Made by a program: the position numbers and the translations under genes
Assembly (NCBI GenBank): GCA_021773135.1
Contig: JAJFKP010000004.1
Location: 124,001 to 188,000 of the forward strand
Source of the DNA: Woeseiaceae bacterium
Lineage (GTDB): Bacteria; Pseudomonadota; Gammaproteobacteria; Steroidobacterales; Woeseiaceae
Reading direction: 5' to 3'
Length of the DNA: 64,000 nucleotides
Shown here: positions 1-64,000 of the stretch, one piece after another
Numbering within the stretch: the stretch's first letter is position 1
Layout: each line of letters starts with the position of its first letter
The notes under the pieces: generated by a model
Database searches by the model: none
The model's input: only the letters and a program-made list of their open reading frames with translations
Told to the model about the DNA's origin: nothing

Positions 1-215
1 GTACAGCGACAACACGACGGGCACGGCTCTACTTTGGCTCGGTGAATAATATCTGCCTGCGACCATAGCCCGGCCAGCGTCCTGCCTTTTGGCGTATCAT
101 GGTGACCCGCGCCGTTTGCCTGAAAGTTTAACCAGGCGTCGTTTCTGCAGGCAATCGCGTGCTCGACAAGGGTCCCGACCCTGTTCTGACACCGCCCCAG
201 TTTAAGGAGAGACCT

Positions 216-938
216 ATGCGCCCGAGTGGCCGCACGCCGGATGAGTTACGCCCGGTACGATTTATTGCTGACTACACTAAACATGCTGCCGGCAGCGTGC
301 TCGCCGAATTCGGCGATACACGCGTGCTGTGCACTGCGAGCGTAGAACATCGCGTGCCGATCTGGTTGCGTGGTCGCGGCAAAGGGTGGGTGACGGGCGA
401 ATATGGCATGCTGCCAGGATCAACCAACACTCGCTCTGCCAGGGAAGCCGCGAGAGGCAAGCAAAGTGGCCGCACGCAGGAAATTCAGCGCCTGATCGGT
501 CGTTCATTGCGTGCGGCGACAGACCTTAAGGGACTGGGTGAAAAAACCGTTACGCTCGATTGCGATGTTCTGCAGGCTGACGGCGGGACGCGCACGGCTG
601 CAATCAGCGGCTCATACGTGGCACTGCAAATTGCGATGAACAGGCTGTGCGCACGCGGAGATCTGAAGACTAATCCCATTCATGGACAGATCGCTGCGAT
701 CTCGGTGGGTATTTTTCGTGGCACCCCTGTTCTTGACCTGGACTACGCCGAGGACTCTCAGGCTGAGACTGACATGAATGTTGTAATGAACGACGCAGGT
801 CGATTTATCGAAGTACAGGGGACCGCGGAGGGACATGCATTTGACCGCGGCGAATTCGACGCTTTGCTGACCCTTGCGGATAAGGGCGTCGCTGAAATAT
901 TGCAATTGCAAAGTGCCGCGATCGATTCGGCCGGATAA
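216..938 (+). CDS. rph: Ribonuclease PH
   Basis: Phosphorolytic 3'-5' exoribonuclease that trims tRNA precursors in the cytoplasm. The product is 240 aa, the usual family length, and begins [14 protein letters not shown], the family's typical N-terminus. The phosphate-binding TRTA stretch and the acidic C-terminal half ([18 protein letters not shown]) that holds metal-binding aspartates are present. An upstream in-frame start at 159 exists, but the AAGGAGA ribosome site at 204-210 fits the ATG at 216. It heads an rph-rdgB-hemW run. The first 215 bases hold no gene I can support. Confidence 0.95.
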
Positions 939-948
939 CGACAGGGCG

Positions 949-1554
949 GTGCCGATACCAAAGAAAATGATCCTGGCAAGTGGCAATGCCGGAAAAATCC
1001 GGGAAATCGAAGCCATCTTTTCCGCGCTCGGCGTCGCGATCATGCCGCAGGGCGCACTGGACATTGAGTCGCCCGAGGAGACCGGCGAAACATTCATCGA
1101 AAATGCGCTGCTGAAAGCGCGTCACGCAGCGGCCGTTTCCGGCCTGCCGGCAATCGCGGATGACTCGGGCATTTGTGTGGACGCATTGCATGGTCGGCCC
1201 GGCGTCTGGTCCGCACGTTACGCGGGCGATGATGCCACCGACGTTGAAAATGTAGACCGCCTGCTCGAGGAGATGGCGACTGTGCCGGAGGGCAAACGGG
1301 ACGCCGGGTTCCACTGTGCAGCGGTGCTGGTTTTTCCGGACACGTCAAAAGCGCCGCTCGTGGTCGAGGCCGTCTGGCGCGGTGAGATTGCACAAGGCCG
1401 GGTGGGTGCCGGCGGTTTTGGGTACGATCCGGTATTCCTCGACAAGAATGCGGGCAAAACCGGTGCACAAATGTCACGGCATGAAAAAAACGAGGTCAGT
1501 CATCGCGGTAAGGCATTTCGCGAATTGCGGCAACGGGTGCGGGGGCTCGAGTAA
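949..1554 (+). CDS. rdgB: XTP/dITP diphosphatase (non-canonical purine NTP pyrophosphatase)
   Basis: Housecleaning enzyme that hydrolyses ITP, dITP and XTP to monophosphates and so keeps deaminated purines out of DNA and RNA. The N-terminus MILASGNAGKIREI matches the Ham1/RdgB substrate-binding start (SGNxGKxxE), followed by ADDSGICVDAL with catalytic acidic residues and GGFGYDPVF. The GTG at 949 gives 201 aa; the ATG at 967 gives 195 aa and starts exactly at the conserved motif. Neither start has a strong ribosome site, so the start is unsettled. It lies 10 bp after rph. Confidence 0.92.
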   Translation: MPIPKKMILASGNAGKIREIEAIFSALGVAIMPQGALDIESPEETGETFIENALLKARHAAAVSGLPAIADDSGICVDALHGRPGVWSARYAGDDATDVENVDRLLEEMATVPEGKRDAGFHCAAVLVFPDTSKAPLVVEAVWRGEIAQGRVGAGGFGYDPVFLDKNAGKTGAQMSRHEKNEVSHRGKAFRELRQRVRGLE

Positions 1555-1570
1555 TAGTCGGATAAGCGGA

Positions 1571-1717
1571 TTATTGCCACCGTTGTCTTTGTATATTCAC
1601 TTACGCGCAGGTTAGCCGGATGGTGCCACCGTTATCCCTATACGTTCACCTGCTCCCAGGTTAGATAAATGTTGCCACCGTTATCTTTGTATATTCACCT
1701 ACCCTGGTGCGTTCGCA
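1571..1717 (+). repeat. Three 49-bp tandem copies of the hemW translation start
   Basis: Three consecutive units (1571-1619, 1620-1668, 1669-1717) each contain a version of the first ~11 codons of hemW. Unit 3 is the real gene start. Units 1 and 2 are upstream copies that end at a TAG inside a shared CAGGTTAG. Over the first 33 bases units 1 and 3 differ at 4 positions, and units 2 and 3 at 7. All seven unit 2/unit 3 differences are synonymous or Leu/Val and Ile/Val exchanges. A 49-bp period shifts the frame, so the copies cannot form one longer protein. Confidence 0.85.
1620..1664 (+). CDS. Possible 14-codon leader peptide copied from the hemW start
   Basis: This ATG-to-TAG mini-ORF is the second 49-bp unit and encodes MVPPLSLYVHLLPG, nearly the HemW N-terminus. 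An AGG lies about 8 bases before its ATG, and its stop codon sits in the AGGTTAG that precedes the true hemW start at 1669. It could couple ribosomes into hemW or be a by-product of duplication. Whether it is translated cannot be judged from sequence alone. Confidence 0.3.
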   Translation: MVPPLSLYVHLLPG

Positions 1718-2814
1718 AGTGTCCGTACTGCGACTTTAATTCACATCGGGCGGGCGAACATACCCAGAAAAAAAGATACCTGCTGGCGCTCGAGAAAGAC
1801 CTGCAGCGTGAAGCGGCGCTGGCGAACGGTCGTGTTGTTGAGACCATCTTTTTGGGTGGCGGTACGCCGAGCTTGTTTACGCCAGATGAAATCGGCAATG
1901 TGCTGCACGCCTGCGGTAAGTTTCTGCAACTAAGCGACGACTGCGAAATTACGATGGAGGCAAATCCCGGTACCGTGGAACGAGGCGCGCTGTCGGCTTA
2001 TCGGCAGAGCGGCATCAACAGGTTGTCCCTGGGGGCGCAGAGCTTTAATGCAGAGATGCTCAAGGTGCTGGGAAGAATCCACGGTCCTGACGACATATAC
2101 GTTGCCTGCAACGAAGCGGCTGCAGCCGGCTTCGACAGTGTTAATGTCGACCTGATGTTTGCGTTGCCGGGTCAGAGCCTGTCGGCAGCCATCGCTGATG
2201 TGGATGCACTACTGGCGCTGGCACCACCGCATATCTCCTATTACCAGCTGACCCTCGAGCCTAATACGGTATTTTTCAAACGGCCGCCGCCGAATATTCC
2301 CGATGACGACCTGGCCTGGGAAATACAGCAGGCATGCCACGAACGATTGGCGCAGGCTGGATTTGAATGCTACGAGATCTCAGCGTTTGCCCAACCCGGG
2401 CATCAATGTCGACACAATCTGAATTACTGGTCATTCGGTGATTACCTCGCCGCGGGTGCCGGTGCCCACGGCAAAATCACGCGCGCCGGAGCGGCTGCCT
2501 GGCGCTATAAAAAACCAGCAAACCCGTTGCTGTATATGGAATGGGCCGAAAAAGAAGCCGCCAGCCCCGCCATGACACCGATAGAAGCCGCCGACAGGGG
2601 GTTTGAATTCATGCTCAACAAGCTGCGCCTGTCCGAGGGCTTCACCGAGGCGGAGTTCACGTCGAAGACTGGCCAGGACTTCGTTGAGCTCGCGGCGACG
2701 CTGGCCGGTGCCGAGGCGGACGGCCTGGTCGAGCGGCAACCAGGAGATCGCTGGCGGCCGACCCAGGACGGATTTCGCCTGCTTAACGACCTGCAAGCGC
2801 GATTTCTGCCCTAG
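1669..2814 (+). CDS. hemW: HemW-type radical SAM heme chaperone
   Basis: Member of the HemW family (formerly called HemN-like coproporphyrinogen oxidase), which binds heme and an Fe-S cluster and is thought to deliver heme to respiratory enzymes. The radical-SAM motif CVRKCPYC (CxxxCxxC) lies near residues 15-22, without the extra upstream sequence of true HemN. Further motifs are FLGGGTPSLF, NPGTVE, GAQSF and YEISAFA. Length 381 aa is typical. The start is fixed by the family N-terminus LPPLSLYIHLPWC. Its 5' end is the third unit of a tandem repeat. Confidence 0.93.
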   Translation: MLPPLSLYIHLPWCVRKCPYCDFNSHRAGEHTQKKRYLLALEKDLQREAALANGRVVETIFLGGGTPSLFTPDEIGNVLHACGKFLQLSDDCEITMEANPGTVERGALSAYRQSGINRLSLGAQSFNAEMLKVLGRIHGPDDIYVACNEAAAAGFDSVNVDLMFALPGQSLSAAIADVDALLALAPPHISYYQLTLEPNTVFFKRPPPNIPDDDLAWEIQQACHERLAQAGFECYEISAFAQPGHQCRHNLNYWSFGDYLAAGAGAHGKITRAGAAAWRYKKPANPLLYMEWAEKEAASPAMTPIEAADRGFEFMLNKLRLSEGFTEAEFTSKTGQDFVELAATLAGAEADGLVERQPGDRWRPTQDGFRLLNDLQARFLP

Positions 2815-2968
2815 TCTCGAATCCCTGGATGTTTAATTCTGTCCATAGCGGGTGGCGGCATTTATGCACAACAACAAGCGATAGCCTGTTTTTTCCGTAT
2901 CATAAGCATGTTAACTAATTTGGGCTGTGCGAAAGGTATGATAAGTAATTGATTTAATAATGAATATT

Positions 2969-3039
2969 AAATTGGACACAAAATAGTCATTTTAGAAACA
3001 CCGCTTTAAAAATCCTCACTTAGCCCCCTTGTCCAATTT
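2969..3039. repeat. 10-bp inverted repeat in the AT-rich gap after hemW
   Basis: AAATTGGACA at 2969-2978 is mirrored by TGTCCAATTT at 3030-3039, flanking about 50 bp. The arms lie in a strongly AT-rich stretch (about 2900-3010) with runs such as GATTTAATAATGAATATTAAATT. There is no T-run behind the second arm, so it does not look like a terminator. It sits directly beside the DnaA boxes at 3052-3074 and may belong to the same element. Confidence 0.5.
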
Positions 3040-3051
3040 TAGTCCACAGAG

Positions 3052-3074
3052 TTATCCACAGGTTTTGTGGATAA
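3052..3074. promoter_or_regulatory. Two perfect converging DnaA boxes
   Basis: TTATCCACA at 3052-3060 on the plus strand and TGTGGATAA (the same box on the minus strand) at 3066-3074 are both exact matches to the DnaA 9-mer, five bases apart. A weaker TAGTCCACA lies at 3040-3048. The region 2815-3170 has no protein gene and holds an AT-rich tract resembling a DNA-unwinding element. Options are part of a replication origin, a DnaA-titration site, or DnaA control of the rpmE promoter. No dnaA, dnaN or gyrB is nearby, so origin identity is not shown. Confidence 0.7.
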
Positions 3075-3098
3075 AATAGTGGCGGCCTGCGCGGATAC

Positions 3099-3127
3099 TT
3101 GCGGAGACATAAGCTTAGCTATATCCT
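3099..3127 (+). promoter_or_regulatory. Probable sigma-70 promoter of rpmE
   Basis: TTGCGG (3099-3104) and TATCCT (3122-3127) are separated by 17 bp, a good housekeeping promoter match. The ATG of rpmE is about 44 bases downstream. The DnaA boxes lie just upstream of the -35 element, where a bound protein could influence initiation. Confidence 0.5.
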
Positions 3128-3170
3128 ACGCGCCCTTTTTTGAATGCTTGTGCCGTAAGGACGACTCGTA

Positions 3171-3374
3171 ATGAAAGCCGACATCCATCCGAATTACAGT
3201 GACACCAAAGTGACCTGTAGTTGTGGCAACGAATTCACCACCCGCAGCACGCTCGGTGATGACCTTACTATCGAGGTCTGCTCGGCCTGTCATCCGTTCT
3301 ACACCGGCAAACAGAAGATCGTCGATTCCGGCGGCCGTGTTGACAAGTTCCGCCGTAAGTACGGTATGGGCTAA
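3171..3374 (+). CDS. rpmE: 50S ribosomal protein L31 (zinc-binding type)
   Basis: Large-subunit ribosomal protein of 67 aa. It begins MKADIHPNY and carries the paired cysteines CSCG and CSACH that bind zinc in the C+ form of L31. The FYTGKQK and GGRVDKF segments are typical of the family. Zinc-containing L31 is usually swapped for a cysteine-free paralogue under zinc limitation; no paralogue is visible here. The gap to gltA (3375-3580) shows no gene. Confidence 0.96.
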
Positions 3375-3580
3375 CCGGCGGCCTGGGTTATCCTGAAGAA
3401 GACGCGACCTGCCCAAGCTATTTGCTCGTGATTCCGGCTTCCGGCACCATAGCGTGCTGCAGCTGGCGCTTTGCTGTGCCCGTATTGCCGACGGAGCCTT
3501 CAGGTACAGCCTGACTGCGAGCGTAGGCAGGCAACCAGGGATGAATGCCTGTCTGCCCCCACCGAAAGTTTGAGGATGAT

Positions 3581-4876
3581 ATGACGAAGAACGTATATAC
3601 GCTTACAAGCCCGGATGGAAAGACAATGGAGCTTCCGATCCGCAGCGGAACCACAGGACCCGATACAATCGAAATCGGACGCCTGTTTGCTGAGCAGGGT
3701 GTCTTTACTTACGATCCCGGCTTTGTTTCTACCGCCAGTTGCGACAGCGAAATAACCTTTATCGACGGCAAGAACGGTGTGCTGATGTACCGCGGCTACC
3801 CGGTCGAGCAGCTTGCCAAACATTCCAATTTTATCGAAGTCGCCTATCTCCTTTTATATGGCGAGCTGCCAACTGCCGTCGAGCTGTCCGAGTTTGATAC
3901 CTCGATTCGCAGACATACCATGCTGAACGAGGGCATGCTGCGCTTTTTCAACGGCTTTCGCTACGACGCTCACCCGATGGCGGTCCTGTCTGCCGTGGTG
4001 GGTTCGATGTCGGCTTACTACCACGATACGATGGACGTGAATAACGCCGAAGCACGCGAGGTGTTCACCCACCGAATCATAGCCAAGATGCCGACCATTG
4101 CGGCGGCCGCGCATAAACTCACGGCCGGACAACCGTATCGCTACCCGCGCAATGATCTGAGCTATACGGAAAATCTCTTGCACATGCTGTTCGCAGTGCC
4201 GGCAGAAGATTACGAGATTAACCAGGTTGCCGCCGAGGCGCTGGACCTGTTGTTCATACTGCACGCAGACCACGAACAAAACTGCTCAACGTCAACGGTA
4301 CGCATGGCGGGCAGCTCCGGTGCGAACCCTTATTCCGCTATCGCCGCCGGAATCTCCGCACTGTGGGGACCGGCGCACGGCGGTGCGAATGAGGCGGTGC
4401 TGCTAATGCTGGAAGAAATCGGCGACGCGAAGAACATTCCCAAGTTCGTAGAAAAGGCCAAGGACAAAAATGATCCGTTCCGGCTGATGGGCTTCGGTCA
4501 TCGCGTCTACAAGAATTTCGATCCGCGCGCGACGATCATCCGCGAGATGTGTCACAAGGTCCTGCAACAGATGGGACGCACGGATTCACCCCTTTTCGAA
4601 CTGGCGCTGGAACTGGAACAGGTGGCGTTGAAGGATGACTATTTCGTTGAGAAGAATCTTTATCCCAACGTTGATTTCTACTCCGGCATTATTTACCGGG
4701 CGCTTGGCATTCCAACTTCAATGTTTACCGTGATGTTCGCCATTGGCCGCACGGTGGGTTGGGTTGCGCACTGGCGTGAAATGATTACCGACCCTAATGG
4801 CCGCATCAGCCGTCCCCGCCAGGTTTATTCCGGCTCGGCGGCTCGCGACTATGTGCAGGTAGCGGACCGGAAGTAG
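3581..4876 (+). CDS. gltA: Citrate synthase (type II)
   Basis: Condenses acetyl-CoA and oxaloacetate to citrate at the entry of the TCA cycle. The product is 431 aa, like the NADH-sensitive hexameric enzymes of Gram-negative bacteria. Recognised motifs include [15 protein letters not shown], the catalytic-histidine segment [14 protein letters not shown], and [15 protein letters not shown]. The ATG at 3581 follows a GAGG ribosome site; a longer in-frame start at 3545 gives an N-terminus unlike the family. The 181 bp after it contain no gene. Confidence 0.96.
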
Positions 4877-5057
4877 TCAGGTATCGCGACTGAACAAGGT
4901 TCGCCGACCCTGCCCGACTTCCAGCCACCGGACGGGTCGAACTGACGTTCAATGCAGTAACGTTTAACTTGCATCAGCCTTTGTTGCATAAACGCGCACG
5001 AGGGCAAGTTGCGCTGCAGCCGGAATGAACCAGGCCTACTGGTAGGTGGAACCAATT

Positions 5058-5675
5058 CTAGTCGCGGTTCCCGTTTATCAACCTGGCCACTGCGGACTGG
5101 TCCGCACGTTTCATCGGTTTGCCATTAACGGGACTGATGGGCGCCTGACGCAGTCCGTCTACGGGAAAGACCGTTGCCTCGACCGGCGAGTCATCGTGCA
5201 GAAAACGAAACCCTGCATACGTATCAACGCGATTTCGACGACTCTTCAGTCTGCGCTCAAATGGTTTGTATCCCAGCTTCCGTTCATCAAGCCGTAGCGC
5301 GATCAGCTCGGGCGTATCCGAAAACACATGCAGGTTTATCGCGGAGCTTATGCTGGCGGTGCCGTGCAGTACCGGACCCACGAGCCGCGGACTGAACTGC
5401 GCCAGGATATCCATGGCGGCAAACGCGGTTAATCGCAGCGCCTTAAGCAGATCCAGGTGTGACTCCCTGCCGAACAGCTTAAGGTGTTCGCTAACGGCAG
5501 CCTCAATTTCGCCGTTGCCCGGAAGGGACCCCCGCTCACTCATGCCGAGCCGCTCCGCGGCCTTTATTTTTGCGACACGAAAATCCTCGATACCCTGTTC
5601 GACAATAATACGAGCGGCCTCCTGCGCCAGTACCTGTCTGGCACGGTCGTTTCCGAATTCGCTTTTCCTGCCCAT
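5058..5675 (-). CDS. Conserved hypothetical protein cotranscribed with PBP1A
   Basis: A 205-aa soluble protein I cannot assign to a named family. It starts MGRKSEFGNDRARQVL, has a helical first half (VLAQEAARIIVEQG) and a second half containing LHGTASISSAINLHVFSD, which loosely recalls the G(S/T)-x-D strand of nucleotidyltransferases without its full acidic triad. No signal peptide or membrane helix is seen. The start at 5675 has AAGGA eight bases upstream and lies 25 bp behind the PBP1A stop, so the two genes probably share a transcript. A longer in-frame ORF reaching 5927 overlaps PBP1A and is not credible. Confidence 0.75.
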   Translation of the reverse strand: MGRKSEFGNDRARQVLAQEAARIIVEQGIEDFRVAKIKAAERLGMSERGSLPGNGEIEAAVSEHLKLFGRESHLDLLKALRLTAFAAMDILAQFSPRLVGPVLHGTASISSAINLHVFSDTPELIALRLDERKLGYKPFERRLKSRRNRVDTYAGFRFLHDDSPVEATVFPVDGLRQAPISPVNGKPMKRADQSAVARLINGNRD

Positions 5676-5700
5676 CCTTCTGGTCCTTTGCAGGGAATTC

Positions 5701-8388
5701 CTAAAACAAGGCTCCATCGTCTCCGGAAGAGTTGAATATGTCCTCGACGGTTTTCGATTCTTCGCAGACCGGTACGTGGTCCTCGCGAAACAGCTCAAAC
5801 ATGACATCTTCGAAAGGATGATTGGCGCCCGCAGGGCAACCGGTCGACTTTGAGATGCGCACGGTAACAATTCCGTCAGGCATTGGCATTTGATGATTCG
5901 GGACACCATCAAGCGCATTTTTCGCAAAGTCTATCCAGATCGGCAGGGCCGTTCGCGACCCTTCCTCGCGCGGACCCAGCGGCAGGTCATCGTCGTAGCC
6001 GACCCACACAACGCTGACGATGTCGGCGTTGAACCCGGCGAACCAGGCATCCCGCCTGTCATTGGACGTGCCGGTCTTGCCGGACAAATCCGTGCGTCCC
6101 AGGACGTTCGCGCGTACGCCGGTGCCGCGCCGAATGACATGCCGCATTGCATCCTGAATGAGGAACGCATTCTGTGGCGTAATAATTCTCTTGGCTGCCT
6201 TTATATTCTCAAATAACTCCGGAGCGTCGTTTGCTGCGGGTCGATACTCCTGCCCTAAATCTGCCATTCGCTCGAATGCGGCCTGCTGATCTGTAGTCAG
6301 CGCCGCAACCGTCGTTACCGCCTTATCTGCGGTTGGCGTCGACGGTTCGCCTGGCAGTGGTGCTGGCTCGACGTCGGCCATTATGTCCGCGCCAGGATCA
6401 CGCACGGGGTAGCGCGGCTCGCTGTCACGGCGGCGAAATTTCTCGTCGACTTCACATGCAGGACAGACGACCACCGGTTCGGCCCGATATACAACCTCGT
6501 TATCCGGCCCGATTATCGAATCAATCACGTAAGGCTTGACGGCGTAACCGCCGTTGGCAAAAGTTGCATAGGCCTGCGCCATGTCGAGTGGAGACGCATT
6601 GCCGCCGCCCAGGGCGAGAGAACCGTTGCGCGGCAAGGCCGAATCGTTAAAGCCAAACGGCGCCAGGTAATTCACAGCGAAGCCAATGCCTGTGTTGTTC
6701 AACAGCAGGCGCACTGAGGCAAGATTCATTGAGCGGACCATCGCCTCGCGAACCCGCTGCTCGCCATAGAAGCGGCCGCTGTAATTAACCGGTCGCCACA
6801 GGCGCTCAAGTGCCGAGGAATTAATAACGACGGGTGCGTCGAGGATGATCGTTGCAAGCGTATTGCCTGCTTCCAGCGCTGCGGAATAAATGAATGGCTT
6901 GAAAGACGACCCCGGCTGGCGTGCGGACTGACTCGCCCTGTTAAACTTGCTCAATGAGAAATCCAGCCCACCTACCAGGCTGGTTATCGCAGCGTCGTAT
7001 GGATCCAGCGAGACCAGCGCGGACTGCGCCTCCGGCAGCTGTGCCAGCGCCCAGCCGCCAACCGTTATGGGTATGACGTAAATAATGTCGCCGGGCGCCA
7101 GGACCTCTGCGGCCGTCTGCGGGGCGGGGCCCGCTGTTTCCCGGTCTATGAATGGTTTCGCCCAGGAAATCCCATGCCAGGGTAAAACAGTTCTCGCACC
7201 GTTCTGCAGGACAATATCGGCGCTGTTGTCTTCGTTGACGGCGGTCACCACTGCGACGGACATTCCGGCCGGGTTGCCGTAGTCCTGCAGTGTTTGTTGC
7301 AGCTCGTCCGGCCATTCGCTATACGGCTGGCCGAGTATTGCCGGGTCAGTATCGACCGATGCCAGAGGGCCGCGATAGCCGCGGCGCCGGGTGAATTCGA
7401 ACAGGCCGTTCTGTATGGCGTAATTGCCTGCAGACTGCAGGTGCGAATCCAGCGTGGTGATAACCCGGTACCCCGCGGAGTAGGTCGCTTCACCGAAACG
7501 GGAGAGCATTTCGCGCCGCACCATTTCGGCAACATACGGCGCCGTCAGTTCATTGGCGGTGCCATGCAGCTTTGAGACCACCGGATACTCCAGTGCCTCA
7601 CGCAGCTGACTCGCGTTGATGTGGCCAAGCTCGTGCATACGATTCAGTACATAGGTACGCCGGTTGCCGGCTTCCCTCGCACTGCGCACCGGGTTGTATT
7701 GACTGGGCGCCGGCAACACTCCCGCGAGCGTTGCCGCTTCCGCAATGTTTATTTCTGCGAGGTTCTTGCCAAAATACACTTGGGCTGCAGCGGCAACGCC
7801 GTATGCGCGTTGGCCGAAAAACATCTTGTTGACGAAGAGCGCCATGATCTCTTCTTTGGTAAACGCCTGTTCAATGGCATAAGCGAGAAACGCCTCTCGC
7901 AGTTTGCGTATAAAGGTCTGCTCACGCGTCAAGAAATAGTCCCGGGCGAGTTGCTGCGTAATGGTGCTGCCGCCGCTTTTGATTTCTCCGGTCCCTATGA
8001 GCTGCACCAGTGCACGCATGATTCCCTGGTAATCAATGCCCGGATGGTCGAAGAAGCGCCCGTCCTCGGCCGCCACGAAAGCATCCACGACAAAATCCGG
8101 CAGATCCTCATAATCAACGAGAAAGCGGCGACGTTCGCCGACCTCTTCGATCAGGCGACCGTCGCGACTGAAAATCCGCAGCGGTATCTGCAAAGGAATA
8201 TCGCGAATGGTCTCCGCGCGCGGCAGGCTGGGTGCCACATATAAATAGGCCCCGATAATGCCGGCGGTCGCGCCGATCGATCCGGTCAATCCGATTCCGG
8301 CGAGCAGGATCAGCCAGCGGATGCCGCGACGCCTGGGGCGCCGCGTGGCCGTGCGGGACCGGCCCAATGTCTTGCGTTCATTCTGCAT
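5701..8388 (-). CDS. mrcA: Penicillin-binding protein 1A (bifunctional glycosyltransferase/transpeptidase)
   Basis: Inner-membrane class A PBP that polymerises and cross-links peptidoglycan. The 895-aa product has a basic cytoplasmic tail, one membrane anchor (about residues 24-50), a glycosyltransferase domain (VAAEDGRFFDHPG, GGSTITQQLARD, NKMFFGQRAYG), an OB-like insert and a transpeptidase domain with SSFK, SMN and KTGTS active-site motifs. The gene is divergent from pilM, an arrangement also found in Pseudomonas (ponA/pilM). Confidence 0.95.
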   Translation of the reverse strand: MQNERKTLGRSRTATRRPRRRGIRWLILLAGIGLTGSIGATAGIIGAYLYVAPSLPRAETIRDIPLQIPLRIFSRDGRLIEEVGERRRFLVDYEDLPDFVVDAFVAAEDGRFFDHPGIDYQGIMRALVQLIGTGEIKSGGSTITQQLARDYFLTREQTFIRKLREAFLAYAIEQAFTKEEIMALFVNKMFFGQRAYGVAAAAQVYFGKNLAEINIAEAATLAGVLPAPSQYNPVRSAREAGNRRTYVLNRMHELGHINASQLREALEYPVVSKLHGTANELTAPYVAEMVRREMLSRFGEATYSAGYRVITTLDSHLQSAGNYAIQNGLFEFTRRRGYRGPLASVDTDPAILGQPYSEWPDELQQTLQDYGNPAGMSVAVVTAVNEDNSADIVLQNGARTVLPWHGISWAKPFIDRETAGPAPQTAAEVLAPGDIIYVIPITVGGWALAQLPEAQSALVSLDPYDAAITSLVGGLDFSLSKFNRASQSARQPGSSFKPFIYSAALEAGNTLATIILDAPVVINSSALERLWRPVNYSGRFYGEQRVREAMVRSMNLASVRLLLNNTGIGFAVNYLAPFGFNDSALPRNGSLALGGGNASPLDMAQAYATFANGGYAVKPYVIDSIIGPDNEVVYRAEPVVVCPACEVDEKFRRRDSEPRYPVRDPGADIMADVEPAPLPGEPSTPTADKAVTTVAALTTDQQAAFERMADLGQEYRPAANDAPELFENIKAAKRIITPQNAFLIQDAMRHVIRRGTGVRANVLGRTDLSGKTGTSNDRRDAWFAGFNADIVSVVWVGYDDDLPLGPREEGSRTALPIWIDFAKNALDGVPNHQMPMPDGIVTVRISKSTGCPAGANHPFEDVMFELFREDHVPVCEESKTVEDIFNSSGDDGALF

Positions 8389-8893
8389 GCGTCTGCGCGT
8401 TTCCAGGCAAATTGGTCAAAAAAGAGGGTTTGCGCCTCGGGGCCCGGCAATATATTCGTACTCAGTCGTTTGAGCCAGCTTTCTCGACAAAATGTTGCCC
8501 GTCAAATGTGGCTTTTCCGTGGCAGCCGACAGCGCGCATGATAGCCAGCGAGGCCGTTCGACCGCAATCGACCCCTCCAAATCGCCATTTCCGCGCAGAA
8601 TAGGCGCCTGCGGGCCGATTTCCGCGCCTAAATCACGTTTTCGTGCCCGAATTCGAGAGCAACTACCGCGGCGAAACAAGACCTCCATCACAGGCGGGGA
8701 ACTAAATACCTGAGAGGATACGAGGCGACGACCAGTTCACGGAAAGCTTCCTTCTGCGTCAGTAACATACGGATCGCTGGTTCGTGAACAAAGTCACGTT
8801 TTATTTAACATTTTATTGATATATAGTTAAATCGAATTGCTGAGGTCAATACTAATTTTGCTTCGCAACCTACCGACTTAGAAGGAAAAATAC
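8389..8893. other. 505-bp divergent control region between PBP1A and pilM
   Basis: No credible gene is present; short ORFs here lack family resemblance and ribosome sites. The pilM side (about 8795-8850) is very AT-rich, with TTTAAC (8804-8809) and TTAAAT (8827-8832) 17 bp apart as a weak promoter candidate, and an AAGGA ribosome site just before the GTG of pilM. I found no -24/-12 sigma-54 element by eye. Confidence 0.5.
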
Positions 8894-9955
8894 GTGCTTT
8901 TTGGAAAAAAATCACAGCCTCTGTTGGGCCTCGATATAACCACGTCATCGGTCAAATTGATTGAGCTTTCCCAAAGTGGAAAGCGCTACCGGGTCGAGGC
9001 ATATTCGGCAGAGCCGACTCCGCCAAGTTCGGTAAACGAAAAGGCGATCGTAGATGCAAAAGCTGTTGGCGAGGCAATTCGCCGCGCAGTTAAACGGGCG
9101 GGCGCGAAGGCAACAGACGTCGCCATCGCTATTAGCGGCGATGCGGCCATTACCAAGGTCATCCAGATGCCGTCTTCCCTGTCGGAACGCGATCTCGAAG
9201 GCCAGGTCGAAATTCAGGCCGATCAATACATACCGTTCCCCATGGAAGAAGTCAGTTTCGACTATGAGGTGGTCGGGCCAAACGAGAACGATCCTGAACT
9301 GATGGATGTCCTGCTCGTTGCAACCCGAACCGAGAACGTCGAGCAGCGCGAGTCGGCGGTGCAGGCCGCGGGCTTAAGCACCAACATTGTCGATGTCGAA
9401 GCTTTTGCACTTGAGAACGCCTGCCAGCTTCTCAGTCATCAAATTCCTGATGGTGGTGCCGACCAGTCGGTGGCTATCGTCGACATCGGCGCGAGCAGCA
9501 CGACCTTCAGTGTGTTGCATGACCTCAAAGTCATATATACGCGTGACTTCGCATTCGGTGGACAGCAGCTGACAGAAGAAATCATGCGTACCTACGGCTT
9601 ATCCATGGAAGACGCCGGACGCGCGAAAAAACAAGGCGGTCTGCCCAGCAACTACCAGCCCGAAGTTCTGGAGCCGTTCGTTGATGACATGACCCAGCAG
9701 GTCAGTCGTTCGCTGCAGTTCTATCTGGCTTCCGGCGGTGGTCGTGAACAACCGGACATGATCCTGGTTTGCGGCGGCTGCGCCAACATTCCGGGTATCG
9801 CGGATGTGATCTCAAGCCGAGTGGGAATCCCGACTGAAGTCGGCGACCCGCTCGGGCAAATGAAAATATCGTCCAAGGCGAAGTCGCAGGGAGTGCATAA
9901 AGATGCCACTGCATTGCTGACTGCCTGCGGACTCGCACTCAGGAGCTTTGACTGA
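8894..9955 (+). CDS. pilM: Type IV pilus assembly protein PilM
   Basis: Cytoplasmic actin-like ATPase-fold protein that binds the N-terminal tail of PilN and links the pilus motor to the alignment complex. The 353-aa product opens LLGLDITTSSVKLIEL (phosphate-1 loop) and has VAIVDIGASSTTFSVL (phosphate-2) and LVCGGCANIPGI (adenosine motif). It starts with GTG behind AAGGA. Its TGA overlaps the pilN ATG, as expected for a coupled operon. Confidence 0.95.
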   Translation: MLFGKKSQPLLGLDITTSSVKLIELSQSGKRYRVEAYSAEPTPPSSVNEKAIVDAKAVGEAIRRAVKRAGAKATDVAIAISGDAAITKVIQMPSSLSERDLEGQVEIQADQYIPFPMEEVSFDYEVVGPNENDPELMDVLLVATRTENVEQRESAVQAAGLSTNIVDVEAFALENACQLLSHQIPDGGADQSVAIVDIGASSTTFSVLHDLKVIYTRDFAFGGQQLTEEIMRTYGLSMEDAGRAKKQGGLPSNYQPEVLEPFVDDMTQQVSRSLQFYLASGGGREQPDMILVCGGCANIPGIADVISSRVGIPTEVGDPLGQMKISSKAKSQGVHKDATALLTACGLALRSFD

Positions 9956-10515
9956 TGCCACGCATTAATCTCCTCCCATGGCGTGAAGAAGAACGCAAGA
10001 AACGCCAACAGGATTTTCTCGTCGCCCTGGCAGGTTCCGTCGTCGTCGCCATTGGTGTCGTCGCGGCAACATTTTTCGTCTTTTCACAGATGATCGATGC
10101 CCAGCAGGCGAGAAACCAGCGGCTCGAGACCGAAATCGCGGAGCTCGAAAAGAGCATTACCGAGATCGACGGTCTTGAGCGACAGAAAGAAAGACTGTTG
10201 GCGCGCATGGAAATCATTGAGCAGCTGCAGCGCAGCCGACCGGAAATCGTGCACTTGTTCGACGAGATTACGCGACGGCTTCCCGAGGGCGTCTACTTAA
10301 ACGGTATGAAACAGTCAGGATCTGCCGTCGAGTTACAGGGCGTGGCGCAATCGAGTACGCGCGTTTCGGCATTGATGCGCAGAACGGATGAGTCTGAATG
10401 GCTGACCGACCCGAGCGTAACGCGGGTTGAAACCACCGAGTCCGGGCCAGCACGCCAGGCTGAGTTTGTAGTGACGCTGAAACAGGTCAGTGCAGGGTCG
10501 GAGGAATCTCGATGA
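9955..10515 (+). CDS. pilN: Type IV pilus inner-membrane protein PilN
   Basis: Bitopic alignment-complex protein of 186 aa. The start MPRINLLPWREEERK carries the INLLPWR motif that docks into PilM. One membrane helix (about residues 22-45) precedes a coiled coil (QRLETEIAELEKSITEIDGLERQKERL) and a small periplasmic ferredoxin-like domain that pairs with PilO. It overlaps pilM by one base and pilO by four. Confidence 0.94.
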   Translation: MPRINLLPWREEERKKRQQDFLVALAGSVVVAIGVVAATFFVFSQMIDAQQARNQRLETEIAELEKSITEIDGLERQKERLLARMEIIEQLQRSRPEIVHLFDEITRRLPEGVYLNGMKQSGSAVELQGVAQSSTRVSALMRRTDESEWLTDPSVTRVETTESGPARQAEFVVTLKQVSAGSEESR

Positions 10516-11111
10516 ACCTTATAGAAGAACTGCAAAGTCTCGACGCAAATGATGTCGGTCGCTGGCCGTTCGTATTTCGCGCCGGTGTCATTGGCATCGT
10601 CTTCGCGATCGTCGTTGGCGCCGGTGTCTACTACACCATTATTGAAGACAAGGCGCCGGCACTTGAGCGCGTGCAGCAGGAAGAAGTGACGCTTCGCGAT
10701 GTTTTCGAAAACAAGCAACGCAAGGCTGCAAATTATGACGCCTACAAAGCGCAGCTGGCGCAGATGGAACAATCGTTTGGCACGATGCTGCGGCAACTGC
10801 CTGGCGAGACGGAGATTCCCAGTTTGATTGTGGACATTTCGCAAACGGGCCTGGCAGCGGGCTTGCAGGAACGTTTGTTCCAGCCGCGACCGGAGATTCC
10901 GAAAGACTTCTACGCCGAAAAGCCAATCACTATCAGTCTCACCGGCGGCTATCACGAGATCGCAAATTTTGTCAGCGGTATCGCTGCGTTGCCGCGCATT
11001 GTGACACTGCATGACATTAATATTTCTGCCAGTAACCCGCAGGAATACGACGAGCTAACGCTATCGGTGACGGCGAAGACCTACCGCTATTTAGAAGAGG
11101 AGGCGGATTGA
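10512..11111 (+). CDS. pilO: Type IV pilus inner-membrane protein PilO
   Basis: Partner of PilN in the periplasmic alignment complex; 199 aa with a short cytoplasmic N-terminus, one membrane helix (about 17-39), a coiled-coil stretch and a C-terminal ferredoxin-like fold (GGYHEIANFVSGIAALPRIV is typical). Start and stop overlap its neighbours (ATGA with pilN, TTGA/ATG region with pilP), indicating tight coupling. Confidence 0.94.
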   Translation: MNLIEELQSLDANDVGRWPFVFRAGVIGIVFAIVVGAGVYYTIIEDKAPALERVQQEEVTLRDVFENKQRKAANYDAYKAQLAQMEQSFGTMLRQLPGETEIPSLIVDISQTGLAAGLQERLFQPRPEIPKDFYAEKPITISLTGGYHEIANFVSGIAALPRIVTLHDINISASNPQEYDELTLSVTAKTYRYLEEEAD

Positions 11112-11113
11112 AA

Positions 11114-11641
11114 ATGAAAGCTTTCTTTTCAAAAAATGCCCTGATCATCCTCGCTGCAGGACTTGGCTTAGGCGCCTGTGGCAGCGACATGGATGATCTC
11201 GATCAGTACATAAACGAAATCAAGGCAAGGCCGGGTGGTCGCATCGAACCGCTGCCCGAGATTACGCCGTACGAAGTATTTACCTATGCAGCGGACGTCG
11301 AAGGAATTCGTTCTCCGTTCGTGCCGGACTCACCCCAGGTTGCGAGTGGTCCGGATGATGGTGGTACCAGGCCGGACCCGGAACGCAGTCGGGAATTTCT
11401 CGAAAGCTTTCCGCTCGATTCACTGCGAATGGTGGGGACGCTCGAACTCGGTGGAACCAATTTCGGACTGGTGCAAACCTCCGACGGCTTGGTTCACCGC
11501 GTAATTCCGGGAAATTATATGGGGCAGAACGACGGGCGCATAACCGCGATCCGGGATTCTGAAATAGAACTTATCGAAATTATTTCCGACGGGATCGGCG
11601 GCTATCTGGAACGAGATGCTGCCGTTGCGCTGACGGATTAA
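11114..11641 (+). CDS. pilP: Type IV pilus lipoprotein PilP
   Basis: Inner-membrane lipoprotein that bridges PilNO to the PilQ secretin. The 175-aa product has a lipobox LGAC near residue 22, a flexible linker and a C-terminal beta domain (LRMVGTLELGGTNFGLVQT). A TTG at 11108 is in frame, but AGGAGG at 11098-11103 is better spaced for the ATG at 11114. It ends seven bases before pilQ. Confidence 0.93.
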   Translation: MKAFFSKNALIILAAGLGLGACGSDMDDLDQYINEIKARPGGRIEPLPEITPYEVFTYAADVEGIRSPFVPDSPQVASGPDDGGTRPDPERSREFLESFPLDSLRMVGTLELGGTNFGLVQTSDGLVHRVIPGNYMGQNDGRITAIRDSEIELIEIISDGIGGYLERDAAVALTD

Positions 11642-11648
11642 AACCTGA

Positions 11649-13850
11649 ATGAAACTGGGAGTATTTGGAATGACGCTCAATTTAAAGACGACGATCGGCT
11701 CTTCATACCGACGTTGGGTCATGCAAATGGCTGCGGCGCTGCTAGCATTTTGCACCTTGTCTGCAAATGCGCAGGACGGCAATCGCCTGCAGGACATTCA
11801 GGTTCAGAGCCTGCCGGGACAGCGCGTGGAGCTGAAGTTAATTCACAGCGGCACAGCATCTGACCCATTGGCCTTTACCATCGACGATCCGGCGCGCATC
11901 GCGCTGGATCTTCCGGGAACGACGCTGGGTCTGTCATCACGCCGACGGGACGTAAATCTCGGGCCACTGGACACCGTGCTGACCGCCGAAGCGAATGGTC
12001 GCACCCGGGTTGTCCTCAACCTGGATTCGATGGTTCCCTACGAAACACGCAAAAGCGGCAATACGATTATTGTCACGCTTGGCATGCCTGAAGGAGACGA
12101 TCAGGCGACCCAGTTTAGCGGCAGTTCATCGCAAGCAGCCTCACCGTCGTTCGCGTCAAGCGGCGTGCGCCAAATCAACAGTGTCGATTTCCGACGAACC
12201 CGCGATGGCGGCGGTCGCGTGATGATCAACCTGAGTGACCCGTCTACGCCCGTCGATATCCGCCAGGAAGGCGGACGGGTTGTTGCCGTATTCAAAGACA
12301 CTTCCTTGCCGGCGGAACTGATGCGTCGCCTGGACGTAATGGATTTTGCAACGCCTGTCACTACGGTCGACACGCTGCGCACCAACCTGGACACACGCAT
12401 CGTCATTTCTGCCGAAGGCAGCTACGACCAGCTGGCGTACCAGTCTGACAACGAATTCACCATTGAGATTAATCCGACCATAGACGAAACCGAAGACGCA
12501 GCGTCCCTGTTCTCCGAAACCAAAGAGTATGAAGGGCAGCGACTGTCCCTGAATTTCCAGGATATTGAAACGCGCGCTGTACTCCAGCTGCTGGCTGAAT
12601 CGTCAGGCCGGAATATCGTGGTAGCGGATACCGTGCAGGGCAATGTGACACTGCGACTGCGGAATGTCCCATGGGACCAGGCACTCGACATCGTAATGAC
12701 CACCAAAGGTCTGGACATGCGCGAGAACGGCAACGTCATTATCGTTGCGCCTGCCGAAGAAATTGCAGCACGTGAAACTGCGGATCTGGAAGCGCGCCAG
12801 GCGATCGTAGAACTGGAGCCGCTCTATTCAGAATTCCTGCAGGTCAACTATGCGAAGGCGGCAGACCTGGCGTCACTGATTGGCGGCGACGGTGCTGCAT
12901 CGACCAATGCATTGCTGTCAGGCCGAGGCAGTGTCGGCATCGATGAACGCACCAACACGCTCCTGGTTCAAGACACGGCGGAGAATCTGCAGAATATTCG
13001 CAGGCTCGTGAGAACGCTTGATGTACCGATTCGCCAGGTGCTGATCGAGGCCCGCATCGTGGTTGTCAACGACGACTTCAGTAAAGAGCTGGGCGTACGC
13101 TTTGGCGCAACCGGCGTTAAAGAGAACAGTGTCGACGGCGCGACTGTTGTCAGTGGTACGGGTAACGGTACGTCGACGATGGTTGATTCCATCCTCGATA
13201 ACCTGGCCACCGCCGGCACGATCGGCCCGGTCGAGCTGCCCACCCTGACAGATCGATATAACGTGAACGTCCCGGTTGGAAACCCCGCCGGCCGGTTCTC
13301 GATTGCGGTACTGGAGTCCGAGTATATTGTCGACCTCGAGTTAACGGCTGTGCAGGCTGAGGGTCGTGGTGAGATCATTTCAACACCTCGTGTAATCACC
13401 GCGAATCAGAAAGAAGCGCGTATCGAGCAGGGTGTCGAGATTGCCTACCAGGAATCTGCATCTTCCGGTGCAACGACCACGCAGTTCAAGAAGGCTGTGC
13501 TGTCGCTGACCGTTACGCCGCAGATTACGCCGGACAACAACATCATCATGGACCTGATTGTCAGCAAAGACAGTGTTGGCGAACTGACACCGGCATCGAA
13601 CGGTGGTTTCGTACCGAGTATCGATACCCGGTCAGTAGAAACCCAGGTGCTGGTGCGCGATGGCCAGACTGTGGTTCTTGGCGGCATCTACGAGACGGAA
13701 ACCCGCGAAACGATCAATAAAGTGCCATGGCTGGGCGACATCCCGGGCGTTGGCGTGTTGTTCCGATCAACGGCGGATACCGCGAATAAAGCAGAGTTGC
13801 TGATCTTCGTTACGCCGAGGATTCTCAACGAGGGCGCAAGCATCTACTAA
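11649..13850 (+). CDS. pilQ: Type IV pilus secretin PilQ
   Basis: Outer-membrane secretin through which the pilus fibre passes. The 733-aa precursor has a signal peptide ending near ANAQ, two AMIN-type peptidoglycan-binding domains (about residues 40-130 and 165-260), an STN/N0 domain and NolW-like N1 (RLSLNFQDIETRAVLQLLAE), and the secretin domain (about 480-730) ending VPWLGDIPGVGVLFRS. An in-frame ATG at 11670 would also keep the signal peptide. It closes the pilMNOPQ operon and is followed by a strong terminator. Confidence 0.95.
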   Translation: MKLGVFGMTLNLKTTIGSSYRRWVMQMAAALLAFCTLSANAQDGNRLQDIQVQSLPGQRVELKLIHSGTASDPLAFTIDDPARIALDLPGTTLGLSSRRRDVNLGPLDTVLTAEANGRTRVVLNLDSMVPYETRKSGNTIIVTLGMPEGDDQATQFSGSSSQAASPSFASSGVRQINSVDFRRTRDGGGRVMINLSDPSTPVDIRQEGGRVVAVFKDTSLPAELMRRLDVMDFATPVTTVDTLRTNLDTRIVISAEGSYDQLAYQSDNEFTIEINPTIDETEDAASLFSETKEYEGQRLSLNFQDIETRAVLQLLAESSGRNIVVADTVQGNVTLRLRNVPWDQALDIVMTTKGLDMRENGNVIIVAPAEEIAARETADLEARQAIVELEPLYSEFLQVNYAKAADLASLIGGDGAASTNALLSGRGSVGIDERTNTLLVQDTAENLQNIRRLVRTLDVPIRQVLIEARIVVVNDDFSKELGVRFGATGVKENSVDGATVVSGTGNGTSTMVDSILDNLATAGTIGPVELPTLTDRYNVNVPVGNPAGRFSIAVLESEYIVDLELTAVQAEGRGEIISTPRVITANQKEARIEQGVEIAYQESASSGATTTQFKKAVLSLTVTPQITPDNNIIMDLIVSKDSVGELTPASNGGFVPSIDTRSVETQVLVRDGQTVVLGGIYETETRETINKVPWLGDIPGVGVLFRSTADTANKAELLIFVTPRILNEGASIY

Positions 13851-13890
13851 TCGTGTAACGCCCCACGGGGCTTAGCAGCGATAAGTAAGT

Positions 13891-13920
13891 AAAAAAGCCA
13901 ACCTCCGGGTTGGCTTTTTT
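13891..13920 (+). terminator. Rho-independent terminator after pilQ
   Basis: A perfect 13-bp stem (AAAAAAGCCAACC with GGTTGGCTTTTTT) and TCCG loop end in a T-run. A further CCAACC at 13921-13926 could pair with the same GGTTGG, giving an alternative hairpin, but nothing else suggests regulation. The aroK start lies 20 bp beyond it. Confidence 0.9.
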
Positions 13921-13939
13921 CCAACCAATAAAACCGGCC

Positions 13940-14452
13940 ATGGCAAATCCTAAAAACCTTTTTCTCGTTGGTCCGATGGGCGCAGGTAAATCTGCCGTCG
14001 GGCGGCAGTTGGGCAGGCTGCTGCATCTCGACTTTGTCGACAGTGACGAGGAAATCGAGGCGCGTACCGGCGTTGATATTCCCTTTATTTTTGAGAAGGA
14101 AGGCGAGGCGGGTTTTCGCCTGCGCGAAGTGAAGGTCATTGACGAGTTATCGCAGCGCCAGGGCGTTGTACTGGCCACCGGCGGAGGCGCAGTACTTGAT
14201 GCCGACAGTCGCAGCCGGCTCGGCGCGCGTGGCTTCGTTATTTATCTCCATACCACGGTGCAGCAACAGCTCGATCGCACCCAGCGTGGCAGGAACAGGC
14301 CACTGCTCGAGAATGGCAACAAAGCAGAGGTGCTCGAAGCGCTGATGCTCGAGCGGGACCCGCTATACCGTGAGATTGCCGATCTGACAGTCGAAACGGA
14401 CGGCAGGCGGGTTCAGGCAGTGGCCCGCGATATTGTCGAGGCGCTGGGGTGA
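13940..14452 (+). CDS. aroK: Shikimate kinase
   Basis: Phosphorylates shikimate at the 3-position in the chorismate pathway. The 170-aa protein starts MANPKNLFLVGPMGAGKSAVG with the Walker A loop GPMGAGKS, then DSDEEIE and the shikimate-binding GGGAV. A TTG at 13910 would start inside the upstream terminator and is rejected. It is followed by aroB, as in many gammaproteobacteria, and thus feeds the trp operon farther on. Confidence 0.95.
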   Translation: MANPKNLFLVGPMGAGKSAVGRQLGRLLHLDFVDSDEEIEARTGVDIPFIFEKEGEAGFRLREVKVIDELSQRQGVVLATGGGAVLDADSRSRLGARGFVIYLHTTVQQQLDRTQRGRNRPLLENGNKAEVLEALMLERDPLYREIADLTVETDGRRVQAVARDIVEALG

Positions 14453-14574
14453 AAGAGCCTGGCGCCGTGCCGCAACCGCAGCACTCGCCAGCAACGTGAC
14501 ACCCCCCTGTGCGCATTGATGAACGTGATTAGACTGGTCAATGCAGGCAGATTGCAGGTAGTCTTTTCCGCCTG

Positions 14575-15648
14575 ATGGACAAGCACACCCTGAACGTAGA
14601 ACTTGGCGAACGGCGTTATCCGATTGAGATTGGCAGCGGTCTTCTCGAAGGCGGCTATGACTTAACGCCCTATACCAACGGGCGCGACTGCCTGATCGTA
14701 AGCAATGTCACGGTCGCGCCGCTTTACCTCGAAAAACTGCAGGGCTGCCTGCCCGGCATCGCAACCCGGGTTGTAGAGCTTCCCGACGGTGAGGCGCACA
14801 AGACGATTGCCAGTGCGACAGCAATCCTCGATGAGCTAGTAGGCAGTCGCGCCGGTCGCGACGTCACCGTCATCGCTTTGGGAGGGGGTGTGGTTGGTGA
14901 TATTGCCGGGTTCGCTGCGGCCTGCTATATGCGCGGTGTCGCCTTTGCCCAGGTTCCAACAACCCTGCTTGCCCAGGTTGATTCGTCGGTTGGCGGCAAG
15001 ACCGGCGTCAATCATCCGGGCGGCAAAAACCTGATCGGCGCTTTTCACCAGCCGCGCGTGGTGCTCATTGATACCGACACTTTGGCCACGCTCCCCGATC
15101 GGGAACTGCGTGCAGGGATCGCTGAAATCATCAAGTATGGCGCTATTACGGACGCCGACTTCTTCGCCTGGCTGGAGGACAATGTGCAGGCGCTGGTTGC
15201 AAGGGAAACCGACGCATTGACGTACGCCATCCGCAGGTCCTGCGAGATCAAAGCGGCAGTGGTTGCGGAGGACGAGAAAGAAGCGGGACGTCGCGCGCTT
15301 CTCAATTTTGGCCACACCTTTGGCCACGCCATCGAGAACAGCGTGGGATACGGCGAATGGCTGCATGGTGAAGCTGTTGCCGCCGGCATGGTGATGGCCG
15401 CCGAAATGAGTGCCATTGACGCCGCGGACAGGCATCGGCTGCAAGCGCTGCTCAGCGCTGCAGGACTGCCGGTTTCAGCGCCGCTCACCCGGCCCGGGCA
15501 GCTGCGCGATGCGATGCAGCTCGATAAAAAGGCCGAGGCCGGCAAGCTGCGTTTCGTGTTACTGCGCGCACTGGGCGATGCTTATGTGACCGCTGACTAT
15601 GATTCCGCTGGCCTTGACGCCGTGCTTGGCGCGGCCGAAAAAGTATGA
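14575..15648 (+). CDS. aroB: 3-dehydroquinate synthase
   Basis: Converts DAHP to 3-dehydroquinate using NAD+ and a divalent metal. The 357-aa protein has the NAD-binding segment [41 protein letters not shown] and the metal-binding histidine segments [12 protein letters not shown] and HGEAVAAGM. Its TGA overlaps the dgt ATG. The 122 bp behind aroK contain no gene. Confidence 0.96.
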
Positions 15649-16778
15649 CCGCAGCGTCCGCCGGTTTAGCCCCGTATGCGGCACACGAAACAGCGGGAAA
15701 GGGGCGTCGCATAGAAGAGACGCCGCCAGCCTATCGTGGTGAGTACCAGAGAGACAGAGACAGAATTATTCACTCGACCGCGTTTCGCCGCCTGGTTTAC
15801 AAGACCCAGGTCTTCGTCAATCACGAGGGCGATTTGTACCGAACGCGTTTGACCCACTCCCTTGAAGTTGCCCAGATCGCGAGAACGGCTGCGCGCGCGT
15901 TGCGAATCAACGAACCGCTGGTGGAAGCCATCAGTCTTGCGCATGATCTCGGGCACACGCCGTTCGGGCATGCCGGACAGGATGCGCTTAATGCCTGCAT
16001 GCGTGATTTCGGCGGTTTCGAACATAACCTGCAGTCACTGCGCGTGGTCGATGAACTGGAGGAAAAGTACGCAGATTTTAGCGGCCTGAATCTCACTTTC
16101 GAAACCCGCGAAGGGATCCTGAAACACTGTTCCCTCAGGAATGCACGCGAGCTGGGTGACATTGGCAGGCGATTCCTGGAACGGCGGCAGCCCGGGCTGG
16201 AGGCTCAGCTGGTCAATATCGCCGATGCCATTGCATACAACAATCATGATGTCGACGACGGCTATCGAGCCGGCTTGCTGGACGTTGAGTTGCTGCGGCA
16301 GGAGCCACTCTTCGGCGAGCATTATCGACACGTGCAGGAAGCCTACCCTGGCCTCGATGACCGCAAGCTCATCTACGAAGTAATTCGCCGCATGATCGGT
16401 CACGTTGTTGGCGATCTGATTGCTACGTCGTCACGCAATATCCAGGCACTTGGTCCTGAATCTATCGAGGACGTGCGAGCGGCCCCGGAGCCTGTCATTG
16501 CATTCAGCGAAGACGTACTCGAGCAGCACCTGTCGCTAAAGCAGTTCCTGCGCGACAATCTTTATCGCCATCCGCAGGTGCGTGCCATGAACGAGGAGAC
16601 CCAGCAATTGCTGGAGGACCTGTTTGCACAATACATGACTGACCCGGAACAGATGGGGGAGGCATTCAGCAAACAGGCAGAGAGCGTTGCTGAGCCGGTC
16701 AGGGCGCGCGTAGTTGCAGATTACATTGCGGGCATGACCGATCGATTTGCCTACGCCGAGCATAAACGCCTGAACTGA
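15645..16778 (+). CDS. dgt: dGTP triphosphohydrolase-like HD protein
   Basis: HD-domain enzyme of the deoxyguanosinetriphosphate triphosphohydrolase-like family, removing triphosphate from dNTPs. The 377-aa protein has [11 protein letters not shown], the first metal-binding histidine in [14 protein letters not shown], and the HD pair in [13 protein letters not shown]. Length and motifs fit the type 2 subfamily better than E. coli Dgt (about 505 aa), so substrate preference is uncertain. It overlaps aroB by four bases. Confidence 0.9.
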
Positions 16779-16872
16779 GTGCGGGTGCCAGCGCCAAATG
16801 GCCGCCTGCAACAGCAAACCAAAGCTTTTTTCGCGTACAATCCTGCGCCTGAATTCAATCACCGGATGCGTT

Positions 16873-17583
16873 GTGAAAGACAAGAATATTCCCGTAAAAG
16901 ATCGCCTTATTTTTGCCATGGATGTGCCCGACTGCGATCGCGCGCGCGCCCTTGCCGACGAACTGGGAGATGCGGTCACCTTTTACAAAATCGGGCTGGA
17001 GCTGATGATGAGCGGCGGCTATTTCGAGCTGCTCGACTGGATGCTCGCGCGGGACAAAAAAGTTTTTGCCGACCTGAAGTTTTTCGATATTCCGGCAACG
17101 GTTGGCTCGGCAGTGCGGCAGCTTAAAAGTCGCGGCGCAAGCTTTGTCACTGTGCACGGCAACCAGTCAATCATGGAGGCTGCAGCCGAGAACAAGGGCG
17201 ACCAGCTCAAAGTACTTGCCGTTACGGTCCTTACCAGTCTCGACCGCGGCGACCTGGATGATTTGGGCTTCGACTGTGATGTGGGCGCACTGGTCTTAAG
17301 TCGCGCGAAGCGCGCGCTCGAGGCGGGCTGTGACGGTGTTATTTCGTCAGGACTCGAAGCGCCGCGGCTGCGTGAATTCATCGATAACAGGTTGTTGGTC
17401 ATTACGCCGGGAATTCGTCCGGTTGATAACAAACCAAGCGGCGATCAGAAGCGGGTCGTTAGCGTCGAGCAGGCTTTTCAAAACGGTGCGGATCACATCG
17501 TCGTAGGCCGCCCGATCAGGGATGCGCAGAACCCGAGGGAGGCAGCGGAGGCGATTCAGGCGACTATTGCTGCACAGTTCTGA
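16873..17583 (+). CDS. pyrF: Orotidine 5'-phosphate decarboxylase
   Basis: Decarboxylates OMP to UMP, the last step of pyrimidine synthesis. Motifs are LIFAMDVPD, the catalytic [11 protein letters not shown], and ITPGIRP with VVGRPI near the C-terminus. The GTG at 16873 gives 236 aa, the usual size. The longer in-frame ORF from 16798 is unlikely because it would include a TACAAT (16836-16841) resembling a -10 promoter element. The TGA overlaps the hemE start in TGATG. Confidence 0.94.
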
Positions 17584-18650
17584 TGGGCGTGCCGCTTATA
17601 AACGATGTGTTTCTGCGGGCACTGCAACGCCAGCCGGTGTCGCGTACGCCCGTATGGATCATGCGCCAGGCCGGCCGCTATCTGCCGGAATACCGTGCAT
17701 TACGCGCCCAGGCCGGCGACTTCATGAGCCTTTGTGGCAATCCTGAGCTAGCCTGCGAAGTAACCCTGCAGCCGCTGCGCCGGTTCAAGCTGGATGCGGC
17801 GATCCTGTTTTCGGACATCCTGACCATTCCGGATGCGATGGGCCTGGGCCTGTGGTTCGAAACCGGGGAGGGGCCGAAATTCAAACATCCCGTGAGGACG
17901 GCAAGAGAAATCAACGGACTCGATGTCCCCGACGTTGCAGACACGCTGGGGTACGTGTTCGAGGCGGTCAGCCGCATTCGTCGTGAACTCGCTGGGCAGG
18001 TGCCCCTGATCGGTTTCGCGGGCAGCCCCTGGACTGTAGGCACCTACATGGTGGAGGGCGGCTCGAGCCGGGAATTTCCCAACATACTGGGCCTTGCGCG
18101 TGAAAACCCGGCCCTGCTCGATAAACTGCTGGGCACAGTTGCGGCAACCACGACGGACTATCTCAATGCCCAGATCGACGCGGGCGCGCAGGCCATCATG
18201 ATCTTTGATACCTGGGGTGCGGCGCTGGCCGGGGACGATTACAGGCGCTTTTCGCTAGGCCACATGCAAGCCATCCTGGACGGACTGCAGCGTGAGAAAG
18301 ACGGTGAAAAAATCCCGGTTATCCTGTTCACCAAAGGTGCGGGCGCATTGCTGCGTGACATGGCGACGACGGGGTGCGACGCGCTTGGCGTCGACTGGAC
18401 CACCAGTCTCGCCGATGCCCGTACTTTCACTGAAGACAAGGTGGCACTGCAGGGCAACCTCAACCCGGCCACGCTCAGGGAATCACCCGAAGTCATCGAG
18501 CAGGGTGTAGCAGACGTGCTGGAGAGTTACGGCAACGGGCCGGGCCACGTATTCAACCTGGGCCACGGCATAACGCCGGACATCGATCCTGACAATCTGG
18601 GCGTGCTGGTTGACGCGGTGCATCGGCTGAGTCCGCAGTATCATCAGTGA
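17583..18650 (+). CDS. hemE: Uroporphyrinogen decarboxylase
   Basis: Decarboxylates uroporphyrinogen III to coproporphyrinogen III in heme synthesis. The 355-aa protein has both family signatures: [16 protein letters not shown] near residue 22 and [17 protein letters not shown] near 145, plus [10 protein letters not shown] at the C-terminus. It is coupled to pyrF through a one-base overlap. Coupling of a pyrimidine gene to a heme gene is unusual but probably only positional. Confidence 0.96.
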
Positions 18651-18655
18651 TGGTT

Positions 18656-20320
18656 TCAGGAATCACGCAATGCCCGCCGCAGTATCTTGCCAACATTCGT
18701 CTTTGGCAGCTCGTCCCTGAACTCGATTTGCCTGGGTATTTTGTACCCGGTCAGTTCCTGCCTGCAAAATTCAATGACGTCCTCTTCCCGGATAGCCGGA
18801 TCGCTCCGCACGACATAAAGCTTCACTGCCTCGCCTGATTTCGCATCCGGCACACCGATCGCAGCAGCTTCAGCGATGCCTTTCATCTGCACGGCAACGT
18901 CCTCGATTTCATTCGGGTAAACGTTGAACCCCGAAACAATAATCATGTCTTTCTTGCGATCCTCGATAAACACGAAGCCGTTTTCGTCCATGCGACCGAT
19001 ATCGCCGCTGCGAAACCATCCTCCCGGCAGCATGACCTTGGCGGTCTCCTCTGCGTTCTGCCAGTAACCCTCCATTACCTGGGGTCCGCGAATACATATT
19101 TCGCCGGCCTCGCCGAATGCGACATCTTTGCCATCGTCATCGCAGATTCGCACGTCGGTGGACGGAATCGGCAGCCCGATTGAACCCGTAAATGAAGCGG
19201 TGTCAATCGGATTAATGATGGCGGCAGGTGAGGTTTCCGTCAGGCCGTACGCCTGCAGGATGACTTTACCGGTAACCTGCTGCCACTTTTCGGCCACCGC
19301 GCGCTGCACCGCCATGCCGCCGCCCACAGTAAGTCGCAATGCACTGAAATCCAGTGCCGTAAATCCCGGCGTCCTGAGCAATGTCGCAAACAGCGTATTG
19401 ACACCGGTTATGTAGGAAAATTTGTGGAGTGCCAGCTCCTTTACAAACCCGTCCGCATCGCGGGGATTGGTAATGAGCACATTTTCGCCGCCCAGGAACA
19501 TCATCAGCAGGCAATTGCTCTTGAGCGAAAACACGTGATAGAGCGGCAGCGCAGTAATGGCGACAATCCGGTCGAGGCCGGCAAAAATATCGCCCAGCCA
19601 CACATCCGTCTGGAAAACGTTGTGCACCATATTGCGATGACTCAGCATGGCGCCTTTGGACAGGCCGGTGGTGCCGCCGGTGTATTGCAGGAACGCAATG
19701 TCGGCAAACCCCAGTTCAACAGGCTGCAGCGTGGCCTGACTGCCGATCTTCAGCACCTTGCCAAAAGGCACGCTGCCCGGCAGCGAGAATGGCGGCACGG
19801 CCTTCTTTATATATTTCAACGCGAAGTTCGTTACCACGCCTTTCGGCCATTTCAGCAGATCTCCTACCCGCGTGGTAATGACATGTTCGATGCGGGTATC
19901 AGCAACGACTTCTTCGAGCGTCGTGGCGAAATTTTCAAGGATTACAATGCAGCGTGCGCCGGAATCCGACAGCTGATGGCGCAGTTCGCGCGCGGTATAC
20001 AGCGGGTTGACGTTGACGACGACCAGGCCAGCGCGAAATATTCCGAACAGCGCCACCGGGTACTGCAGCAGGTTCGGCAGCATGATCGCTACTCGTTCGC
20101 CGCGGGTCAGGCCCGCGCTGTTGCGCAGGTAGCTGGCGAACTGCATCGACAGCCGATCAAGGTCACTGTAGGACAGCGTTGTGCCCATGTTGGTATACGC
20201 AGGCCTGTCCGCGTATTTGCGAAAAGCGTCTTCAGATAATTCGCGGATTGAACGGTACGGGGGCGGCGGAATTTCCGCCGGTACCTGTTCCGGATACGAC
20301 TTCAGCCAGATTTTTTCCAA
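18656..20320 (-). CDS. fadD: Long-chain fatty acid-CoA ligase
   Basis: Activates free fatty acids to acyl-CoA at the inner membrane. The 554-aa product aligns to E. coli FadD from its first residues (MEKIWLKSYPEQVP) and uses TTG, with AAGGGA upstream; E. coli fadD also uses UUG. The AMP-binding motif YTGGTTGLSKGA, the FYTD-like GWFRSGDIG linker and the catalytic lysine in NVGKILRR are present. A longer ORF to 20452 runs into tesA and is rejected. It lies 25 bp behind tesA, whose product supplies free fatty acids. Confidence 0.95.
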   Translation of the reverse strand: MEKIWLKSYPEQVPAEIPPPPYRSIRELSEDAFRKYADRPAYTNMGTTLSYSDLDRLSMQFASYLRNSAGLTRGERVAIMLPNLLQYPVALFGIFRAGLVVVNVNPLYTARELRHQLSDSGARCIVILENFATTLEEVVADTRIEHVITTRVGDLLKWPKGVVTNFALKYIKKAVPPFSLPGSVPFGKVLKIGSQATLQPVELGFADIAFLQYTGGTTGLSKGAMLSHRNMVHNVFQTDVWLGDIFAGLDRIVAITALPLYHVFSLKSNCLLMMFLGGENVLITNPRDADGFVKELALHKFSYITGVNTLFATLLRTPGFTALDFSALRLTVGGGMAVQRAVAEKWQQVTGKVILQAYGLTETSPAAIINPIDTASFTGSIGLPIPSTDVRICDDDGKDVAFGEAGEICIRGPQVMEGYWQNAEETAKVMLPGGWFRSGDIGRMDENGFVFIEDRKKDMIIVSGFNVYPNEIEDVAVQMKGIAEAAAIGVPDAKSGEAVKLYVVRSDPAIREEDVIEFCRQELTGYKIPRQIEFRDELPKTNVGKILRRALRDS

Positions 20321-20345
20321 TGGGCAACATCCCTTTTGGTTTTTC

Positions 20346-20981
20346 TTATTGTTTGCCCTGATCCGTGGTTTGGTCAAGCAGTGCCTGGTTGATGATCGGC
20401 CAGGCGTTATCCAGCAGCAGCGGCTGTGCCTCGGCATTCGGGTGAATGCCATCGTCCTGCATCAATTCGTCATTGAGCGCTACGCCCTCCATGAAAAACT
20501 CAATCCAGGGCACGCCGAATTCCTGCGCAAGATCATGGTAGACCTTCTCGAACGCCCGCGTATAGCGGGTGCCGTAATTTGTTGGTATCCGAATGCCGAG
20601 TATCACGATAGCGGCGCCAGTCTGGCGCGTTGTTTCGATGATTGCCCGAATGTTGTTCTTCATCACACTCGTCGGAAAGCCGCGCAGGCCGTCGTTTCCA
20701 CCGAGTTCCAGGATGACGAGATCAGGCACGAAATTTTTCAGCGCAAACCCGATTCGTGTCTTGCCACCTTCGGTGGTTTCGCCGCTGATGCTGGCGTTAA
20801 TGACCCGATGTTCGTACCCTTGTGATGCGAGGCGAGACTGCAACAAAGTCGTCCAGGACTGGTCAACATCAATACCGTAGCCGGCACTGAGGCTGTCGCC
20901 AAAAACGAGCACTGTCGGCACCTCGGTTGCCTGGGCAGGCCCGCCAACGATTAACAATAAAAGGGTAAGTATTTTTCGCAT
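20346..20981 (-). CDS. tesA: Periplasmic thioesterase/lysophospholipase TesA
   Basis: SGNH hydrolase that cleaves acyl-CoA and lysophospholipid esters. The 211-aa precursor has a signal peptide ([18 protein letters not shown]), the block I serine in FGDSLSAGYG, the oxyanion asparagine in GGNDGLRG and the catalytic Asp-His pair in DGIHPN. The chosen ATG at 20981 shares bases with the divergent ybbA ATG (CATG at 20979-20982). A longer upstream ORF lies antisense inside ybbA and is not used. Confidence 0.93.
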   Translation of the reverse strand: MRKILTLLLLIVGGPAQATEVPTVLVFGDSLSAGYGIDVDQSWTTLLQSRLASQGYEHRVINASISGETTEGGKTRIGFALKNFVPDLVILELGGNDGLRGFPTSVMKNNIRAIIETTRQTGAAIVILGIRIPTNYGTRYTRAFEKVYHDLAQEFGVPWIEFFMEGVALNDELMQDDGIHPNAEAQPLLLDNAWPIINQALLDQTTDQGKQ

Positions 20982-21687
20982 GTCTGACCAATTAATTAAC
21001 GGGACAGCTGTCTTGGCAGCAAATAGTGTCACCAAGCAGGTTAGCAGCCCTGAAGGTACTCTGACCATTCTTTCGGACGTGAGTTTCGCGATCGACAAGG
21101 GTGAAACCGTAGCAATTGTCGGTGCCTCCGGCGCCGGTAAGTCGACCCTGCTTGCGCTGCTGGCGGGTCTCGATTTGCCCAGCAGTGGCGAAATCAGCCT
21201 GAACGGCGAAAACCTGACAAATCTTGACGAAGACGGCCGTGCTGCGGTGCGGGCGGCTAGTGTCGGCTTCGTTTTTCAATCCTTTCATCTCGTGCCATCG
21301 CTGAACGCCCTGGAAAACGTCATGCTGCCGCTGGAACTGGCGGGCAAAGTGGAGCCGCGAAAAGTGGCACTGGAAATACTGCAACAGGTAGGTCTGGGTG
21401 AGCGCTGGAGTCATTACCCTGCGCAACTGTCAGGTGGAGAAAAACAGCGGGTCGCGATAGCGCGGGCATTCGCGACCGAGCCCGCCGTGCTGTTTGCCGA
21501 TGAGCCCACGGGCAATCTCGATAGCAACACCGGCGATCACATCATCGATCTCATGTTTACGCTTAATCGCAATTCCTCGACCACACTGATTCTCGTGACG
21601 CATGACCAGTCGCTTGCCGCACGCTGCGACCGGGTGATCGGTCTCGACGCCGGGCTCCTGGTTTCCGACGAGAAGGCCGCATCGTGA
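20980..21687 (+). CDS. ybbA: ABC transporter ATP-binding protein YbbA
   Basis: ATPase of a MacB/LolD-like exporter with YbbP as permease; the substrate is unknown. The 235-aa protein has Walker [11 protein letters not shown]-loop [10 protein letters not shown], signature [14 protein letters not shown], Walker [13 protein letters not shown] and the switch histidine in LVTHD. Its start bases overlap the tesA start on the other strand, so neither gene has a separate leader. No clear ribosome site is visible. Its stop overlaps the ybbP GTG. Confidence 0.93.
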
Positions 21688-24173
21688 GGGCGGTCCTGTT
21701 TGCACTGAGAAGTTTCGGTCGGGAGCTGCGGTCCGGCGAAGTCGTCGTGTTGCTGGCGGCGGTTGCCCTGGCGGTCGCGGCGCTGACCGCCGTCGGTTTT
21801 CTTACCGATCGCATTGGTCGCGCCGTAGAACGACAGGCGAACGAAGTGCTGGCCGCCGACCTGCGCCTGCGCACACCTGACCCGATTCCCTCGGCGTGGC
21901 ACGAACTGGCGGCCGACTATCAGCTGCGCTCGGCGGAAACGCAGACGTTTCCGAGCGTCGTGTTTGCCAGCGACCTGAGCAGCCTGGCCACGATCAAGGG
22001 TGTGAGCGACGGCTATCCCCTGCGCGGCGACGTGCGCATTGCGGACCGTTTATTCGGTGAACAGCGCGTGGCCGAGGGCATTCCCGGCAGCGGGCTGATC
22101 TGGGCCGACGGCGCATTGATGGCGCGCCTTGGCGTTGACGTGGGCGATGTGGTTTCAGTCGGCGAATCCGACCTGACGATCGATGCCGTGCTGACCTACC
22201 GCCCCGACCAGTCGATTGGCTTTGCGTCCCTGGCGCCATCGCTGGTTATCAATACGGTTGATCTCCCGGCTACCGGGCTGATCAACGAGGGCAGTCGCGT
22301 CAGCTACGCGCTGCTGGTGGCTGGCGATCCGGATTCGGTGGACGAGTTTTATGAAGCAATAGAGGTGCTGCTGCCGGACTCGGTCAGAAGCCGTAATCGG
22401 GAAGAAGGCAGCGACCGGGCGAATAATGCTGCCGACAGGGCGCAGCGTTTCCTGTCACTTACCGCGGTGATCAGCCTGTTGCTGAGCGCGGTAGCAATTG
22501 CCATGTCAGCCAGGCGCTTTGCGCATCGCAGGATGGATACCGTCGCGTTAATGAAGAGTCTCGGCGCGAGCCAGAAATTCGTCATCTCTGCGGCATTCGT
22601 GCAGCTCGTGCTGCTGGGCATATTAGGGGTAGTTATCGGCAGCCTGGTCGGCTTCGTCGTCGAGAAAGTCGTGACTGACATGCTTGCTGACGTGATTCGC
22701 GGCGATCTGCCGCCCGTTGGCTTTACGCCGGTGTTTTTGGCCAGCGGCAGCGCCCTGATCCTGCTGATAGGTTTTGCCCTGCCGTCGCTTATCCAACTAC
22801 GCGACACGCCGCCACTGCGGGTCCTGCGGCATGACGAAATGCCGCCACCACCCTCGCGGTTGCTGGTCGCCGGCAGCTCGCTGCTAGCCGTCGCGATCAT
22901 GCTCTACCAGGCAATCGGCGATGGCCTGATGCTGGTGATAGTGCTGGGCGGAATGCTGGTAGTTTCCGGTGCGCTGTATGTTGCAGGACGCGGACTGGTG
23001 TCGTTGATGGGCCGGTCCCGCGGCGGCGTGGGAATTGCGTGGCGTTACGGTCTGGCCAATGTGGCACGCCGCGGCCGCGACAGTGCCGTGCAGGTGGTCG
23101 CCTTCGGTCTCGGCCTGACAGTGCTGCTGCTGCTGACATTTGTACGCACCGATCTTCTCGATGAATGGCAGCAGACGCTCGACGCGAATGCACCGAATCA
23201 CTTCCTGATTAATATACAGCCGCAGGAGCGCGAATCTATCAGTGACATCTTTGCGACCAACGGCGTAGCGGCACCAAACTTCGTACCGATGGTGCGTGCC
23301 CGCATGAAAACCATCAATGCCGAGGACGTGAAGACGCGCGAATATCCCGAAGAGGACGGCAAGTGGATGGCCAATCGGGAACAAAATCTGACCTGGGCTG
23401 AGAACATAAGCGACAGCAACGAACTCGTCGACGGCGAATGGTGGTCGCCCGGATACGACGGTGAACCGCTGGTATCGCTGGAGGAAGACGCTGCCAGGGA
23501 ACTTGGCGTGGCGCTCGGTGACCGGATCAGTTTCGTGGTTGCCGGCCAGGAAATTGAGGCAACGGTTGCCAGCACCCGTGCAGTCAACTGGGATTCATTT
23601 CAACCGAACTTCTTCATGGTGATGTCGCCGGGTTCGCTCGACAATTATCCGGCGACGTTTATCTCCGGCGCCAGGATCCCGGATGGAAACAAGGAGACGC
23701 TGGTCGACCTGGTGCGGCAGCACCCGACCGTGTCTGTAATCGACATCGATGCAATTCTGCTACAGATAACGGGCATTCTCGATAAAGTCAGCCTCGCCGT
23801 GCAGGCCGTCTTCGTGTTCACGCTGGCGGCCGGAATCGCAGTGCTGTTCGCTGCCGTGCAGTCGACCATCGATGAACGGCGGTTCGAAAGCGCGATGTTA
23901 CGCGCACTGGGAGTGCGCCGGCGTACCGTGCTGTCGGGCGTACTGACCGAATTCGCCGCGCTGGGCTTTGCCGCGGGCTTACTCGCCTCCGCCGGCGCCT
24001 CGATTCTTGCGGCCGTTGTGACCATACAGTTGTTTGATCTCGACTATGCATTCAATCCGTCTCTGTGGGTGGCCGGTCTGGCGGGTGGTGTGTTGCTGGT
24101 ATGCATAAGCGGCTTCATTGCCGCCCGAGGCGCAATCAACGCTCCACCGGTCGAGGTATTGAGGGCGGCCTGA
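21684..24173 (+). CDS. ybbP: FtsX-like ABC exporter permease YbbP
   Basis: Inner-membrane permease of 829 aa with two FtsX modules: an N-terminal helix (about residues 16-40), a large periplasmic domain, two groups of membrane helices (about 250-400 and 415-500), a second periplasmic domain and three C-terminal helices ending ARGAINAPPVEVLRAA. It uses GTG and overlaps ybbA by four bases. E. coli has the same tesA/ybbA-ybbP arrangement. Confidence 0.9.
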   Translation: MRAVLFALRSFGRELRSGEVVVLLAAVALAVAALTAVGFLTDRIGRAVERQANEVLAADLRLRTPDPIPSAWHELAADYQLRSAETQTFPSVVFASDLSSLATIKGVSDGYPLRGDVRIADRLFGEQRVAEGIPGSGLIWADGALMARLGVDVGDVVSVGESDLTIDAVLTYRPDQSIGFASLAPSLVINTVDLPATGLINEGSRVSYALLVAGDPDSVDEFYEAIEVLLPDSVRSRNREEGSDRANNAADRAQRFLSLTAVISLLLSAVAIAMSARRFAHRRMDTVALMKSLGASQKFVISAAFVQLVLLGILGVVIGSLVGFVVEKVVTDMLADVIRGDLPPVGFTPVFLASGSALILLIGFALPSLIQLRDTPPLRVLRHDEMPPPPSRLLVAGSSLLAVAIMLYQAIGDGLMLVIVLGGMLVVSGALYVAGRGLVSLMGRSRGGVGIAWRYGLANVARRGRDSAVQVVAFGLGLTVLLLLTFVRTDLLDEWQQTLDANAPNHFLINIQPQERESISDIFATNGVAAPNFVPMVRARMKTINAEDVKTREYPEEDGKWMANREQNLTWAENISDSNELVDGEWWSPGYDGEPLVSLEEDAARELGVALGDRISFVVAGQEIEATVASTRAVNWDSFQPNFFMVMSPGSLDNYPATFISGARIPDGNKETLVDLVRQHPTVSVIDIDAILLQITGILDKVSLAVQAVFVFTLAAGIAVLFAAVQSTIDERRFESAMLRALGVRRRTVLSGVLTEFAALGFAAGLLASAGASILAAVVTIQLFDLDYAFNPSLWVAGLAGGVLLVCISGFIAARGAINAPPVEVLRAA

Positions 24174-24176
24174 GCA

Positions 24177-24605
24177 TTGGCCACCAAAGGGGCAGCAACG
24201 ATTCTGTCGTGTGGTGTCGTGGTGGTCCGGCAAACGGCATCCGGCTGGCTGACGCTCCTGCTGCGTGCCTACAATCACTGGGATTTCCCGAAGGGCATGT
24301 GCGAAGACGGCGAAACGCCGCTGGAGGCGGCGGTTCGCGAGGTCGGCGAGGAATCCGGCCTGAGTGAACTGGCGTTTGCATGGGGTGAGCGATTTACGGA
24401 AACCGGCCCCTATCAGCGCGGCAAAGTCGCGCGCTACTACCTGGCACAAACGAGCCAGGAAAAAATAGTCATGGGTATTTCACCCGACCTTGGCAGGCCC
24501 GAACATCACGAATACCGCTGGGTCAGTTTTGATACGGCGCACGACCTGGCGTCGCCGCGTGTTCGTGGCGTCGTGCAGTGGGCGAGGCAGGTTGTCGGGG
24601 GCTGA
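24177..24605 (+). CDS. Nudix hydrolase
   Basis: A 142-aa pyrophosphohydrolase with a complete Nudix box (Gx5Ex7REVxEExGL, near residues 40-62, GMCEDGETPLEAAVREVGEE). The N-terminal strand pattern and FPKGMCEDGE resemble diadenosine-tetraphosphate hydrolases of the bis(5'-nucleosyl)-tetraphosphatase type, but the substrate is not certain. It begins with TTG four bases after ybbP and converges on the dehydrogenase at 24658. Confidence 0.85.
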   Translation: MATKGAATILSCGVVVVRQTASGWLTLLLRAYNHWDFPKGMCEDGETPLEAAVREVGEESGLSELAFAWGERFTETGPYQRGKVARYYLAQTSQEKIVMGISPDLGRPEHHEYRWVSFDTAHDLASPRVRGVVQWARQVVGG

Positions 24606-24657
24606 GTAGAAATCGCGCCTAAGGTCCAAGCTGCCAATGCCCCTATTTCGCTGCCGC

Positions 24658-25617
24658 CTAGACGACGCGATTGCGTTCGCTGCCCTCCAGGAATGACCGC
24701 ACGTTTGCTGCCACTTCATTGACGGCATTCTGGCGGGCTTCGTCAGTGGCCCACGCCACATGCGGCGTCACGATCAGGTTCGCTCCTTCATAGTCGAGCA
24801 AGGCATCGCCATCGACGGGCGGTTCCTGCGTCAACACGTCAATCGCCGCGCCGCCAATGCGCCGCGCCGCCAGCGCGTCGACCAGCGCCTGCGAGTCGAC
24901 CAGGCCACCGCGCGCCGTGTTTATCAGTAGCGCATCAGGTTGCATCAGTGACAGCGCCCGGGCATCAATCAGGTTGCGTGTGGCGGCGGTCAACGGGCAG
25001 TGGAGCGTGATGACGTCGCAGCTTCCGAGCAACACCGCGAGGTCGAGTCGACCGTCGTTTGCCCTGGCCGGAGTTGCCGCACGCCTGGCGATCCTGACCT
25101 GCATGCCGAAAGCATTTGCCATCTTGTGAACTGCCCGGCCAAGCTCTCCGTAGCCTACTATGCCTAAGGTCATCGCCGACAGCTCGCGCAGGGGAAAATC
25201 CAGCATGCAAAAACTCTTTGCATCCTGCCAGGCCCCGGCACGCACACGCTGATGGTAGCTTTCGATGCTGTGCGTCATTCGGAGGAGGACGGCGAAGACA
25301 TGCTCAACGACGGAATTCGTGCAGTACGCGCGTATGTTACAGACCGCTACATCGTGGTCCTTGGCTGCAACCAGGTCGACATTGTCAACGCCGGTTGCGA
25401 CGAGGCCGATGAACTTTAGTTGTCCACACGCTGCAATGACTTCCCTCGTCATCTGAACCTTGTTGATGATGACGATATCGGCGTCACCGACCCGGTCCGC
25501 AACCTGTTCCGGTCGCGTGTGATCATGAAGAGTCAGGGAGGATACGACTGCCTCGAGCGGTCCCACAGAAACACACCCGGACCGGACAGTTGCATAATCG
25601 AGGAATACCGCCTGCAT
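24658..25617 (-). CDS. D-2-hydroxyacid dehydrogenase (HprA-like)
   Basis: NAD(P)-dependent dehydrogenase of 319 aa resembling glycerate/hydroxypyruvate reductases. The Rossmann loop is [12 protein letters not shown] near residue 150; the catalytic Arg ([10 protein letters not shown]), Glu (LTQEPP) and His (VTPHVAWAT) are in place. The ATG at 25617 begins [11 protein letters not shown]; an in-frame GTG at 25653 would nearly touch the divergent ycgN start and gives a poor N-terminus. The 2-oxoacid substrate cannot be read from sequence. Confidence 0.85.
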
Positions 25618-25654
25618 AGTGTATGGTTCAATTCGAATGAGGAGTTGGCGCACG

Positions 25655-26080
25655 ATGAATGATCAATTCTGGAAACGCAAATCACTGCCGGAGATGTCCG
25701 CCGACGAGTGGGAGTCACTGTGCGACGGGTGCGCCCTGTGCTGTATGCAAAAGCTCGAGGACGAAGAAAGCGGAGAAGTATTTTATACCGACGTTGCGTG
25801 CCGGCTTCTGAACGTCAACACCTGTCGTTGCAAAAATTATGCGGCGCGCGCACAAGAGGTTGCGGACTGCCTGGTGTTGAACGCGGACAACGTTGCCGCG
25901 TTTAGCTGGCTGCCTGCGACCTGCGCCTATCGACTGCTGGCGGAAGGTGAGGCGTTGCCGGAATGGCATCCACTGCTGACGGGCAATCCTGACTCGGTAC
26001 ATGAGGCCGGCATCTCGGTCAAAGGACAGGCGATCTCAAAAGCGGGCGACTGGACCGTGCTGCGCAAACTCGGCGACTAG
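25655..26080 (+). CDS. ycgN: YcgN family cysteine-cluster protein
   Basis: Conserved 141-aa protein of the UPF0260/YkgJ-like group. It matches E. coli YcgN through [31 protein letters not shown] and [10 protein letters not shown]; the clustered cysteines probably bind metal or an Fe-S cluster. Function is not established. GAGGAG lies about 10 bases before the ATG. Its TAG shares a CTAG (26077-26080) with the stop codon of the convergent ppc gene. Confidence 0.9.
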
Positions 26081-28806
26081 CCGGTGTTTTGCAGCCCCTG
26101 CGCAATCCCGTTGACACTCGCCAGGAGCGCGTTAAAAAGTTCAGTGTCATCGTGGCCCGATCGACGCCAGCGGCGCAACAGATCGACCTGCATCAGGCTC
26201 ATCGGATCGACATAGGGATTTCTCAACATGATGGCTCTCTGCAGCGTGGAGTCGCCCTGCAGCAGTGACTCATGATCCGAGTATTCGAGAATCAGGTCGC
26301 GCGTCAGTATGAATTCTTTTTCAATTAGCGGAAAAAACTCGTTGTGCAGTTCACCGGCGAGCTCCGAATAAAGCCTGGCGATTCCCAGGTCTGCCTTCGC
26401 CAGCACCATCTCGGCATCAGCCGTAAGTGCTCGCATGAAATACCATTCGCGGAACATGTCCCTGAACTCGCTATCGGCAAACTGTTCGGCCGCCGCCTTC
26501 AGGCCGCTGCCGAGGCCGAACCAGCCGGGCAGCATCAGGCGGCTCTGGGTCCAGGAAAACACCCAGGGAATAGCGCGCAGATTCTCCGCCCCCTTGCCAC
26601 CCCGGCGCGACGCCGGCCGTGAGCCAATACGCATTTGTTCGATCAGGTCGATCGGCGTTGCAAGTCGAAAATAGTCATAGAATCGCGGCGTGTCGAAAAT
26701 AAGGTTTCGATAGGTATCACGGCTGACGTCCGCGATGACCTGCATCATGTCGTGCCACTCGGGCATGTCGTTGCCACGGTGATCAGGCATGGCCGTCGCA
26801 AGGGCGACCGAACCGGCGACCTGCTCGAGTGTGCGCAGAGCGATGCCGCGCAGCCCGTATTTCTCGTTGATGATTTCGCCCTGTTCGGTAACCCGCAGGC
26901 GACCATTCACCGTGCCCGGTGGGGCGCCGAGAACGGCCGTGTGCGTTTTGCCGCCACCGCGACTGATGGTGCCGCCACGGCCATGGAACAGGTGCAGCTC
27001 AATATCTCTTTTCGCCAGCACTTCGACGAGTTTGATCTGCGCGTTTTGTAGCGCCCAACGCGCGGAAGCGAGGCCGGAATCCTTGTTGCTGTCTGAATAA
27101 CCGATCATGATCGTTTGTCGGCCCGAACGCTGCCTGACATGGGCGCAATACAGGTCATTGTCGAGCATGTCATTGAGTATCTCGCTGCCTTTCTCCAGGT
27201 CTCCGACCGTTTCGAGCAACGGTGCTATATCGAGCGGCACTTCGTCGCGACGATTGTGTAATTCACTCCAGTTTGCGAGCAGCAGGACCGACAAAATATC
27301 GTCCGCACCCTGGGTCATGCTGACGATATACGGGCCGATTGCACGCTTGCCGTACTTGCGCCGGCAAAATGCGATCGCCTGGAACACGGCGAGCGTCTTT
27401 CTCGCCGTTACGCTTTGATGGTCCGGATACGAATCACGGGACTTTATTGCCGCGACGATGCGCTTCAGCCGGTCTTTCGCATTCCATTTGAGCCAGTTAT
27501 CCTCGCCCAGCAGCTCGCCGACAACCTGCCGCAAAACGAGCGCGTCCTGACGCACATCGAGGGTTAAAAGGTGGAAGCCGAATGAATCGATTCTTCGCTG
27601 CAGTCTGCGCACCGCGAACAGTCCGGCATGTTCGCCGTTATTGGCTTCAAGACTTTCGGCGAGAATGCGGATGTCTTCGATCAGCTGTTTTGCAGATTCG
27701 TAGGGGTAGGCATCGTCGTCATAGGTGGCCTGCAGCCTGGCCTGCACGAGGCGCAGGTAAACGCGGTACGGCATTTCCCGGTGGCGCGCGGGTACGGCGT
27801 GGTAGGCCGGCTGAAACATACCGCGATACTTTTCTATCTTGTCGAGAATCCGCTGGTCAACGCTGACCCGGCTAATCGACTGGCTGAGCTTCGTCGAAAT
27901 TGCGGCGCACTCGCGATAATAGAGATCAAGAATTAGCGAGCGCTGGCGCGCCAGCGTGGAACGTATGGTCTTGGCATTGACGTTGGGATTGCCGTCCATG
28001 TCGCCGCCCACCCAGGAACCGAAGCGCACTATTCCCGGTACCTCAACCGAGCTGGCTTGCTCGCCATAAACACGCACCAGCGCATTCTCGATATCTTCGT
28101 AGAACGCCGGCATTGCCCGGTACAGGACGTCGGTCAGGAAAAACAGCACATGCTCAAGCTCGTCGGCCACCGTCATCTGTTCATGCGGATGCTCTTCCGT
28201 TTGCCACCCGGTCGTCATTTCGAGCTTGATGTTCTCCAGGCAAATCTCGGTTTCCTGTGCCGTCATGGTCGGGTTGAGCATGTCGATCAACCGTCGCACG
28301 ATGTTCTGCTCTTTGCGCAGAATCGTGCGCCGCGTGGGCTCCGTCGGATGTGCCGTAAAAATGGGCTCGATGCGGATGCGCCTGATCAGATCCTGCAGGT
28401 CTGACAGCCCCACGCCGGCGGCCTTCAGTTTGACCAGAGTCTCCTCGAGTCCGCCCGGCTGATACTGTCCCGTTTCCTGCAGGTACTCGCGCCGCCGTCG
28501 GATGCGATGAACTTTCTCGGCGATGTTTACCATCTGAAAGTACGTTGAAAATGCGCGTATGACTTCAAGCGCCAGCGGCAGCTCGAGGTTACTCACCAGT
28601 TCGGCAAGCCCTTCCCCCGGCAGCTCATTGTTCTCTCGGCGACGAATCGACCGCTGTCGCGCGGTCTCGACGAATTCAAACAGTACTTCGCCGCCCTGGT
28701 CCTTCAGCAGGTCGCCGACGAGTGCGCCGAGAATCCGCACATCATCGCGCAGCGGCTGGTCCTTCGTTTCGAAGGTGATGTCCTGCCGCCTGAGTTCTTT
28801 ATGCAC
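26077..28806 (-). CDS. ppc: Phosphoenolpyruvate carboxylase
   Basis: Anaplerotic enzyme that carboxylates PEP to oxaloacetate, complementing gltA. The 909-aa product contains the catalytic-histidine motif [12 protein letters not shown] near residue 150, the second signature [16 protein letters not shown], the mobile loop [13 protein letters not shown] and the C-terminal [20 protein letters not shown] ending in NTG. It follows yajQ by 21 bp and ends sharing stop-codon bases with ycgN. Confidence 0.96.
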
Positions 28807-28827
28807 GTCTTTTATCTCTGTAACCCG

Positions 28828-29310
28828 CTAGTCGCGGAAATTTTCGTACTGCAACGGCAGTTCGCAATCTTCTTCCTTAAGTAACGCAATTACCGCCTGC
28901 AGGTCATCGCGCTTCTTGCCGGATATGCGCAGTTTCTCGCCCTGAATGGCAGATTGCACCTTGATCTTGCTGCTCTTGATCTTCTTGACGAGTTCTCTCG
29001 ACAGTGACGTTTCCAGTCCCTGCCGCATGATCACTTTCTGCCGCGCCTCGCTTCCGGTTATCTCGGGATCTTCCTCTTTGAGGCACGCAATATCGATACC
29101 TCGTTTGGACAGTTTCTGCCGCAATATGTCCAGCATCTGCTTGAGCTGGAAATCGGTCTGGCTGGTCAGTGAGACCACGTTGTCTTCCAGTACATATTTC
29201 GAACCCGTGCCTTTGAAATCGAAGCGGTTGGTGACTTCGCGGTTTGCCTGGTCAACCGCATTGCTGGCTTCGTGAGCATCGAATTCACTCACGACATCAA
29301 AAGATGGCAT
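28828..29310 (-). CDS. yajQ: YajQ family nucleotide-binding protein
   Basis: A 160-aa protein of the UPF0234/DUF520 family, with two ferredoxin-like domains. Family members bind nucleotides, and a Xanthomonas homologue binds cyclic di-GMP. The start MPSFDVVSEFD is fixed by the family and by GGAGGAAG just upstream. Typical segments are SFDVVSE, NRFDFKGT and VQSAIQGEKLRISGKKRDDLQ. It sits between the TlpA-like lipoprotein (25 bp) and ppc (21 bp), probably on one transcript. Confidence 0.93.
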   Translation of the reverse strand: MPSFDVVSEFDAHEASNAVDQANREVTNRFDFKGTGSKYVLEDNVVSLTSQTDFQLKQMLDILRQKLSKRGIDIACLKEEDPEITGSEARQKVIMRQGLETSLSRELVKKIKSSKIKVQSAIQGEKLRISGKKRDDLQAVIALLKEEDCELPLQYENFRD

Positions 29311-29335
29311 TGCTTCCTCCTGCCTGAATGGGCCT

Positions 29336-30688
29336 CTATTCCTGCGCCGCGGACTCAGCGTCAACTGGCAAATTCTCGCCGGGAGGGTCATCGGTGGCCG
29401 GCGTGTCAACGACACCCACCGGTTCGTCCAGCAATGTCGTCGTGAGTTTGGTGAAACTGTTCTGCAGGTTCACGTAGTGCTCGCCTGTTCCGGGCCCGAC
29501 GAAACCGGTATGTATTTGCCGTACCCGACCCGCACGATCGATAAATATAGTCGTCGGAAAAGCGAGTACTGCACTCAGTGCTGGCAGCGTTTTCGCAGCA
29601 TCCGTCTTGTCGGAGATTCCGGCGATCAGCGTGTCGTATTCAATCGAGAATTTTTCGCGAAAGCGGCGCGCCTGCGCAGCCGCCAGCTCAGCATCCTCGA
29701 AGTGTTCAAACAGCAGTGCGACAATCTCGAGCCCCCGGCCTCGATATTTCTTGTGAAAGGGGGCAAGAAAGCGCGCTTCGTCATTGCAGTTCGGGCACCA
29801 GGTGCCGGCGATCGTGACAATAAGCACTTTGTCTTTGTACTTTTCGTCATCAATCGAAACCAGCACACCGTCCTCGTTCGGAAATTCGAATTCAAACCTG
29901 TCGTAACCGGGATTGAGAAAGGTCCTGCTGAACGCGTCGGGCAGCTTGGCATTTTGATTGCGTACGCCCGACCATTCCTGATGCCAGGATGTACCCGACC
30001 AGAAATCAGCACGTGCTATCTGTCCGTCTTCACCAACTCGGCCGGAGAAGAAAAACACGTGTGAACCGTCAAAGGTCGACATCTGAAAGTCATTGCCGCG
30101 AACGTGCCCGGCAAGATAACGATAGTCGCCGTTCGGGTGCAGAAACGTGCCGAACAGCCGCGATCCGCGCTGCGCGAATTCGCCGATATAACTGTTATCG
30201 TCATCTGCAGCATTTTCGCCGTGAAAAGTGACTGCCCAGCGTCCGGAAAGATCGATGCTCGGTGCGGCACTGGTTTTCTGGCGGGATTCGCCGCCCTGGA
30301 TCGCATTGAACGGCATTGTCTGTGTCTCGCCGTAGCGTTTGACCAGCGTCAGGTTGCCGGACAGCCGGCCGTCGGCTAGCGTCGCGTTCACCTCGCTGTT
30401 AAAGGCCGGAAATCTTAAGGTCAATTCGCCGTCAGAAAAGCGGACGTCATCGATGCGCACGCGTTCCTGGCCATTAATGAGGCTGGCCCGGTAGTTGCCG
30501 CCATCCTGACTAATTTCTATACCGGACTCGACGTCGCCACCGGGCAGCGTGATGTACGCCTGCCAGTAACCCACCGCCAGCCTGGTGGGTGCCGGCGCCG
30601 ATTCCTGAGCAGGTTTTTCGCAGCCATAGAGTGCGAGCACCGCGGCGCCTGCAATCAAAACTGTACGAAACGACCAGCAGCTTTTCAT
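29336..30688 (-). CDS. Lipoprotein with a C-terminal TlpA/thioredoxin domain
   Basis: A 450-aa exported protein. The signal peptide ends in a lipobox LYGC near residue 22. Residues about 25-260 form a beta-rich region of unknown family, and about 265-420 form a redoxin domain with active site WCPNC and a cis-Pro-like FPTTIF. The Cys-x-x-Cys suggests reduction or repair of disulfides in envelope proteins, but the partner is unknown. The ATG at 30688 follows a G-rich GGGGCGAG site. A short acidic tail ends the protein. Confidence 0.8.
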   Translation of the reverse strand: MKSCWSFRTVLIAGAAVLALYGCEKPAQESAPAPTRLAVGYWQAYITLPGGDVESGIEISQDGGNYRASLINGQERVRIDDVRFSDGELTLRFPAFNSEVNATLADGRLSGNLTLVKRYGETQTMPFNAIQGGESRQKTSAAPSIDLSGRWAVTFHGENAADDDNSYIGEFAQRGSRLFGTFLHPNGDYRYLAGHVRGNDFQMSTFDGSHVFFFSGRVGEDGQIARADFWSGTSWHQEWSGVRNQNAKLPDAFSRTFLNPGYDRFEFEFPNEDGVLVSIDDEKYKDKVLIVTIAGTWCPNCNDEARFLAPFHKKYRGRGLEIVALLFEHFEDAELAAAQARRFREKFSIEYDTLIAGISDKTDAAKTLPALSAVLAFPTTIFIDRAGRVRQIHTGFVGPGTGEHYVNLQNSFTKLTTTLLDEPVGVVDTPATDDPPGENLPVDAESAAQE

Positions 30689-30861
30689 TCTCGCCCCCAT
30701 GTCAGTAAACGGATTGTGGTGTCAGCGACGCTCAGTGTAGCGCACACGGTCTCCGCACGCGCAGTATGCAACCGAAAAAACCGGGCGGGTTGCCAACTTA
30801 TAGAACTCCCGAAGCCTTCAGGGTTCCTGCAGAATTTTACTATGTCCAGGGAAGGACCAGC

Positions 30862-32187
30862 ATGTTTGATCACGCACATGACTTACCCGCATCCCGGGTA
30901 GCAATCGCTGCAGACGGCGTTGACCCGATCTTCGCGGAAATCGCTGCGCTCGGCTTCGAAACGCCACCATGGTCAGGGCACGGCAAAAGCATCGCGTGTG
31001 GCACGTCCTTGCGCGTCTCTGTAAGTTGCGTTCTTGCCGGGCAGCGCGCCGCAGGTGACCTGCTCGATACCCTGCGCGGACTCATTGCGAAGCGGGTACC
31101 GGTGTGCCTGGTGCCTGACGATTTTCCAGGGGAAGTGCCCGCAATCGAGGCCTGGACAAAGTTTTGCGAACTGCTTCAGTCCGGGTTTTCCGGTCAGCAT
31201 GGTTGCAAACCTTACCTGGGCTTTTGCATGCATTCTCACCGGATGCCGCTTGACGCTTATTGCCTGATAGCGGATTCACTGCTGGGGCCGGGGCCGCGCT
31301 ATGTCTTTCTCGACAGTCTGCAAATGGCGGCGCACACCGATTCGCGGGTGGCGGAGCGCACGGCATCAAACTGGCGGTTTCTATGGCGGCATCGAAACCA
31401 CCCGCGGCCAGTGCAACCGGTTTACGGCGGCCTCGTTCGCAGCGCCTGTCGGCTGCTTGCCGACGAGGTTGCTGCAGCAGTCATACCGACCCGGTCGCTG
31501 CTCGCGCCGGCCGGTTCTGCCTGGCTGCCGCTCGGCTTGCCGATCAGCGCTTTCTGCAGCCAGGCAGGAACACCTGACTGGCAGCGGCTGCGCGCGGCTT
31601 TGCGTCGAGTGGTCGATCTGGCCGACAGCGTGTTACCAATGCTCGACTGGCATGACCCGCGCCAGCGCGCCGATGCCGCGACCAATCGACGCGTCGCGGT
31701 CTGCATCACCGGGCTGGGCGATCTGCTGCTGCAGAGTGGTCGCTCGCCGGGTGCACTGGAAAGTCTTGCCTGGCTGACCAGGCTGGTTCGTTTTATCCGA
31801 ACAGAATTGTCAGCACAGTCTTCCCGGCGGGCGGCCGCGACCGACCTGTTGCCAGCACTGGCGCAGGCAAGCCCCGTCCTTGGCTGGTCCGCCGGCAAGC
31901 ATCGCGAACGTTGGCAGCAGCAGTGGGACTTAGCCGTCAGCGAGGCTGCGGTGCGCCACCGTAACCTGCTGGCCATGTCGCCCGCATCGGTTTTGCCGGA
32001 CCGTAACCTTGGTTGTGCCGGGTTTGCCGACCTGCTACCCGTACTCGGTTTTGCGGACGCCTGGAGTTTCGACTGCAACGTGCAAACCCAGGAGTTTAAA
32101 CTGTCACAATTCAGGGATTTCCATCGTCGCGCCAGGGCAACCATTCAAAGCGCTCAGCGTGCTTCTTTCGTTGCAGCCGGGGTATGA
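30862..32187 (+). CDS. Ribonucleotide reductase (class II)-like protein lacking the active site
   Basis: A 441-aa protein with no catalytic family I can name. Residues about 213-400 resemble the C-terminal half of adenosylcobalamin-dependent ribonucleotide reductase: a proline-rich LPLG segment and DWQRLRAALRRVVDLADSVL, NRRVAVCITGLGDLLLQSG (compare RRIGLGFTGLGDAL), and HRNLLAMSPASVL (compare SHLLSIAPTGTIS). Where NrdJ has the catalytic NPCAE motif, this protein has LAPAGSAW, so Asn, Cys and Glu are missing. The first 210 residues are unrecognised. GGAAGGA before the ATG at 30862 decides the start; an in-frame ATG at 30766 has none. Confidence 0.6.
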   Translation: MFDHAHDLPASRVAIAADGVDPIFAEIAALGFETPPWSGHGKSIACGTSLRVSVSCVLAGQRAAGDLLDTLRGLIAKRVPVCLVPDDFPGEVPAIEAWTKFCELLQSGFSGQHGCKPYLGFCMHSHRMPLDAYCLIADSLLGPGPRYVFLDSLQMAAHTDSRVAERTASNWRFLWRHRNHPRPVQPVYGGLVRSACRLLADEVAAAVIPTRSLLAPAGSAWLPLGLPISAFCSQAGTPDWQRLRAALRRVVDLADSVLPMLDWHDPRQRADAATNRRVAVCITGLGDLLLQSGRSPGALESLAWLTRLVRFIRTELSAQSSRRAAATDLLPALAQASPVLGWSAGKHRERWQQQWDLAVSEAAVRHRNLLAMSPASVLPDRNLGCAGFADLLPVLGFADAWSFDCNVQTQEFKLSQFRDFHRRARATIQSAQRASFVAAGV

Positions 32188-32256
32188 ACTGAGATACGGT
32201 CTGTGGCCCGCTCGCGGTGTCCCGGACACCCAAGGAGCGCAGAGCTCGAGAGTCGC

Positions 32257-34095
32257 TTGCAGCCCGTAACGCCAGATATACATGGAGTAGCAGTTATGCT
32301 GCTCACCGCGGTTGCGCTGTTCCTGTTTACGCGCGATCGCCTGCCGCTCGAAACGTCGAGCCTCGCGATACTGATTATTCTGGTTGCCGGGTTCCAGTTA
32401 TTTCCTTATGAAACAGACGGCGACCCCCTGGGTCCGGCCCAGTTCTTCGCCGGCTTCGGGAATGAAGCACTGATCACGATCTGTGCCCTGATGATGGTGG
32501 GTAAGGCGCTCGAAACCACCGGTGCGCTGCAGCCGCTTGCCGCGATCGTGGGCCACGCCTGGTCGACGCGCCCGGTTCTTGCTCTGCTCGTGACCCTGTT
32601 CGCGGGCGCAGTTTTAAGCGCGTTTATGAACAACACGCCTATCGTTGTCTTACTAATGCCGATTCTCGTCGGTGTGTCCCTGCGCGTTAAGTTCCCGGTG
32701 TCCGGCGTCATGCTGCCAATGGGTCTTGCAACCATTGTAGGCGGTATGTCGACGACCATTGGCACGTCGACTAATCTCCTGGTGGTTGGCATTTCGCAGG
32801 ATCTTGGCCTGACAAAATTCGGTATGTTCGATTTCGTTCTGCCGGTCGCTATCGTCGGTGGGGTCGCCATTATTTTCCTGTGGCTGATCGCACCGAAACT
32901 GATACCCGAACGTATCCCGCCGTTGGCAGATACGACGCCGCGTGTCTTTAACAGTCAGCTGTTCGTCAAGGAAGGCGGATTTGCGGCAGGCAAGACGCTG
33001 TCGGAGGTACTCGCAAAAACCAATGGCGGCATGCGGGTAGACAGGATTCAACGCAGTGAATCACTGTTCCTCGCAAAATTGCCATCGGTAACGCTGCAGC
33101 CGGGCGACCGGCTGTTCGTTAAGGATTCGCCTGAGAATCTCAAGCACTTCGAGAGCCTGCTCGGTGCCACTCTGTACAACATTTCCGACAGTGAGCACCC
33201 GATTGACGATGACACGCCGTTGCAGGCAGAAGGGCAGCAGCTGGCCGAGGTCGTGGTAACGCGCGGCTCTCCGCTGCATTTGCGCAGCCTGGCTGCCGCG
33301 CGCTTCAGCGCGAGCTATGGACTGTTGCCACTTGCCATTCATCGCGCGCGTGCGCCGAGTTCACAGGTGACCGGCGACCTGAACTCGATCCGCCTGCGCG
33401 CTGGTGACGTGTTGCTCGTGCAGGGAACGCGTGATGCGATCGACACGCTAAAGGCCAGCGGCACGATGCTGGTGCTCGACGGCACGACCGATCTGCCGCA
33501 TACACATCTCGCCAATCGTGCCCTGGCTGTAATGGGTGCGGTCGTCGCGGCGGCGGCACTTGGCATCATGCCGATATCGGTCAGCGCGCTGATCGGTGTT
33601 GGCCTGATGATTGCGCTTGGCTGCCTCACCTGGCGTGACGCCGGCAATGCACTGTCGACGCAGGTGATCATGATCATTGTGACCAGTCTCGCATTGGGCA
33701 AGGCCCTGATGGGAACGGGCATGGCGGATTACCTGGCCATCGGATTTGTCAGCGCCGTGGCGGATCTGCCGGTGCCGATCATCCTCAGTGCCTTCATCCT
33801 GATCATGACCATCCTGACCAACGTGGTCTCCAACAACGCAGCGGCAGTTATTGGCACTCCGATTTCGGTTGCTATTGCCGGCCAGCTGGGCGCCGATCCG
33901 ATTCCGTTTGTGCTGGCCGTGCTGTTGGGCGCCAACATGAGTTTTGCGACGCCCTTCGGCTACCAGACCAACCTGTTGATCCTGAGTGCCGGCGGCTACA
34001 AATTTTCGGATTTTCTGCGTGTCGGTATTCCGCTGACAATCATCATGTGGCTGGGCTTTTCGCTGTTATTGCCGTTACTCTATGACCTCGGCTAG
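32257..34095 (+). CDS. SLC13-type anion permease with two RCK_C domains
   Basis: Inner-membrane carrier of about 612 aa. An N-terminal block of membrane helices (about 1-220) with the SNT-like GTSTNLL, two soluble TrkA-C/RCK_C domains (about 225-310 and 315-410), and a C-terminal block of helices with VVSNNAAAV and FATPFGYQTN match the divalent anion/sodium symporter family; sulfate or dicarboxylates are the usual substrates. The TTG at 32257 keeps the conserved VTPDI N-terminus; the ATG at 32296 has a better GGAG site but cuts into helix 1. Confidence 0.85.
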   Translation: MQPVTPDIHGVAVMLLTAVALFLFTRDRLPLETSSLAILIILVAGFQLFPYETDGDPLGPAQFFAGFGNEALITICALMMVGKALETTGALQPLAAIVGHAWSTRPVLALLVTLFAGAVLSAFMNNTPIVVLLMPILVGVSLRVKFPVSGVMLPMGLATIVGGMSTTIGTSTNLLVVGISQDLGLTKFGMFDFVLPVAIVGGVAIIFLWLIAPKLIPERIPPLADTTPRVFNSQLFVKEGGFAAGKTLSEVLAKTNGGMRVDRIQRSESLFLAKLPSVTLQPGDRLFVKDSPENLKHFESLLGATLYNISDSEHPIDDDTPLQAEGQQLAEVVVTRGSPLHLRSLAAARFSASYGLLPLAIHRARAPSSQVTGDLNSIRLRAGDVLLVQGTRDAIDTLKASGTMLVLDGTTDLPHTHLANRALAVMGAVVAAAALGIMPISVSALIGVGLMIALGCLTWRDAGNALSTQVIMIIVTSLALGKALMGTGMADYLAIGFVSAVADLPVPIILSAFILIMTILTNVVSNNAAAVIGTPISVAIAGQLGADPIPFVLAVLLGANMSFATPFGYQTNLLILSAGGYKFSDFLRVGIPLTIIMWLGFSLLLPLLYDLG

Positions 34096-34111
34096 GCGTC
34101 TGCCGAGCGGC

Positions 34112-34140
34112 TTGACGATGACGTGTGTCACAGGGATACT
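34112..34140 (+). promoter_or_regulatory. trp operon promoter
   Basis: TTGACG (34112-34117) and GATACT (34135-34140) are separated by 17 bp, a near-consensus sigma-70 promoter. Transcription would start at about 34147-34148, at or one base before the ATG of the Trp-rich leader peptide. This implies a leaderless leader-peptide mRNA. Confidence 0.7.
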
Positions 34141-34147
34141 CAGTCCC

Positions 34148-34216
34148 ATGAACGCACAGCGAATCGCCAACAGGAACTGGTGGTGGCTGCCCAACACGGA
34201 GAGGGCGGCTGGCTAG
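34148..34216 (+). CDS. trpL: trp leader peptide with three consecutive tryptophans
   Basis: A 22-codon ORF encoding a peptide with NWWWLP in the middle, ending in TAG. Three adjacent TGG codons (34178-34186) are the sensor of a transcription attenuator: ribosome stalling there would free the downstream antiterminator. No ribosome site precedes it and the predicted transcript begins at its ATG. It is too short for usual gene calling. Confidence 0.88.
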   Translation: MNAQRIANRNWWWLPNTERAAG

Positions 34217-34281
34217 CGTTTAGCAATAAACCAAAGACAACCAAAACCCGTCTCCACAGGATAGTGAAGACGGGTTTTTTT
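34186..34281 (+). terminator. trp attenuator with alternative hairpins
   Basis: Three mutually exclusive pairings are visible. Regions 1 and 2 pair GCTGCCC (34186-34192) with GGGCGGC (34203-34209). Regions 2 and 3 pair GGAGAGGG (34198-34205) with CCCGTCTCC (34247-34255), leaving one bulged G, as antiterminator. Regions 3 and 4 form a perfect 11-bp stem, AAAACCCGTCT (34243-34253) with AGACGGGTTTT (34268-34278), followed by more T residues as terminator. This is the classic Trp-codon-controlled design. Confidence 0.88.
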
Positions 34282-34349
34282 GTGCAGGGACGCACTTATG
34301 TCGCGAGCACATGGATGTGCAAGAGCGACGTTTATACACGGATGTATTT

Positions 34350-35804
34350 ATGCCGCAACCACAAGGAAGTGCCGAAGCGGCGTTTGTGCGCCATGGTGTA
34401 GAGGAAAATAAAGCAGAAATGAAGCCACCTTTTGACATCGCCGCTGACCTGGATACCCCGGTGTCCGCCTGGTTAAAGCTCGGTGCACTGCAGCCGCGCT
34501 ACCTGCTCGAGAGTGTTGAGGGCGGTGAACGGCTGGCACGCTATTCTTTCCTGGGTTTCGGCGATGCACTCGAGTTGCGGCTCGACCGGGATGGTTTTCG
34601 GGTAGGTGATGCAACGCAGGCTTACCCGGCCAACCGGCATGCATACCTGGACGTGCTGCGCAGCGGTTTGCGGCAAGCGCCGCGACTGGGGCCGGACGTT
34701 GCAGACCTGCCGTTTGCGGGCGGACTGGTCGGTGTTTCCGGCTACGATGTGGTGCGTCTGTTCGAGACACTGCCAACGCAGACGAAACCGCAGGCCGGCA
34801 TTCCCGAGGCGGCATTTTGTGCAACGTCATCGTTGCTGGTCTTCGATCACCTGACCCGCCGGGTCGCTTTGCTGCACGATGGCTCGGAGGCCGAGCGGGA
34901 AAGTTTGCGCCGCGAGGTTGTTGAACTCCTGCGCGGCGCCGTGCCGGGCAACAACAAGAGTTTTACCGTGGCAGCAGTCAGCGCGGGCATGACCGAAGAC
35001 GAGTATGCCGAGCGGGTGCGCGCCTGCAAGGAATACATCGCTGCGGGCGACATTTACCAGATCGTTATCTCGGTCCTGTTCAAGGGCCGCAGCGACGTGC
35101 CGCCGTTCGAGGTTTACCGCGCTCTGCGCCTGCTGAATCCATCGCCGTACATGTTCTTCTTCGATTTCGGCGAACTCAAGGTCGCCGGTTCCTCTCCGGA
35201 GGCACTGGTACGCCTGCATGCGGGCAATGCATCACTGCGACCCATCGCAGGCACGTTGCCGCGAGGTGCAACACCTGAGGCCGATCTGCAAAATGAAAAA
35301 GACCTGCTGGCTGATCCGAAAGAGTCCGCCGAACACGTCATGCTGGTCGACCTGGCGCGCAATGATCTCGGTCGTGTCGCAGTGCCTGGCAGCGTTCACG
35401 TGGATCCATACCGCTCGGTCGAGCGTTACAGTCACGTGATGCACATCGTTAGCGGCGTGCAGGGCCGGTTGGCACCGACAAATGATGCTTTCGACCTGTT
35501 TGCGGCGAGTTTTCCGGCAGGCACCCTGGTTGGCGCGCCAAAAGTGCGGGCCATGCAGATCATCGAGGAGATGGAGACCAGCGGTCGCGGCCTGTATTCA
35601 GGCACGGCGGGATATTTCGGCGCGACGGGCGACATGGACCAGGCAATTACCATTCGCACGCTGGTATTCAACGGTGATGAATACAGCTTCCAGGCTGGCG
35701 CCGGTATCGTCGCCGACAGCGTGCCGGTCAAGGAATACCAGGAGGTGCTGGCCAAAAGCGCTATCCTTAAAAAAGCTCTCGAAATCGCCGGTGACGGGCT
35801 ATGA
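34350..35804 (+). CDS. trpE: Anthranilate synthase component I
   Basis: Makes anthranilate from chorismate with ammonia supplied by TrpG. Family motifs are [19 protein letters not shown] (the feedback-site LLES region), [30 protein letters not shown] and the C-terminal [21 protein letters not shown]. The start is uncertain: ATG 34350 has GGA seven bases upstream, ATG 34419 ([16 protein letters not shown]) lies closer to the conserved domain, and ATG 34311 is also open. It overlaps trpG by four bases. Confidence 0.93.
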
Positions 35805-36385
35805 CCGCGCGCATGCTGCTTATCGACAACTACGATTCCTTTACCTACAACCTGGTGCAGGCGTTTGCAGCGCTGGGTGCCGAGGTGCTCGTGCATCGTA
35901 ATGACGCAATTTCGGTTGCCGCCGCGCTGGCACTCGAGCCCACTCACCTGGTGATCTCACCCGGGCCGGGCCGGCCGGAAAGCGCCGGTCATTCCATGGC
36001 GATGATCGATGCGTTCGCAGGCAAGATTCCGCTGCTCGGTGTGTGCCTGGGTCATCAGTGCCTGGTGCAGTCGCTCGGCGGTGACATTGTGCGGGCAGAG
36101 CGACTGATGCATGGCAAGACATCTTTGGTGTCGCACGACAACGGTGCAATTTTTGCCGGGATGTCGCAGCCTTTCGAGGCTGGCCGTTATCATTCGCTGT
36201 GTGTGGATAAAATGAGTTTGCCCGATGAGCTGGTCATTACCGCGCAAACGGAACGCGGCGAAATAATGGGCGTGCGCCACAAATCACTCGCTCTCGAGGG
36301 CGTGCAGTTTCATCCCGAAAGCGTACTGACGCCGCAGGGCGATACGCTGATGGAGAACTTCGTACGGATGACAATTAATGGCTAG
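35801..36385 (+). CDS. trpG: Anthranilate synthase component II (glutamine amidotransferase)
   Basis: Class I glutaminase of 194 aa that supplies ammonia to TrpE. It shows [10 protein letters not shown] at the start, ISPGPGRPE, the nucleophile segment GVCLGHQC, and the His-Glu pair in [11 protein letters not shown]. It overlaps trpE by four bases and trpD by eight. It could also serve folate synthesis, as no separate pabA is seen here. Confidence 0.95.
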
Positions 36386-37403
36386 AAATTATTCACAAGT
36401 GCTCGAGCATTTACTCAGCGGCAATTCGTTAACGGCGTCGGATTCGGCTGGACTGATGCACGACCTTGCCGATGGTGAACTGGAGCCCGCGCTGGCAGGT
36501 GCCCTGTTAGCGGCGCTGCGGGCAAAGGGCGAAACCGCCGCCGAGATCCGCGGTTTCGCGACCGCCATGCGCGAACTCGCCCTGCACCCAATGATTCCCG
36601 AAGGCGCGCCGACGGTCGACACGGTCGGCACCGGCGGTGATGGTTCCGGCAGCCTGAATCTCTCGACCGGCACGGGCCTGCTCGCGGCTGCTGCCGGTGC
36701 AAGGGTCGTGAAACACGGCAATCGATCGGTTTCCAGCAGGTCGGGCAGCGCGGACCTGCTGGAACGCTTAGGCATGCCAATGCCACTCGATGAGGCGGCC
36801 AGTATTGAATGCCTGAACGCACTGAATTTCACGTTCCTGTTCGCACCCGCTTATCACCCGGCCATGAAAGCGATCATGCCCGTACGTGGCGCGCTCGGTG
36901 TGCGGACTGTGTTTAACGTGCTGGGGCCACTGACCAACCCGGCCGCGCCGCCGTTTCAGCTTATCGGTGCGTTCAGCGTCGAGGCGGCGAAGCTCATGGC
37001 CGATTCCCTGTCCGGCATGCCCATTGAGCGGGCCTTCGTCGTGCATGGCGAGCCCGGCTGGGATGAGGCGACGCCGGCCGGTGACTTCGTGCTGTATGAC
37101 GTGCGCCCGGGGTCGGTCGAGGAGAGCAGTAGAACGCCGGAAGACTATGGGATGCAGCGCTGCGATCCGGCGGACCTGCGCGGCGGCGACGCTGCGCACA
37201 ATGCCGCAGAGCTTACCCGCGTGCTGTCCGGAGAAGACCAGGGCGCGCACAGGGACGCGCTCGTAATGGGAACATCGCTGGTGCTCGAGGTGGTCGGCCT
37301 GGCACGCGATCTGCATGACGGTGTCGCCATGGCCGAGGCTGCAATCGACAGCGACAAGGGAACCCGGTTTCTCGACGACTTCCGGCAACACTTCACCGGC
37401 TGA
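36378..37403 (+). CDS. trpD: Anthranilate phosphoribosyltransferase
   Basis: Transfers phosphoribosyl from PRPP to anthranilate. The 341-aa protein has the PRPP loop [35 protein letters not shown] and [15 protein letters not shown]. It stands alone rather than fused to trpG. The start overlaps trpG by eight bases and the stop overlaps the trpC ATG by one. Confidence 0.96.
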
Positions 37404-38215
37404 TGAGCAACTTTCTCCGCAACATGGCGGCAGCCAGCGCTGCGCGCGCAGTGGTCGCAAAGGTGACCTGGACGAACGGCGATCTGGACAAACCGGCGCA
37501 CCCGCTGCGGCTGGGTGAGTTTGACCTGATCGCCGAGATTAAAGACCGGTCGCCGGCCGAGGGCGAACTTGCAGCGGATGCCGGGCCCCGCGCGGAGCGC
37601 GCGGTTATATATGCGCGTGCCGGTGCGGCCGCTATCTCCGTGCTTACCGAGCCGGAACGCTTTGCCGGGCAGCTGGCGCACCTTGAGGAAGTGGTTCGCG
37701 CCGTTGCAGCTGACAAGACGCCGGTCATGCGCAAGGATTTTCTGGTCGATACGGTGCAGGTCCTCGAAGCGAAAGCCGCCGGCGCGAGCGGCGTGTTGCT
37801 GATCACGGCGATGCTCCACGATGACCAGTTGCACAGTTTGCTCGACTGCGCGTTTGAACACGATCTTTTCGTGCTGCTCGAATCTTTTGACGAAGACGAC
37901 TGGCAGCGCTCGCTTAAGCTTCTCGAGGTCAACCGCTATCGCGAATACGCTGCCCGCAGCAAGTTCCTGCTGGGCATTAACACGCGCGACCTGCGCACCC
38001 TGGCCGTGGATTCGGATCGCCTGCAACGGTTCGGATCGATGTTGCCGCAAGGCGTCACGTGTGTTGCAGAAAGCGGGCAGCATTCGGCAGACGATGCCGC
38101 GCGTGTCGCGGGCTGGGGCTATTCCACGGCACTGGTCGGCACTGCACTGATGCGAGCGGCGGACCCCGCTGTACTCATCCGCGAAATGTTGACGGCCGGG
38201 AGGGCGGTGGCCTGA
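37403..38215 (+). CDS. trpC: Indole-3-glycerol phosphate synthase
   Basis: Closes the indole ring of carboxyphenylamino-deoxyribulose phosphate. The 270-aa TIM barrel carries IAEIKDRSPAEGEL near the N-terminus (the usual KxxSPS lysine region reads KDRSPAEG), VMRKDFLVD, LLGINTRDLRTL, and CVAESG. It is separate from trpF, unlike the fused enterobacterial enzyme, and ends directly against trpF. Confidence 0.94.
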   Translation: MSNFLRNMAAASAARAVVAKVTWTNGDLDKPAHPLRLGEFDLIAEIKDRSPAEGELAADAGPRAERAVIYARAGAAAISVLTEPERFAGQLAHLEEVVRAVAADKTPVMRKDFLVDTVQVLEAKAAGASGVLLITAMLHDDQLHSLLDCAFEHDLFVLLESFDEDDWQRSLKLLEVNRYREYAARSKFLLGINTRDLRTLAVDSDRLQRFGSMLPQGVTCVAESGQHSADDAARVAGWGYSTALVGTALMRAADPAVLIREMLTAGRAVA

Positions 38216-38806
38216 ATGGCGACTCTTGTGAAAATTTGCGGCATGACAGATTCGGCCGCAGTGGCGGCTGCCGTTGCGGCCGGAGCAGATGCGATCGGTT
38301 TCGTTTTCTTTTCCAAATCTCCACGCAATGTGAGCGCACAGCAGGCGCGGCAGCTGGCAAACGATATGCCGAAGAATATTCGCCGCGTTGCCGTTATGCT
38401 GCACCCCGACGTCGCGCTGTGGAACGAAGTAGCCAGTGTATTTCGCCCGGACGTTTTGCAAACCGACGCCGCAGATTTCGCCTACCTGAACGTTGCCGCC
38501 GGCATTGAAAAGTGGCCGGTGATCCGTGAGGGTTCGGTTAGCGACGATACGTCTTTCCCGCAGACGTTTGTCTACGAAGGAAAGAAAAGCGGTTTCGGCG
38601 AGACGGTGAACTGGACTATCGCCGCAGGGATCGCACGCCGCGGCAACATGATCCTGGCGGGCGGCCTGGATATTGATAACGTCGGTGATGCGATCCGGCA
38701 GGTAGCACCGTTCGGCGTCGATGTATCGAGCGCAGTCGAATCCGAAAGAGGAAAAAAAGATGCCGCAAAGATTGCGGCTTTCGTCGCGGCGGCCCGGGTT
38801 GCATGA
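38216..38806 (+). CDS. trpF: Phosphoribosylanthranilate isomerase
   Basis: Amadori isomerase of 196 aa in tryptophan synthesis. It shows VKICGMTDSAAV with the catalytic cysteine, ADAIGFVFFSKSPRNVS, and LAGGLDIDNV followed by GVDVSSAVESERGKKD. The ATG follows the trpC stop with no gap. A 52-bp spacer leads to trpB. Confidence 0.95.
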   Translation: MATLVKICGMTDSAAVAAAVAAGADAIGFVFFSKSPRNVSAQQARQLANDMPKNIRRVAVMLHPDVALWNEVASVFRPDVLQTDAADFAYLNVAAGIEKWPVIREGSVSDDTSFPQTFVYEGKKSGFGETVNWTIAAGIARRGNMILAGGLDIDNVGDAIRQVAPFGVDVSSAVESERGKKDAAKIAAFVAAARVA

Positions 38807-38858
38807 AGCATAACGCTACGGCCTATTACGCTATGCAGTATCACAGACAGGAAAAACC

Positions 38859-40115
38859 ATGAGCGCGGTAATTAACGCCGACGAAGCGCGCACGCTTCTC
38901 GCGGCATCGATAGCGGGTCAGCTGCCGGATAAACGCGGGCGGTTTGGTCCTTTTGGCGGGCGTTACGTTCCGGAAACGCTGGTGCCGGCGTTTGATCGCC
39001 TGGAGCAGGGTATCGCGGAACATTTGCATACCGACGACTTTCAGGACGAGTTTCAGTCGGAGCTCAGAACCTGGGTGGGCCGGCCGACCGCGTTAACGCA
39101 CGCGCCGCGGCTGTCCGAACGATGGGGTGCGGAGGTCTGGCTCAAGCGAGAAGACCTTGCACACACCGGCGCACACAAAATTAACAACGCGATCGGGCAG
39201 GCGCTGCTGGCGAAACGCCTCGGCGCAAAACGGATCATTGCAGAAACCGGCGCCGGGCAGCACGGCGTCGCATCCGCCGCCGCCTGCGCACGCGTTGGCT
39301 TGCCCTGCAGGGTTTACATGGGCGCCGTCGACATTGAACGCCAGGCACCGAACGTAGACCGCATGCTCAGGCTGGGTGCGGAGGTGTTTCCTGTAGAGAC
39401 AGGTGACCGGACCCTGCGCGCCGCTATCGACGAGGCACTCAGGGAATGGGTAACGGACCCGGCAGAGACCTACTACCTGATCGGCTCGGCCGTCGGTGCA
39501 CATCCCTATCCCTACCTGGTGCGCGAACTGCAGGCTGTGATCGGGACAGAGGCGCGGGCCCAGGTCATCGCGCAGGCCGGCGGCCTCCCGGATGCCACGT
39601 TCGCCTGCGTTGGCGGTGGCTCGAACGCAATCGGCCTGTTCTATCCACTGCTTGGCGACCAAGACATACAACTGATTGGCGTGGAGGCGGGCGGCACCGG
39701 TTCAGGTCTTGGTCAGAACGCGGCGACGCTCGCGACGGGCACGCCGGGCGTATTGCAGGGCAGTTACTCGATCATCCTGCAGAACCAGGATGGCAACGTG
39801 CAGGAAACGCACTCGATTTCCGCCGGCCTCGACTATTCCGGTGTCGGGCCTGAACACGCATTCCTGCAGGCTGTCGGTCGGGTTAAGTACGTAGCAGCCA
39901 GTGACGATGAAGCGCTCGCGGCGCTCGAGGAGCTTTGCGAGACGGAGGGCATTCTGACCGCGCTCGAAACCGCGCACGCCTATGCCGCCGCCCGCAGGTG
40001 GGCTGCGAAGAACCCCGGCAAGCGCATACTGATCGGCAATTCCGGACGCGGTGATAAAGACATGCCCACCCTGACTCAATACCCGGTAAGGACAAGTAAC
40101 AATGCAGCCGCATGA
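38859..40115 (+). CDS. trpB: Tryptophan synthase beta chain
   Basis: PLP enzyme that condenses indole with serine. The 418-aa protein has FGGRYVPETLVPA, the PLP-lysine segment LKREDLAHTGAHKINNAIGQ, AETGAGQHGVA, GGGSNAIG and HSISAGLDYSGVGPEHA. It begins after GACAGGAAAAACC and overlaps trpA by 14 bases. Confidence 0.97.
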   Translation: MSAVINADEARTLLAASIAGQLPDKRGRFGPFGGRYVPETLVPAFDRLEQGIAEHLHTDDFQDEFQSELRTWVGRPTALTHAPRLSERWGAEVWLKREDLAHTGAHKINNAIGQALLAKRLGAKRIIAETGAGQHGVASAAACARVGLPCRVYMGAVDIERQAPNVDRMLRLGAEVFPVETGDRTLRAAIDEALREWVTDPAETYYLIGSAVGAHPYPYLVRELQAVIGTEARAQVIAQAGGLPDATFACVGGGSNAIGLFYPLLGDQDIQLIGVEAGGTGSGLGQNAATLATGTPGVLQGSYSIILQNQDGNVQETHSISAGLDYSGVGPEHAFLQAVGRVKYVAASDDEALAALEELCETEGILTALETAHAYAAARRWAAKNPGKRILIGNSGRGDKDMPTLTQYPVRTSNNAAA

Positions 40116-40869
40116 ACGAATAGGCGCGGCAATTGCCGCGGCAAACAGTGCAGGCAGAACCGGGCTTGTGCCGTTTATCACGGCCGGTTATCCGGACCCC
40201 GGAAAATTTATCGAAACGCTGGAGGCCGTCGCAGCAGGTGGCGACGTGGTCGAACTGGGCGTGCCGTTTTCCGATCCGATGGCCGATGGCATGACCATTC
40301 AGCGCTCGAGTTTTACCGCCATCGAGAACGGCGTAACGCTGCGCTGGATTTTCGAGCAGCTTGCAGCGGCGGAGAGCGGGATCGATACGCCGCTCGTCAT
40401 GATGTCTTATCTCAATCCGCTAATGTCTTTCGGCTATGAGAACCTGGCCCGGCGTGCTCGTGAGACCGGCGTATGCGCTTTTATCGTTCCGGATTTGCCG
40501 TACGAGGAAAGCGAGGAGATTCGGCTGGCGCTGGAGTCGCAGGGCGTCGGGTTGATACAGCTGGTGACACCGGCAACACCTGACGAGCGACTGGCCATGC
40601 TTGCCGGTGCGTCACGCGGATTCCTTTATGCTGTCACGATAACCGGCATCACCGGCGGTGATACCGGTCTGCCCGACTCGCTGGCAGACTACCTCGATAA
40701 GGTCGCCGCCGTTTCGCCGCTGCCGGTCTGCGCGGGCTTTGGTATCCGTTCGGCTGCTGACGTCGTTAACGTTGGCAGACATGCCGCGGGGGCGATAGTC
40801 GGTTCTGCTCTTGTGGAGGTACTCGAACGCGGCGAGAACCCGACCGAGTTCTTAAAGGCACTGCGTTGA
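40102..40869 (+). CDS. trpA: Tryptophan synthase alpha chain
   Basis: Cleaves indole-3-glycerol phosphate to indole for TrpB. The 255-aa barrel has VPFITAGYPDP, VELGVPFSDPMADG with catalytic acidic residues, and GFGIRSAADV near the phosphate site. It starts within the end of trpB, and its TGA overlaps the TTG start of the next gene. Confidence 0.96.
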   Translation: MQPHERIGAAIAAANSAGRTGLVPFITAGYPDPGKFIETLEAVAAGGDVVELGVPFSDPMADGMTIQRSSFTAIENGVTLRWIFEQLAAAESGIDTPLVMMSYLNPLMSFGYENLARRARETGVCAFIVPDLPYEESEEIRLALESQGVGLIQLVTPATPDERLAMLAGASRGFLYAVTITGITGGDTGLPDSLADYLDKVAAVSPLPVCAGFGIRSAADVVNVGRHAAGAIVGSALVEVLERGENPTEFLKALR

Positions 40870-41174
40870 AAAAAGTTACTGCCATAGATTCATTAATTAC
40901 CATCAATCACTATAAGAACCTGCTGGAGAGCGAGGGCATACCCGCATTCATTCGCAACGAACACCTTGCATCGATCGTGGGCGAGATGCCGTTCCAGGAG
41001 GTGTGGCCGCAGCTGTGGGTACGGAATGATCTCGACTACGATCGAGCCGTGCAGTTAATCGACCAGCAAGAGGTCGTCGATGAAAGTCCGTCTGAACCGT
41101 GGTGCTGCGAAAATTGCGGCACGGACAACGAAGGACAGTTTGCGGCGTGCTGGAAGTGCGGTGCACAGCATTAG
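40866..41174 (+). CDS. DUF2007-type protein with C-terminal zinc ribbon
   Basis: A 102-aa protein. Residues 1-70 (ITINHYKNLLESEGIPAFIRNEHL) resemble the DUF2007 putative signal-transducing domain, and the tail CCENCGTDNEGQFAACWKCGAQH has two CxxC pairs of a zinc ribbon. It begins with TTG overlapping the trpA stop, so it is probably translated with the trp operon. Its role is unknown; no link to tryptophan is evident from the protein itself. The 112 bp after it show no clear terminator. Confidence 0.75.
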   Translation: MKKVTAIDSLITINHYKNLLESEGIPAFIRNEHLASIVGEMPFQEVWPQLWVRNDLDYDRAVQLIDQQEVVDESPSEPWCCENCGTDNEGQFAACWKCGAQH

Positions 41175-41286
41175 ACGCTCACGGCTCATCTGGACCAATC
41201 CTGCCCAACGTGCCTGCTGGTGCGTTCAATTGGCGAGTAGTGATCTCAAATACGGGAAGCAGAAAAGCGATTGCACCAGGGGCGCA

Positions 41287-43392
41287 CTAGTTCATGCGTG
41301 AAAGCAGTCTCGTCCCGGCAATCTCGCTGCGCAATATCCTCGACACTTTGTCCGCCTGCATGGGCCGGCTGATCAGGAAGCCCTGTGCCAGGTCGCAGTT
41401 GCAGCTTCTCAGGAATTCGAGCTGCGTAATGGTTTCGACGCCTTCCGCCGCTACCTCGATGTCCAGGCCGCGTGCCATTGCAATAGCCGCCCGCACAATA
41501 CGCTGGTGACTGCCATTGATCTCGACGTCCTGGATCAGCGACTGGTCGAGCACGAAGCTGTCAATCACGCCGGTATCAAGCGAACTGAAGGATACATCCC
41601 TGGTGCCAAAGTGATCGAGCGACAGCCGCACGCCGAGCGCGCGCAGGCCGTGCAGCGTTTCAAGTTCCGACGAGCGCTGGCGAACGATATCGCCGTCACC
41701 GATTTCAAGTTCTATGCAGCCGGCATCCAGCGCATTATTAGAAATCGCCGCGGCGACTGCTTCCAACAGCCTGCCCGCCTTAAGCTGCTGTCGTGACAGG
41801 TTGATGGCAACGGAAAGGTCCGGCAATTCAAACTTGTGTTGCCAGGCAGCGAGTTGCCGACAGGCTGTATTGATAATCCACTCGCCCGCGGAATGAATGA
41901 GCCCGCTGCTTTCGAGAATGTTCAGGAACCTGGTCGGCGGTAACAGGCCAAAACGCGGATGCTGCCAGCGGATCAGCGCCTCCAGGCCAATCAGTCTGCC
42001 CGTGCCTACGTCAATACGTGGCTGATAGTGCAGTATGAATTCATCGCGGACGAGGGCATGTCGCAGCCCAACCTCTAATTCTTCGCGCTGCTCGAGCTTG
42101 GTGTTCAGTGCATCAGAGTAATACTGAAAGCGTCCGCCGCCGCGATTCTTCGCCTGGTACATGGCCAGGTCGCCAGCCTTGATCAGTTGTTCTGCAGAGT
42201 CGCCGGCGCCCGGAAAGATGGCAATGCCGATGCTCGGCGTGGCGTAAACCTCGCTCCCTTTGACGTCGTACTTTTCGGACAGAACCAGCACGAGTTTCTG
42301 TGCCGCGGCCGCCGCGTTCTGACTGTCGCCGAAATCTTCAATACAGACGACGAACTCATCGCCGCCCCAGCGACCAGAGAAATCCCCGACGCGCAGATTC
42401 TGGTTAAGCCTTGCCGCAACCTGGCGCAGCAGGTCGTCACCGATATCATGACCCAGCGTGTCGTTAACCGACTTGAAGCGATCGAGATCAACAAACAACA
42501 GTGCAATTTTGTGTTTTTGACGCTGCGCTCGCCCTATCGCCTTGCGCAGTTGCTGGGTAAACAGGCGTCGATTGGGTAATTCGGTCAGCTCATCATATTG
42601 GGCCTGCTGTTCCAGCTCGACCGTTCTGCGCATGCTGTCGGTGATGTCGCGGAACGTGATGACGCCGCCGACCAGTGACCGGCTGCTGTCATAAAGGCCC
42701 TGTCCGTTGATGCTGAGTATGGTGTCGAGATAGTCGGCCGTCTGGTAAGCAGCAACGTGGTTGGTAAATTTCTCCCCGCGACAGGCGCGCACCAGGGGCA
42801 AATCGTTGTGTTCAATTTCTGTCAGGCCGTCGGCGGCGCGGGTGCAGAAACTTTTCGCCCATTCGCCGTCGGGCTGTTGCCGTGGCGCGAGACCGAGAAT
42901 GGAACGGGCCGCGGGATTGATATCGAGCACATGCCCGTGGCTGTCGACGACGATGACGCCGTCGTTGATGCTTTTCAGAATTGACAGCACGGTCGAGTCG
43001 GTTTCTGACAGGCGGTCGAGCAGCTGGTGCCGCTGGATGGCGTGATCGATAACGGATTCGATTTCTTCGTGCCCGGCATCATCTGCGCACAGATATCCCT
43101 GCGCGCCGGCGCGAACGGCTTCTATTCCCCGATGCTCCTGGTCACGACTGACCACCGCAATGACCGGGCTGTCTTTCAGGCCGGTCAGTATGGTTTGCAG
43201 GTCCGGCTTGGTCTGGTCTGCAGATGCGCCGGGTTCCAGCATGATCAGGTCGACCGCGTCGAACAACTCGTCGGGAACAGTCGTTGTTTTGTGGCGGACC
43301 AGGTTCCGGCAACAGGCATAGGCTTCCAGCTTGTTGCAGAAGTTGCCGGCGAATTCACTATCGCCGAGATAGAGGATGGAACGACCCGACAT
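41287..43392 (-). CDS. REC-like/PAS/GGDEF protein with degenerate EAL domain
   Basis: A 701-aa signalling protein. Residues 1-120 form a receiver-like domain and about 130-255 a PAS domain. The GGDEF domain (about 260-425) has an intact RWGGDEF at 341-347 and an RxxD inhibitory site at 334-337, so it probably makes cyclic di-GMP. The EAL domain (about 435-690) keeps E471, N531, E653 and Q670. However, the usual ELTE glutamate is Asp (EIGD, 563-566), DDFG reads DHFG (593-596), and the KxD lysine is Val (614), which predicts loss of phosphodiesterase activity. Confidence 0.9.
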   Translation of the reverse strand: MSGRSILYLGDSEFAGNFCNKLEAYACCRNLVRHKTTTVPDELFDAVDLIMLEPGASADQTKPDLQTILTGLKDSPVIAVVSRDQEHRGIEAVRAGAQGYLCADDAGHEEIESVIDHAIQRHQLLDRLSETDSTVLSILKSINDGVIVVDSHGHVLDINPAARSILGLAPRQQPDGEWAKSFCTRAADGLTEIEHNDLPLVRACRGEKFTNHVAAYQTADYLDTILSINGQGLYDSSRSLVGGVITFRDITDSMRRTVELEQQAQYDELTELPNRRLFTQQLRKAIGRAQRQKHKIALLFVDLDRFKSVNDTLGHDIGDDLLRQVAARLNQNLRVGDFSGRWGGDEFVVCIEDFGDSQNAAAAAQKLVLVLSEKYDVKGSEVYATPSIGIAIFPGAGDSAEQLIKAGDLAMYQAKNRGGGRFQYYSDALNTKLEQREELEVGLRHALVRDEFILHYQPRIDVGTGRLIGLEALIRWQHPRFGLLPPTRFLNILESSGLIHSAGEWIINTACRQLAAWQHKFELPDLSVAINLSRQQLKAGRLLEAVAAAISNNALDAGCIELEIGDGDIVRQRSSELETLHGLRALGVRLSLDHFGTRDVSFSSLDTGVIDSFVLDQSLIQDVEINGSHQRIVRAAIAMARGLDIEVAAEGVETITQLEFLRSCNCDLAQGFLISRPMQADKVSRILRSEIAGTRLLSRMN

Positions 43393-43694
43393 CAGGCCCG
43401 GGTTGCCTCTGCCAACGTAATCCTAGTCACATTGGCCCAACGAGATATTATAAGTGGTTTCCTGCATGCTCTTGTCGCTGGGCCAGATATCCTGATTTTC
43501 GTTGTTTCTTATGGAAAATTTCGGTCACGGAGACCGTAACGCCCCCCCAAAGCTAGGCGCATAATACCAGAATCATTGCAAAACTCAGTCTGAAATCAAC
43601 AATTTGCTTGATGTTTTACGCCGCGAACGTAAATCAATTAAACGGATGTCCTTCTTGTTACATCTAAGTAGTAAACCACGGGGAGAATTGGCCG
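43393..43694. other. 302-bp gap upstream of the RpoE-type sigma operon
   Basis: No gene is supported. The half nearest the sigma gene (about 43560-43680) is AT-richer than its surroundings and is the likely promoter region. A GGGAGA at 43681-43686 is the ribosome site of the next gene. I saw no confident -35/-10 pair and no copy of the element found near 54-63 kb. Confidence 0.4.
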
Positions 43695-44291
43695 TTGCGA
43701 GCGCAATCGACCAGACAGTCAGGAATATCGCAGGATGGTCTGGTCTCTGTGGTAACTGAAGCGCCAACGGACGAATCTCGCTGGGTGCGACTGGCGAAGA
43801 AGGCGGACGCCGCCGCCTTCGAGAAGCTCTATCGCCTGCATGTGGACCGGGTCTACGGACTTTGTCTGCGCATGACGGGCAATCCGGCGGAGGCGGAGGA
43901 CTGCGTACAGGATGCATTCATACAGGCGTGGAACAAGCTCGAACTGTTTCGGGGTGACAGTTCCTTTGCAACCTGGATGCACAGGGTGGCCGTGAACACG
44001 GTGCTGGGTCGCATGCGCAAATCGAGACGCGAACAGGACCGCATACGGGCGGTCTCCGATGTCATCCCGGTAACGGAAACGATCGCCGACGATGGAGAAC
44101 TGCAGGACCTGGAACAGGCTATTAACGAACTTCCGAGCGGCGCCAGGCACGTGTTCGTGCTGCACGCGGTCTACGGCTACAGCCACAACGAGACCGGCAG
44201 CATGCTGGGTATCGCCGAGGGCACCAGCAAAGCACAATTAAGTCGTGCCAGGAGACTGCTGGTACAACAACTGGAAACGGAAAACGTATGA
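43695..44291 (+). CDS. RpoE-type ECF sigma factor
   Basis: A 198-aa sigma factor with region 2 (LYRLHVDRVYGLCLRMTGNPAEAEDCVQDAFIQAWNKL) containing the standard AEDCVQ motif, and region 4 (INELPSGARHVFVLHAVYGYSHNETGSMLGIAEGTSKAQLSRARR) with a helix-turn-helix. It uses TTG eight bases after GGGAGA. The TGA overlaps the start of a one-helix membrane protein that is probably its anti-sigma factor. Confidence 0.9.
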   Translation: MRAQSTRQSGISQDGLVSVVTEAPTDESRWVRLAKKADAAAFEKLYRLHVDRVYGLCLRMTGNPAEAEDCVQDAFIQAWNKLELFRGDSSFATWMHRVAVNTVLGRMRKSRREQDRIRAVSDVIPVTETIADDGELQDLEQAINELPSGARHVFVLHAVYGYSHNETGSMLGIAEGTSKAQLSRARRLLVQQLETENV

Positions 44292-44866
44292 CAGACAGTA
44301 ATAAAATTGAAGAGGCGGTGATGGAAAAAGCGGCACAGCTGCCGACATCCATCGCGCCGCAGCGCGATTTGTGGCCCTCGATCGAACAGGCCCTCAGCAC
44401 GCCGGCCCGGCCCGCGCGCACAGGGCGGGGTTCGATATGGGCGCAGGCAGCCGCCGTGCTACTGCTCGTTGGCGCGTCGTCGGCGTTGACCTATACCATC
44501 GTCAAAGACGGCGGCGGCGAGGCAACACCGCTCGTGCAGGATTTGCCACAACTGGTTTTCGAACCGGTCTCCGGCAGCTTCGGCAGTCAGTACAACTTAG
44601 GGCCCGGCTACCAAGACGCAAGAAGATACCTGGCGACCGGTTACGAGCGTGAACTTGCGCGCCTGGACCCGGAAACGCGCGCCGACATAGAGGCCAACGT
44701 CGCCACTATCGAACAGGCCATCAGGGATATTAATGTGTCCCTGGCTGAAGAGCCGGACAACGTTTTGTTGCAGCAATTGCTGTTGAGCACTTACCGGGAA
44801 GAGTTATCCCTGATGCTCACGGTAGAAGAAATTGGCAGTGCGACAATGCGCCGCGATGATATTTAG
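44288..44866 (+). CDS. Probable anti-sigma factor
   Basis: A 192-aa protein with a cytoplasmic N-terminal 50 residues, a single membrane helix (about 53-72, WAQAAAVLLLVGASSALTYT) and a periplasmic helical C-terminus. Position and four-base overlap with the sigma gene suggest it sequesters that factor. A zinc-binding HxxxCxxC motif is absent, so it is not a ZAS-type anti-sigma. Confidence 0.75.
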   Translation: MTDSNKIEEAVMEKAAQLPTSIAPQRDLWPSIEQALSTPARPARTGRGSIWAQAAAVLLLVGASSALTYTIVKDGGGEATPLVQDLPQLVFEPVSGSFGSQYNLGPGYQDARRYLATGYERELARLDPETRADIEANVATIEQAIRDINVSLAEEPDNVLLQQLLLSTYREELSLMLTVEEIGSATMRRDDI

Positions 44867-44927
44867 CATGGGTGTTTGTGCCGGGTCGGCGGACAATGTG
44901 CCGGCCTTGCGGAGGGAGTTTGGGAAA

Positions 44928-45803
44928 ATGAAGTTGTTAAAGGTAATGGGTTTAAGCCTTGTCAGCACGCTGGCAATCGCGGATACGACCATCAATGAAA
45001 CGCTGGATGCTGACGAGGACGGTGAGGTGATCGTCTCCAATGTGTCGGGTTCTGTCGAAGTTGAGGGATGGTCACGTAACCAGGTCCAGGTTACCGGGAC
45101 GTTGGGCGATCGCGTCGAGGAACTGATCTTCGAGCGCGATGGCGACGAGATCCTGATCAAGGTGAAGTTACCGCGCAACAGTTCGAGAAGCGCCGCCAGC
45201 GATCTCGTTATCAAGGTGCCCGAGGCCAGTTCACTGGACATCAACACGGTCAGCGCGGATATCGAAGTGTCGGGCGTTGAGGGTGATCAGGACTTAAACG
45301 CCGTCAGCGGCGATATCACCACCGCCTTTTACGGGTCGGAGCTGGACGCCGAGTCGGTCAGTGGAGATATCGAGGTGGCGGGTAATAACCAGGTGGGAAA
45401 CATACGCCTGCAGACAGTCAGTGGCGACATTGACACCGAAAACCTGGCCGGGGAGTTCCGGGGCGAATCGGTCAGCGGCGATGTCACGGTGGTTGGCGGG
45501 TCCTTTGAAAGGGTGCGGGCCGAGACCGTAAACGGGGAAATAGTGCTGCACGCACGCCTGGCGGACGGCGGCCGCATGGATGTCGAGACCATCAACGGGG
45601 CGGTGGACGTTGATTTTAAAGGAGACGTTTCTGCTGAAATCGATATCGAAACATTTAACGGCAGTATCAGGAACTGTTTCGGCCCGGAATCTGTCAGAAC
45701 GAGCAAGTATGCGCCCGGGCGTGAGCTGGATTTCACCGAGGGGAGCGGCTCTGGCCGGGTTCGGATCAATACGCTGAACGGCAGCGTGCGCCTCTGCAAA
45801 TAA
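44928..45803 (+). CDS. Exported DUF4097-type repeat protein
   Basis: A 291-aa secreted or periplasmic protein with a signal peptide (MKLLKVMGLSLVSTLAIA) and repeats of the pattern xxVSGDIxVxx (for example AVSGDITT, SVSGDIEVAG, TVSGDIDTEN, SVSGDVTVVG), which predict a right-handed beta-helix as in DUF4097. GGAGGGAG precedes the ATG at 44928. It ends the sigma/anti-sigma transcript and may be a target or sensor of envelope stress. Confidence 0.85.
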   Translation: MKLLKVMGLSLVSTLAIADTTINETLDADEDGEVIVSNVSGSVEVEGWSRNQVQVTGTLGDRVEELIFERDGDEILIKVKLPRNSSRSAASDLVIKVPEASSLDINTVSADIEVSGVEGDQDLNAVSGDITTAFYGSELDAESVSGDIEVAGNNQVGNIRLQTVSGDIDTENLAGEFRGESVSGDVTVVGGSFERVRAETVNGEIVLHARLADGGRMDVETINGAVDVDFKGDVSAEIDIETFNGSIRNCFGPESVRTSKYAPGRELDFTEGSGSGRVRINTLNGSVRLCK

Positions 45804-45962
45804 GCGGAGACCACATTTGCCGGCAAGGGCCGCCCGTCTGCGGACGCTGGTGGCCTTTTTAGTGACAAAAAGTCACAGACCGGACATTGCCGCATTTGTT
45901 ATTCTTAGCTCATTCGCACTCACCCCCAATCGAGGCCGGACCAGCGTCCGGAAAGTGGCACC

Positions 45963-48128
45963 ATGGCTCGTCTTATTAAAATACTTCTTATTGCTCTTGC
46001 AGCCGTCGTCGGCGTGGTCGCCGTCGCTGCCATCGGCCTGCTGCTCTTTTTCGACCCGAATGATTTCAGGGACCGGATATCGGCGAGTGTGAAAAACCAG
46101 ACCGGTCGAGACCTGGTCATCCAGGGAGATCTGTCACTCAGTCTCTTCCCCTGGATCGCCGTCGAGGTCGGTCGCACGGAACTTGGCAATGCCGACGGCT
46201 TTAGTGATGAACTGTTTCTCAGTTTTGAACAGGCAAGTTTAAGCGTACGCCTCGCCCCGCTGATTCTGAGACAAGAGGTAACGGTGGGTACGGCATCGCT
46301 GGCCGGCCTCAATGTCAACCTGGAAGTCGCCAACAACGGCTCCAACAACTGGGATGATCTTGCTGCCGGTGGCAGCGAAGGTACAGCGCCCGAAGATGCG
46401 TCCGGCGACGCGGCTGTGATTGACGTCGCCAATATCGAAGTAAGCGATGCGAACGTGTCATACAAAGATGGCCAGGCCGGATCGGCCTACACGATCAATA
46501 ATCTTGAGTTCAAGACCGGCCGGATCGTGGCCGACACGCCGATTGATATGTCCGGCGAATTCGACTTCGCCGCAATGCCCGGAGAACTCGGTGGACATAT
46601 TGTGTTTCGCGGCACATCGACCATGAGCGACGGCGCACAACAATTATCACTCGCCGGGCTGAATGTTACGGGAACGCTGAACGGGATCGTTTCGCAGCCT
46701 GCCGAATTCAATTTCGACGCGCGTGAAATCAATGTCGACACTGCGGCCCAAAGCGTTAACGCCGGTGAAATGGACCTGTCGGTGCTGGGCCTGTCGATGG
46801 CAGCCGACGTCGAGCCGTTTTCATACGCCGGTTCGCCGCAGCCGAAGGCCGCCTTGCGCGTTGCCGAGTTTTCCCTGAAGGACCTGATGCAGGCGCTCGA
46901 CATCGAGCCGCCGGTGACGGCCGATCCCGACGCAATGCAGCGCGTTTCCTTCAGTGCAAATGCTGCCGTTGGCGATACCGCAATTGCGCTCTCGGCGATG
47001 ACGCTGGCACTCGACGATTCATCCATGACGGGCAGCCTGTCGGTACCCACTACCAATACCGGTGCACTTAAATTCGATCTCAATGTCGACTCCATCGTGC
47101 TCGACGCTTACATGGCGCCGGCCGATGACAGCGCAGCAGGCGCTGCCGATGAAGCCGACGATATTGAAATCCCGGTCGACCTGATTCGCACGCTGAACGC
47201 AAACGGCAGCTTCACCATCGACCAGGCGTTCCTGTCAGGCATGGAATTCGAAAACCTGGAGCTTGGTGTCAACGCGGCCGGCGGCAATCTGCGCCTGCAT
47301 CCGCTGGCTGCCGATTTTTACGACGGGTCATATAGCGGTGATGTGCGCGTCGATGCATCCCGCGACGTGCCGAGCGTGTCTGCGAATGAAAACATCAGCG
47401 ACGTCAACCTGGCGTCGATGGCAAAAGCGCTGTTCGACCAGGACAACATTTCCGGAACGATAAATGGCGGGTTTATTTTGAGCGGCGCTGGCCAGACCCT
47501 GTCCGCAATTCGCAGCGATCTCGATGGCAGCATGTCCATCGAGCTTGCCGACGGCGCCTGGGAGGGCATCGACGTCTGGCACCGGTTACGCAGCGCGCGA
47601 GCGTTATTTCGCCAGGAGCCGGCGCCCGAGCCAACCCTGCCCGCCAGGACCAAATTCTCCTCGGTGACGGCAACCGGCGTGGTCACCAACGGCATATTCC
47701 AGAATAATGATTTCCGCGCCGACCTGCCGTTCCTGCAGCTCACCGGCGCCGGCATCGTCGACCTGAATACCACCGAAGTTGATTACGGGCTGCAGGTTCG
47801 CGTGCTGGATCGGCCGGAGTTCATGGCCGGGGCGACCGCAGCAGAGCTCGAGGATTTCACTGAAACCGTGGTGCCGCTGAAAATCACCGGTCTGATGAGC
47901 TCGCCCAGCGTCAAGCCCGACATTGGCGGCATCTTCCGCGGCCAGGTTGAAGAGGCGCTCGAAGAGAAGAAACAGGAGCTCAAGAAGGACCTGTTGAACC
48001 GCATTATCGGTGGCAGCAACGAGCCGGTCGATGCGGACGATCCGGACGCCGCGACGGAAGAACCGCAGGAAGAGGACCTGGAAGACAGGCTGAAAAAGGA
48101 CCTGCTCAAGAAAATATTTGAGCGCTAA
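45963..48128 (+). CDS. AsmA family protein
   Basis: A 721-aa inner-membrane anchored periplasmic protein. One N-terminal helix (about 5-29) is followed by FFDPNDFRDRISASVKNQTGRDLVIQGDLSLS, the typical AsmA opening, and a long beta-rich region as in the lipid-bridge AsmA/VPS13-like group. AsmA proteins influence outer-membrane lipid content. The acidic, lysine-rich C-terminus (from about 650) is low complexity. It precedes the SRPBCC gene by five bases. Confidence 0.88.
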   Translation: MARLIKILLIALAAVVGVVAVAAIGLLLFFDPNDFRDRISASVKNQTGRDLVIQGDLSLSLFPWIAVEVGRTELGNADGFSDELFLSFEQASLSVRLAPLILRQEVTVGTASLAGLNVNLEVANNGSNNWDDLAAGGSEGTAPEDASGDAAVIDVANIEVSDANVSYKDGQAGSAYTINNLEFKTGRIVADTPIDMSGEFDFAAMPGELGGHIVFRGTSTMSDGAQQLSLAGLNVTGTLNGIVSQPAEFNFDAREINVDTAAQSVNAGEMDLSVLGLSMAADVEPFSYAGSPQPKAALRVAEFSLKDLMQALDIEPPVTADPDAMQRVSFSANAAVGDTAIALSAMTLALDDSSMTGSLSVPTTNTGALKFDLNVDSIVLDAYMAPADDSAAGAADEADDIEIPVDLIRTLNANGSFTIDQAFLSGMEFENLELGVNAAGGNLRLHPLAADFYDGSYSGDVRVDASRDVPSVSANENISDVNLASMAKALFDQDNISGTINGGFILSGAGQTLSAIRSDLDGSMSIELADGAWEGIDVWHRLRSARALFRQEPAPEPTLPARTKFSSVTATGVVTNGIFQNNDFRADLPFLQLTGAGIVDLNTTEVDYGLQVRVLDRPEFMAGATAAELEDFTETVVPLKITGLMSSPSVKPDIGGIFRGQVEEALEEKKQELKKDLLNRIIGGSNEPVDADDPDAATEEPQEEDLEDRLKKDLLKKIFER

Positions 48129-48133
48129 ACGTT

Positions 48134-48721
48134 TTGCGCAAGCATCCGACAATGCAGGCCGGTTTCCTGCTGATACCGGTACTGCTGTTTTTCTGCAGCG
48201 GTATCCGCGGCGCCGATCTCCAGGAGATCGAAGTCGAGCGCGAAGACAACGTTTACAACATGAACTCGGTGAGCTGGCTCGATGTCAGGCCAGAATTGCT
48301 GTACAGCATCCTGGCTAACCACGACCTGTTTACTAATTTCACCAGTGCGGTGATTGAATCGCGCAACGTAGAACCAGATGAAAAAGGGCGCCCGCGATTT
48401 TTTTCGCGCTTCGAAGGCTGCGTCGTGCTCTTCTGCAAATCATTTGTGCGTAATGGGCACCTCGAATTAACACCGCACGAGGAGCTCATTGCGATCGTCG
48501 ATCCGGAGACCAGCGACTTCAAACACAGTCGTGAGCGCTGGACACTGGAGCCGGAGGAAGGCGGCACAAGAATGACGTATGAATTTGAGATGATTCCGGA
48601 CTTCTGGGTGCCGCCGGTCATTGGTCCGTTCTACATTAAACGAGCGCTTAAAAGAGGCGGCGAAAAAGCGGTCGACAGGATCGAGGCGCTCGCCAAGAAA
48701 ATAGAACAAGAGACGCACTGA
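48134..48721 (+). CDS. Exported SRPBCC/START-like protein
   Basis: A 195-aa protein with a signal peptide (hydrophobic residues about 10-24, ending RGA) and a hydrophobic-ligand-binding fold of the coenzyme Q-binding/polyketide cyclase type (SWLDVRPELLYSILANHDLFTNFTSAV). A lipid ligand is plausible given its AsmA neighbour, but this is inference. TTG at 48134 and ATG at 48152 are both possible starts; neither has a clear ribosome site. Confidence 0.7.
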   Translation: MRKHPTMQAGFLLIPVLLFFCSGIRGADLQEIEVEREDNVYNMNSVSWLDVRPELLYSILANHDLFTNFTSAVIESRNVEPDEKGRPRFFSRFEGCVVLFCKSFVRNGHLELTPHEELIAIVDPETSDFKHSRERWTLEPEEGGTRMTYEFEMIPDFWVPPVIGPFYIKRALKRGGEKAVDRIEALAKKIEQETH

Positions 48722-48724
48722 GCC

Positions 48725-49795
48725 TTGGATAAAGCCGGCTTTTCCGCCAGGGTCCTCGAGTGGTTCGACCTGCACGGGCGCAAAGACCTGCCGTGGCAGA
48801 TAAACCCGACGCCTTACCGGGTGTGGATTTCTGAGGTGATGCTGCAGCAAACGCAGGTGGCCACGGTCATTCCCTATTTCGAGCGCTTCATGGCGTCTTA
48901 CCCGGACGTGGCCGCGCTGGCGGGTGCTGAGCTCGACGCAGTGCTGCATCACTGGTCGGGTCTGGGCTACTACGCGCGTGCGAGAAACCTGCACAAAGCG
49001 GCGCTGAAAATCGTTGCGGAATACGGCGGCCGGTTTCCGGACGTGTTTGCAGATGTCCTGGCGTTGCCCGGTGTTGGCCGTTCCACCGCCGGGGCGATAC
49101 TGGCGCTGTCCGGCAATCAGCGGCATGCCATCCTGGACGGCAACGTCAAGCGGGTGCTCGCCCGACAGCACGCGGTCGAAGGCTGGCCTGGCGCCGGCGC
49201 GGTGGCAGACAAGCTGTGGCTGCTGGCAGAAAAGCACACGCCTGACAAGCGCGTCGCGGAATACACGCAGGCGATGATGGATATTGGCGCCACGCTCTGC
49301 AAACGCACCGCACCGCTGTGCGTCGACTGTCCCATAGCGATTTACTGCAGGGCGCACGCAATGGGGCGGGAGAGCGACTATCCCGGCCGGAAACCGAAAA
49401 AGAAGAAACCGCTTAGACAAACGCAGATGCTGCTGGTGTGCAGTAATGATGAGATCTACCTGGAGCGACGCCCGGCGACCGGGATCTGGGGCGGCCTCTG
49501 GAGTTTCCCTGAACTGGAAAGTGGCGGCAACGTTGCTGACTGGTGCCAGGAGCGTTTGCGCCTTTTGCCCCTCAGAGTTGAGCGATGGCAGTTGATTCGC
49601 CACAGCTTCACGCACTTCGATCTGGATATACAGCCGATCGCCGTGCGTACGCAGGGTGCATCAAGTAGAGTTGCGGACAGCGACGAACGCGTCTGGTACA
49701 ACCTGTGCACGCCCCCGCAACTGGGTATGGCGGCACCGGTCAGCAACCTTATTCAACAATTGAAAGAGCAGGAAGAACATGTCCAGAATGGTTAA
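48725..49795 (+). CDS. mutY: Adenine DNA glycosylase MutY
   Basis: Removes adenine mispaired with 8-oxoguanine. The 356-aa protein has the catalytic glutamate in [10 protein letters not shown], the helix-hairpin-helix [12 protein letters not shown], an [12 protein letters not shown] segment with the catalytic aspartate, a [4Fe-4S] ligand set Cx6Cx2Cx5C ([17 protein letters not shown]) and a C-terminal Nudix-like recognition domain. It uses TTG and overlaps yggX by 17 bases. Confidence 0.96.
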
Positions 49796-50045
49796 TTGCA
49801 TCGTGCTTAAGGCAGAGGCCGAGGGGCTCGACTATGCCCCCTATCCCGGCGAACTGGGGCAAAAGATCTATGACAATGTTTCCAAAGAAGCCTGGCAGCG
49901 CTGGCTTGGTCATCAAACGATGCTGATCAACGAATACCGCCTGACGCCAATCGAGCCGGAAGCACGCAAGTTTCTCGAAACGGAAATGGATAAATATTTT
50001 TTCGGCGAGGGCTCTGCGGCGCCGAAGGAATTCGTGCCTGAATAA
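49779..50045 (+). CDS. yggX: Probable Fe(2+)-trafficking protein YggX
   Basis: An 88-aa protein linked in E. coli and Salmonella to protection of Fe-S clusters from oxidative damage. The motifs [24 protein letters not shown] and [14 protein letters not shown] are diagnostic. It follows mutY as in enterobacteria, here overlapping it by 17 bases with GAGCAGGAAG as ribosome site. Confidence 0.96.
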
Positions 50046-50091
50046 CGGCAGCGCCGCCGCTGACTCTGAGATAAATCGACGGTGAATTCGG

Positions 50092-50793
50092 ATGGCTGAA
50101 AAAGTAGCAATAGTGACTGCCGGCGGCAGCGGCATGGGTGCCGGCGCCGCGCGCAGGCTGGCGGCCGATGGCTACCGTTTAGGCGTGCTGTCGTCCTCTG
50201 GCAAAGGCGAGGCACTTGCAGAAGAACTCGGTGGAGTCGGTGTCACCGGTTCCAACCAGTCGAATGAAGATCTGCAAAACCTGGCAGACCAGGTGCTTGC
50301 CAAATGGGGTCGCGTCGATGTGCTGGTCAACAGTGCCGGGCATGGACCGCGGGCGCCGATTCTGGAGCTGAGCGATGACGACTGGCACACAGGCATGGAC
50401 GTATACTTTATGAACGTTGTTCGTCCGACCCGCATCATTGCGCCCATCATGGTTAAGCAAAAGTCCGGTGTGATCATCAACATCTCCACGTTCGCGGCGT
50501 TCGAGCCCGATCCGGTCTTTCCGACCTCGGGCGTTTTTCGCGCGGGGCTTGCGGCCTACACGAAGCTGTTTTCGGATCAGTACGCGGCAGAGAACGTCCG
50601 TATGAATAATGTATTGCCCGGCTTCATCGACAGCCTGCCGGAGAAGGAAGAGTTTCGGGAACGCATTCCGATGGGACGCTACGGTAAGACGGAAGAGATC
50701 TCCGACGTGATTGCTTTCCTCGCATCGGACGGTGCCGGCTACATCACGGGGCAAAACATTCGCGTGGATGGCGGCATGACAAGATCGGTCTGA
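50092..50793 (+). CDS. Short-chain dehydrogenase-like protein lacking YxxxK
   Basis: A 233-aa protein of the SDR fold with the nucleotide loop TAGGSGMG near residue 9, NSAG at 80-83 and the catalytic-type serine in NIST (130-133). Where classical SDRs have YxxxK, the sequence is VFRAGLAAYTK, giving Phe149 and Leu153, so standard oxidoreductase chemistry is doubtful. It ends TGQNIRVDGGMTRSV as usual. The 156 bp after it show no gene or terminator. Confidence 0.82.
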   Translation: MAEKVAIVTAGGSGMGAGAARRLAADGYRLGVLSSSGKGEALAEELGGVGVTGSNQSNEDLQNLADQVLAKWGRVDVLVNSAGHGPRAPILELSDDDWHTGMDVYFMNVVRPTRIIAPIMVKQKSGVIINISTFAAFEPDPVFPTSGVFRAGLAAYTKLFSDQYAAENVRMNNVLPGFIDSLPEKEEFRERIPMGRYGKTEEISDVIAFLASDGAGYITGQNIRVDGGMTRSV

Positions 50794-50949
50794 TCTGTTG
50801 CTTTTAACCCCCCAGTAGCCGGAAGCGCAATCCGATCTGCCTGAACGGGTTCTTACCTCCCGCGTGCATTGAAGTAATACGCAATCTGGCTGGTGCTGTT
50901 TTTTCTATCGCGGAGTTGGCAGTGCGACGCAATCTGTCAGATGGTGTTC

Positions 50950-51411
50950 TTACCCTAACGGCAACTCGGTTGTTTTCGTAACCGTCCTGATCGCAACGCT
51001 GGAATTCACCCTGGCAACGCCCGGCAGGCGGGTGAGTCCCTCATTGTGCAGGCGCTCAAAGTCCGCCATATCCGAAACCACGACGCGCAGCAGGTAATCG
51101 AACTCGCCCGTCATCAGGTAGCACTCCATGATTTCCGGAATATCGCGCACCGCTTTCTCGAACGCGGCCAGTTCGCTTTGTTCCTCACGCCTGAGAGCTA
51201 TGTGTACAAACACGGTACCCGTCAGCCCGACCGTTTTCTGGTCCAGCAGGGCGACGTAGCGCTCGATATAGCCCTCCTGCTCCAGGGCCCGCACGCGACG
51301 CAGACAGGCCGACTCCGACAGGCTCACGAGATTCGCGAGGTGGACATTGCTGACCCGCCCGTCGCGCTGCAGCTCGGCGAGAATCATTCTGTCGAATCGG
51401 TCGAGAGACAT
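50950..51411 (-). CDS. Lrp/AsnC family transcriptional regulator
   Basis: A 153-aa regulator with an N-terminal helix-turn-helix (DRMILAELQRDGRVSNVHLANLVSLSESACLRRVRALEQEG) and a C-terminal RAM ligand domain (ECYLMTGEFDYLLRVVV). It is divergent from ald with 143 bp between starts, a common layout in which the regulator controls alanine dehydrogenase. That target is inference. Confidence 0.9.
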   Translation of the reverse strand: MSLDRFDRMILAELQRDGRVSNVHLANLVSLSESACLRRVRALEQEGYIERYVALLDQKTVGLTGTVFVHIALRREEQSELAAFEKAVRDIPEIMECYLMTGEFDYLLRVVVSDMADFERLHNEGLTRLPGVARVNSSVAIRTVTKTTELPLG

Positions 51412-51554
51412 TGAAGAATCTTCTAATTTTTATCCAATTGGCGACAGAATATGCCACAAATGATGATATTTCACACTGAATCAGCAAGCGAATTGCGCGA
51501 AAACGACGGTATCCTGTCCGGAAAATCCAATAACTCTCTCGGGGGAGGGTCGCT

Positions 51555-52676
51555 ATGCAGATCGGAGTACCCAAGGAAATCAAGATTCTCGAATATCGTG
51601 TCGGCATGGTGCCGGCCGGCGTTCGCGAACTCGTGCACGACGGTCATGAGGTTTTCGTCGAGGCCAACGCAGGCATCGGCATCGGCATGACCGATGCGGA
51701 CTACCAGGCAGCCGGTGCCACGGTGCTGGCTACCGCAAAAGAGGTATATGACGCGGCGGAGTTAATTGTAAAAGTAAAAGAACCGCAGCTTGCAGAGTGC
51801 GGCATGCTTCGCTCGGGCCAGGTTCTGTTTACCTACCTGCACCTTGCGGCTGATCCGGCGCAGACAGAAGCACTGGTGAAGTCGGGCGCAACCGCGATTG
51901 CCTATGAAACGGTCACCGCGAAAGATGGCTCACTGCCATTGCTGACGCCCATGAGCGAAGTTGCCGGAAGACTGTCGATTCAGGCAGGTGCCTATGCGCT
52001 GCAGAAAGCGAACGGCGGCCGGGGCGTCTTGTTAGGTGGTGTACCTGGCGTTGCACCCGGAAAGGTGCTGGTGATCGGTGGCGGTGTGGCCGGCACGAAC
52101 GCAGCCGAGATGGCTGTCGGTCTTGGGGCGCAGGTGACGGTACTTGATCGATCCGTGCCACGCCTGAGAGAAATAAACGATATTTACGGGGGGCGGGTTC
52201 GCACAGAATATTCTACAAAACACGCTGTCGATACGTTGATCGCTGGCGCGGACCTGGTCATTGGCGCGGTGCTGGTTGCAGGCGCTGCGGCACCGAAGCT
52301 GGTAACGAAAGAACACGTTAAAAACATGCGCGCCGGAGCGGTGCTGGTAGACATTTCGATTGACCAGGGCGGCTGCTTCGAAACGAGCCGACCGACGACG
52401 CATGCAGAACCGACCTATATTGTTGATGATGTCGTGCACTATTGCGTGACCAACATGCCGGGTGCGGTGCCAAGAACATCGACGTTTGCACTGACAAACG
52501 TAACGCTGCCGTTCGTCAGGGAACTGGCGAACAGGGGCTGGCGCGAAGCATTAAGTCGCGATTCGCACCTGGCGCATGGACTGAACGTACATGCAGGCCA
52601 CGTGAATCACGAAGCGGTTGCGCACGACCTGGGTTACGAATACCTGTCGGCGGATGACGCTTTACAAGCAGCCTGA
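51555..52676 (+). CDS. ald: Alanine dehydrogenase
   Basis: NAD-dependent oxidative deamination of L-alanine to pyruvate and ammonia. The 373-aa protein starts [18 protein letters not shown], has the catalytic lysine in IVKVKEPQ and histidine in FTYLHLAAD, the Rossmann loop [20 protein letters not shown], and [16 protein letters not shown] near the C-terminus. GGGGGAGGG is a strong ribosome site. An Lrp-type gene is divergent upstream. Confidence 0.95.
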
Positions 52677-52708
52677 TCATATCTCCCCCTTGATCAGGCG
52701 GTTTATTC

Positions 52709-52733
52709 AACCGGGCGCAAGCCCGGTTTTTTT
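52709..52733 (+). terminator. Rho-independent terminator after ald
   Basis: An 8-bp perfect GC-rich stem (AACCGGGC with GCCCGGTT), a GCAA tetraloop and a T-run, 32 bp after the ald stop. The following 150 bp (52740-52885) contain nothing I can support. Confidence 0.92.
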
Positions 52734-52885
52734 ATGTCAGTCGCAAACCGGCAGTGACAAGAACTTCCGCCGCGAATGTGTCTCTCGTCCGCGCATCTTT
52801 GCTAAAGATCAATCGGCACCGAGCGTGCGTTGCATTCCTAGCAAGCGTGGGTGGAAAGGGTTCTGGTCGTGATTGAATTCCGGCC

Positions 52886-52911
52886 AAAAAAAAGCCCCGC
52901 CGAAGCGGGGC
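52886..52911 (-). terminator. Rho-independent terminator of the PPC-domain gene
   Basis: On the minus strand GCCCCGC, a TTCG tetraloop, GCGGGGC and eight T residues form a strong terminator 25 bp beyond the stop codon at 52937. Confidence 0.92.
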
Positions 52912-52936
52912 AAATGTTGCGTTGGAACCTGGCGCG

Positions 52937-54472
52937 CTACGAACAATCTGTATGTATCGCGGTAATGCTGTACTGCTGGCCGCCAATCGAAAATTGTTGC
53001 GGTGTCACAGTAAATCGATACTCGTAAACGCGATTTCCAACTCGATCTTCCGCCGCCAAAGGCGAAATCGGCAAGCCTTGGGCGAAGGGTTGGTCAGCCC
53101 GCGAGCCGTTGATCGGCAGAATCTTGTCCAGGTCGACATTAACGTTTCCCGTGAACGTAATATTGAACGTTGGTCTGTACGCAGTGACGTCGCATCCAAC
53201 CCTTAACGTGTAGTGATCGACCGGATCATTGAGGCCTCCAACATTTGATTGCACCGCGGGAATCGGGGCGTTCTGGTTGAGAAAGCCGCCGCTGAAAAAC
53301 TCCGGCTGGGCAATACAGTTGTTGCCATCCGGACCCGAACCCTGGGGACAATTAGGGTTAACCGGCGTAGTCGTCGGAATCGATACCGGCAACGGTATCT
53401 TGCCAATACGCAGGGTATATTGTGCATTCAACCCGTTAACCGGCGGGATAGCCACGCGCAGGTAGAAAACGCCACCGACCAGCGAATTGTACGACAGCGT
53501 GTCATAGGCATCGCCACCGTTCGTTGAAGCCGCCACAAGCGTCTCGGAAGAATCAAACAGGTAGATATCCGCACCACTGCCGCTGGTATGCACCAGATCG
53601 GCATTGACGATGGACCCCGGGGCTACGTTGAAGATGAAGAAGTCTTCGCTGTCCGTTTGCCCGACAAAGTCAACCATTGCAGTAGGCGGGTCGCCCACTG
53701 CGCCAATGCTGGTCGCTGTCGCAAAGCTGTTGCCCGCGAAATCCTGCGGTGCTGCAGAAATTGACAGCGAAAACGGTATCGTCTGGCCGGGTCGACCAAA
53801 CAGGCGCACAAAGTGCGTGCCGCCCGGCATTTCGGCGGTGATCACGCCCAGCGAATCGGCAACCTGCCACTGCTGCGGCGTGACCAGCGGCGATACAGCT
53901 GCGCCTGTTGCTATCTGCGCATTGATGACCACGCTCCTCGTTGCTGGCAGTTCGAAGACATAGTCGACCCAACCCTCATTGGCGCCGACGTTCCCCTGTA
54001 ACAGGCGGTTCGTATTGGTGCCTGTGCCATCGATGAGTCCCAGCTGCTCGGTTCGTCCTGTTGGCGGACCTGCCGTATCGACACTAAGCTGGAAGTTCGT
54101 ATCAGCCGTCCACCCGTAAACCAGTATGGTGTAGTTTCCCTGCTGCAATCGCTGACTGATCTCCTCATTAGTGATGCCCGAGTTCGTGCTCATTGCCCAG
54201 GTGCCGTTATCGCCCCACACGTAGAGGCTCGCATAGGAAACCAGCCCGCTGAGCTCTATAGTTGACGCGCGCGTTTCACTGAGTGAGAAGGTGAAGTACT
54301 TGAAGGGGCTGGTTGCTCCGACCCGGTTGTTGCGAACTTCGCCCGCCGGGTTGTTACCCAGCGCGATCGCCGTCGCCCTCGAGCTGCCTGGCGCGTTTGA
54401 CTGCGCCAACACGGGCTGTGCGAGTAAAAAAATGATGCCCGTAACAAGCAGCATCCTGGATGTAATGTTCAT
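52937..54472 (-). CDS. Secreted protein with pre-peptidase C-terminal (PPC)-like domains
   Basis: A 511-aa exported protein with a signal peptide (MNITSRMLLVTGIIFLLAQPVLAQ). Two or more PPC-like beta-sandwich modules are suggested by YFTFSLSETRASTIELSGL and SEDFFIFNVAPGSIVNADLVHTSGSGADIYLFDS. No protease domain is present. A proline/cysteine linker (PVNPNCPQGSGPDGNNC) precedes an unrecognised C-terminal domain. AAGGAGA fixes the ATG at 54472; an ORF reaching 54604 is rejected because it would cover the promoter element. Confidence 0.8.
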   Translation of the reverse strand: MNITSRMLLVTGIIFLLAQPVLAQSNAPGSSRATAIALGNNPAGEVRNNRVGATSPFKYFTFSLSETRASTIELSGLVSYASLYVWGDNGTWAMSTNSGITNEEISQRLQQGNYTILVYGWTADTNFQLSVDTAGPPTGRTEQLGLIDGTGTNTNRLLQGNVGANEGWVDYVFELPATRSVVINAQIATGAAVSPLVTPQQWQVADSLGVITAEMPGGTHFVRLFGRPGQTIPFSLSISAAPQDFAGNSFATATSIGAVGDPPTAMVDFVGQTDSEDFFIFNVAPGSIVNADLVHTSGSGADIYLFDSSETLVAASTNGGDAYDTLSYNSLVGGVFYLRVAIPPVNGLNAQYTLRIGKIPLPVSIPTTTPVNPNCPQGSGPDGNNCIAQPEFFSGGFLNQNAPIPAVQSNVGGLNDPVDHYTLRVGCDVTAYRPTFNITFTGNVNVDLDKILPINGSRADQPFAQGLPISPLAAEDRVGNRVYEYRFTVTPQQFSIGGQQYSITAIHTDCS

Positions 54473-54524
54473 ACGGTTCTCCTTAAAGTCTGCATGAATC
54501 GTTTGAGGAAAATTCCTCTCTGGT

Positions 54525-54554
54525 ACATGCGAGAACCGCGCACGTATCGCGCCA
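54525..54554 (-). promoter_or_regulatory. Copy 1 of the TGRCGCR-N14-MTCGCATGK promoter-like element
   Basis: Read on the minus strand: TGGCGCG (54554-54548), a 14-bp spacer, and CTCGCATGT (54533-54525), then ACCAG. The ATG of the PPC-domain gene is about 52 bp downstream. Confidence 0.75.
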
Positions 54555-54588
54555 CCTGAACAGATCAGGGTGCACCACTCGCAAACGT

Positions 54589-54617
54589 AAAAAGGCCGCG
54601 ACAAGCATGCCGCGACC
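54589..54617 (-). terminator. Probable terminator of the small membrane-protein operon
   Basis: On the minus strand GGTCGCG (54617-54611) pairs with CGCGGCC (54600-54594), including one G-U pair, followed by five T residues. It lies 35 bp after the stop codon at 54652 and before the next promoter element. Confidence 0.65.
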
Positions 54618-54651
54618 CCGTTTGCCTATACCTCCTTTTGTCAGCGAGCCA

Positions 54652-54993
54652 TCAGGCACCAATGATCAGTTTCTGAAGTGACAGGTAGGTAAACCAGAGA
54701 CCCGCCGCCGCGAGAATTACCGACCAGTATTTGACGGGTATCCAGTAGAGATCATGCTTTGCTACCAGTGGCGCAGAATCCCCGGTTTCATCATCAATGA
54801 TGGTTAGCCCTGTTGACGCAAACTCGAGCAAAGTATGCAGCTTGTATACGATGGCAGCGGCAACCCAGGCGCCGAGCGCAGCGCTGAATTCGGGCAGGAT
54901 GCCAGTCACATCGGTCATATATTTTGCGGAAACAAACGACACGATCGCTGCCAGCAGAACCAGGTACCCCTGGCCGGTCCAGAAAATAAACAT
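54652..54993 (-). CDS. Small membrane protein of unknown function
   Basis: A 113-aa protein with three hydrophobic segments (about residues 9-25, 38-50 and 89-107) and a central polar loop (TIIDDETGDSAPLVAKHDLYWIP). I do not recognise a family. It starts 15 bp behind the gene ending at 55009, with AAGGAGAAG upstream, so the two share a transcript. Confidence 0.75.
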   Translation of the reverse strand: MFIFWTGQGYLVLLAAIVSFVSAKYMTDVTGILPEFSAALGAWVAAAIVYKLHTLLEFASTGLTIIDDETGDSAPLVAKHDLYWIPVKYWSVILAAAGLWFTYLSLQKLIIGA

Positions 54994-55008
54994 GGTGTCT
55001 TCTCCTTG

Positions 55009-55314
55009 TTAAAATTTTGAATGAAATTGCGCCTGTCCATACAGGCGCAAAGGGGCAGAGATTTGGGTCACCGCAATCATCAACATGCCGATTGCGATGA
55101 AGGTCAGGTTGAAGTCCGACAAGGCCGGCTCCAGGGTTGCCTGGAACTCGGTCGACTGCAGGCTGTTCTGCAGGAATCTCTGCCACTGGCGAATCGCTCT
55201 CTGATGCTGGGTTGCGAACAGCAGTCCACCGAAAATGCCAATGACCAGCTTGGTGAGGCAGATCGAGCCGGTTCGCTGCTCGGTGTCGGCTGAATTACGG
55301 GTCTGGCGAGGCAT
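55009..55314 (-). CDS. Small membrane protein of unknown function
   Basis: A 101-aa protein with two hydrophobic stretches (about 22-34, LTKLVIGIFGGLLFA, and 70-85, LTFIAIGMLMIAVTQISA) joined by a glutamine-rich helical segment. No family is recognised. AAAGGA fixes the ATG at 55314; the longer ORF to 55380 would start inside the promoter element. It leads a two-gene operon driven by that element. Confidence 0.75.
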   Translation of the reverse strand: MPRQTRNSADTEQRTGSICLTKLVIGIFGGLLFATQHQRAIRQWQRFLQNSLQSTEFQATLEPALSDFNLTFIAIGMLMIAVTQISAPLRLYGQAQFHSKF

Positions 55315-55344
55315 CGTTCTGTCCTTTAAGTTGCGCTTACTGGT

Positions 55345-55374
55345 ACATGCGAGGACGGCGACGAAAACGCGCCA
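55345..55374 (-). promoter_or_regulatory. Copy 2 of the TGRCGCR-N14-MTCGCATGK element
   Basis: Read on the minus strand: TGGCGCG (55374-55368), a 14-bp spacer, CTCGCATGT (55353-55345), then ACCAG as in copy 1. The ATG of the 101-aa gene is about 30 bp downstream. Confidence 0.75.
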
Positions 55375-55489
55375 GGCCATGAGCGCCTTAGCCCTGCGTG
55401 CCTTTCTGGCGGTGGGATGGGGTGCCTGCTAGGATCAATTGAGGCGCAGCCATACGGCACGCCGACCCTGAGTGCATGGCGAGGCAACC

Positions 55490-58075
55490 TTGGCGGACAC
55501 CAGCTGGAACAGGATGTGGGACGCGTTTCACCTGGCGCTTGAGCGCGAAGGCGCCGATCGCGAAGAATTTCTGCTTGCCGAGTTCGGCGATGCGCCGGAG
55601 CAGCTGGCCGAAATAAAGGCGCTGCTCAGCGCCCATGAAGATGCGTCCGCTGCCGGCGCCGATACGCGCGCACAGATCATTGCGGACTTGCAGAGACTCG
55701 ACCCGGAAAACCTCGTGGGAGAGACGATCGGTGACTATCGAATTCACGAGCTGATCGGTGAAGGGGGCATGGGGCTCGTCTACGCTGCCGAGCAGCTGCA
55801 GCCAATCAAGCGGCGCGTCGCACTGAAGATCATCAAGCTGGGTATGGATACCCGCGAGGTCATCGCCCGTTTCGAATCGGAACGCCAGGCGCTCGCACTG
55901 ATGGAGCACCCCAATGTTGCACGCATCCTCGATGCCGGCGCGACCAGCGATGGTCGCCCCTACTTCGTCATGGACTATGTGCCGGGTGTCGCGATCACAA
56001 CTTACGCGGATCAGGCGAAGTTAAGTCTGACCGCGCGCCTGCATTTATTCCTGGAAGTCTGTGACGCAATTCAACACGCACATCAGAAGGGCATCATTCA
56101 TCGCGACCTGAAACCTTCCAACATCCTGGTCAATAGCATCGACGGCAACGCCACGGCGAAGGTTATCGATTTTGGCGTTGCGAAAACGCTGACCCAGAAG
56201 CTCAGCGACAAAACTGTCTACACCAAGCTGGGACATTTTATTGGCACGCCGCGCTACATGAGCCCCGAGCAGGCAGAGATGGGGGCGCTCGGGGTCGACA
56301 TACGCAGCGATATCTATTCGCTTGGTGTCATCTTGTTCGAGTTACTGACGGGCCGTACGCCGATCAGCTCGGAGGCGTTTGCCAAATCAGGCACGAGTGG
56401 TATCGCCGACGTTATTCGCGGTGTTGCAGTTGCCAGGCCAAGCACGTTGTTCAGCGACGCCAGCGACGACAGGCAATCCGCTGCGATAAACCGTGCTGCC
56501 AGCGTGACCGACATGAAACGGCATCTGGGCGGCGATCTCGACTGGATTGTATTGAAGGCAATCGCCAAGGAGCGGTCCGATCGATATTCGTCGGTTGGCG
56601 AGTTATCGGGCGATATTTACCGGTACTTTCAGAACGAACCGGTGGTCGCCAAGCCGCCGCTCACGTCCTATCGATTCAGGAAATTTGTTGCCCGGCACAA
56701 GACCGGCGTCGGCGTGTCGGCGGTCATTCTACTGGCACTGGCAGCCACACTGGCTGGCCTGACCTTCGGCATCGTCAAGGCGAATCGTGCGCTGGAGGTC
56801 GTGGAATCGGAGCGACAACGCTCGCGCGCATCCTTCGATTTCCTGTCAGGTTTGTTAACGCGGGTCATTCCCGACACGGCAAACGGAGAGGATGCACGTC
56901 TGCTCAGATCGATCCTGGGTGAAGCCAGCGCTACGTTGCGAGATGCGCCGCCCGGCGACCAGCGCGTTCTGGCCGACCTGCATCAGACACTCGCCGAATC
57001 CTATCGAGCGCTGGGCGACTATGCAGCCGCCCGATCGCATGCGGATGCCAGCCTGGGTATCTGGCGCTCGCTGACCGGGCCCGATTCGCCGGCGGCGCTG
57101 CGTGCCGAGAACCTGGGGGCGCTTTTGCTGCTGGACACCGCGGATTTTAGCGAGAGTGAACGGGTTCTGCGCGACGTCGTCGAGCGGCAGGCCCGCGCGC
57201 TCGGGCGCGATCACGCAGATACGACTGCAACGCTCAATAACCTGGCGCTCGTTTTAATCCAGGTGGGGAAACCGGAAGAGGCAATGGCTCTTTTTGAAGA
57301 AGTGCTTGCGGCGCATGCAACGACATCCGGTGAAACCCCGGATGCCGCCTTGCGCACGCGTTTCAACATGGCGGCACTACTGGCAGATACCGGCCAGGCC
57401 GCAGCAGCCGAGGCCAGTGCCCGCGAACTCGAAGCGGCATACCGGAAACATTACGGGGCGCAGGATCCGAATACGCTATCCACTCGCGGGCTTCTCGCCC
57501 GCACCCTGCTGCAGCAGGGACGCATTGACGAGGCAAGGGTCATCCAGCAGGGAGCACTGCAGGACTCCATAGAGGTATTAGGTTCCACACATCGCGAAAC
57601 GCTCGGTCTCAAGCTCATTGCCGGACAAATACTCATGGCACAGGAAGACCCGATCGCCGCAGAAAACATGTTCCTCGAAGTGCTCTCCGCAACCGACGGC
57701 ATTTCCGTTGATATCTTCTCAGTCAGGTTGCCTGCGTTAATTGGCATATTCGATACGCTGGTAGCGCAAGACAAACCCGAGGAGGCCGCGCAACAGATAA
57801 CACAAGCAGAAACAATCGCTGCAGCCAGCCTGCCTGACGATCATCTGCTACGCGCGGTTATCGGGGCAAAGCTCGGCACCGTGTTGCTGGCAATGGACAG
57901 ACCCGCCGATGCTGTCGTGAAGCTGACCGAAGCCTACCCGACACTGCTGCAACAACTCGGTGCGACCAACACCACGACACGCACAGTGCTGCGTGACATC
58001 GTCGCAACCTACGAACAGCTGGGCCAGGCAGACGTTGCTGACCGGTATCGCAGCGACATATTTAATGCGCTCTGA
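55490..58075 (+). CDS. Transmembrane Ser/Thr protein kinase with TPR-like region
   Basis: An 861-aa Hanks-type kinase. The kinase domain (about residues 78-370) has GEGGMGLVY, the ALKIIK lysine, HRDLKPSN, DFGVAK and GTPRYMSPEQA. One membrane helix (about 408-428) is followed by a coiled segment and TPR-like repeats (QTLAESYRALGDYAAARSHA, TLNNLALVLIQVGKPEEAMA) to the end, probably periplasmic. TTG at 55490 has GAGG five bases upstream; an in-frame GTG at 55472 has none. It is divergent from the small membrane-protein operon and lies 4.3 kb from an ECF sigma gene of the kinase-associated class. Confidence 0.9.
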   Translation: MADTSWNRMWDAFHLALEREGADREEFLLAEFGDAPEQLAEIKALLSAHEDASAAGADTRAQIIADLQRLDPENLVGETIGDYRIHELIGEGGMGLVYAAEQLQPIKRRVALKIIKLGMDTREVIARFESERQALALMEHPNVARILDAGATSDGRPYFVMDYVPGVAITTYADQAKLSLTARLHLFLEVCDAIQHAHQKGIIHRDLKPSNILVNSIDGNATAKVIDFGVAKTLTQKLSDKTVYTKLGHFIGTPRYMSPEQAEMGALGVDIRSDIYSLGVILFELLTGRTPISSEAFAKSGTSGIADVIRGVAVARPSTLFSDASDDRQSAAINRAASVTDMKRHLGGDLDWIVLKAIAKERSDRYSSVGELSGDIYRYFQNEPVVAKPPLTSYRFRKFVARHKTGVGVSAVILLALAATLAGLTFGIVKANRALEVVESERQRSRASFDFLSGLLTRVIPDTANGEDARLLRSILGEASATLRDAPPGDQRVLADLHQTLAESYRALGDYAAARSHADASLGIWRSLTGPDSPAALRAENLGALLLLDTADFSESERVLRDVVERQARALGRDHADTTATLNNLALVLIQVGKPEEAMALFEEVLAAHATTSGETPDAALRTRFNMAALLADTGQAAAAEASARELEAAYRKHYGAQDPNTLSTRGLLARTLLQQGRIDEARVIQQGALQDSIEVLGSTHRETLGLKLIAGQILMAQEDPIAAENMFLEVLSATDGISVDIFSVRLPALIGIFDTLVAQDKPEEAAQQITQAETIAAASLPDDHLLRAVIGAKLGTVLLAMDRPADAVVKLTEAYPTLLQQLGATNTTTRTVLRDIVATYEQLGQADVADRYRSDIFNAL

Positions 58076-58105
58076 CAACAGACCTTCAGGGTGAGCAGTC
58101 GCAGG

Positions 58106-60760
58106 CTATCCGAGAGACAGCAGGAACCACGCTTCGCGATGAGTGCCGTCGCTGTGTTCGGTAATCAGCCGCAGCACCCAGTCCGCTGAACCGGCAAACT
58201 CCGCGGCAGGAATGTTCCCCAATTCGCCGTCAATTACCGCTGCACCGATTTCTGTCGCAACGCGTTTCCATGCCGTCGGCTCTTTGCCCGCGCCTATCTC
58301 AATCCAGGCACGCTCAAAGTCATTGGCGTCCGCGGTGCCCGAGACCGAGAGCAGAACCGCCCCATCCTGTTGCACGACCGTTGCGCCCGAGATCAGCGAG
58401 TCGATGTAGTAGTTCCTGTCCAGGCTGAGCGCAGCCGCGGCATTAACGATTCCGTAGCCGGTAAACTGGTCTTTTCCGGGCACGTCGGCGTCGTCTGCCG
58501 ACTGGGTGATGATGCGGTGCAGTTCGTCGTAATCCAGGTCCGGCTGCTTCGACAGTACGAGGGACGCGATCCCGGTAACAATCGGTGCGGCAAACGAGGT
58601 GCCACTGACCCGGTAATAGCGTTTGTCATCACCAACGTAATTTGCCGACCTGACATATTCGACGTCGGGAATATCGAGCATCGTATCGGTTCGGCGTGCC
58701 CGCAAACTCAGCACGTCAATGCCGGGCGCGGCGATATCCACCTGCTCACCCCAGTTGGAAAAAACAGTGCGCGCATCCTGCAGGTCTGTAGCGGCGACGG
58801 TCAGCACGCCTTCAAGCCCTGCCGGACCGTAGTCCTCCAGGTCCTGACCTTCATTGCCGGCAGCCGCAATGATGAGAACGCCGTTTGCAATGGCATAATC
58901 AACGGCGGCGCGCTCAATGCGACTCAGTTTTTCTCCGCCGACACTGATGTTGACCAGTCGTGCACCGTTATCAACTGCATACACGATGGATTCGGCGATG
59001 TAAGAGGCACGCGTATTGCCGAACGCGTTCAGCGCTTTCAGGACCATCAGTTTTGAATAAGGATTGATGCCGGCAATACCAACGTCGTTATTCTGCGTTG
59101 CCGAAATGATTCCCGCTACGATCGTGCCGTGGCCGTCATAGTCCCACGGCAGGTTGTTGGCACGCATGAAGTCCCAACCGATTACATCGTCAATATACCC
59201 ATTGCCGTCATCGTCAAGCTGGTTATCCGGAATTTCGGCGCCGTTTTTCCAGATGTTGTCCCAGGAAATATCCAGGTGGTTCCAGTCCAGGCCGGTGTCA
59301 ATCACCGCGACGACAACAGGCTCGGGACTGGTGCCCAGTTGATTCCATGCGGAATCATCCTCTGCCGTCAGGCCAACTCGCTTGATCGCCCATTGATCGT
59401 CATAAGGCTGGCCCCACGAGCCGCTTTTGCCACGCGAGGCAGTTTGCACGAAACTCGGATCGTTCGGCGCCTGCTTCGTGCGACACCAGTTTTCCTCGAT
59501 GATCAGCCAGTCCAGCGTGTTGAGAGTTTGCAGGACCGGATTAACGACCGGAGCTGCAGTTTCCGGAAACGTCAGCGTAATAAACGGCGTATTACCGATC
59601 ACCTGGCCCTGGTGCAGGTACGGTCCCAGGTCCGCCGGCAGGTTTTCCACAAACTCGCGAATATCGTCTCCGGCACCGCCCTCGAGAATAAAACTCCGGA
59701 TCGGGTCGATGTCTATTTCGTACTCAATCGGCTCAGGCACCCCCGACAGGGAATCCACAAGCATTTCTCTGTCAATCGCCAATTGCAGCGCAAGCGCCAA
59801 TCTGCCGTCGTCGTCTGTCACACCCTGTAAAGGCTCCCCGTCAAAACCATCCTGGGGTTTGTCCGCACCATTAACAGGCAATGCGCCAGGCGGAAAGAAG
59901 ATCTTGAGTGGCGCTGCGGCGACAGCCTGTTCCGTCTGCGTACCATCAGGTTCCAGCACGGTTTTCTTCGCCTTGACGAATATATTAAACGTGCCTGCGG
60001 TAGCGATATTGCTGCCGAGCTCTACGGCATCAGCGTTTGTTTCAGGTATTGCTTCTTCCCCTGCGGTGTCCGCCCCTATAACTTCATCAGAGGCACTGCC
60101 CATGACGGGCTCTGTAAACTCCTCGTCACTTTCGTCCGGTTCCTCGTCATCGCCTTCCCTGTCTCCGACGATGACGCGATCAGCGACGTTGCCCATGATG
60201 GGTACAGGAAATTCTTCATCGGCAGGGGTCAATCCACCGGGCGATGCAGATGCAGTATTTCCGGGCGGAAGCACATCCCCGGGGAAGCCGCCGTCCGGAG
60301 CGATCGGTGAACCGGGCATCAGGAATGGGGGAATGAGTGGTACTCCGTTTCTTACGGGTGCAGAAGAGAAAGGAAATAAATCGGGGGGCTGTTCACCAGC
60401 GGCCGTGAAAGTTCCACCGGGTGAGAAAGGCAAAACGAAAGTTTGTGGAAGCGTCGGCCTGAACGTGCACCATTCGTTACCCTCGATCGCGACATTCAAA
60501 CCGGTAAAGACAGGCTGGTTGGCGCCAACTACCAGATCGTCTCTGTCTATCTGATCAGCGGGGATATCAAAAAAAAACGGATCGTCGATCATGCCCTTGA
60601 AAACCCGCACGTTTGCGTCAACACCCGAGCTCCCGTTTTCGTCTTGCTGAGCCCGGCCCGTTGAAACAATCGATAGCAGTAGCACAGATATCAGCAGGTA
60701 GCGGCCGAAGGACAGGCATCGCGGCAAATTCGTCAAGAAACGCATCGTCGAGTCATTCAC
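58106..60760 (-). CDS. Secreted subtilisin-like protease with DUF4331-like N-terminus
   Basis: An 884-aa S8 protease with a signal peptide ending near residue 37. Residues about 50-95 (NVRVFKGMIDDPFFFD and FTGLNVAIEG) resemble the opening of DUF4331 proteins. Residues 120-240 are Pro/Gly/acid-rich and hold a duplicated EEFxxPxMGxxxDxVI unit about 31 residues apart. The catalytic domain (about 475-780) has Asp in VAVIDTGLDW, His in GHGTIVAG, oxyanion Asn in AAAGNEG and Ser in SGTSFAAP, with Ca-type DDDGNGYIDD. GTG at 60760 is chosen because GGGGAG lies eight bases upstream. Confidence 0.9.
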   Translation of the reverse strand: MNDSTMRFLTNLPRCLSFGRYLLISVLLLSIVSTGRAQQDENGSSGVDANVRVFKGMIDDPFFFDIPADQIDRDDLVVGANQPVFTGLNVAIEGNEWCTFRPTLPQTFVLPFSPGGTFTAAGEQPPDLFPFSSAPVRNGVPLIPPFLMPGSPIAPDGGFPGDVLPPGNTASASPGGLTPADEEFPVPIMGNVADRVIVGDREGDDEEPDESDEEFTEPVMGSASDEVIGADTAGEEAIPETNADAVELGSNIATAGTFNIFVKAKKTVLEPDGTQTEQAVAAAPLKIFFPPGALPVNGADKPQDGFDGEPLQGVTDDDGRLALALQLAIDREMLVDSLSGVPEPIEYEIDIDPIRSFILEGGAGDDIREFVENLPADLGPYLHQGQVIGNTPFITLTFPETAAPVVNPVLQTLNTLDWLIIEENWCRTKQAPNDPSFVQTASRGKSGSWGQPYDDQWAIKRVGLTAEDDSAWNQLGTSPEPVVVAVIDTGLDWNHLDISWDNIWKNGAEIPDNQLDDDGNGYIDDVIGWDFMRANNLPWDYDGHGTIVAGIISATQNNDVGIAGINPYSKLMVLKALNAFGNTRASYIAESIVYAVDNGARLVNISVGGEKLSRIERAAVDYAIANGVLIIAAAGNEGQDLEDYGPAGLEGVLTVAATDLQDARTVFSNWGEQVDIAAPGIDVLSLRARRTDTMLDIPDVEYVRSANYVGDDKRYYRVSGTSFAAPIVTGIASLVLSKQPDLDYDELHRIITQSADDADVPGKDQFTGYGIVNAAAALSLDRNYYIDSLISGATVVQQDGAVLLSVSGTADANDFERAWIEIGAGKEPTAWKRVATEIGAAVIDGELGNIPAAEFAGSADWVLRLITEHSDGTHREAWFLLSLG

Positions 60761-60812
60761 GGGCAAATCTCCCCGGATCACGTGAGGATCCAAAATCGTG
60801 GTCGTTAACTGA

Positions 60813-60842
60813 CCATGCGATAGATCTGTAATTTTTGCGCCA
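60813..60842 (-). promoter_or_regulatory. Copy 3 of the TGRCGCR-N14-MTCGCATGK element
   Basis: Read on the minus strand: TGGCGCA (60842-60836), a 14-bp spacer, ATCGCATGG (60821-60813). It is the most divergent copy in the second box but keeps TCGCATG and the exact spacer. The subtilase GTG is about 52 bp downstream. The rest of the divergent gap (60761-61079) contains no gene. Confidence 0.6.
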
Positions 60843-60984
60843 AATGACGGCCTGGCGGCCGTAATTAGCGGATTTCTGTTATTGTTTACAGGCTAGAACA
60901 ATAACAAAAAGACGGGTTTCAAGCGCCAGTTCGTTGCGGGGACCGTGCATCTCGCCGAACCGGGCGGCGGCTTTTGAAGAAATC

Positions 60985-61014
60985 TGACGCATTCAGGGAC
61001 GGTTCCTCGCATGT
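60985..61014 (+). promoter_or_regulatory. Copy 4 of the TGRCGCR-N14-MTCGCATGK element
   Basis: TGACGCA (60985-60991), a 14-bp spacer, CTCGCATGT (61006-61014). The ATG of the outer-membrane protein is 65 bp downstream. Confidence 0.72.
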
Positions 61015-61079
61015 GCAACCAGCGCTGAACGAGTTTGGCGTCGAGATTCCTGAAACCCGAATTGAGAAGGAGTAACCCA

Positions 61080-62423
61080 ATGAACATTCAGCAACGCATG
61101 GTCATCGCATCGGCGGCACTTGGTATGTTTCTTTACAGCACACTGGCGTTCGCCGTGTATGGTCAGCAGGTCGTCATCCAGAGTGGTGACGCATCTGCCC
61201 TGCAGGGTGCCACGCTATCCTTCACGACCGCCGCTGGCGAGGCAGTGCCAGTCACGATCGAGGAAGAAGCGGATGGGCGCATCACAGCCACGATCCAGTT
61301 CTCTGGCGATCGCCGTGGCGGGCAGAGTGAGCGTGGCACGCTCGTCGTGCTCGACAACGGCGAATCAACGTCGTTTGCGCTACCGCCGGCACGTGTTGAC
61401 GAATATTTGTTGGTGGGCCTCGAGACCGGCAACGTCTCGATGCTCACGTTGTCCCCCGGTATGGCCGCTGCGCCTGCAACGCCGGGCTGGACGCTCGGTA
61501 TCGGTGGTTTTGCCTCTGATTTGACCACGCCCGAGATCGGTACATCCGGAGTCATTTCGGAGGGCGGGTCTGAATCCTTTATCCTGCGTGGAGTCGATTC
61601 AGTTGATCTGACTGGCGTCAATGTCTCTTTGTCCCGCAATCTTGGTGGGCAACGCAACGCAAAATGGTTTGGCGCATTTCAAAGCGGCACTGGCGATGAC
61701 CAGACCACCGCCGATGTACCGACAATGACGACCAACACAGCCCTGGTATTCACTGACTTCATACAGGGCGTCACGGGCATCGGGGTTTTTCCGGTCGGCG
61801 TTCAATCGTCCCTGGATGTCGATGTAGACGTCACGCAGTTTCGCTTCGGTTATCAATTCGATTTTCGTGAAACCGGACAGTCCCGATTGACGGCGAGGTT
61901 TTATGGACAATACGGGGAAATGGAAATTGAACAAAACAGCACGGACACGCTGATCGACCCGGCATTCGGCGGGCAGAATCCGTCAGCGACGCGCAACCAG
62001 GAGCTGGAACAGACTGAGATCGATGTATACGCCGGGCTCCGCTACACGCGCGACATTAATGACGTTGCTGCCTGGTTTATTGAAGGCGGGCCAATTGTTC
62101 GTGTCCTCGATGCAGACTGGACGTCGACTGAGCGAGTGCAGTGCGCCATTTGTGGCGCGCCGCTGATTGACAACACGGTCGAGCGCAGTGCCAGCGAAAG
62201 TGGTACCAGCGTTGGCGGACAGGCGAGCTTAGGGCTCGACTTCAATCTTGGCGAGAACACGGTACTCGAGTTTGAAGCTTATTATCGCGGCGGCATGGAT
62301 AACGCCGCGCCGATCAACCCGCAGTCAGGCGACGATCTTGCCGTTCTTAATCAGCCGACTTTTCTGTCGACTGACACGAGCGCCGAGTTTGGTGGCCGCG
62401 TAAGGGTACTGTTCAGCTTTTGA
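61080..62423 (+). CDS. Outer-membrane beta-barrel protein of unknown function
   Basis: A 447-aa exported protein with a signal peptide (about residues 1-23, ending LAFA). Residues 25-140 look like a small beta domain, and the rest alternates short hydrophobic strands and turns as in a barrel, ending VRVLFSF with a terminal phenylalanine recognised by the BAM machinery. AAGGAG precedes the ATG. No transport or adhesion family is recognised. Confidence 0.8.
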   Translation: MNIQQRMVIASAALGMFLYSTLAFAVYGQQVVIQSGDASALQGATLSFTTAAGEAVPVTIEEEADGRITATIQFSGDRRGGQSERGTLVVLDNGESTSFALPPARVDEYLLVGLETGNVSMLTLSPGMAAAPATPGWTLGIGGFASDLTTPEIGTSGVISEGGSESFILRGVDSVDLTGVNVSLSRNLGGQRNAKWFGAFQSGTGDDQTTADVPTMTTNTALVFTDFIQGVTGIGVFPVGVQSSLDVDVDVTQFRFGYQFDFRETGQSRLTARFYGQYGEMEIEQNSTDTLIDPAFGGQNPSATRNQELEQTEIDVYAGLRYTRDINDVAAWFIEGGPIVRVLDADWTSTERVQCAICGAPLIDNTVERSASESGTSVGGQASLGLDFNLGENTVLEFEAYYRGGMDNAAPINPQSGDDLAVLNQPTFLSTDTSAEFGGRVRVLFSF

Positions 62424-62424
62424 T

Positions 62425-62988
62425 TCATCCAGCGTCGATACTGACCTTGAGCCACGCCTGTGCGCTGGTCCACAACCTGTTTACGGAGCGGGGAGACACG
62501 TCCATTGCCTGGGCGGTCTCCCCAACCGTGAGTCCTGCAAAGTAACGAAGTTTAACGACCTGGGCCATCGCGGCATCTTTCTCTTCGAGTTTGTCCAGTG
62601 CTTCATTCCACTCCAGCAGCTCGATGAGCTCGTCTTTATCCGCCACGTCGCCTTCCGCATACTCCGTACGCCTGAATTCCCCGCCATGTTTCATGCTGGC
62701 GTATTTCCGAGCCCGATCAATAAGGATGCGGCGCATCGCTTCAGCCGCGGCGCCATAAAAGTGTGCACGATTTTCCCAATCGACCTGTTGTCCACCCACC
62801 AGCCGCAAATAGGCTTCATTGACCAGCGCCGTTGCCTGCAACGTGATGCCGGGCCGCTCCCGCGCCATCCTGGAGCGGGCGAGCTTCTTTAGCTCGTCAT
62901 AGACCAGCGGCAGGATCTTGTTGTAAGCACCGGCGTCCTTGCCGGCGGCTGCCAGCAGTTGGGTCAGATTCTCTTGCTGATCGGTCAA
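62425..62988 (-). CDS. ECF sigma factor, TIGR02999 (Sig-70_X6) type
   Basis: A 187-aa sigma factor of the PF07638/TIGR02999 class. Region 2 reads ITLQATALVNEAYLRLVGG, WENRAHFYGAAAEAMRRILIDRAR, and region 4 MAQVVKLRYFAGLTVGETAQAMDVSPRSVNRLW. The acidic AED motif of ordinary ECF factors is replaced by TALVNEA with threonines at 49 and 53. Related kinase-linked ECF factors are switched on by threonine phosphorylation there rather than by an anti-sigma. It uses TTG and converges on the barrel gene one base after its stop. Confidence 0.9.
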   Translation of the reverse strand: MTDQQENLTQLLAAAGKDAGAYNKILPLVYDELKKLARSRMARERPGITLQATALVNEAYLRLVGGQQVDWENRAHFYGAAAEAMRRILIDRARKYASMKHGGEFRRTEYAEGDVADKDELIELLEWNEALDKLEEKDAAMAQVVKLRYFAGLTVGETAQAMDVSPRSVNRLWTSAQAWLKVSIDAG

Positions 62989-63057
62989 GGCAATCTTCTT
63001 GTTTTTATTGAAGTTTTCATCCTAGCAGTAAACACCGGCACGGCCAAGCGAGGTTTC

Positions 63058-63087
63058 TGGCGCGTTTTTCCGATCGTTCTCGCATGT
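63058..63087 (+). promoter_or_regulatory. Copy 5 of the TGRCGCR-N14-MTCGCATGK element
   Basis: TGGCGCG (63058-63064), a 14-bp spacer, CTCGCATGT (63079-63087). It lies 64 bp before the ATG of the OmpA-like gene and reads away from the divergent sigma-factor gene. Confidence 0.75.
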
Positions 63088-63151
63088 CCTGTTGAACCCC
63101 CACTAAAGCGGCCACAACTAAACCGGCCAATGACCAGGACAGGAGAACGAC

Positions 63152-64000
63152 ATGAACCATCGGCAGATATTCCAGGTAGCCACGCTTTTTGCTGCGCTGC
63201 TGAGCGCGCAGGCATTTGGCATTGAGCCGGACATGCCGGGGAGTAAAGATCATCCGGGCTTTCCGCGTGTCGAGGGCACCCGAATTGTTGGGTATTCCCT
63301 TGCTGAATATGACGTAGGCGGCTTCGTTTCCGAGATGGTCGACGGTGAACGAATCGTGCTGAATCCCGAAGGCAAACGGACACGGATAATGTACGTGGGA
63401 CGGGATACGCAAAGCACATTACAGATCATCAGAAATTATCAGAAAGCGCTGGCGGAATTCGGTGATTACCGGGAGGTGTTCGCCTGTCAAACGCTCGAGT
63501 GTGGACAGTCCATTGCCGGCAGATTCGTTTGGGCGAAGGAAAACCGGATACCGACAATCAGTCAATTCTGGAAACATCTGTACGGTGTCACGAGTTATTA
63601 CAAAACACCGAAATATATTTACGGCACCGTCGTTAAGGACGATAAGCAGTATCACATATCCGTGTTTTCAGCATTTGCGATCCGTAGTCCTAACGGCATT
63701 CAGAACAAGCCCACCGTGCACATCGAAATCGTCGAAGAAGAAGACTTCGAGTCAGACCTGGTATTTATAGATGCTACGGCAATGTCAGCGGAAATCGCAG
63801 AGCGCGGCAGTATCGCGCTCTACGGTATCCAGTTCGATTTCGATAGTGCCGCACTGCAGGCAAACTCTGACGACACGATCGCTGAAGTAGCCAAGGCGCT
63901 GAATGCAGACCCGGCGTTGAGCATCTACGTTGTCGGCCACACCGATGGCGAAGGCGCCCACGCCTACAACCAGGCGCTGTCAGAGAACCGGGCGAAGTCC
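63152..64000 (+). CDS. DUF4892/OmpA-like outer-membrane protein (runs off the window)
   Basis: An open frame of 283 codons to the end of the window with no stop, so the 3' end is missing. A signal peptide (MNHRQIFQVATLFAALLSAQAFG) is followed by a DUF4892-like domain (DHPGFPRVEGTRIVGYSLAEYDV) and an OmpA C-terminal peptidoglycan-binding domain (IQFDFDSAALQ, VVGHTDGEG). AGGAGAACGAC precedes the ATG. It probably tethers the outer membrane to peptidoglycan. Confidence 0.88.
   Translation, partial: MNHRQIFQVATLFAALLSAQAFGIEPDMPGSKDHPGFPRVEGTRIVGYSLAEYDVGGFVSEMVDGERIVLNPEGKRTRIMYVGRDTQSTLQIIRNYQKALAEFGDYREVFACQTLECGQSIAGRFVWAKENRIPTISQFWKHLYGVTSYYKTPKYIYGTVVKDDKQYHISVFSAFAIRSPNGIQNKPTVHIEIVEEEDFESDLVFIDATAMSAEIAERGSIALYGIQFDFDSAALQANSDDTIAEVAKALNADPALSIYVVGHTDGEGAHAYNQALSENRAKS

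Follow-up and report, generated by a model that had tools for sequence, protein, structure and literature searches.

Recurrent two-box elements before exported-protein genes of a Woeseiaceae bacterium are probably promoters of a kinase-linked ECF43-type sigma factor

Two regulatory genes lie in the last part of the window, by which we mean the whole stretch of 64,000 nucleotides that was analysed. The forward-strand gene at 55472–58075 encodes an 867-aa Hanks-type Ser/Thr kinase (PF00069, 143.9 bits, residues 89–312) with HRD and DFG motifs, one hydrophobic segment and TPR matches beyond about residue 500. The reverse-strand gene at 62425–62988 encodes a 187-aa ECF sigma factor of ECF43 type, which scores 184.6 bits with TIGR02999 (family cut-off 126.15 bits) and 169.3 bits with PF07638. 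We take these models (Sig-70_X6 / Sigma70_ECF) to include the ECF43 sigma factors, and the ECF43-type label used here was set by them together with a threonine motif and the kinase neighbour. In region 2.2 of the sigma factor the acidic motif is replaced, as in ECF43 factors with their QTTA-like motif and conserved threonine, by an uncharged QATA containing T53, and the recognition helix reads SPRSVNRLWT. Threonine occupies the T53 position in 184 of 189 aligned relatives.

Around these genes we find copies of a bipartite element, TGRCGCR-N14-MTCGCATGK, each preceding a gene for an exported-type or membrane protein. Element 1 (TGGCGCG-N14-CTCGCATGT; 54525–54554, reverse strand) stands 53 nt before the ATG of an exported-type PPC-domain protein of 511 aa (52937–54472, reverse strand; PF04151, 33.1 bits). 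Element 2, with the same two boxes (55345–55374, reverse strand), is directed away from the kinase gene and towards two small membrane-protein genes that have no Pfam/NCBIfam match: the ATG of a 101-aa protein with a hydrophobic stretch follows 31 nt on (55009–55314, reverse strand), and the gene for a 113-aa protein starts 15 bp after that gene (54652–54993, reverse strand). Element 3 (TGGCGCA-N14-ATCGCATGG; 60813–60842, reverse strand) faces an exported-type S8 subtilase of 879 aa counted from its ATG (58106–60745, reverse strand; PF00082, 165.9 bits), at a distance of 53 nt to an upstream GTG or 68 nt if the ATG is used. Element 4 (TGACGCA-N14-CTCGCATGT; 60985–61014, forward strand) lies 66 nt before the ATG of an exported-type protein of 447 aa (61080–62423, forward strand) with a signal-like N-terminus and no Pfam/NCBIfam match, possibly an outer-membrane barrel. 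Element 5 (TGGCGCG-N14-CTCGCATGT; 63058–63087, forward strand) is directed away from the sigma gene and lies 65 nt before the ATG of an exported-type OmpA-domain protein of 330 aa (63152–64000 and on to 64144, forward strand; PF00691, 45.2 bits for the part in the window).

These five copies had been described in an earlier note, and a pattern scan of both strands recovered every one at the same place and strand with 0 mismatches and found no sixth exact copy in the window. The two variants of box 2, with ATCGCATGG confined to copy 3, are also as the note gave them. Its estimate of about 30–65 bp to the start codon compares with 31 to 66 nt measured for the window copies, and the N-termini of all five targets, judged by eye, are hydrophobic or signal-peptide-like, in line with its description of exported or membrane proteins. 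The sigma and kinase genes lying between the elements had not been tied to them in that note.

The fixed spacing stands out when the boxes are counted separately. Exact box 1 occurs at 76 sites in the window and exact box 2 at only five, each 14 bp after a box 1, which bears out the invariant spacer claimed earlier; at no other spacer from 0 to 60 was an exact box 1 in the window followed by a box 2, whether exact or with one mismatch. The search by eye had also seen no copy elsewhere in the window, and the remainder indeed contains no match with one mismatch, one with two and eight with three. At up to three mismatches the window shows no excess over chance (14 found, shuffle mean 12.4), and matches with three mismatches were dropped as uninformative.

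Across the bacterium's own genome of 4.55 Mb, 44 places match with at most two mismatches (5 exact, 5 with one mismatch and 34 with two), compared with 20 places for the reversed-pattern control. All five exact matches are those in the window. Four of the five places with one mismatch fall within ORFs; the other is intergenic and constitutes a sixth copy, 263–292 bp beyond the window end (C24:188263–188292, window position 64263–64292), before the gene for a 753-aa exported-type protein. The six best copies among the places with at most one mismatch are all in sense orientation and 5' of a start codon. In the 20-kb region, six matches at this level compare with a mean of 0.023 over 300 shuffles, none of which gave more than one.

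Four relatives whose sigma factors are more than 50 % identical each carry one element, with the 14-bp spacer, 5' of an exported-type gene, and a homologous kinase is present at all four loci (L078, L079, L080, L081). As far as seen, the sigma factor and the kinase are the only genes common to all five loci. The five orthologous sigma factors form one clade in the tree (support 98/83), which does not depend on the two Planctomycetota rows included (L098, L099), and all five have QATA or QPTA at the T53 site. The ten elements (six own and four orthologous) all have the 14-bp spacer and face the start of a same-strand ORF, though they are not independent because L080 and L081 are closely related. 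No further close orthologue of the sigma factor turned up when 398 sampled genomes from the phylum and 395 from the order were searched.

Mismatch counts alone say little about a single orthologue locus, where a match with at most two mismatches arises by chance in 23–35 % of shuffles and where 18 of 101 other ECF43-type loci have one too. All four loci matched together in 0 of 200 shuffles, with about 1 expected if they were independent. A first matrix built from all ten elements was circular for the orthologue loci, and our claim therefore rests on a held-out matrix built from the six own copies alone. With this matrix the four orthologue loci rank 1, 2, 10 and 14 among 105 ECF43-type loci, which, with ties scored to their disadvantage, has a P of about 2e-4; the elements of L079 and L078 tie with non-orthologue loci. 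In an upstream-only scan of 100 loci besides our own, L081 and L080 rank first and second, L078 ties with L208 for third and L082 comes fifth, while L079 fails because its element falls within a masked longest-ORF extension. Among spacers of 8–20 the held-out matrix scores best at 14 bp (mean of 18.6 bits, next 15.0), so the conservation of the spacer in orthologous loci, which the earlier note had proposed as a check, is borne out.

Could the elements resemble one another by chance, or be small dispersed repeats that lack a function? Background matches do abound, as shown by the shuffled sequence at three mismatches and by the genome matches with two mismatches, most of which we regard as background. 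Against this, the alignment of the ten elements limits their similarity to the boxes, with differing spacers and flanks, the shuffles never came near six copies, and further copies appeared out of sample both beyond the window end and in relatives. We consider this explanation very improbable.

An alternative-sigma promoter is the best-supported fit for the elements. Ordinary ECF promoters of the RpoE-like kind consist of two boxes at near-fixed spacing with a start a few nucleotides past the second, drive envelope targets, and carry an AAC-containing −35 and a CGT-containing −10. The elements resemble them in having two boxes at fixed spacing before envelope genes; in place of the AAC and CGT boxes they carry TGGCGC and CGCATG. 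A pyrimidine-purine step lies 7 nt 3' of the element (+6/+7) in nine of the ten, element 1 being the sole exception, although this offset was chosen after viewing 15 columns and columns 4 and 8 are likewise purine in 10 of 10. With a start at this distance, TGGCGC would fall at −36 and CGCATG at −13, the −35 and −10 cores lying 17 bp apart, and the starts predicted for elements 1 to 5 are 54518, 55338, 60806, 61021 and 63094. Sites that are recurrent, oriented and upstream would also be expected of a DNA-binding regulator that occupies a constant position next to ordinary promoters. We find that unlikely, since the boxes are neither symmetric nor repeats of each other, their spacing is fixed, the pyrimidine-purine step falls at promoter distance and, besides the sigma factor and the kinase, no regulator gene was seen in common among the five loci.

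The promoter reading, first put forward in the earlier note, is supported by placement, by the spacer in orthologues and by the presence of a sigma-kinase pair in the cluster. A sigma gene and a Ser/Thr kinase gene among the elements is, by its gene content, the ECF43 arrangement. We consider it likely that the ECF43-type sigma factor at 62425–62988, activated by the kinase, uses the elements as its promoters and that the six units are switched on together. Region 4 of the sigma factor would then recognise TGGCGC as the −35 element by way of its VNRxWT helix, and region 2 would recognise CGCATG as the −10 element.

The elements could instead be promoters of another sigma factor in the same cell, the local one acting elsewhere. 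Their link to the local sigma is one of co-occurrence only, and the genome offers other candidates: ten further TIGR02999 matches at E ≤ 0.001, three of them over the family cut-off, and another ECF gene in the same window near 44 kb. Yet four other genomes have the element together with an orthologue of the local sigma, at loci where this sigma and its kinase are the sole shared genes seen, and no comparably strong element lies beside the other three TIGR02999 genes (one place with two mismatches in L085, none in L083 or L084). Assignment to another sigma factor is in our judgement unlikely.

If the local sigma is the reader, the neighbouring kinase would sense a signal and phosphorylate Thr53, the phosphothreonine supplying the charge needed for binding core RNA polymerase, and the activated sigma would jointly switch on six transcription units for exported and membrane proteins. 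The neighbouring kinase is probably the activator, in place of the release from an anti-sigma factor that governs RpoE-type sigma factors. According to the accessible parts of the literature, the equivalent threonine is phosphorylated in characterised ECF43 members. In EcfP-PknT of Vibrio parahaemolyticus, as described in the available text, the acidic region-2.2 motif has become an uncharged one with a conserved threonine (STTA), and what the pair controls is polymyxin resistance (PMC8999054). Our cluster shares the threonine-bearing uncharged motif and a Ser/Thr kinase gene neighbouring the sigma gene, but its motif is QATA and its targets are exported-type proteins encoded locally. In Xanthomonas citri, the available text places T51 of EcfK in QATE, the same place as T53 in QATA here, and assigns to EcfK-PknS the control of a type VI secretion system used against amoebae (PMC13147305). 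There too a sigma factor and a Hanks-type transmembrane kinase are encoded in a cluster, the one they control, whereas the targets here are exported-type and membrane proteins. The T51A form of EcfK still works (PMC13147305, as far as the available text goes), and by analogy Thr53 may not be the sole activating site. Kinase-linked control of ECF sigma factors is already known, and this cluster looks like a clean new example.

The more distant sigma relatives at L262–L265, from another family of the order, are 49–51 % identical and L296, from the same class, is 55 % identical; all have a VKRDW helix, and none of their loci has an upstream element of similar strength. With the all-ten-element matrix, L262, L264 and L265 contain nothing above 17 bits, and the best site of L263 (18.2 bits) is inside the sigma gene, not upstream. 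L296 gave 17.1 bits at a terminator-like place, and its third rank in the held-out scan (18.2 bits) comes from a site that resembles part of a terminator. Pooled 4+4 gapped words from 1018 upstream regions of 101 loci yielded no general ECF43 promoter. The strongest word, ATTG-N15-TTTG (22 places, 19 loci), is for the most part a piece of a sigma70-like, extended −10 sequence that precedes the ECF genes of another clade, and it was discarded. What looked like inverted repeats at L213 and L247 is probably one site that was read from either strand between divergent genes. Across 105 loci, repeated bipartite elements reach six copies here and at most three in other ECF43-type loci and in shuffles.

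A VNRxWT helix, read by text pattern and alignment in all 189 proteins, is found only in the five clade sigmas. We give even weight, for and against, to a promoter code in this one ECF43 clade in which TGGCGC is recognised by an NRxWT helix and CGCATG by region 2, with targets that vary between species; the pairing of helix and element could be explained by common descent alone because it is linked through one clade only. The targets would be subtilase and other exported-type proteins in two species and giant RHS/PKD proteins in three, and if the code is true the sigma-kinase pair would act as a switch for different genes in different species. The accessible parts of the literature describe the ECF43 kinase step and give no target promoter motif. 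Together with the candidate reader and kinase, the six nearly identical promoters of this cluster would make a directly testable regulon, and the choice of promoters by ECF43 sigma factors could naturally be studied on the five helices and ten elements. Such a code would predict the pairing seen at L082, where a sigma outside the clade has the helix INRQWT and neighbours a relaxed element, TGGCGCG-N14-TGCGCATTA. This relaxed element also has a T-A step at +6/+7.

A pattern scan of the window found five exact matches to the element TGRCGCR-N14-MTCGCATGK, at 54525-54554(-), 55345-55374(-), 60813-60842(-), 60985-61014(+) and 63058-63087(+), confirming the copies and orientations claimed in the earlier note. 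The invariant spacer claimed there also holds: exact box 2 occurs at only five sites in the 64 kb, both strands included, each with box 1 exactly 14 bp before it. A whole-genome scan was also proposed there. Across the 4.55 Mb (64 contigs) of the organism's own genome no exact element was found outside the window, and the cluster holds all exact matches. Of the five places with one mismatch four lie inside ORFs. The fifth is intergenic and makes a sixth copy beyond the window end (C24:188263-188292, same contig), between the OmpA-domain gene and the gene of a 753-aa protein whose ATG begins 52 nt past it.

The 20-kb region contains 6 matches with at most one mismatch, compared to a mean of 0.023 and a maximum of 1 in 300 dinucleotide shuffles. 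Allowing two mismatches gives 44 places in the genome and 20 for the reversed pattern, so two-mismatch matches carry little weight on their own. The relaxed exact pattern TGRCGCR-N16-CGCATKK has 8 matches in the genome, 6 of them within the cluster (control 0); this is the highest number among 107 genomes of the family (runner-up 5), 65 of which have at least one match.

The cluster comprises six units: a PPC-domain protein gene, two adjacent small membrane-protein genes (54652-55314(-); 101 and 113 aa, hydrophobic stretches, no Pfam or NCBIfam match), an S8 subtilase gene, the gene of an exported-type 447-aa protein with no family match, the OmpA-domain protein gene, which runs to window position 64144, and, beyond the window end, that of the 753-aa protein (hydrophobic N-terminus, no Pfam match). 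The earlier proposal of five promoter-like elements before envelope genes is supported; it did not link them to two regulatory genes lying among the units. One encodes an ECF sigma factor (62425-62988(-); TIGR02999 184.6 bits, PF07638 169.3 bits), the other a Ser/Thr kinase of the Hanks type that carries a hydrophobic segment as well as TPRs at its C-terminus (55472-58075(+)). The elements at 55345-55374 and 63058-63087 adjoin the kinase and sigma genes respectively and are both oriented away from them, so neither gene has an in-sense element at this locus. The stretch at about 43800-44400(+) holds a second ECF sigma gene, which matches TIGR02999 weakly (20.9 bits); the ORF after it contains a hydrophobic stretch and may encode an anti-sigma factor.

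According to PMC8999054 and PMC13147305, the acidic motif of region 2.2, which makes contact with core polymerase, gives way in ECF43 sigma factors to uncharged residues with a Thr, and these sigma factors are activated when a neighbouring kinase phosphorylates this Thr. The window sigma has QATA with Thr at T53, invariant in the alignment of five orthologues and present in 184 of 189 sigma relatives. All three ECF43 features tested were found, suggesting that the pair works like known ECF43-kinase systems: the TPR part of the kinase would sense a signal, the kinase would then phosphorylate the sigma, and the phosphorylated sigma would express the six units together. T53 may not be the sole phosphorylation site, since the T51A form of EcfK is reported still to work in X. 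citri and linker sites to matter (PMC13147305).

Sigma relatives at E <= 1e-20 occur in 35 of the 107 genomes. Such ECF43-type genes are uneven within the family, with none at this threshold in 72 genomes and a maximum of ten (G032). The four closest relatives (G033, G089, G090 and G081; 55-56% identity in the family search, 51-54% over the alignment) define orthologue loci L078-L081, all with a kinase homologous to that of the window. Each locus contains exactly one element with at most two mismatches, with a 14-bp spacer. The L078 element precedes the gene of a 359-aa protein (outer-membrane barrel match weak, below cut-off), followed by a subtilase gene with 46% identity to that of the window over 462 residues. 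At L079, L080 and L081 the gene after the element encodes an RHS-repeat/PKD protein (about 1730-1860 aa). The order at both L080 and L081 is element, one gene, then sigma and kinase, all on one strand, so that feedback of the pair on its own expression is possible there. Genes for RHS/YD-repeat proteins with PKD domains lie beside the sigma-kinase pair at L079 (5397-10580), L080 (4118-9658) and L081 (4856-10450), and by eye an RHS/YD-repeat protein gene adjoins the pair at L082 (10953-12446); no RHS/YD-repeat protein gene was found in the window's cluster.

Mismatch counts alone give modest support from the orthologues. Elements with at most two mismatches arise in 23-35% of shuffles of each orthologue locus, and none of 200 shuffles gave one in all four at once (independence would predict about 1); they are also present at 18 of 101 other ECF43-type loci. 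We preferred a held-out matrix built from the six own copies only, by which the four orthologue loci take, in no stated order, ranks 1, 2, 10 and 14 of 105 loci (ties counted against them, P about 2e-4). Rank 3 is L296, a locus from the class with a different sigma helix and a terminator-like site, which counts against the matrix test. Spacer conservation at orthologous loci had been set beforehand as a point on which the proposal could fail; averaged over the four loci, the best score by this matrix is highest at 14 bp (18.6 bits, with 15.0 bits for the next best spacer). When the 105 loci were searched for repeated bipartite elements of any kind, six copies were found at the window locus alone, with at most three at other loci and in shuffles.

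Among ten elements (six own copies and one from each orthologue locus), a pyrimidine-purine step lies at +6/+7 after the element in nine, and a purine at +7 in all ten, an offset picked after viewing 15 columns, of which columns 4 and 8 are likewise purine in 10/10. If transcription starts at +7, TGGCGC would span -36 to -31 and CGCATG -13 to -8, proper places for a -35 and a -10. We found no ECF43 promoter motif in the passages of literature covered, among them ones from PMC8999054, PMC13147305 and PMC6653060; the 2020 EcfP study and the 2021 ECF reclassification are outside this scope, so we do not claim the promoter as unreported.

The window sigma is the candidate reader. It forms one clade with the four orthologues (support 98/83, tree of 108 rows), and VNR.WT in the recognition helix of region 4 is confined to these five among 189 ECF43-type proteins. 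Outside the family, the nearest relatives are at L262-L265 (another family of the order) and L296; their helix is VKRDW, and none of these loci showed an upstream element of similar strength. The L082 sigma, outside the clade, has the helix INRQWT, and TGGCGCG-N14-TGCGCATTA lies about 50 bp past the kinase gene, with a T-A step at +6/+7 and an ATG about 60 nt further on. This pairing with a relaxed element is only suggestive of a helix-element match, because the protein encoded after it does not look exported. A different ECF43 clade, in which most members carry the helix VDRDL, shares ATTGCG-N13-TTTG[CT]TATC before the ECF gene itself (at the gene start in L188, L193, L196, L207, L209, L213, L231, L242 and L250); this sequence reads as a sigma70-like promoter with an extended -10.
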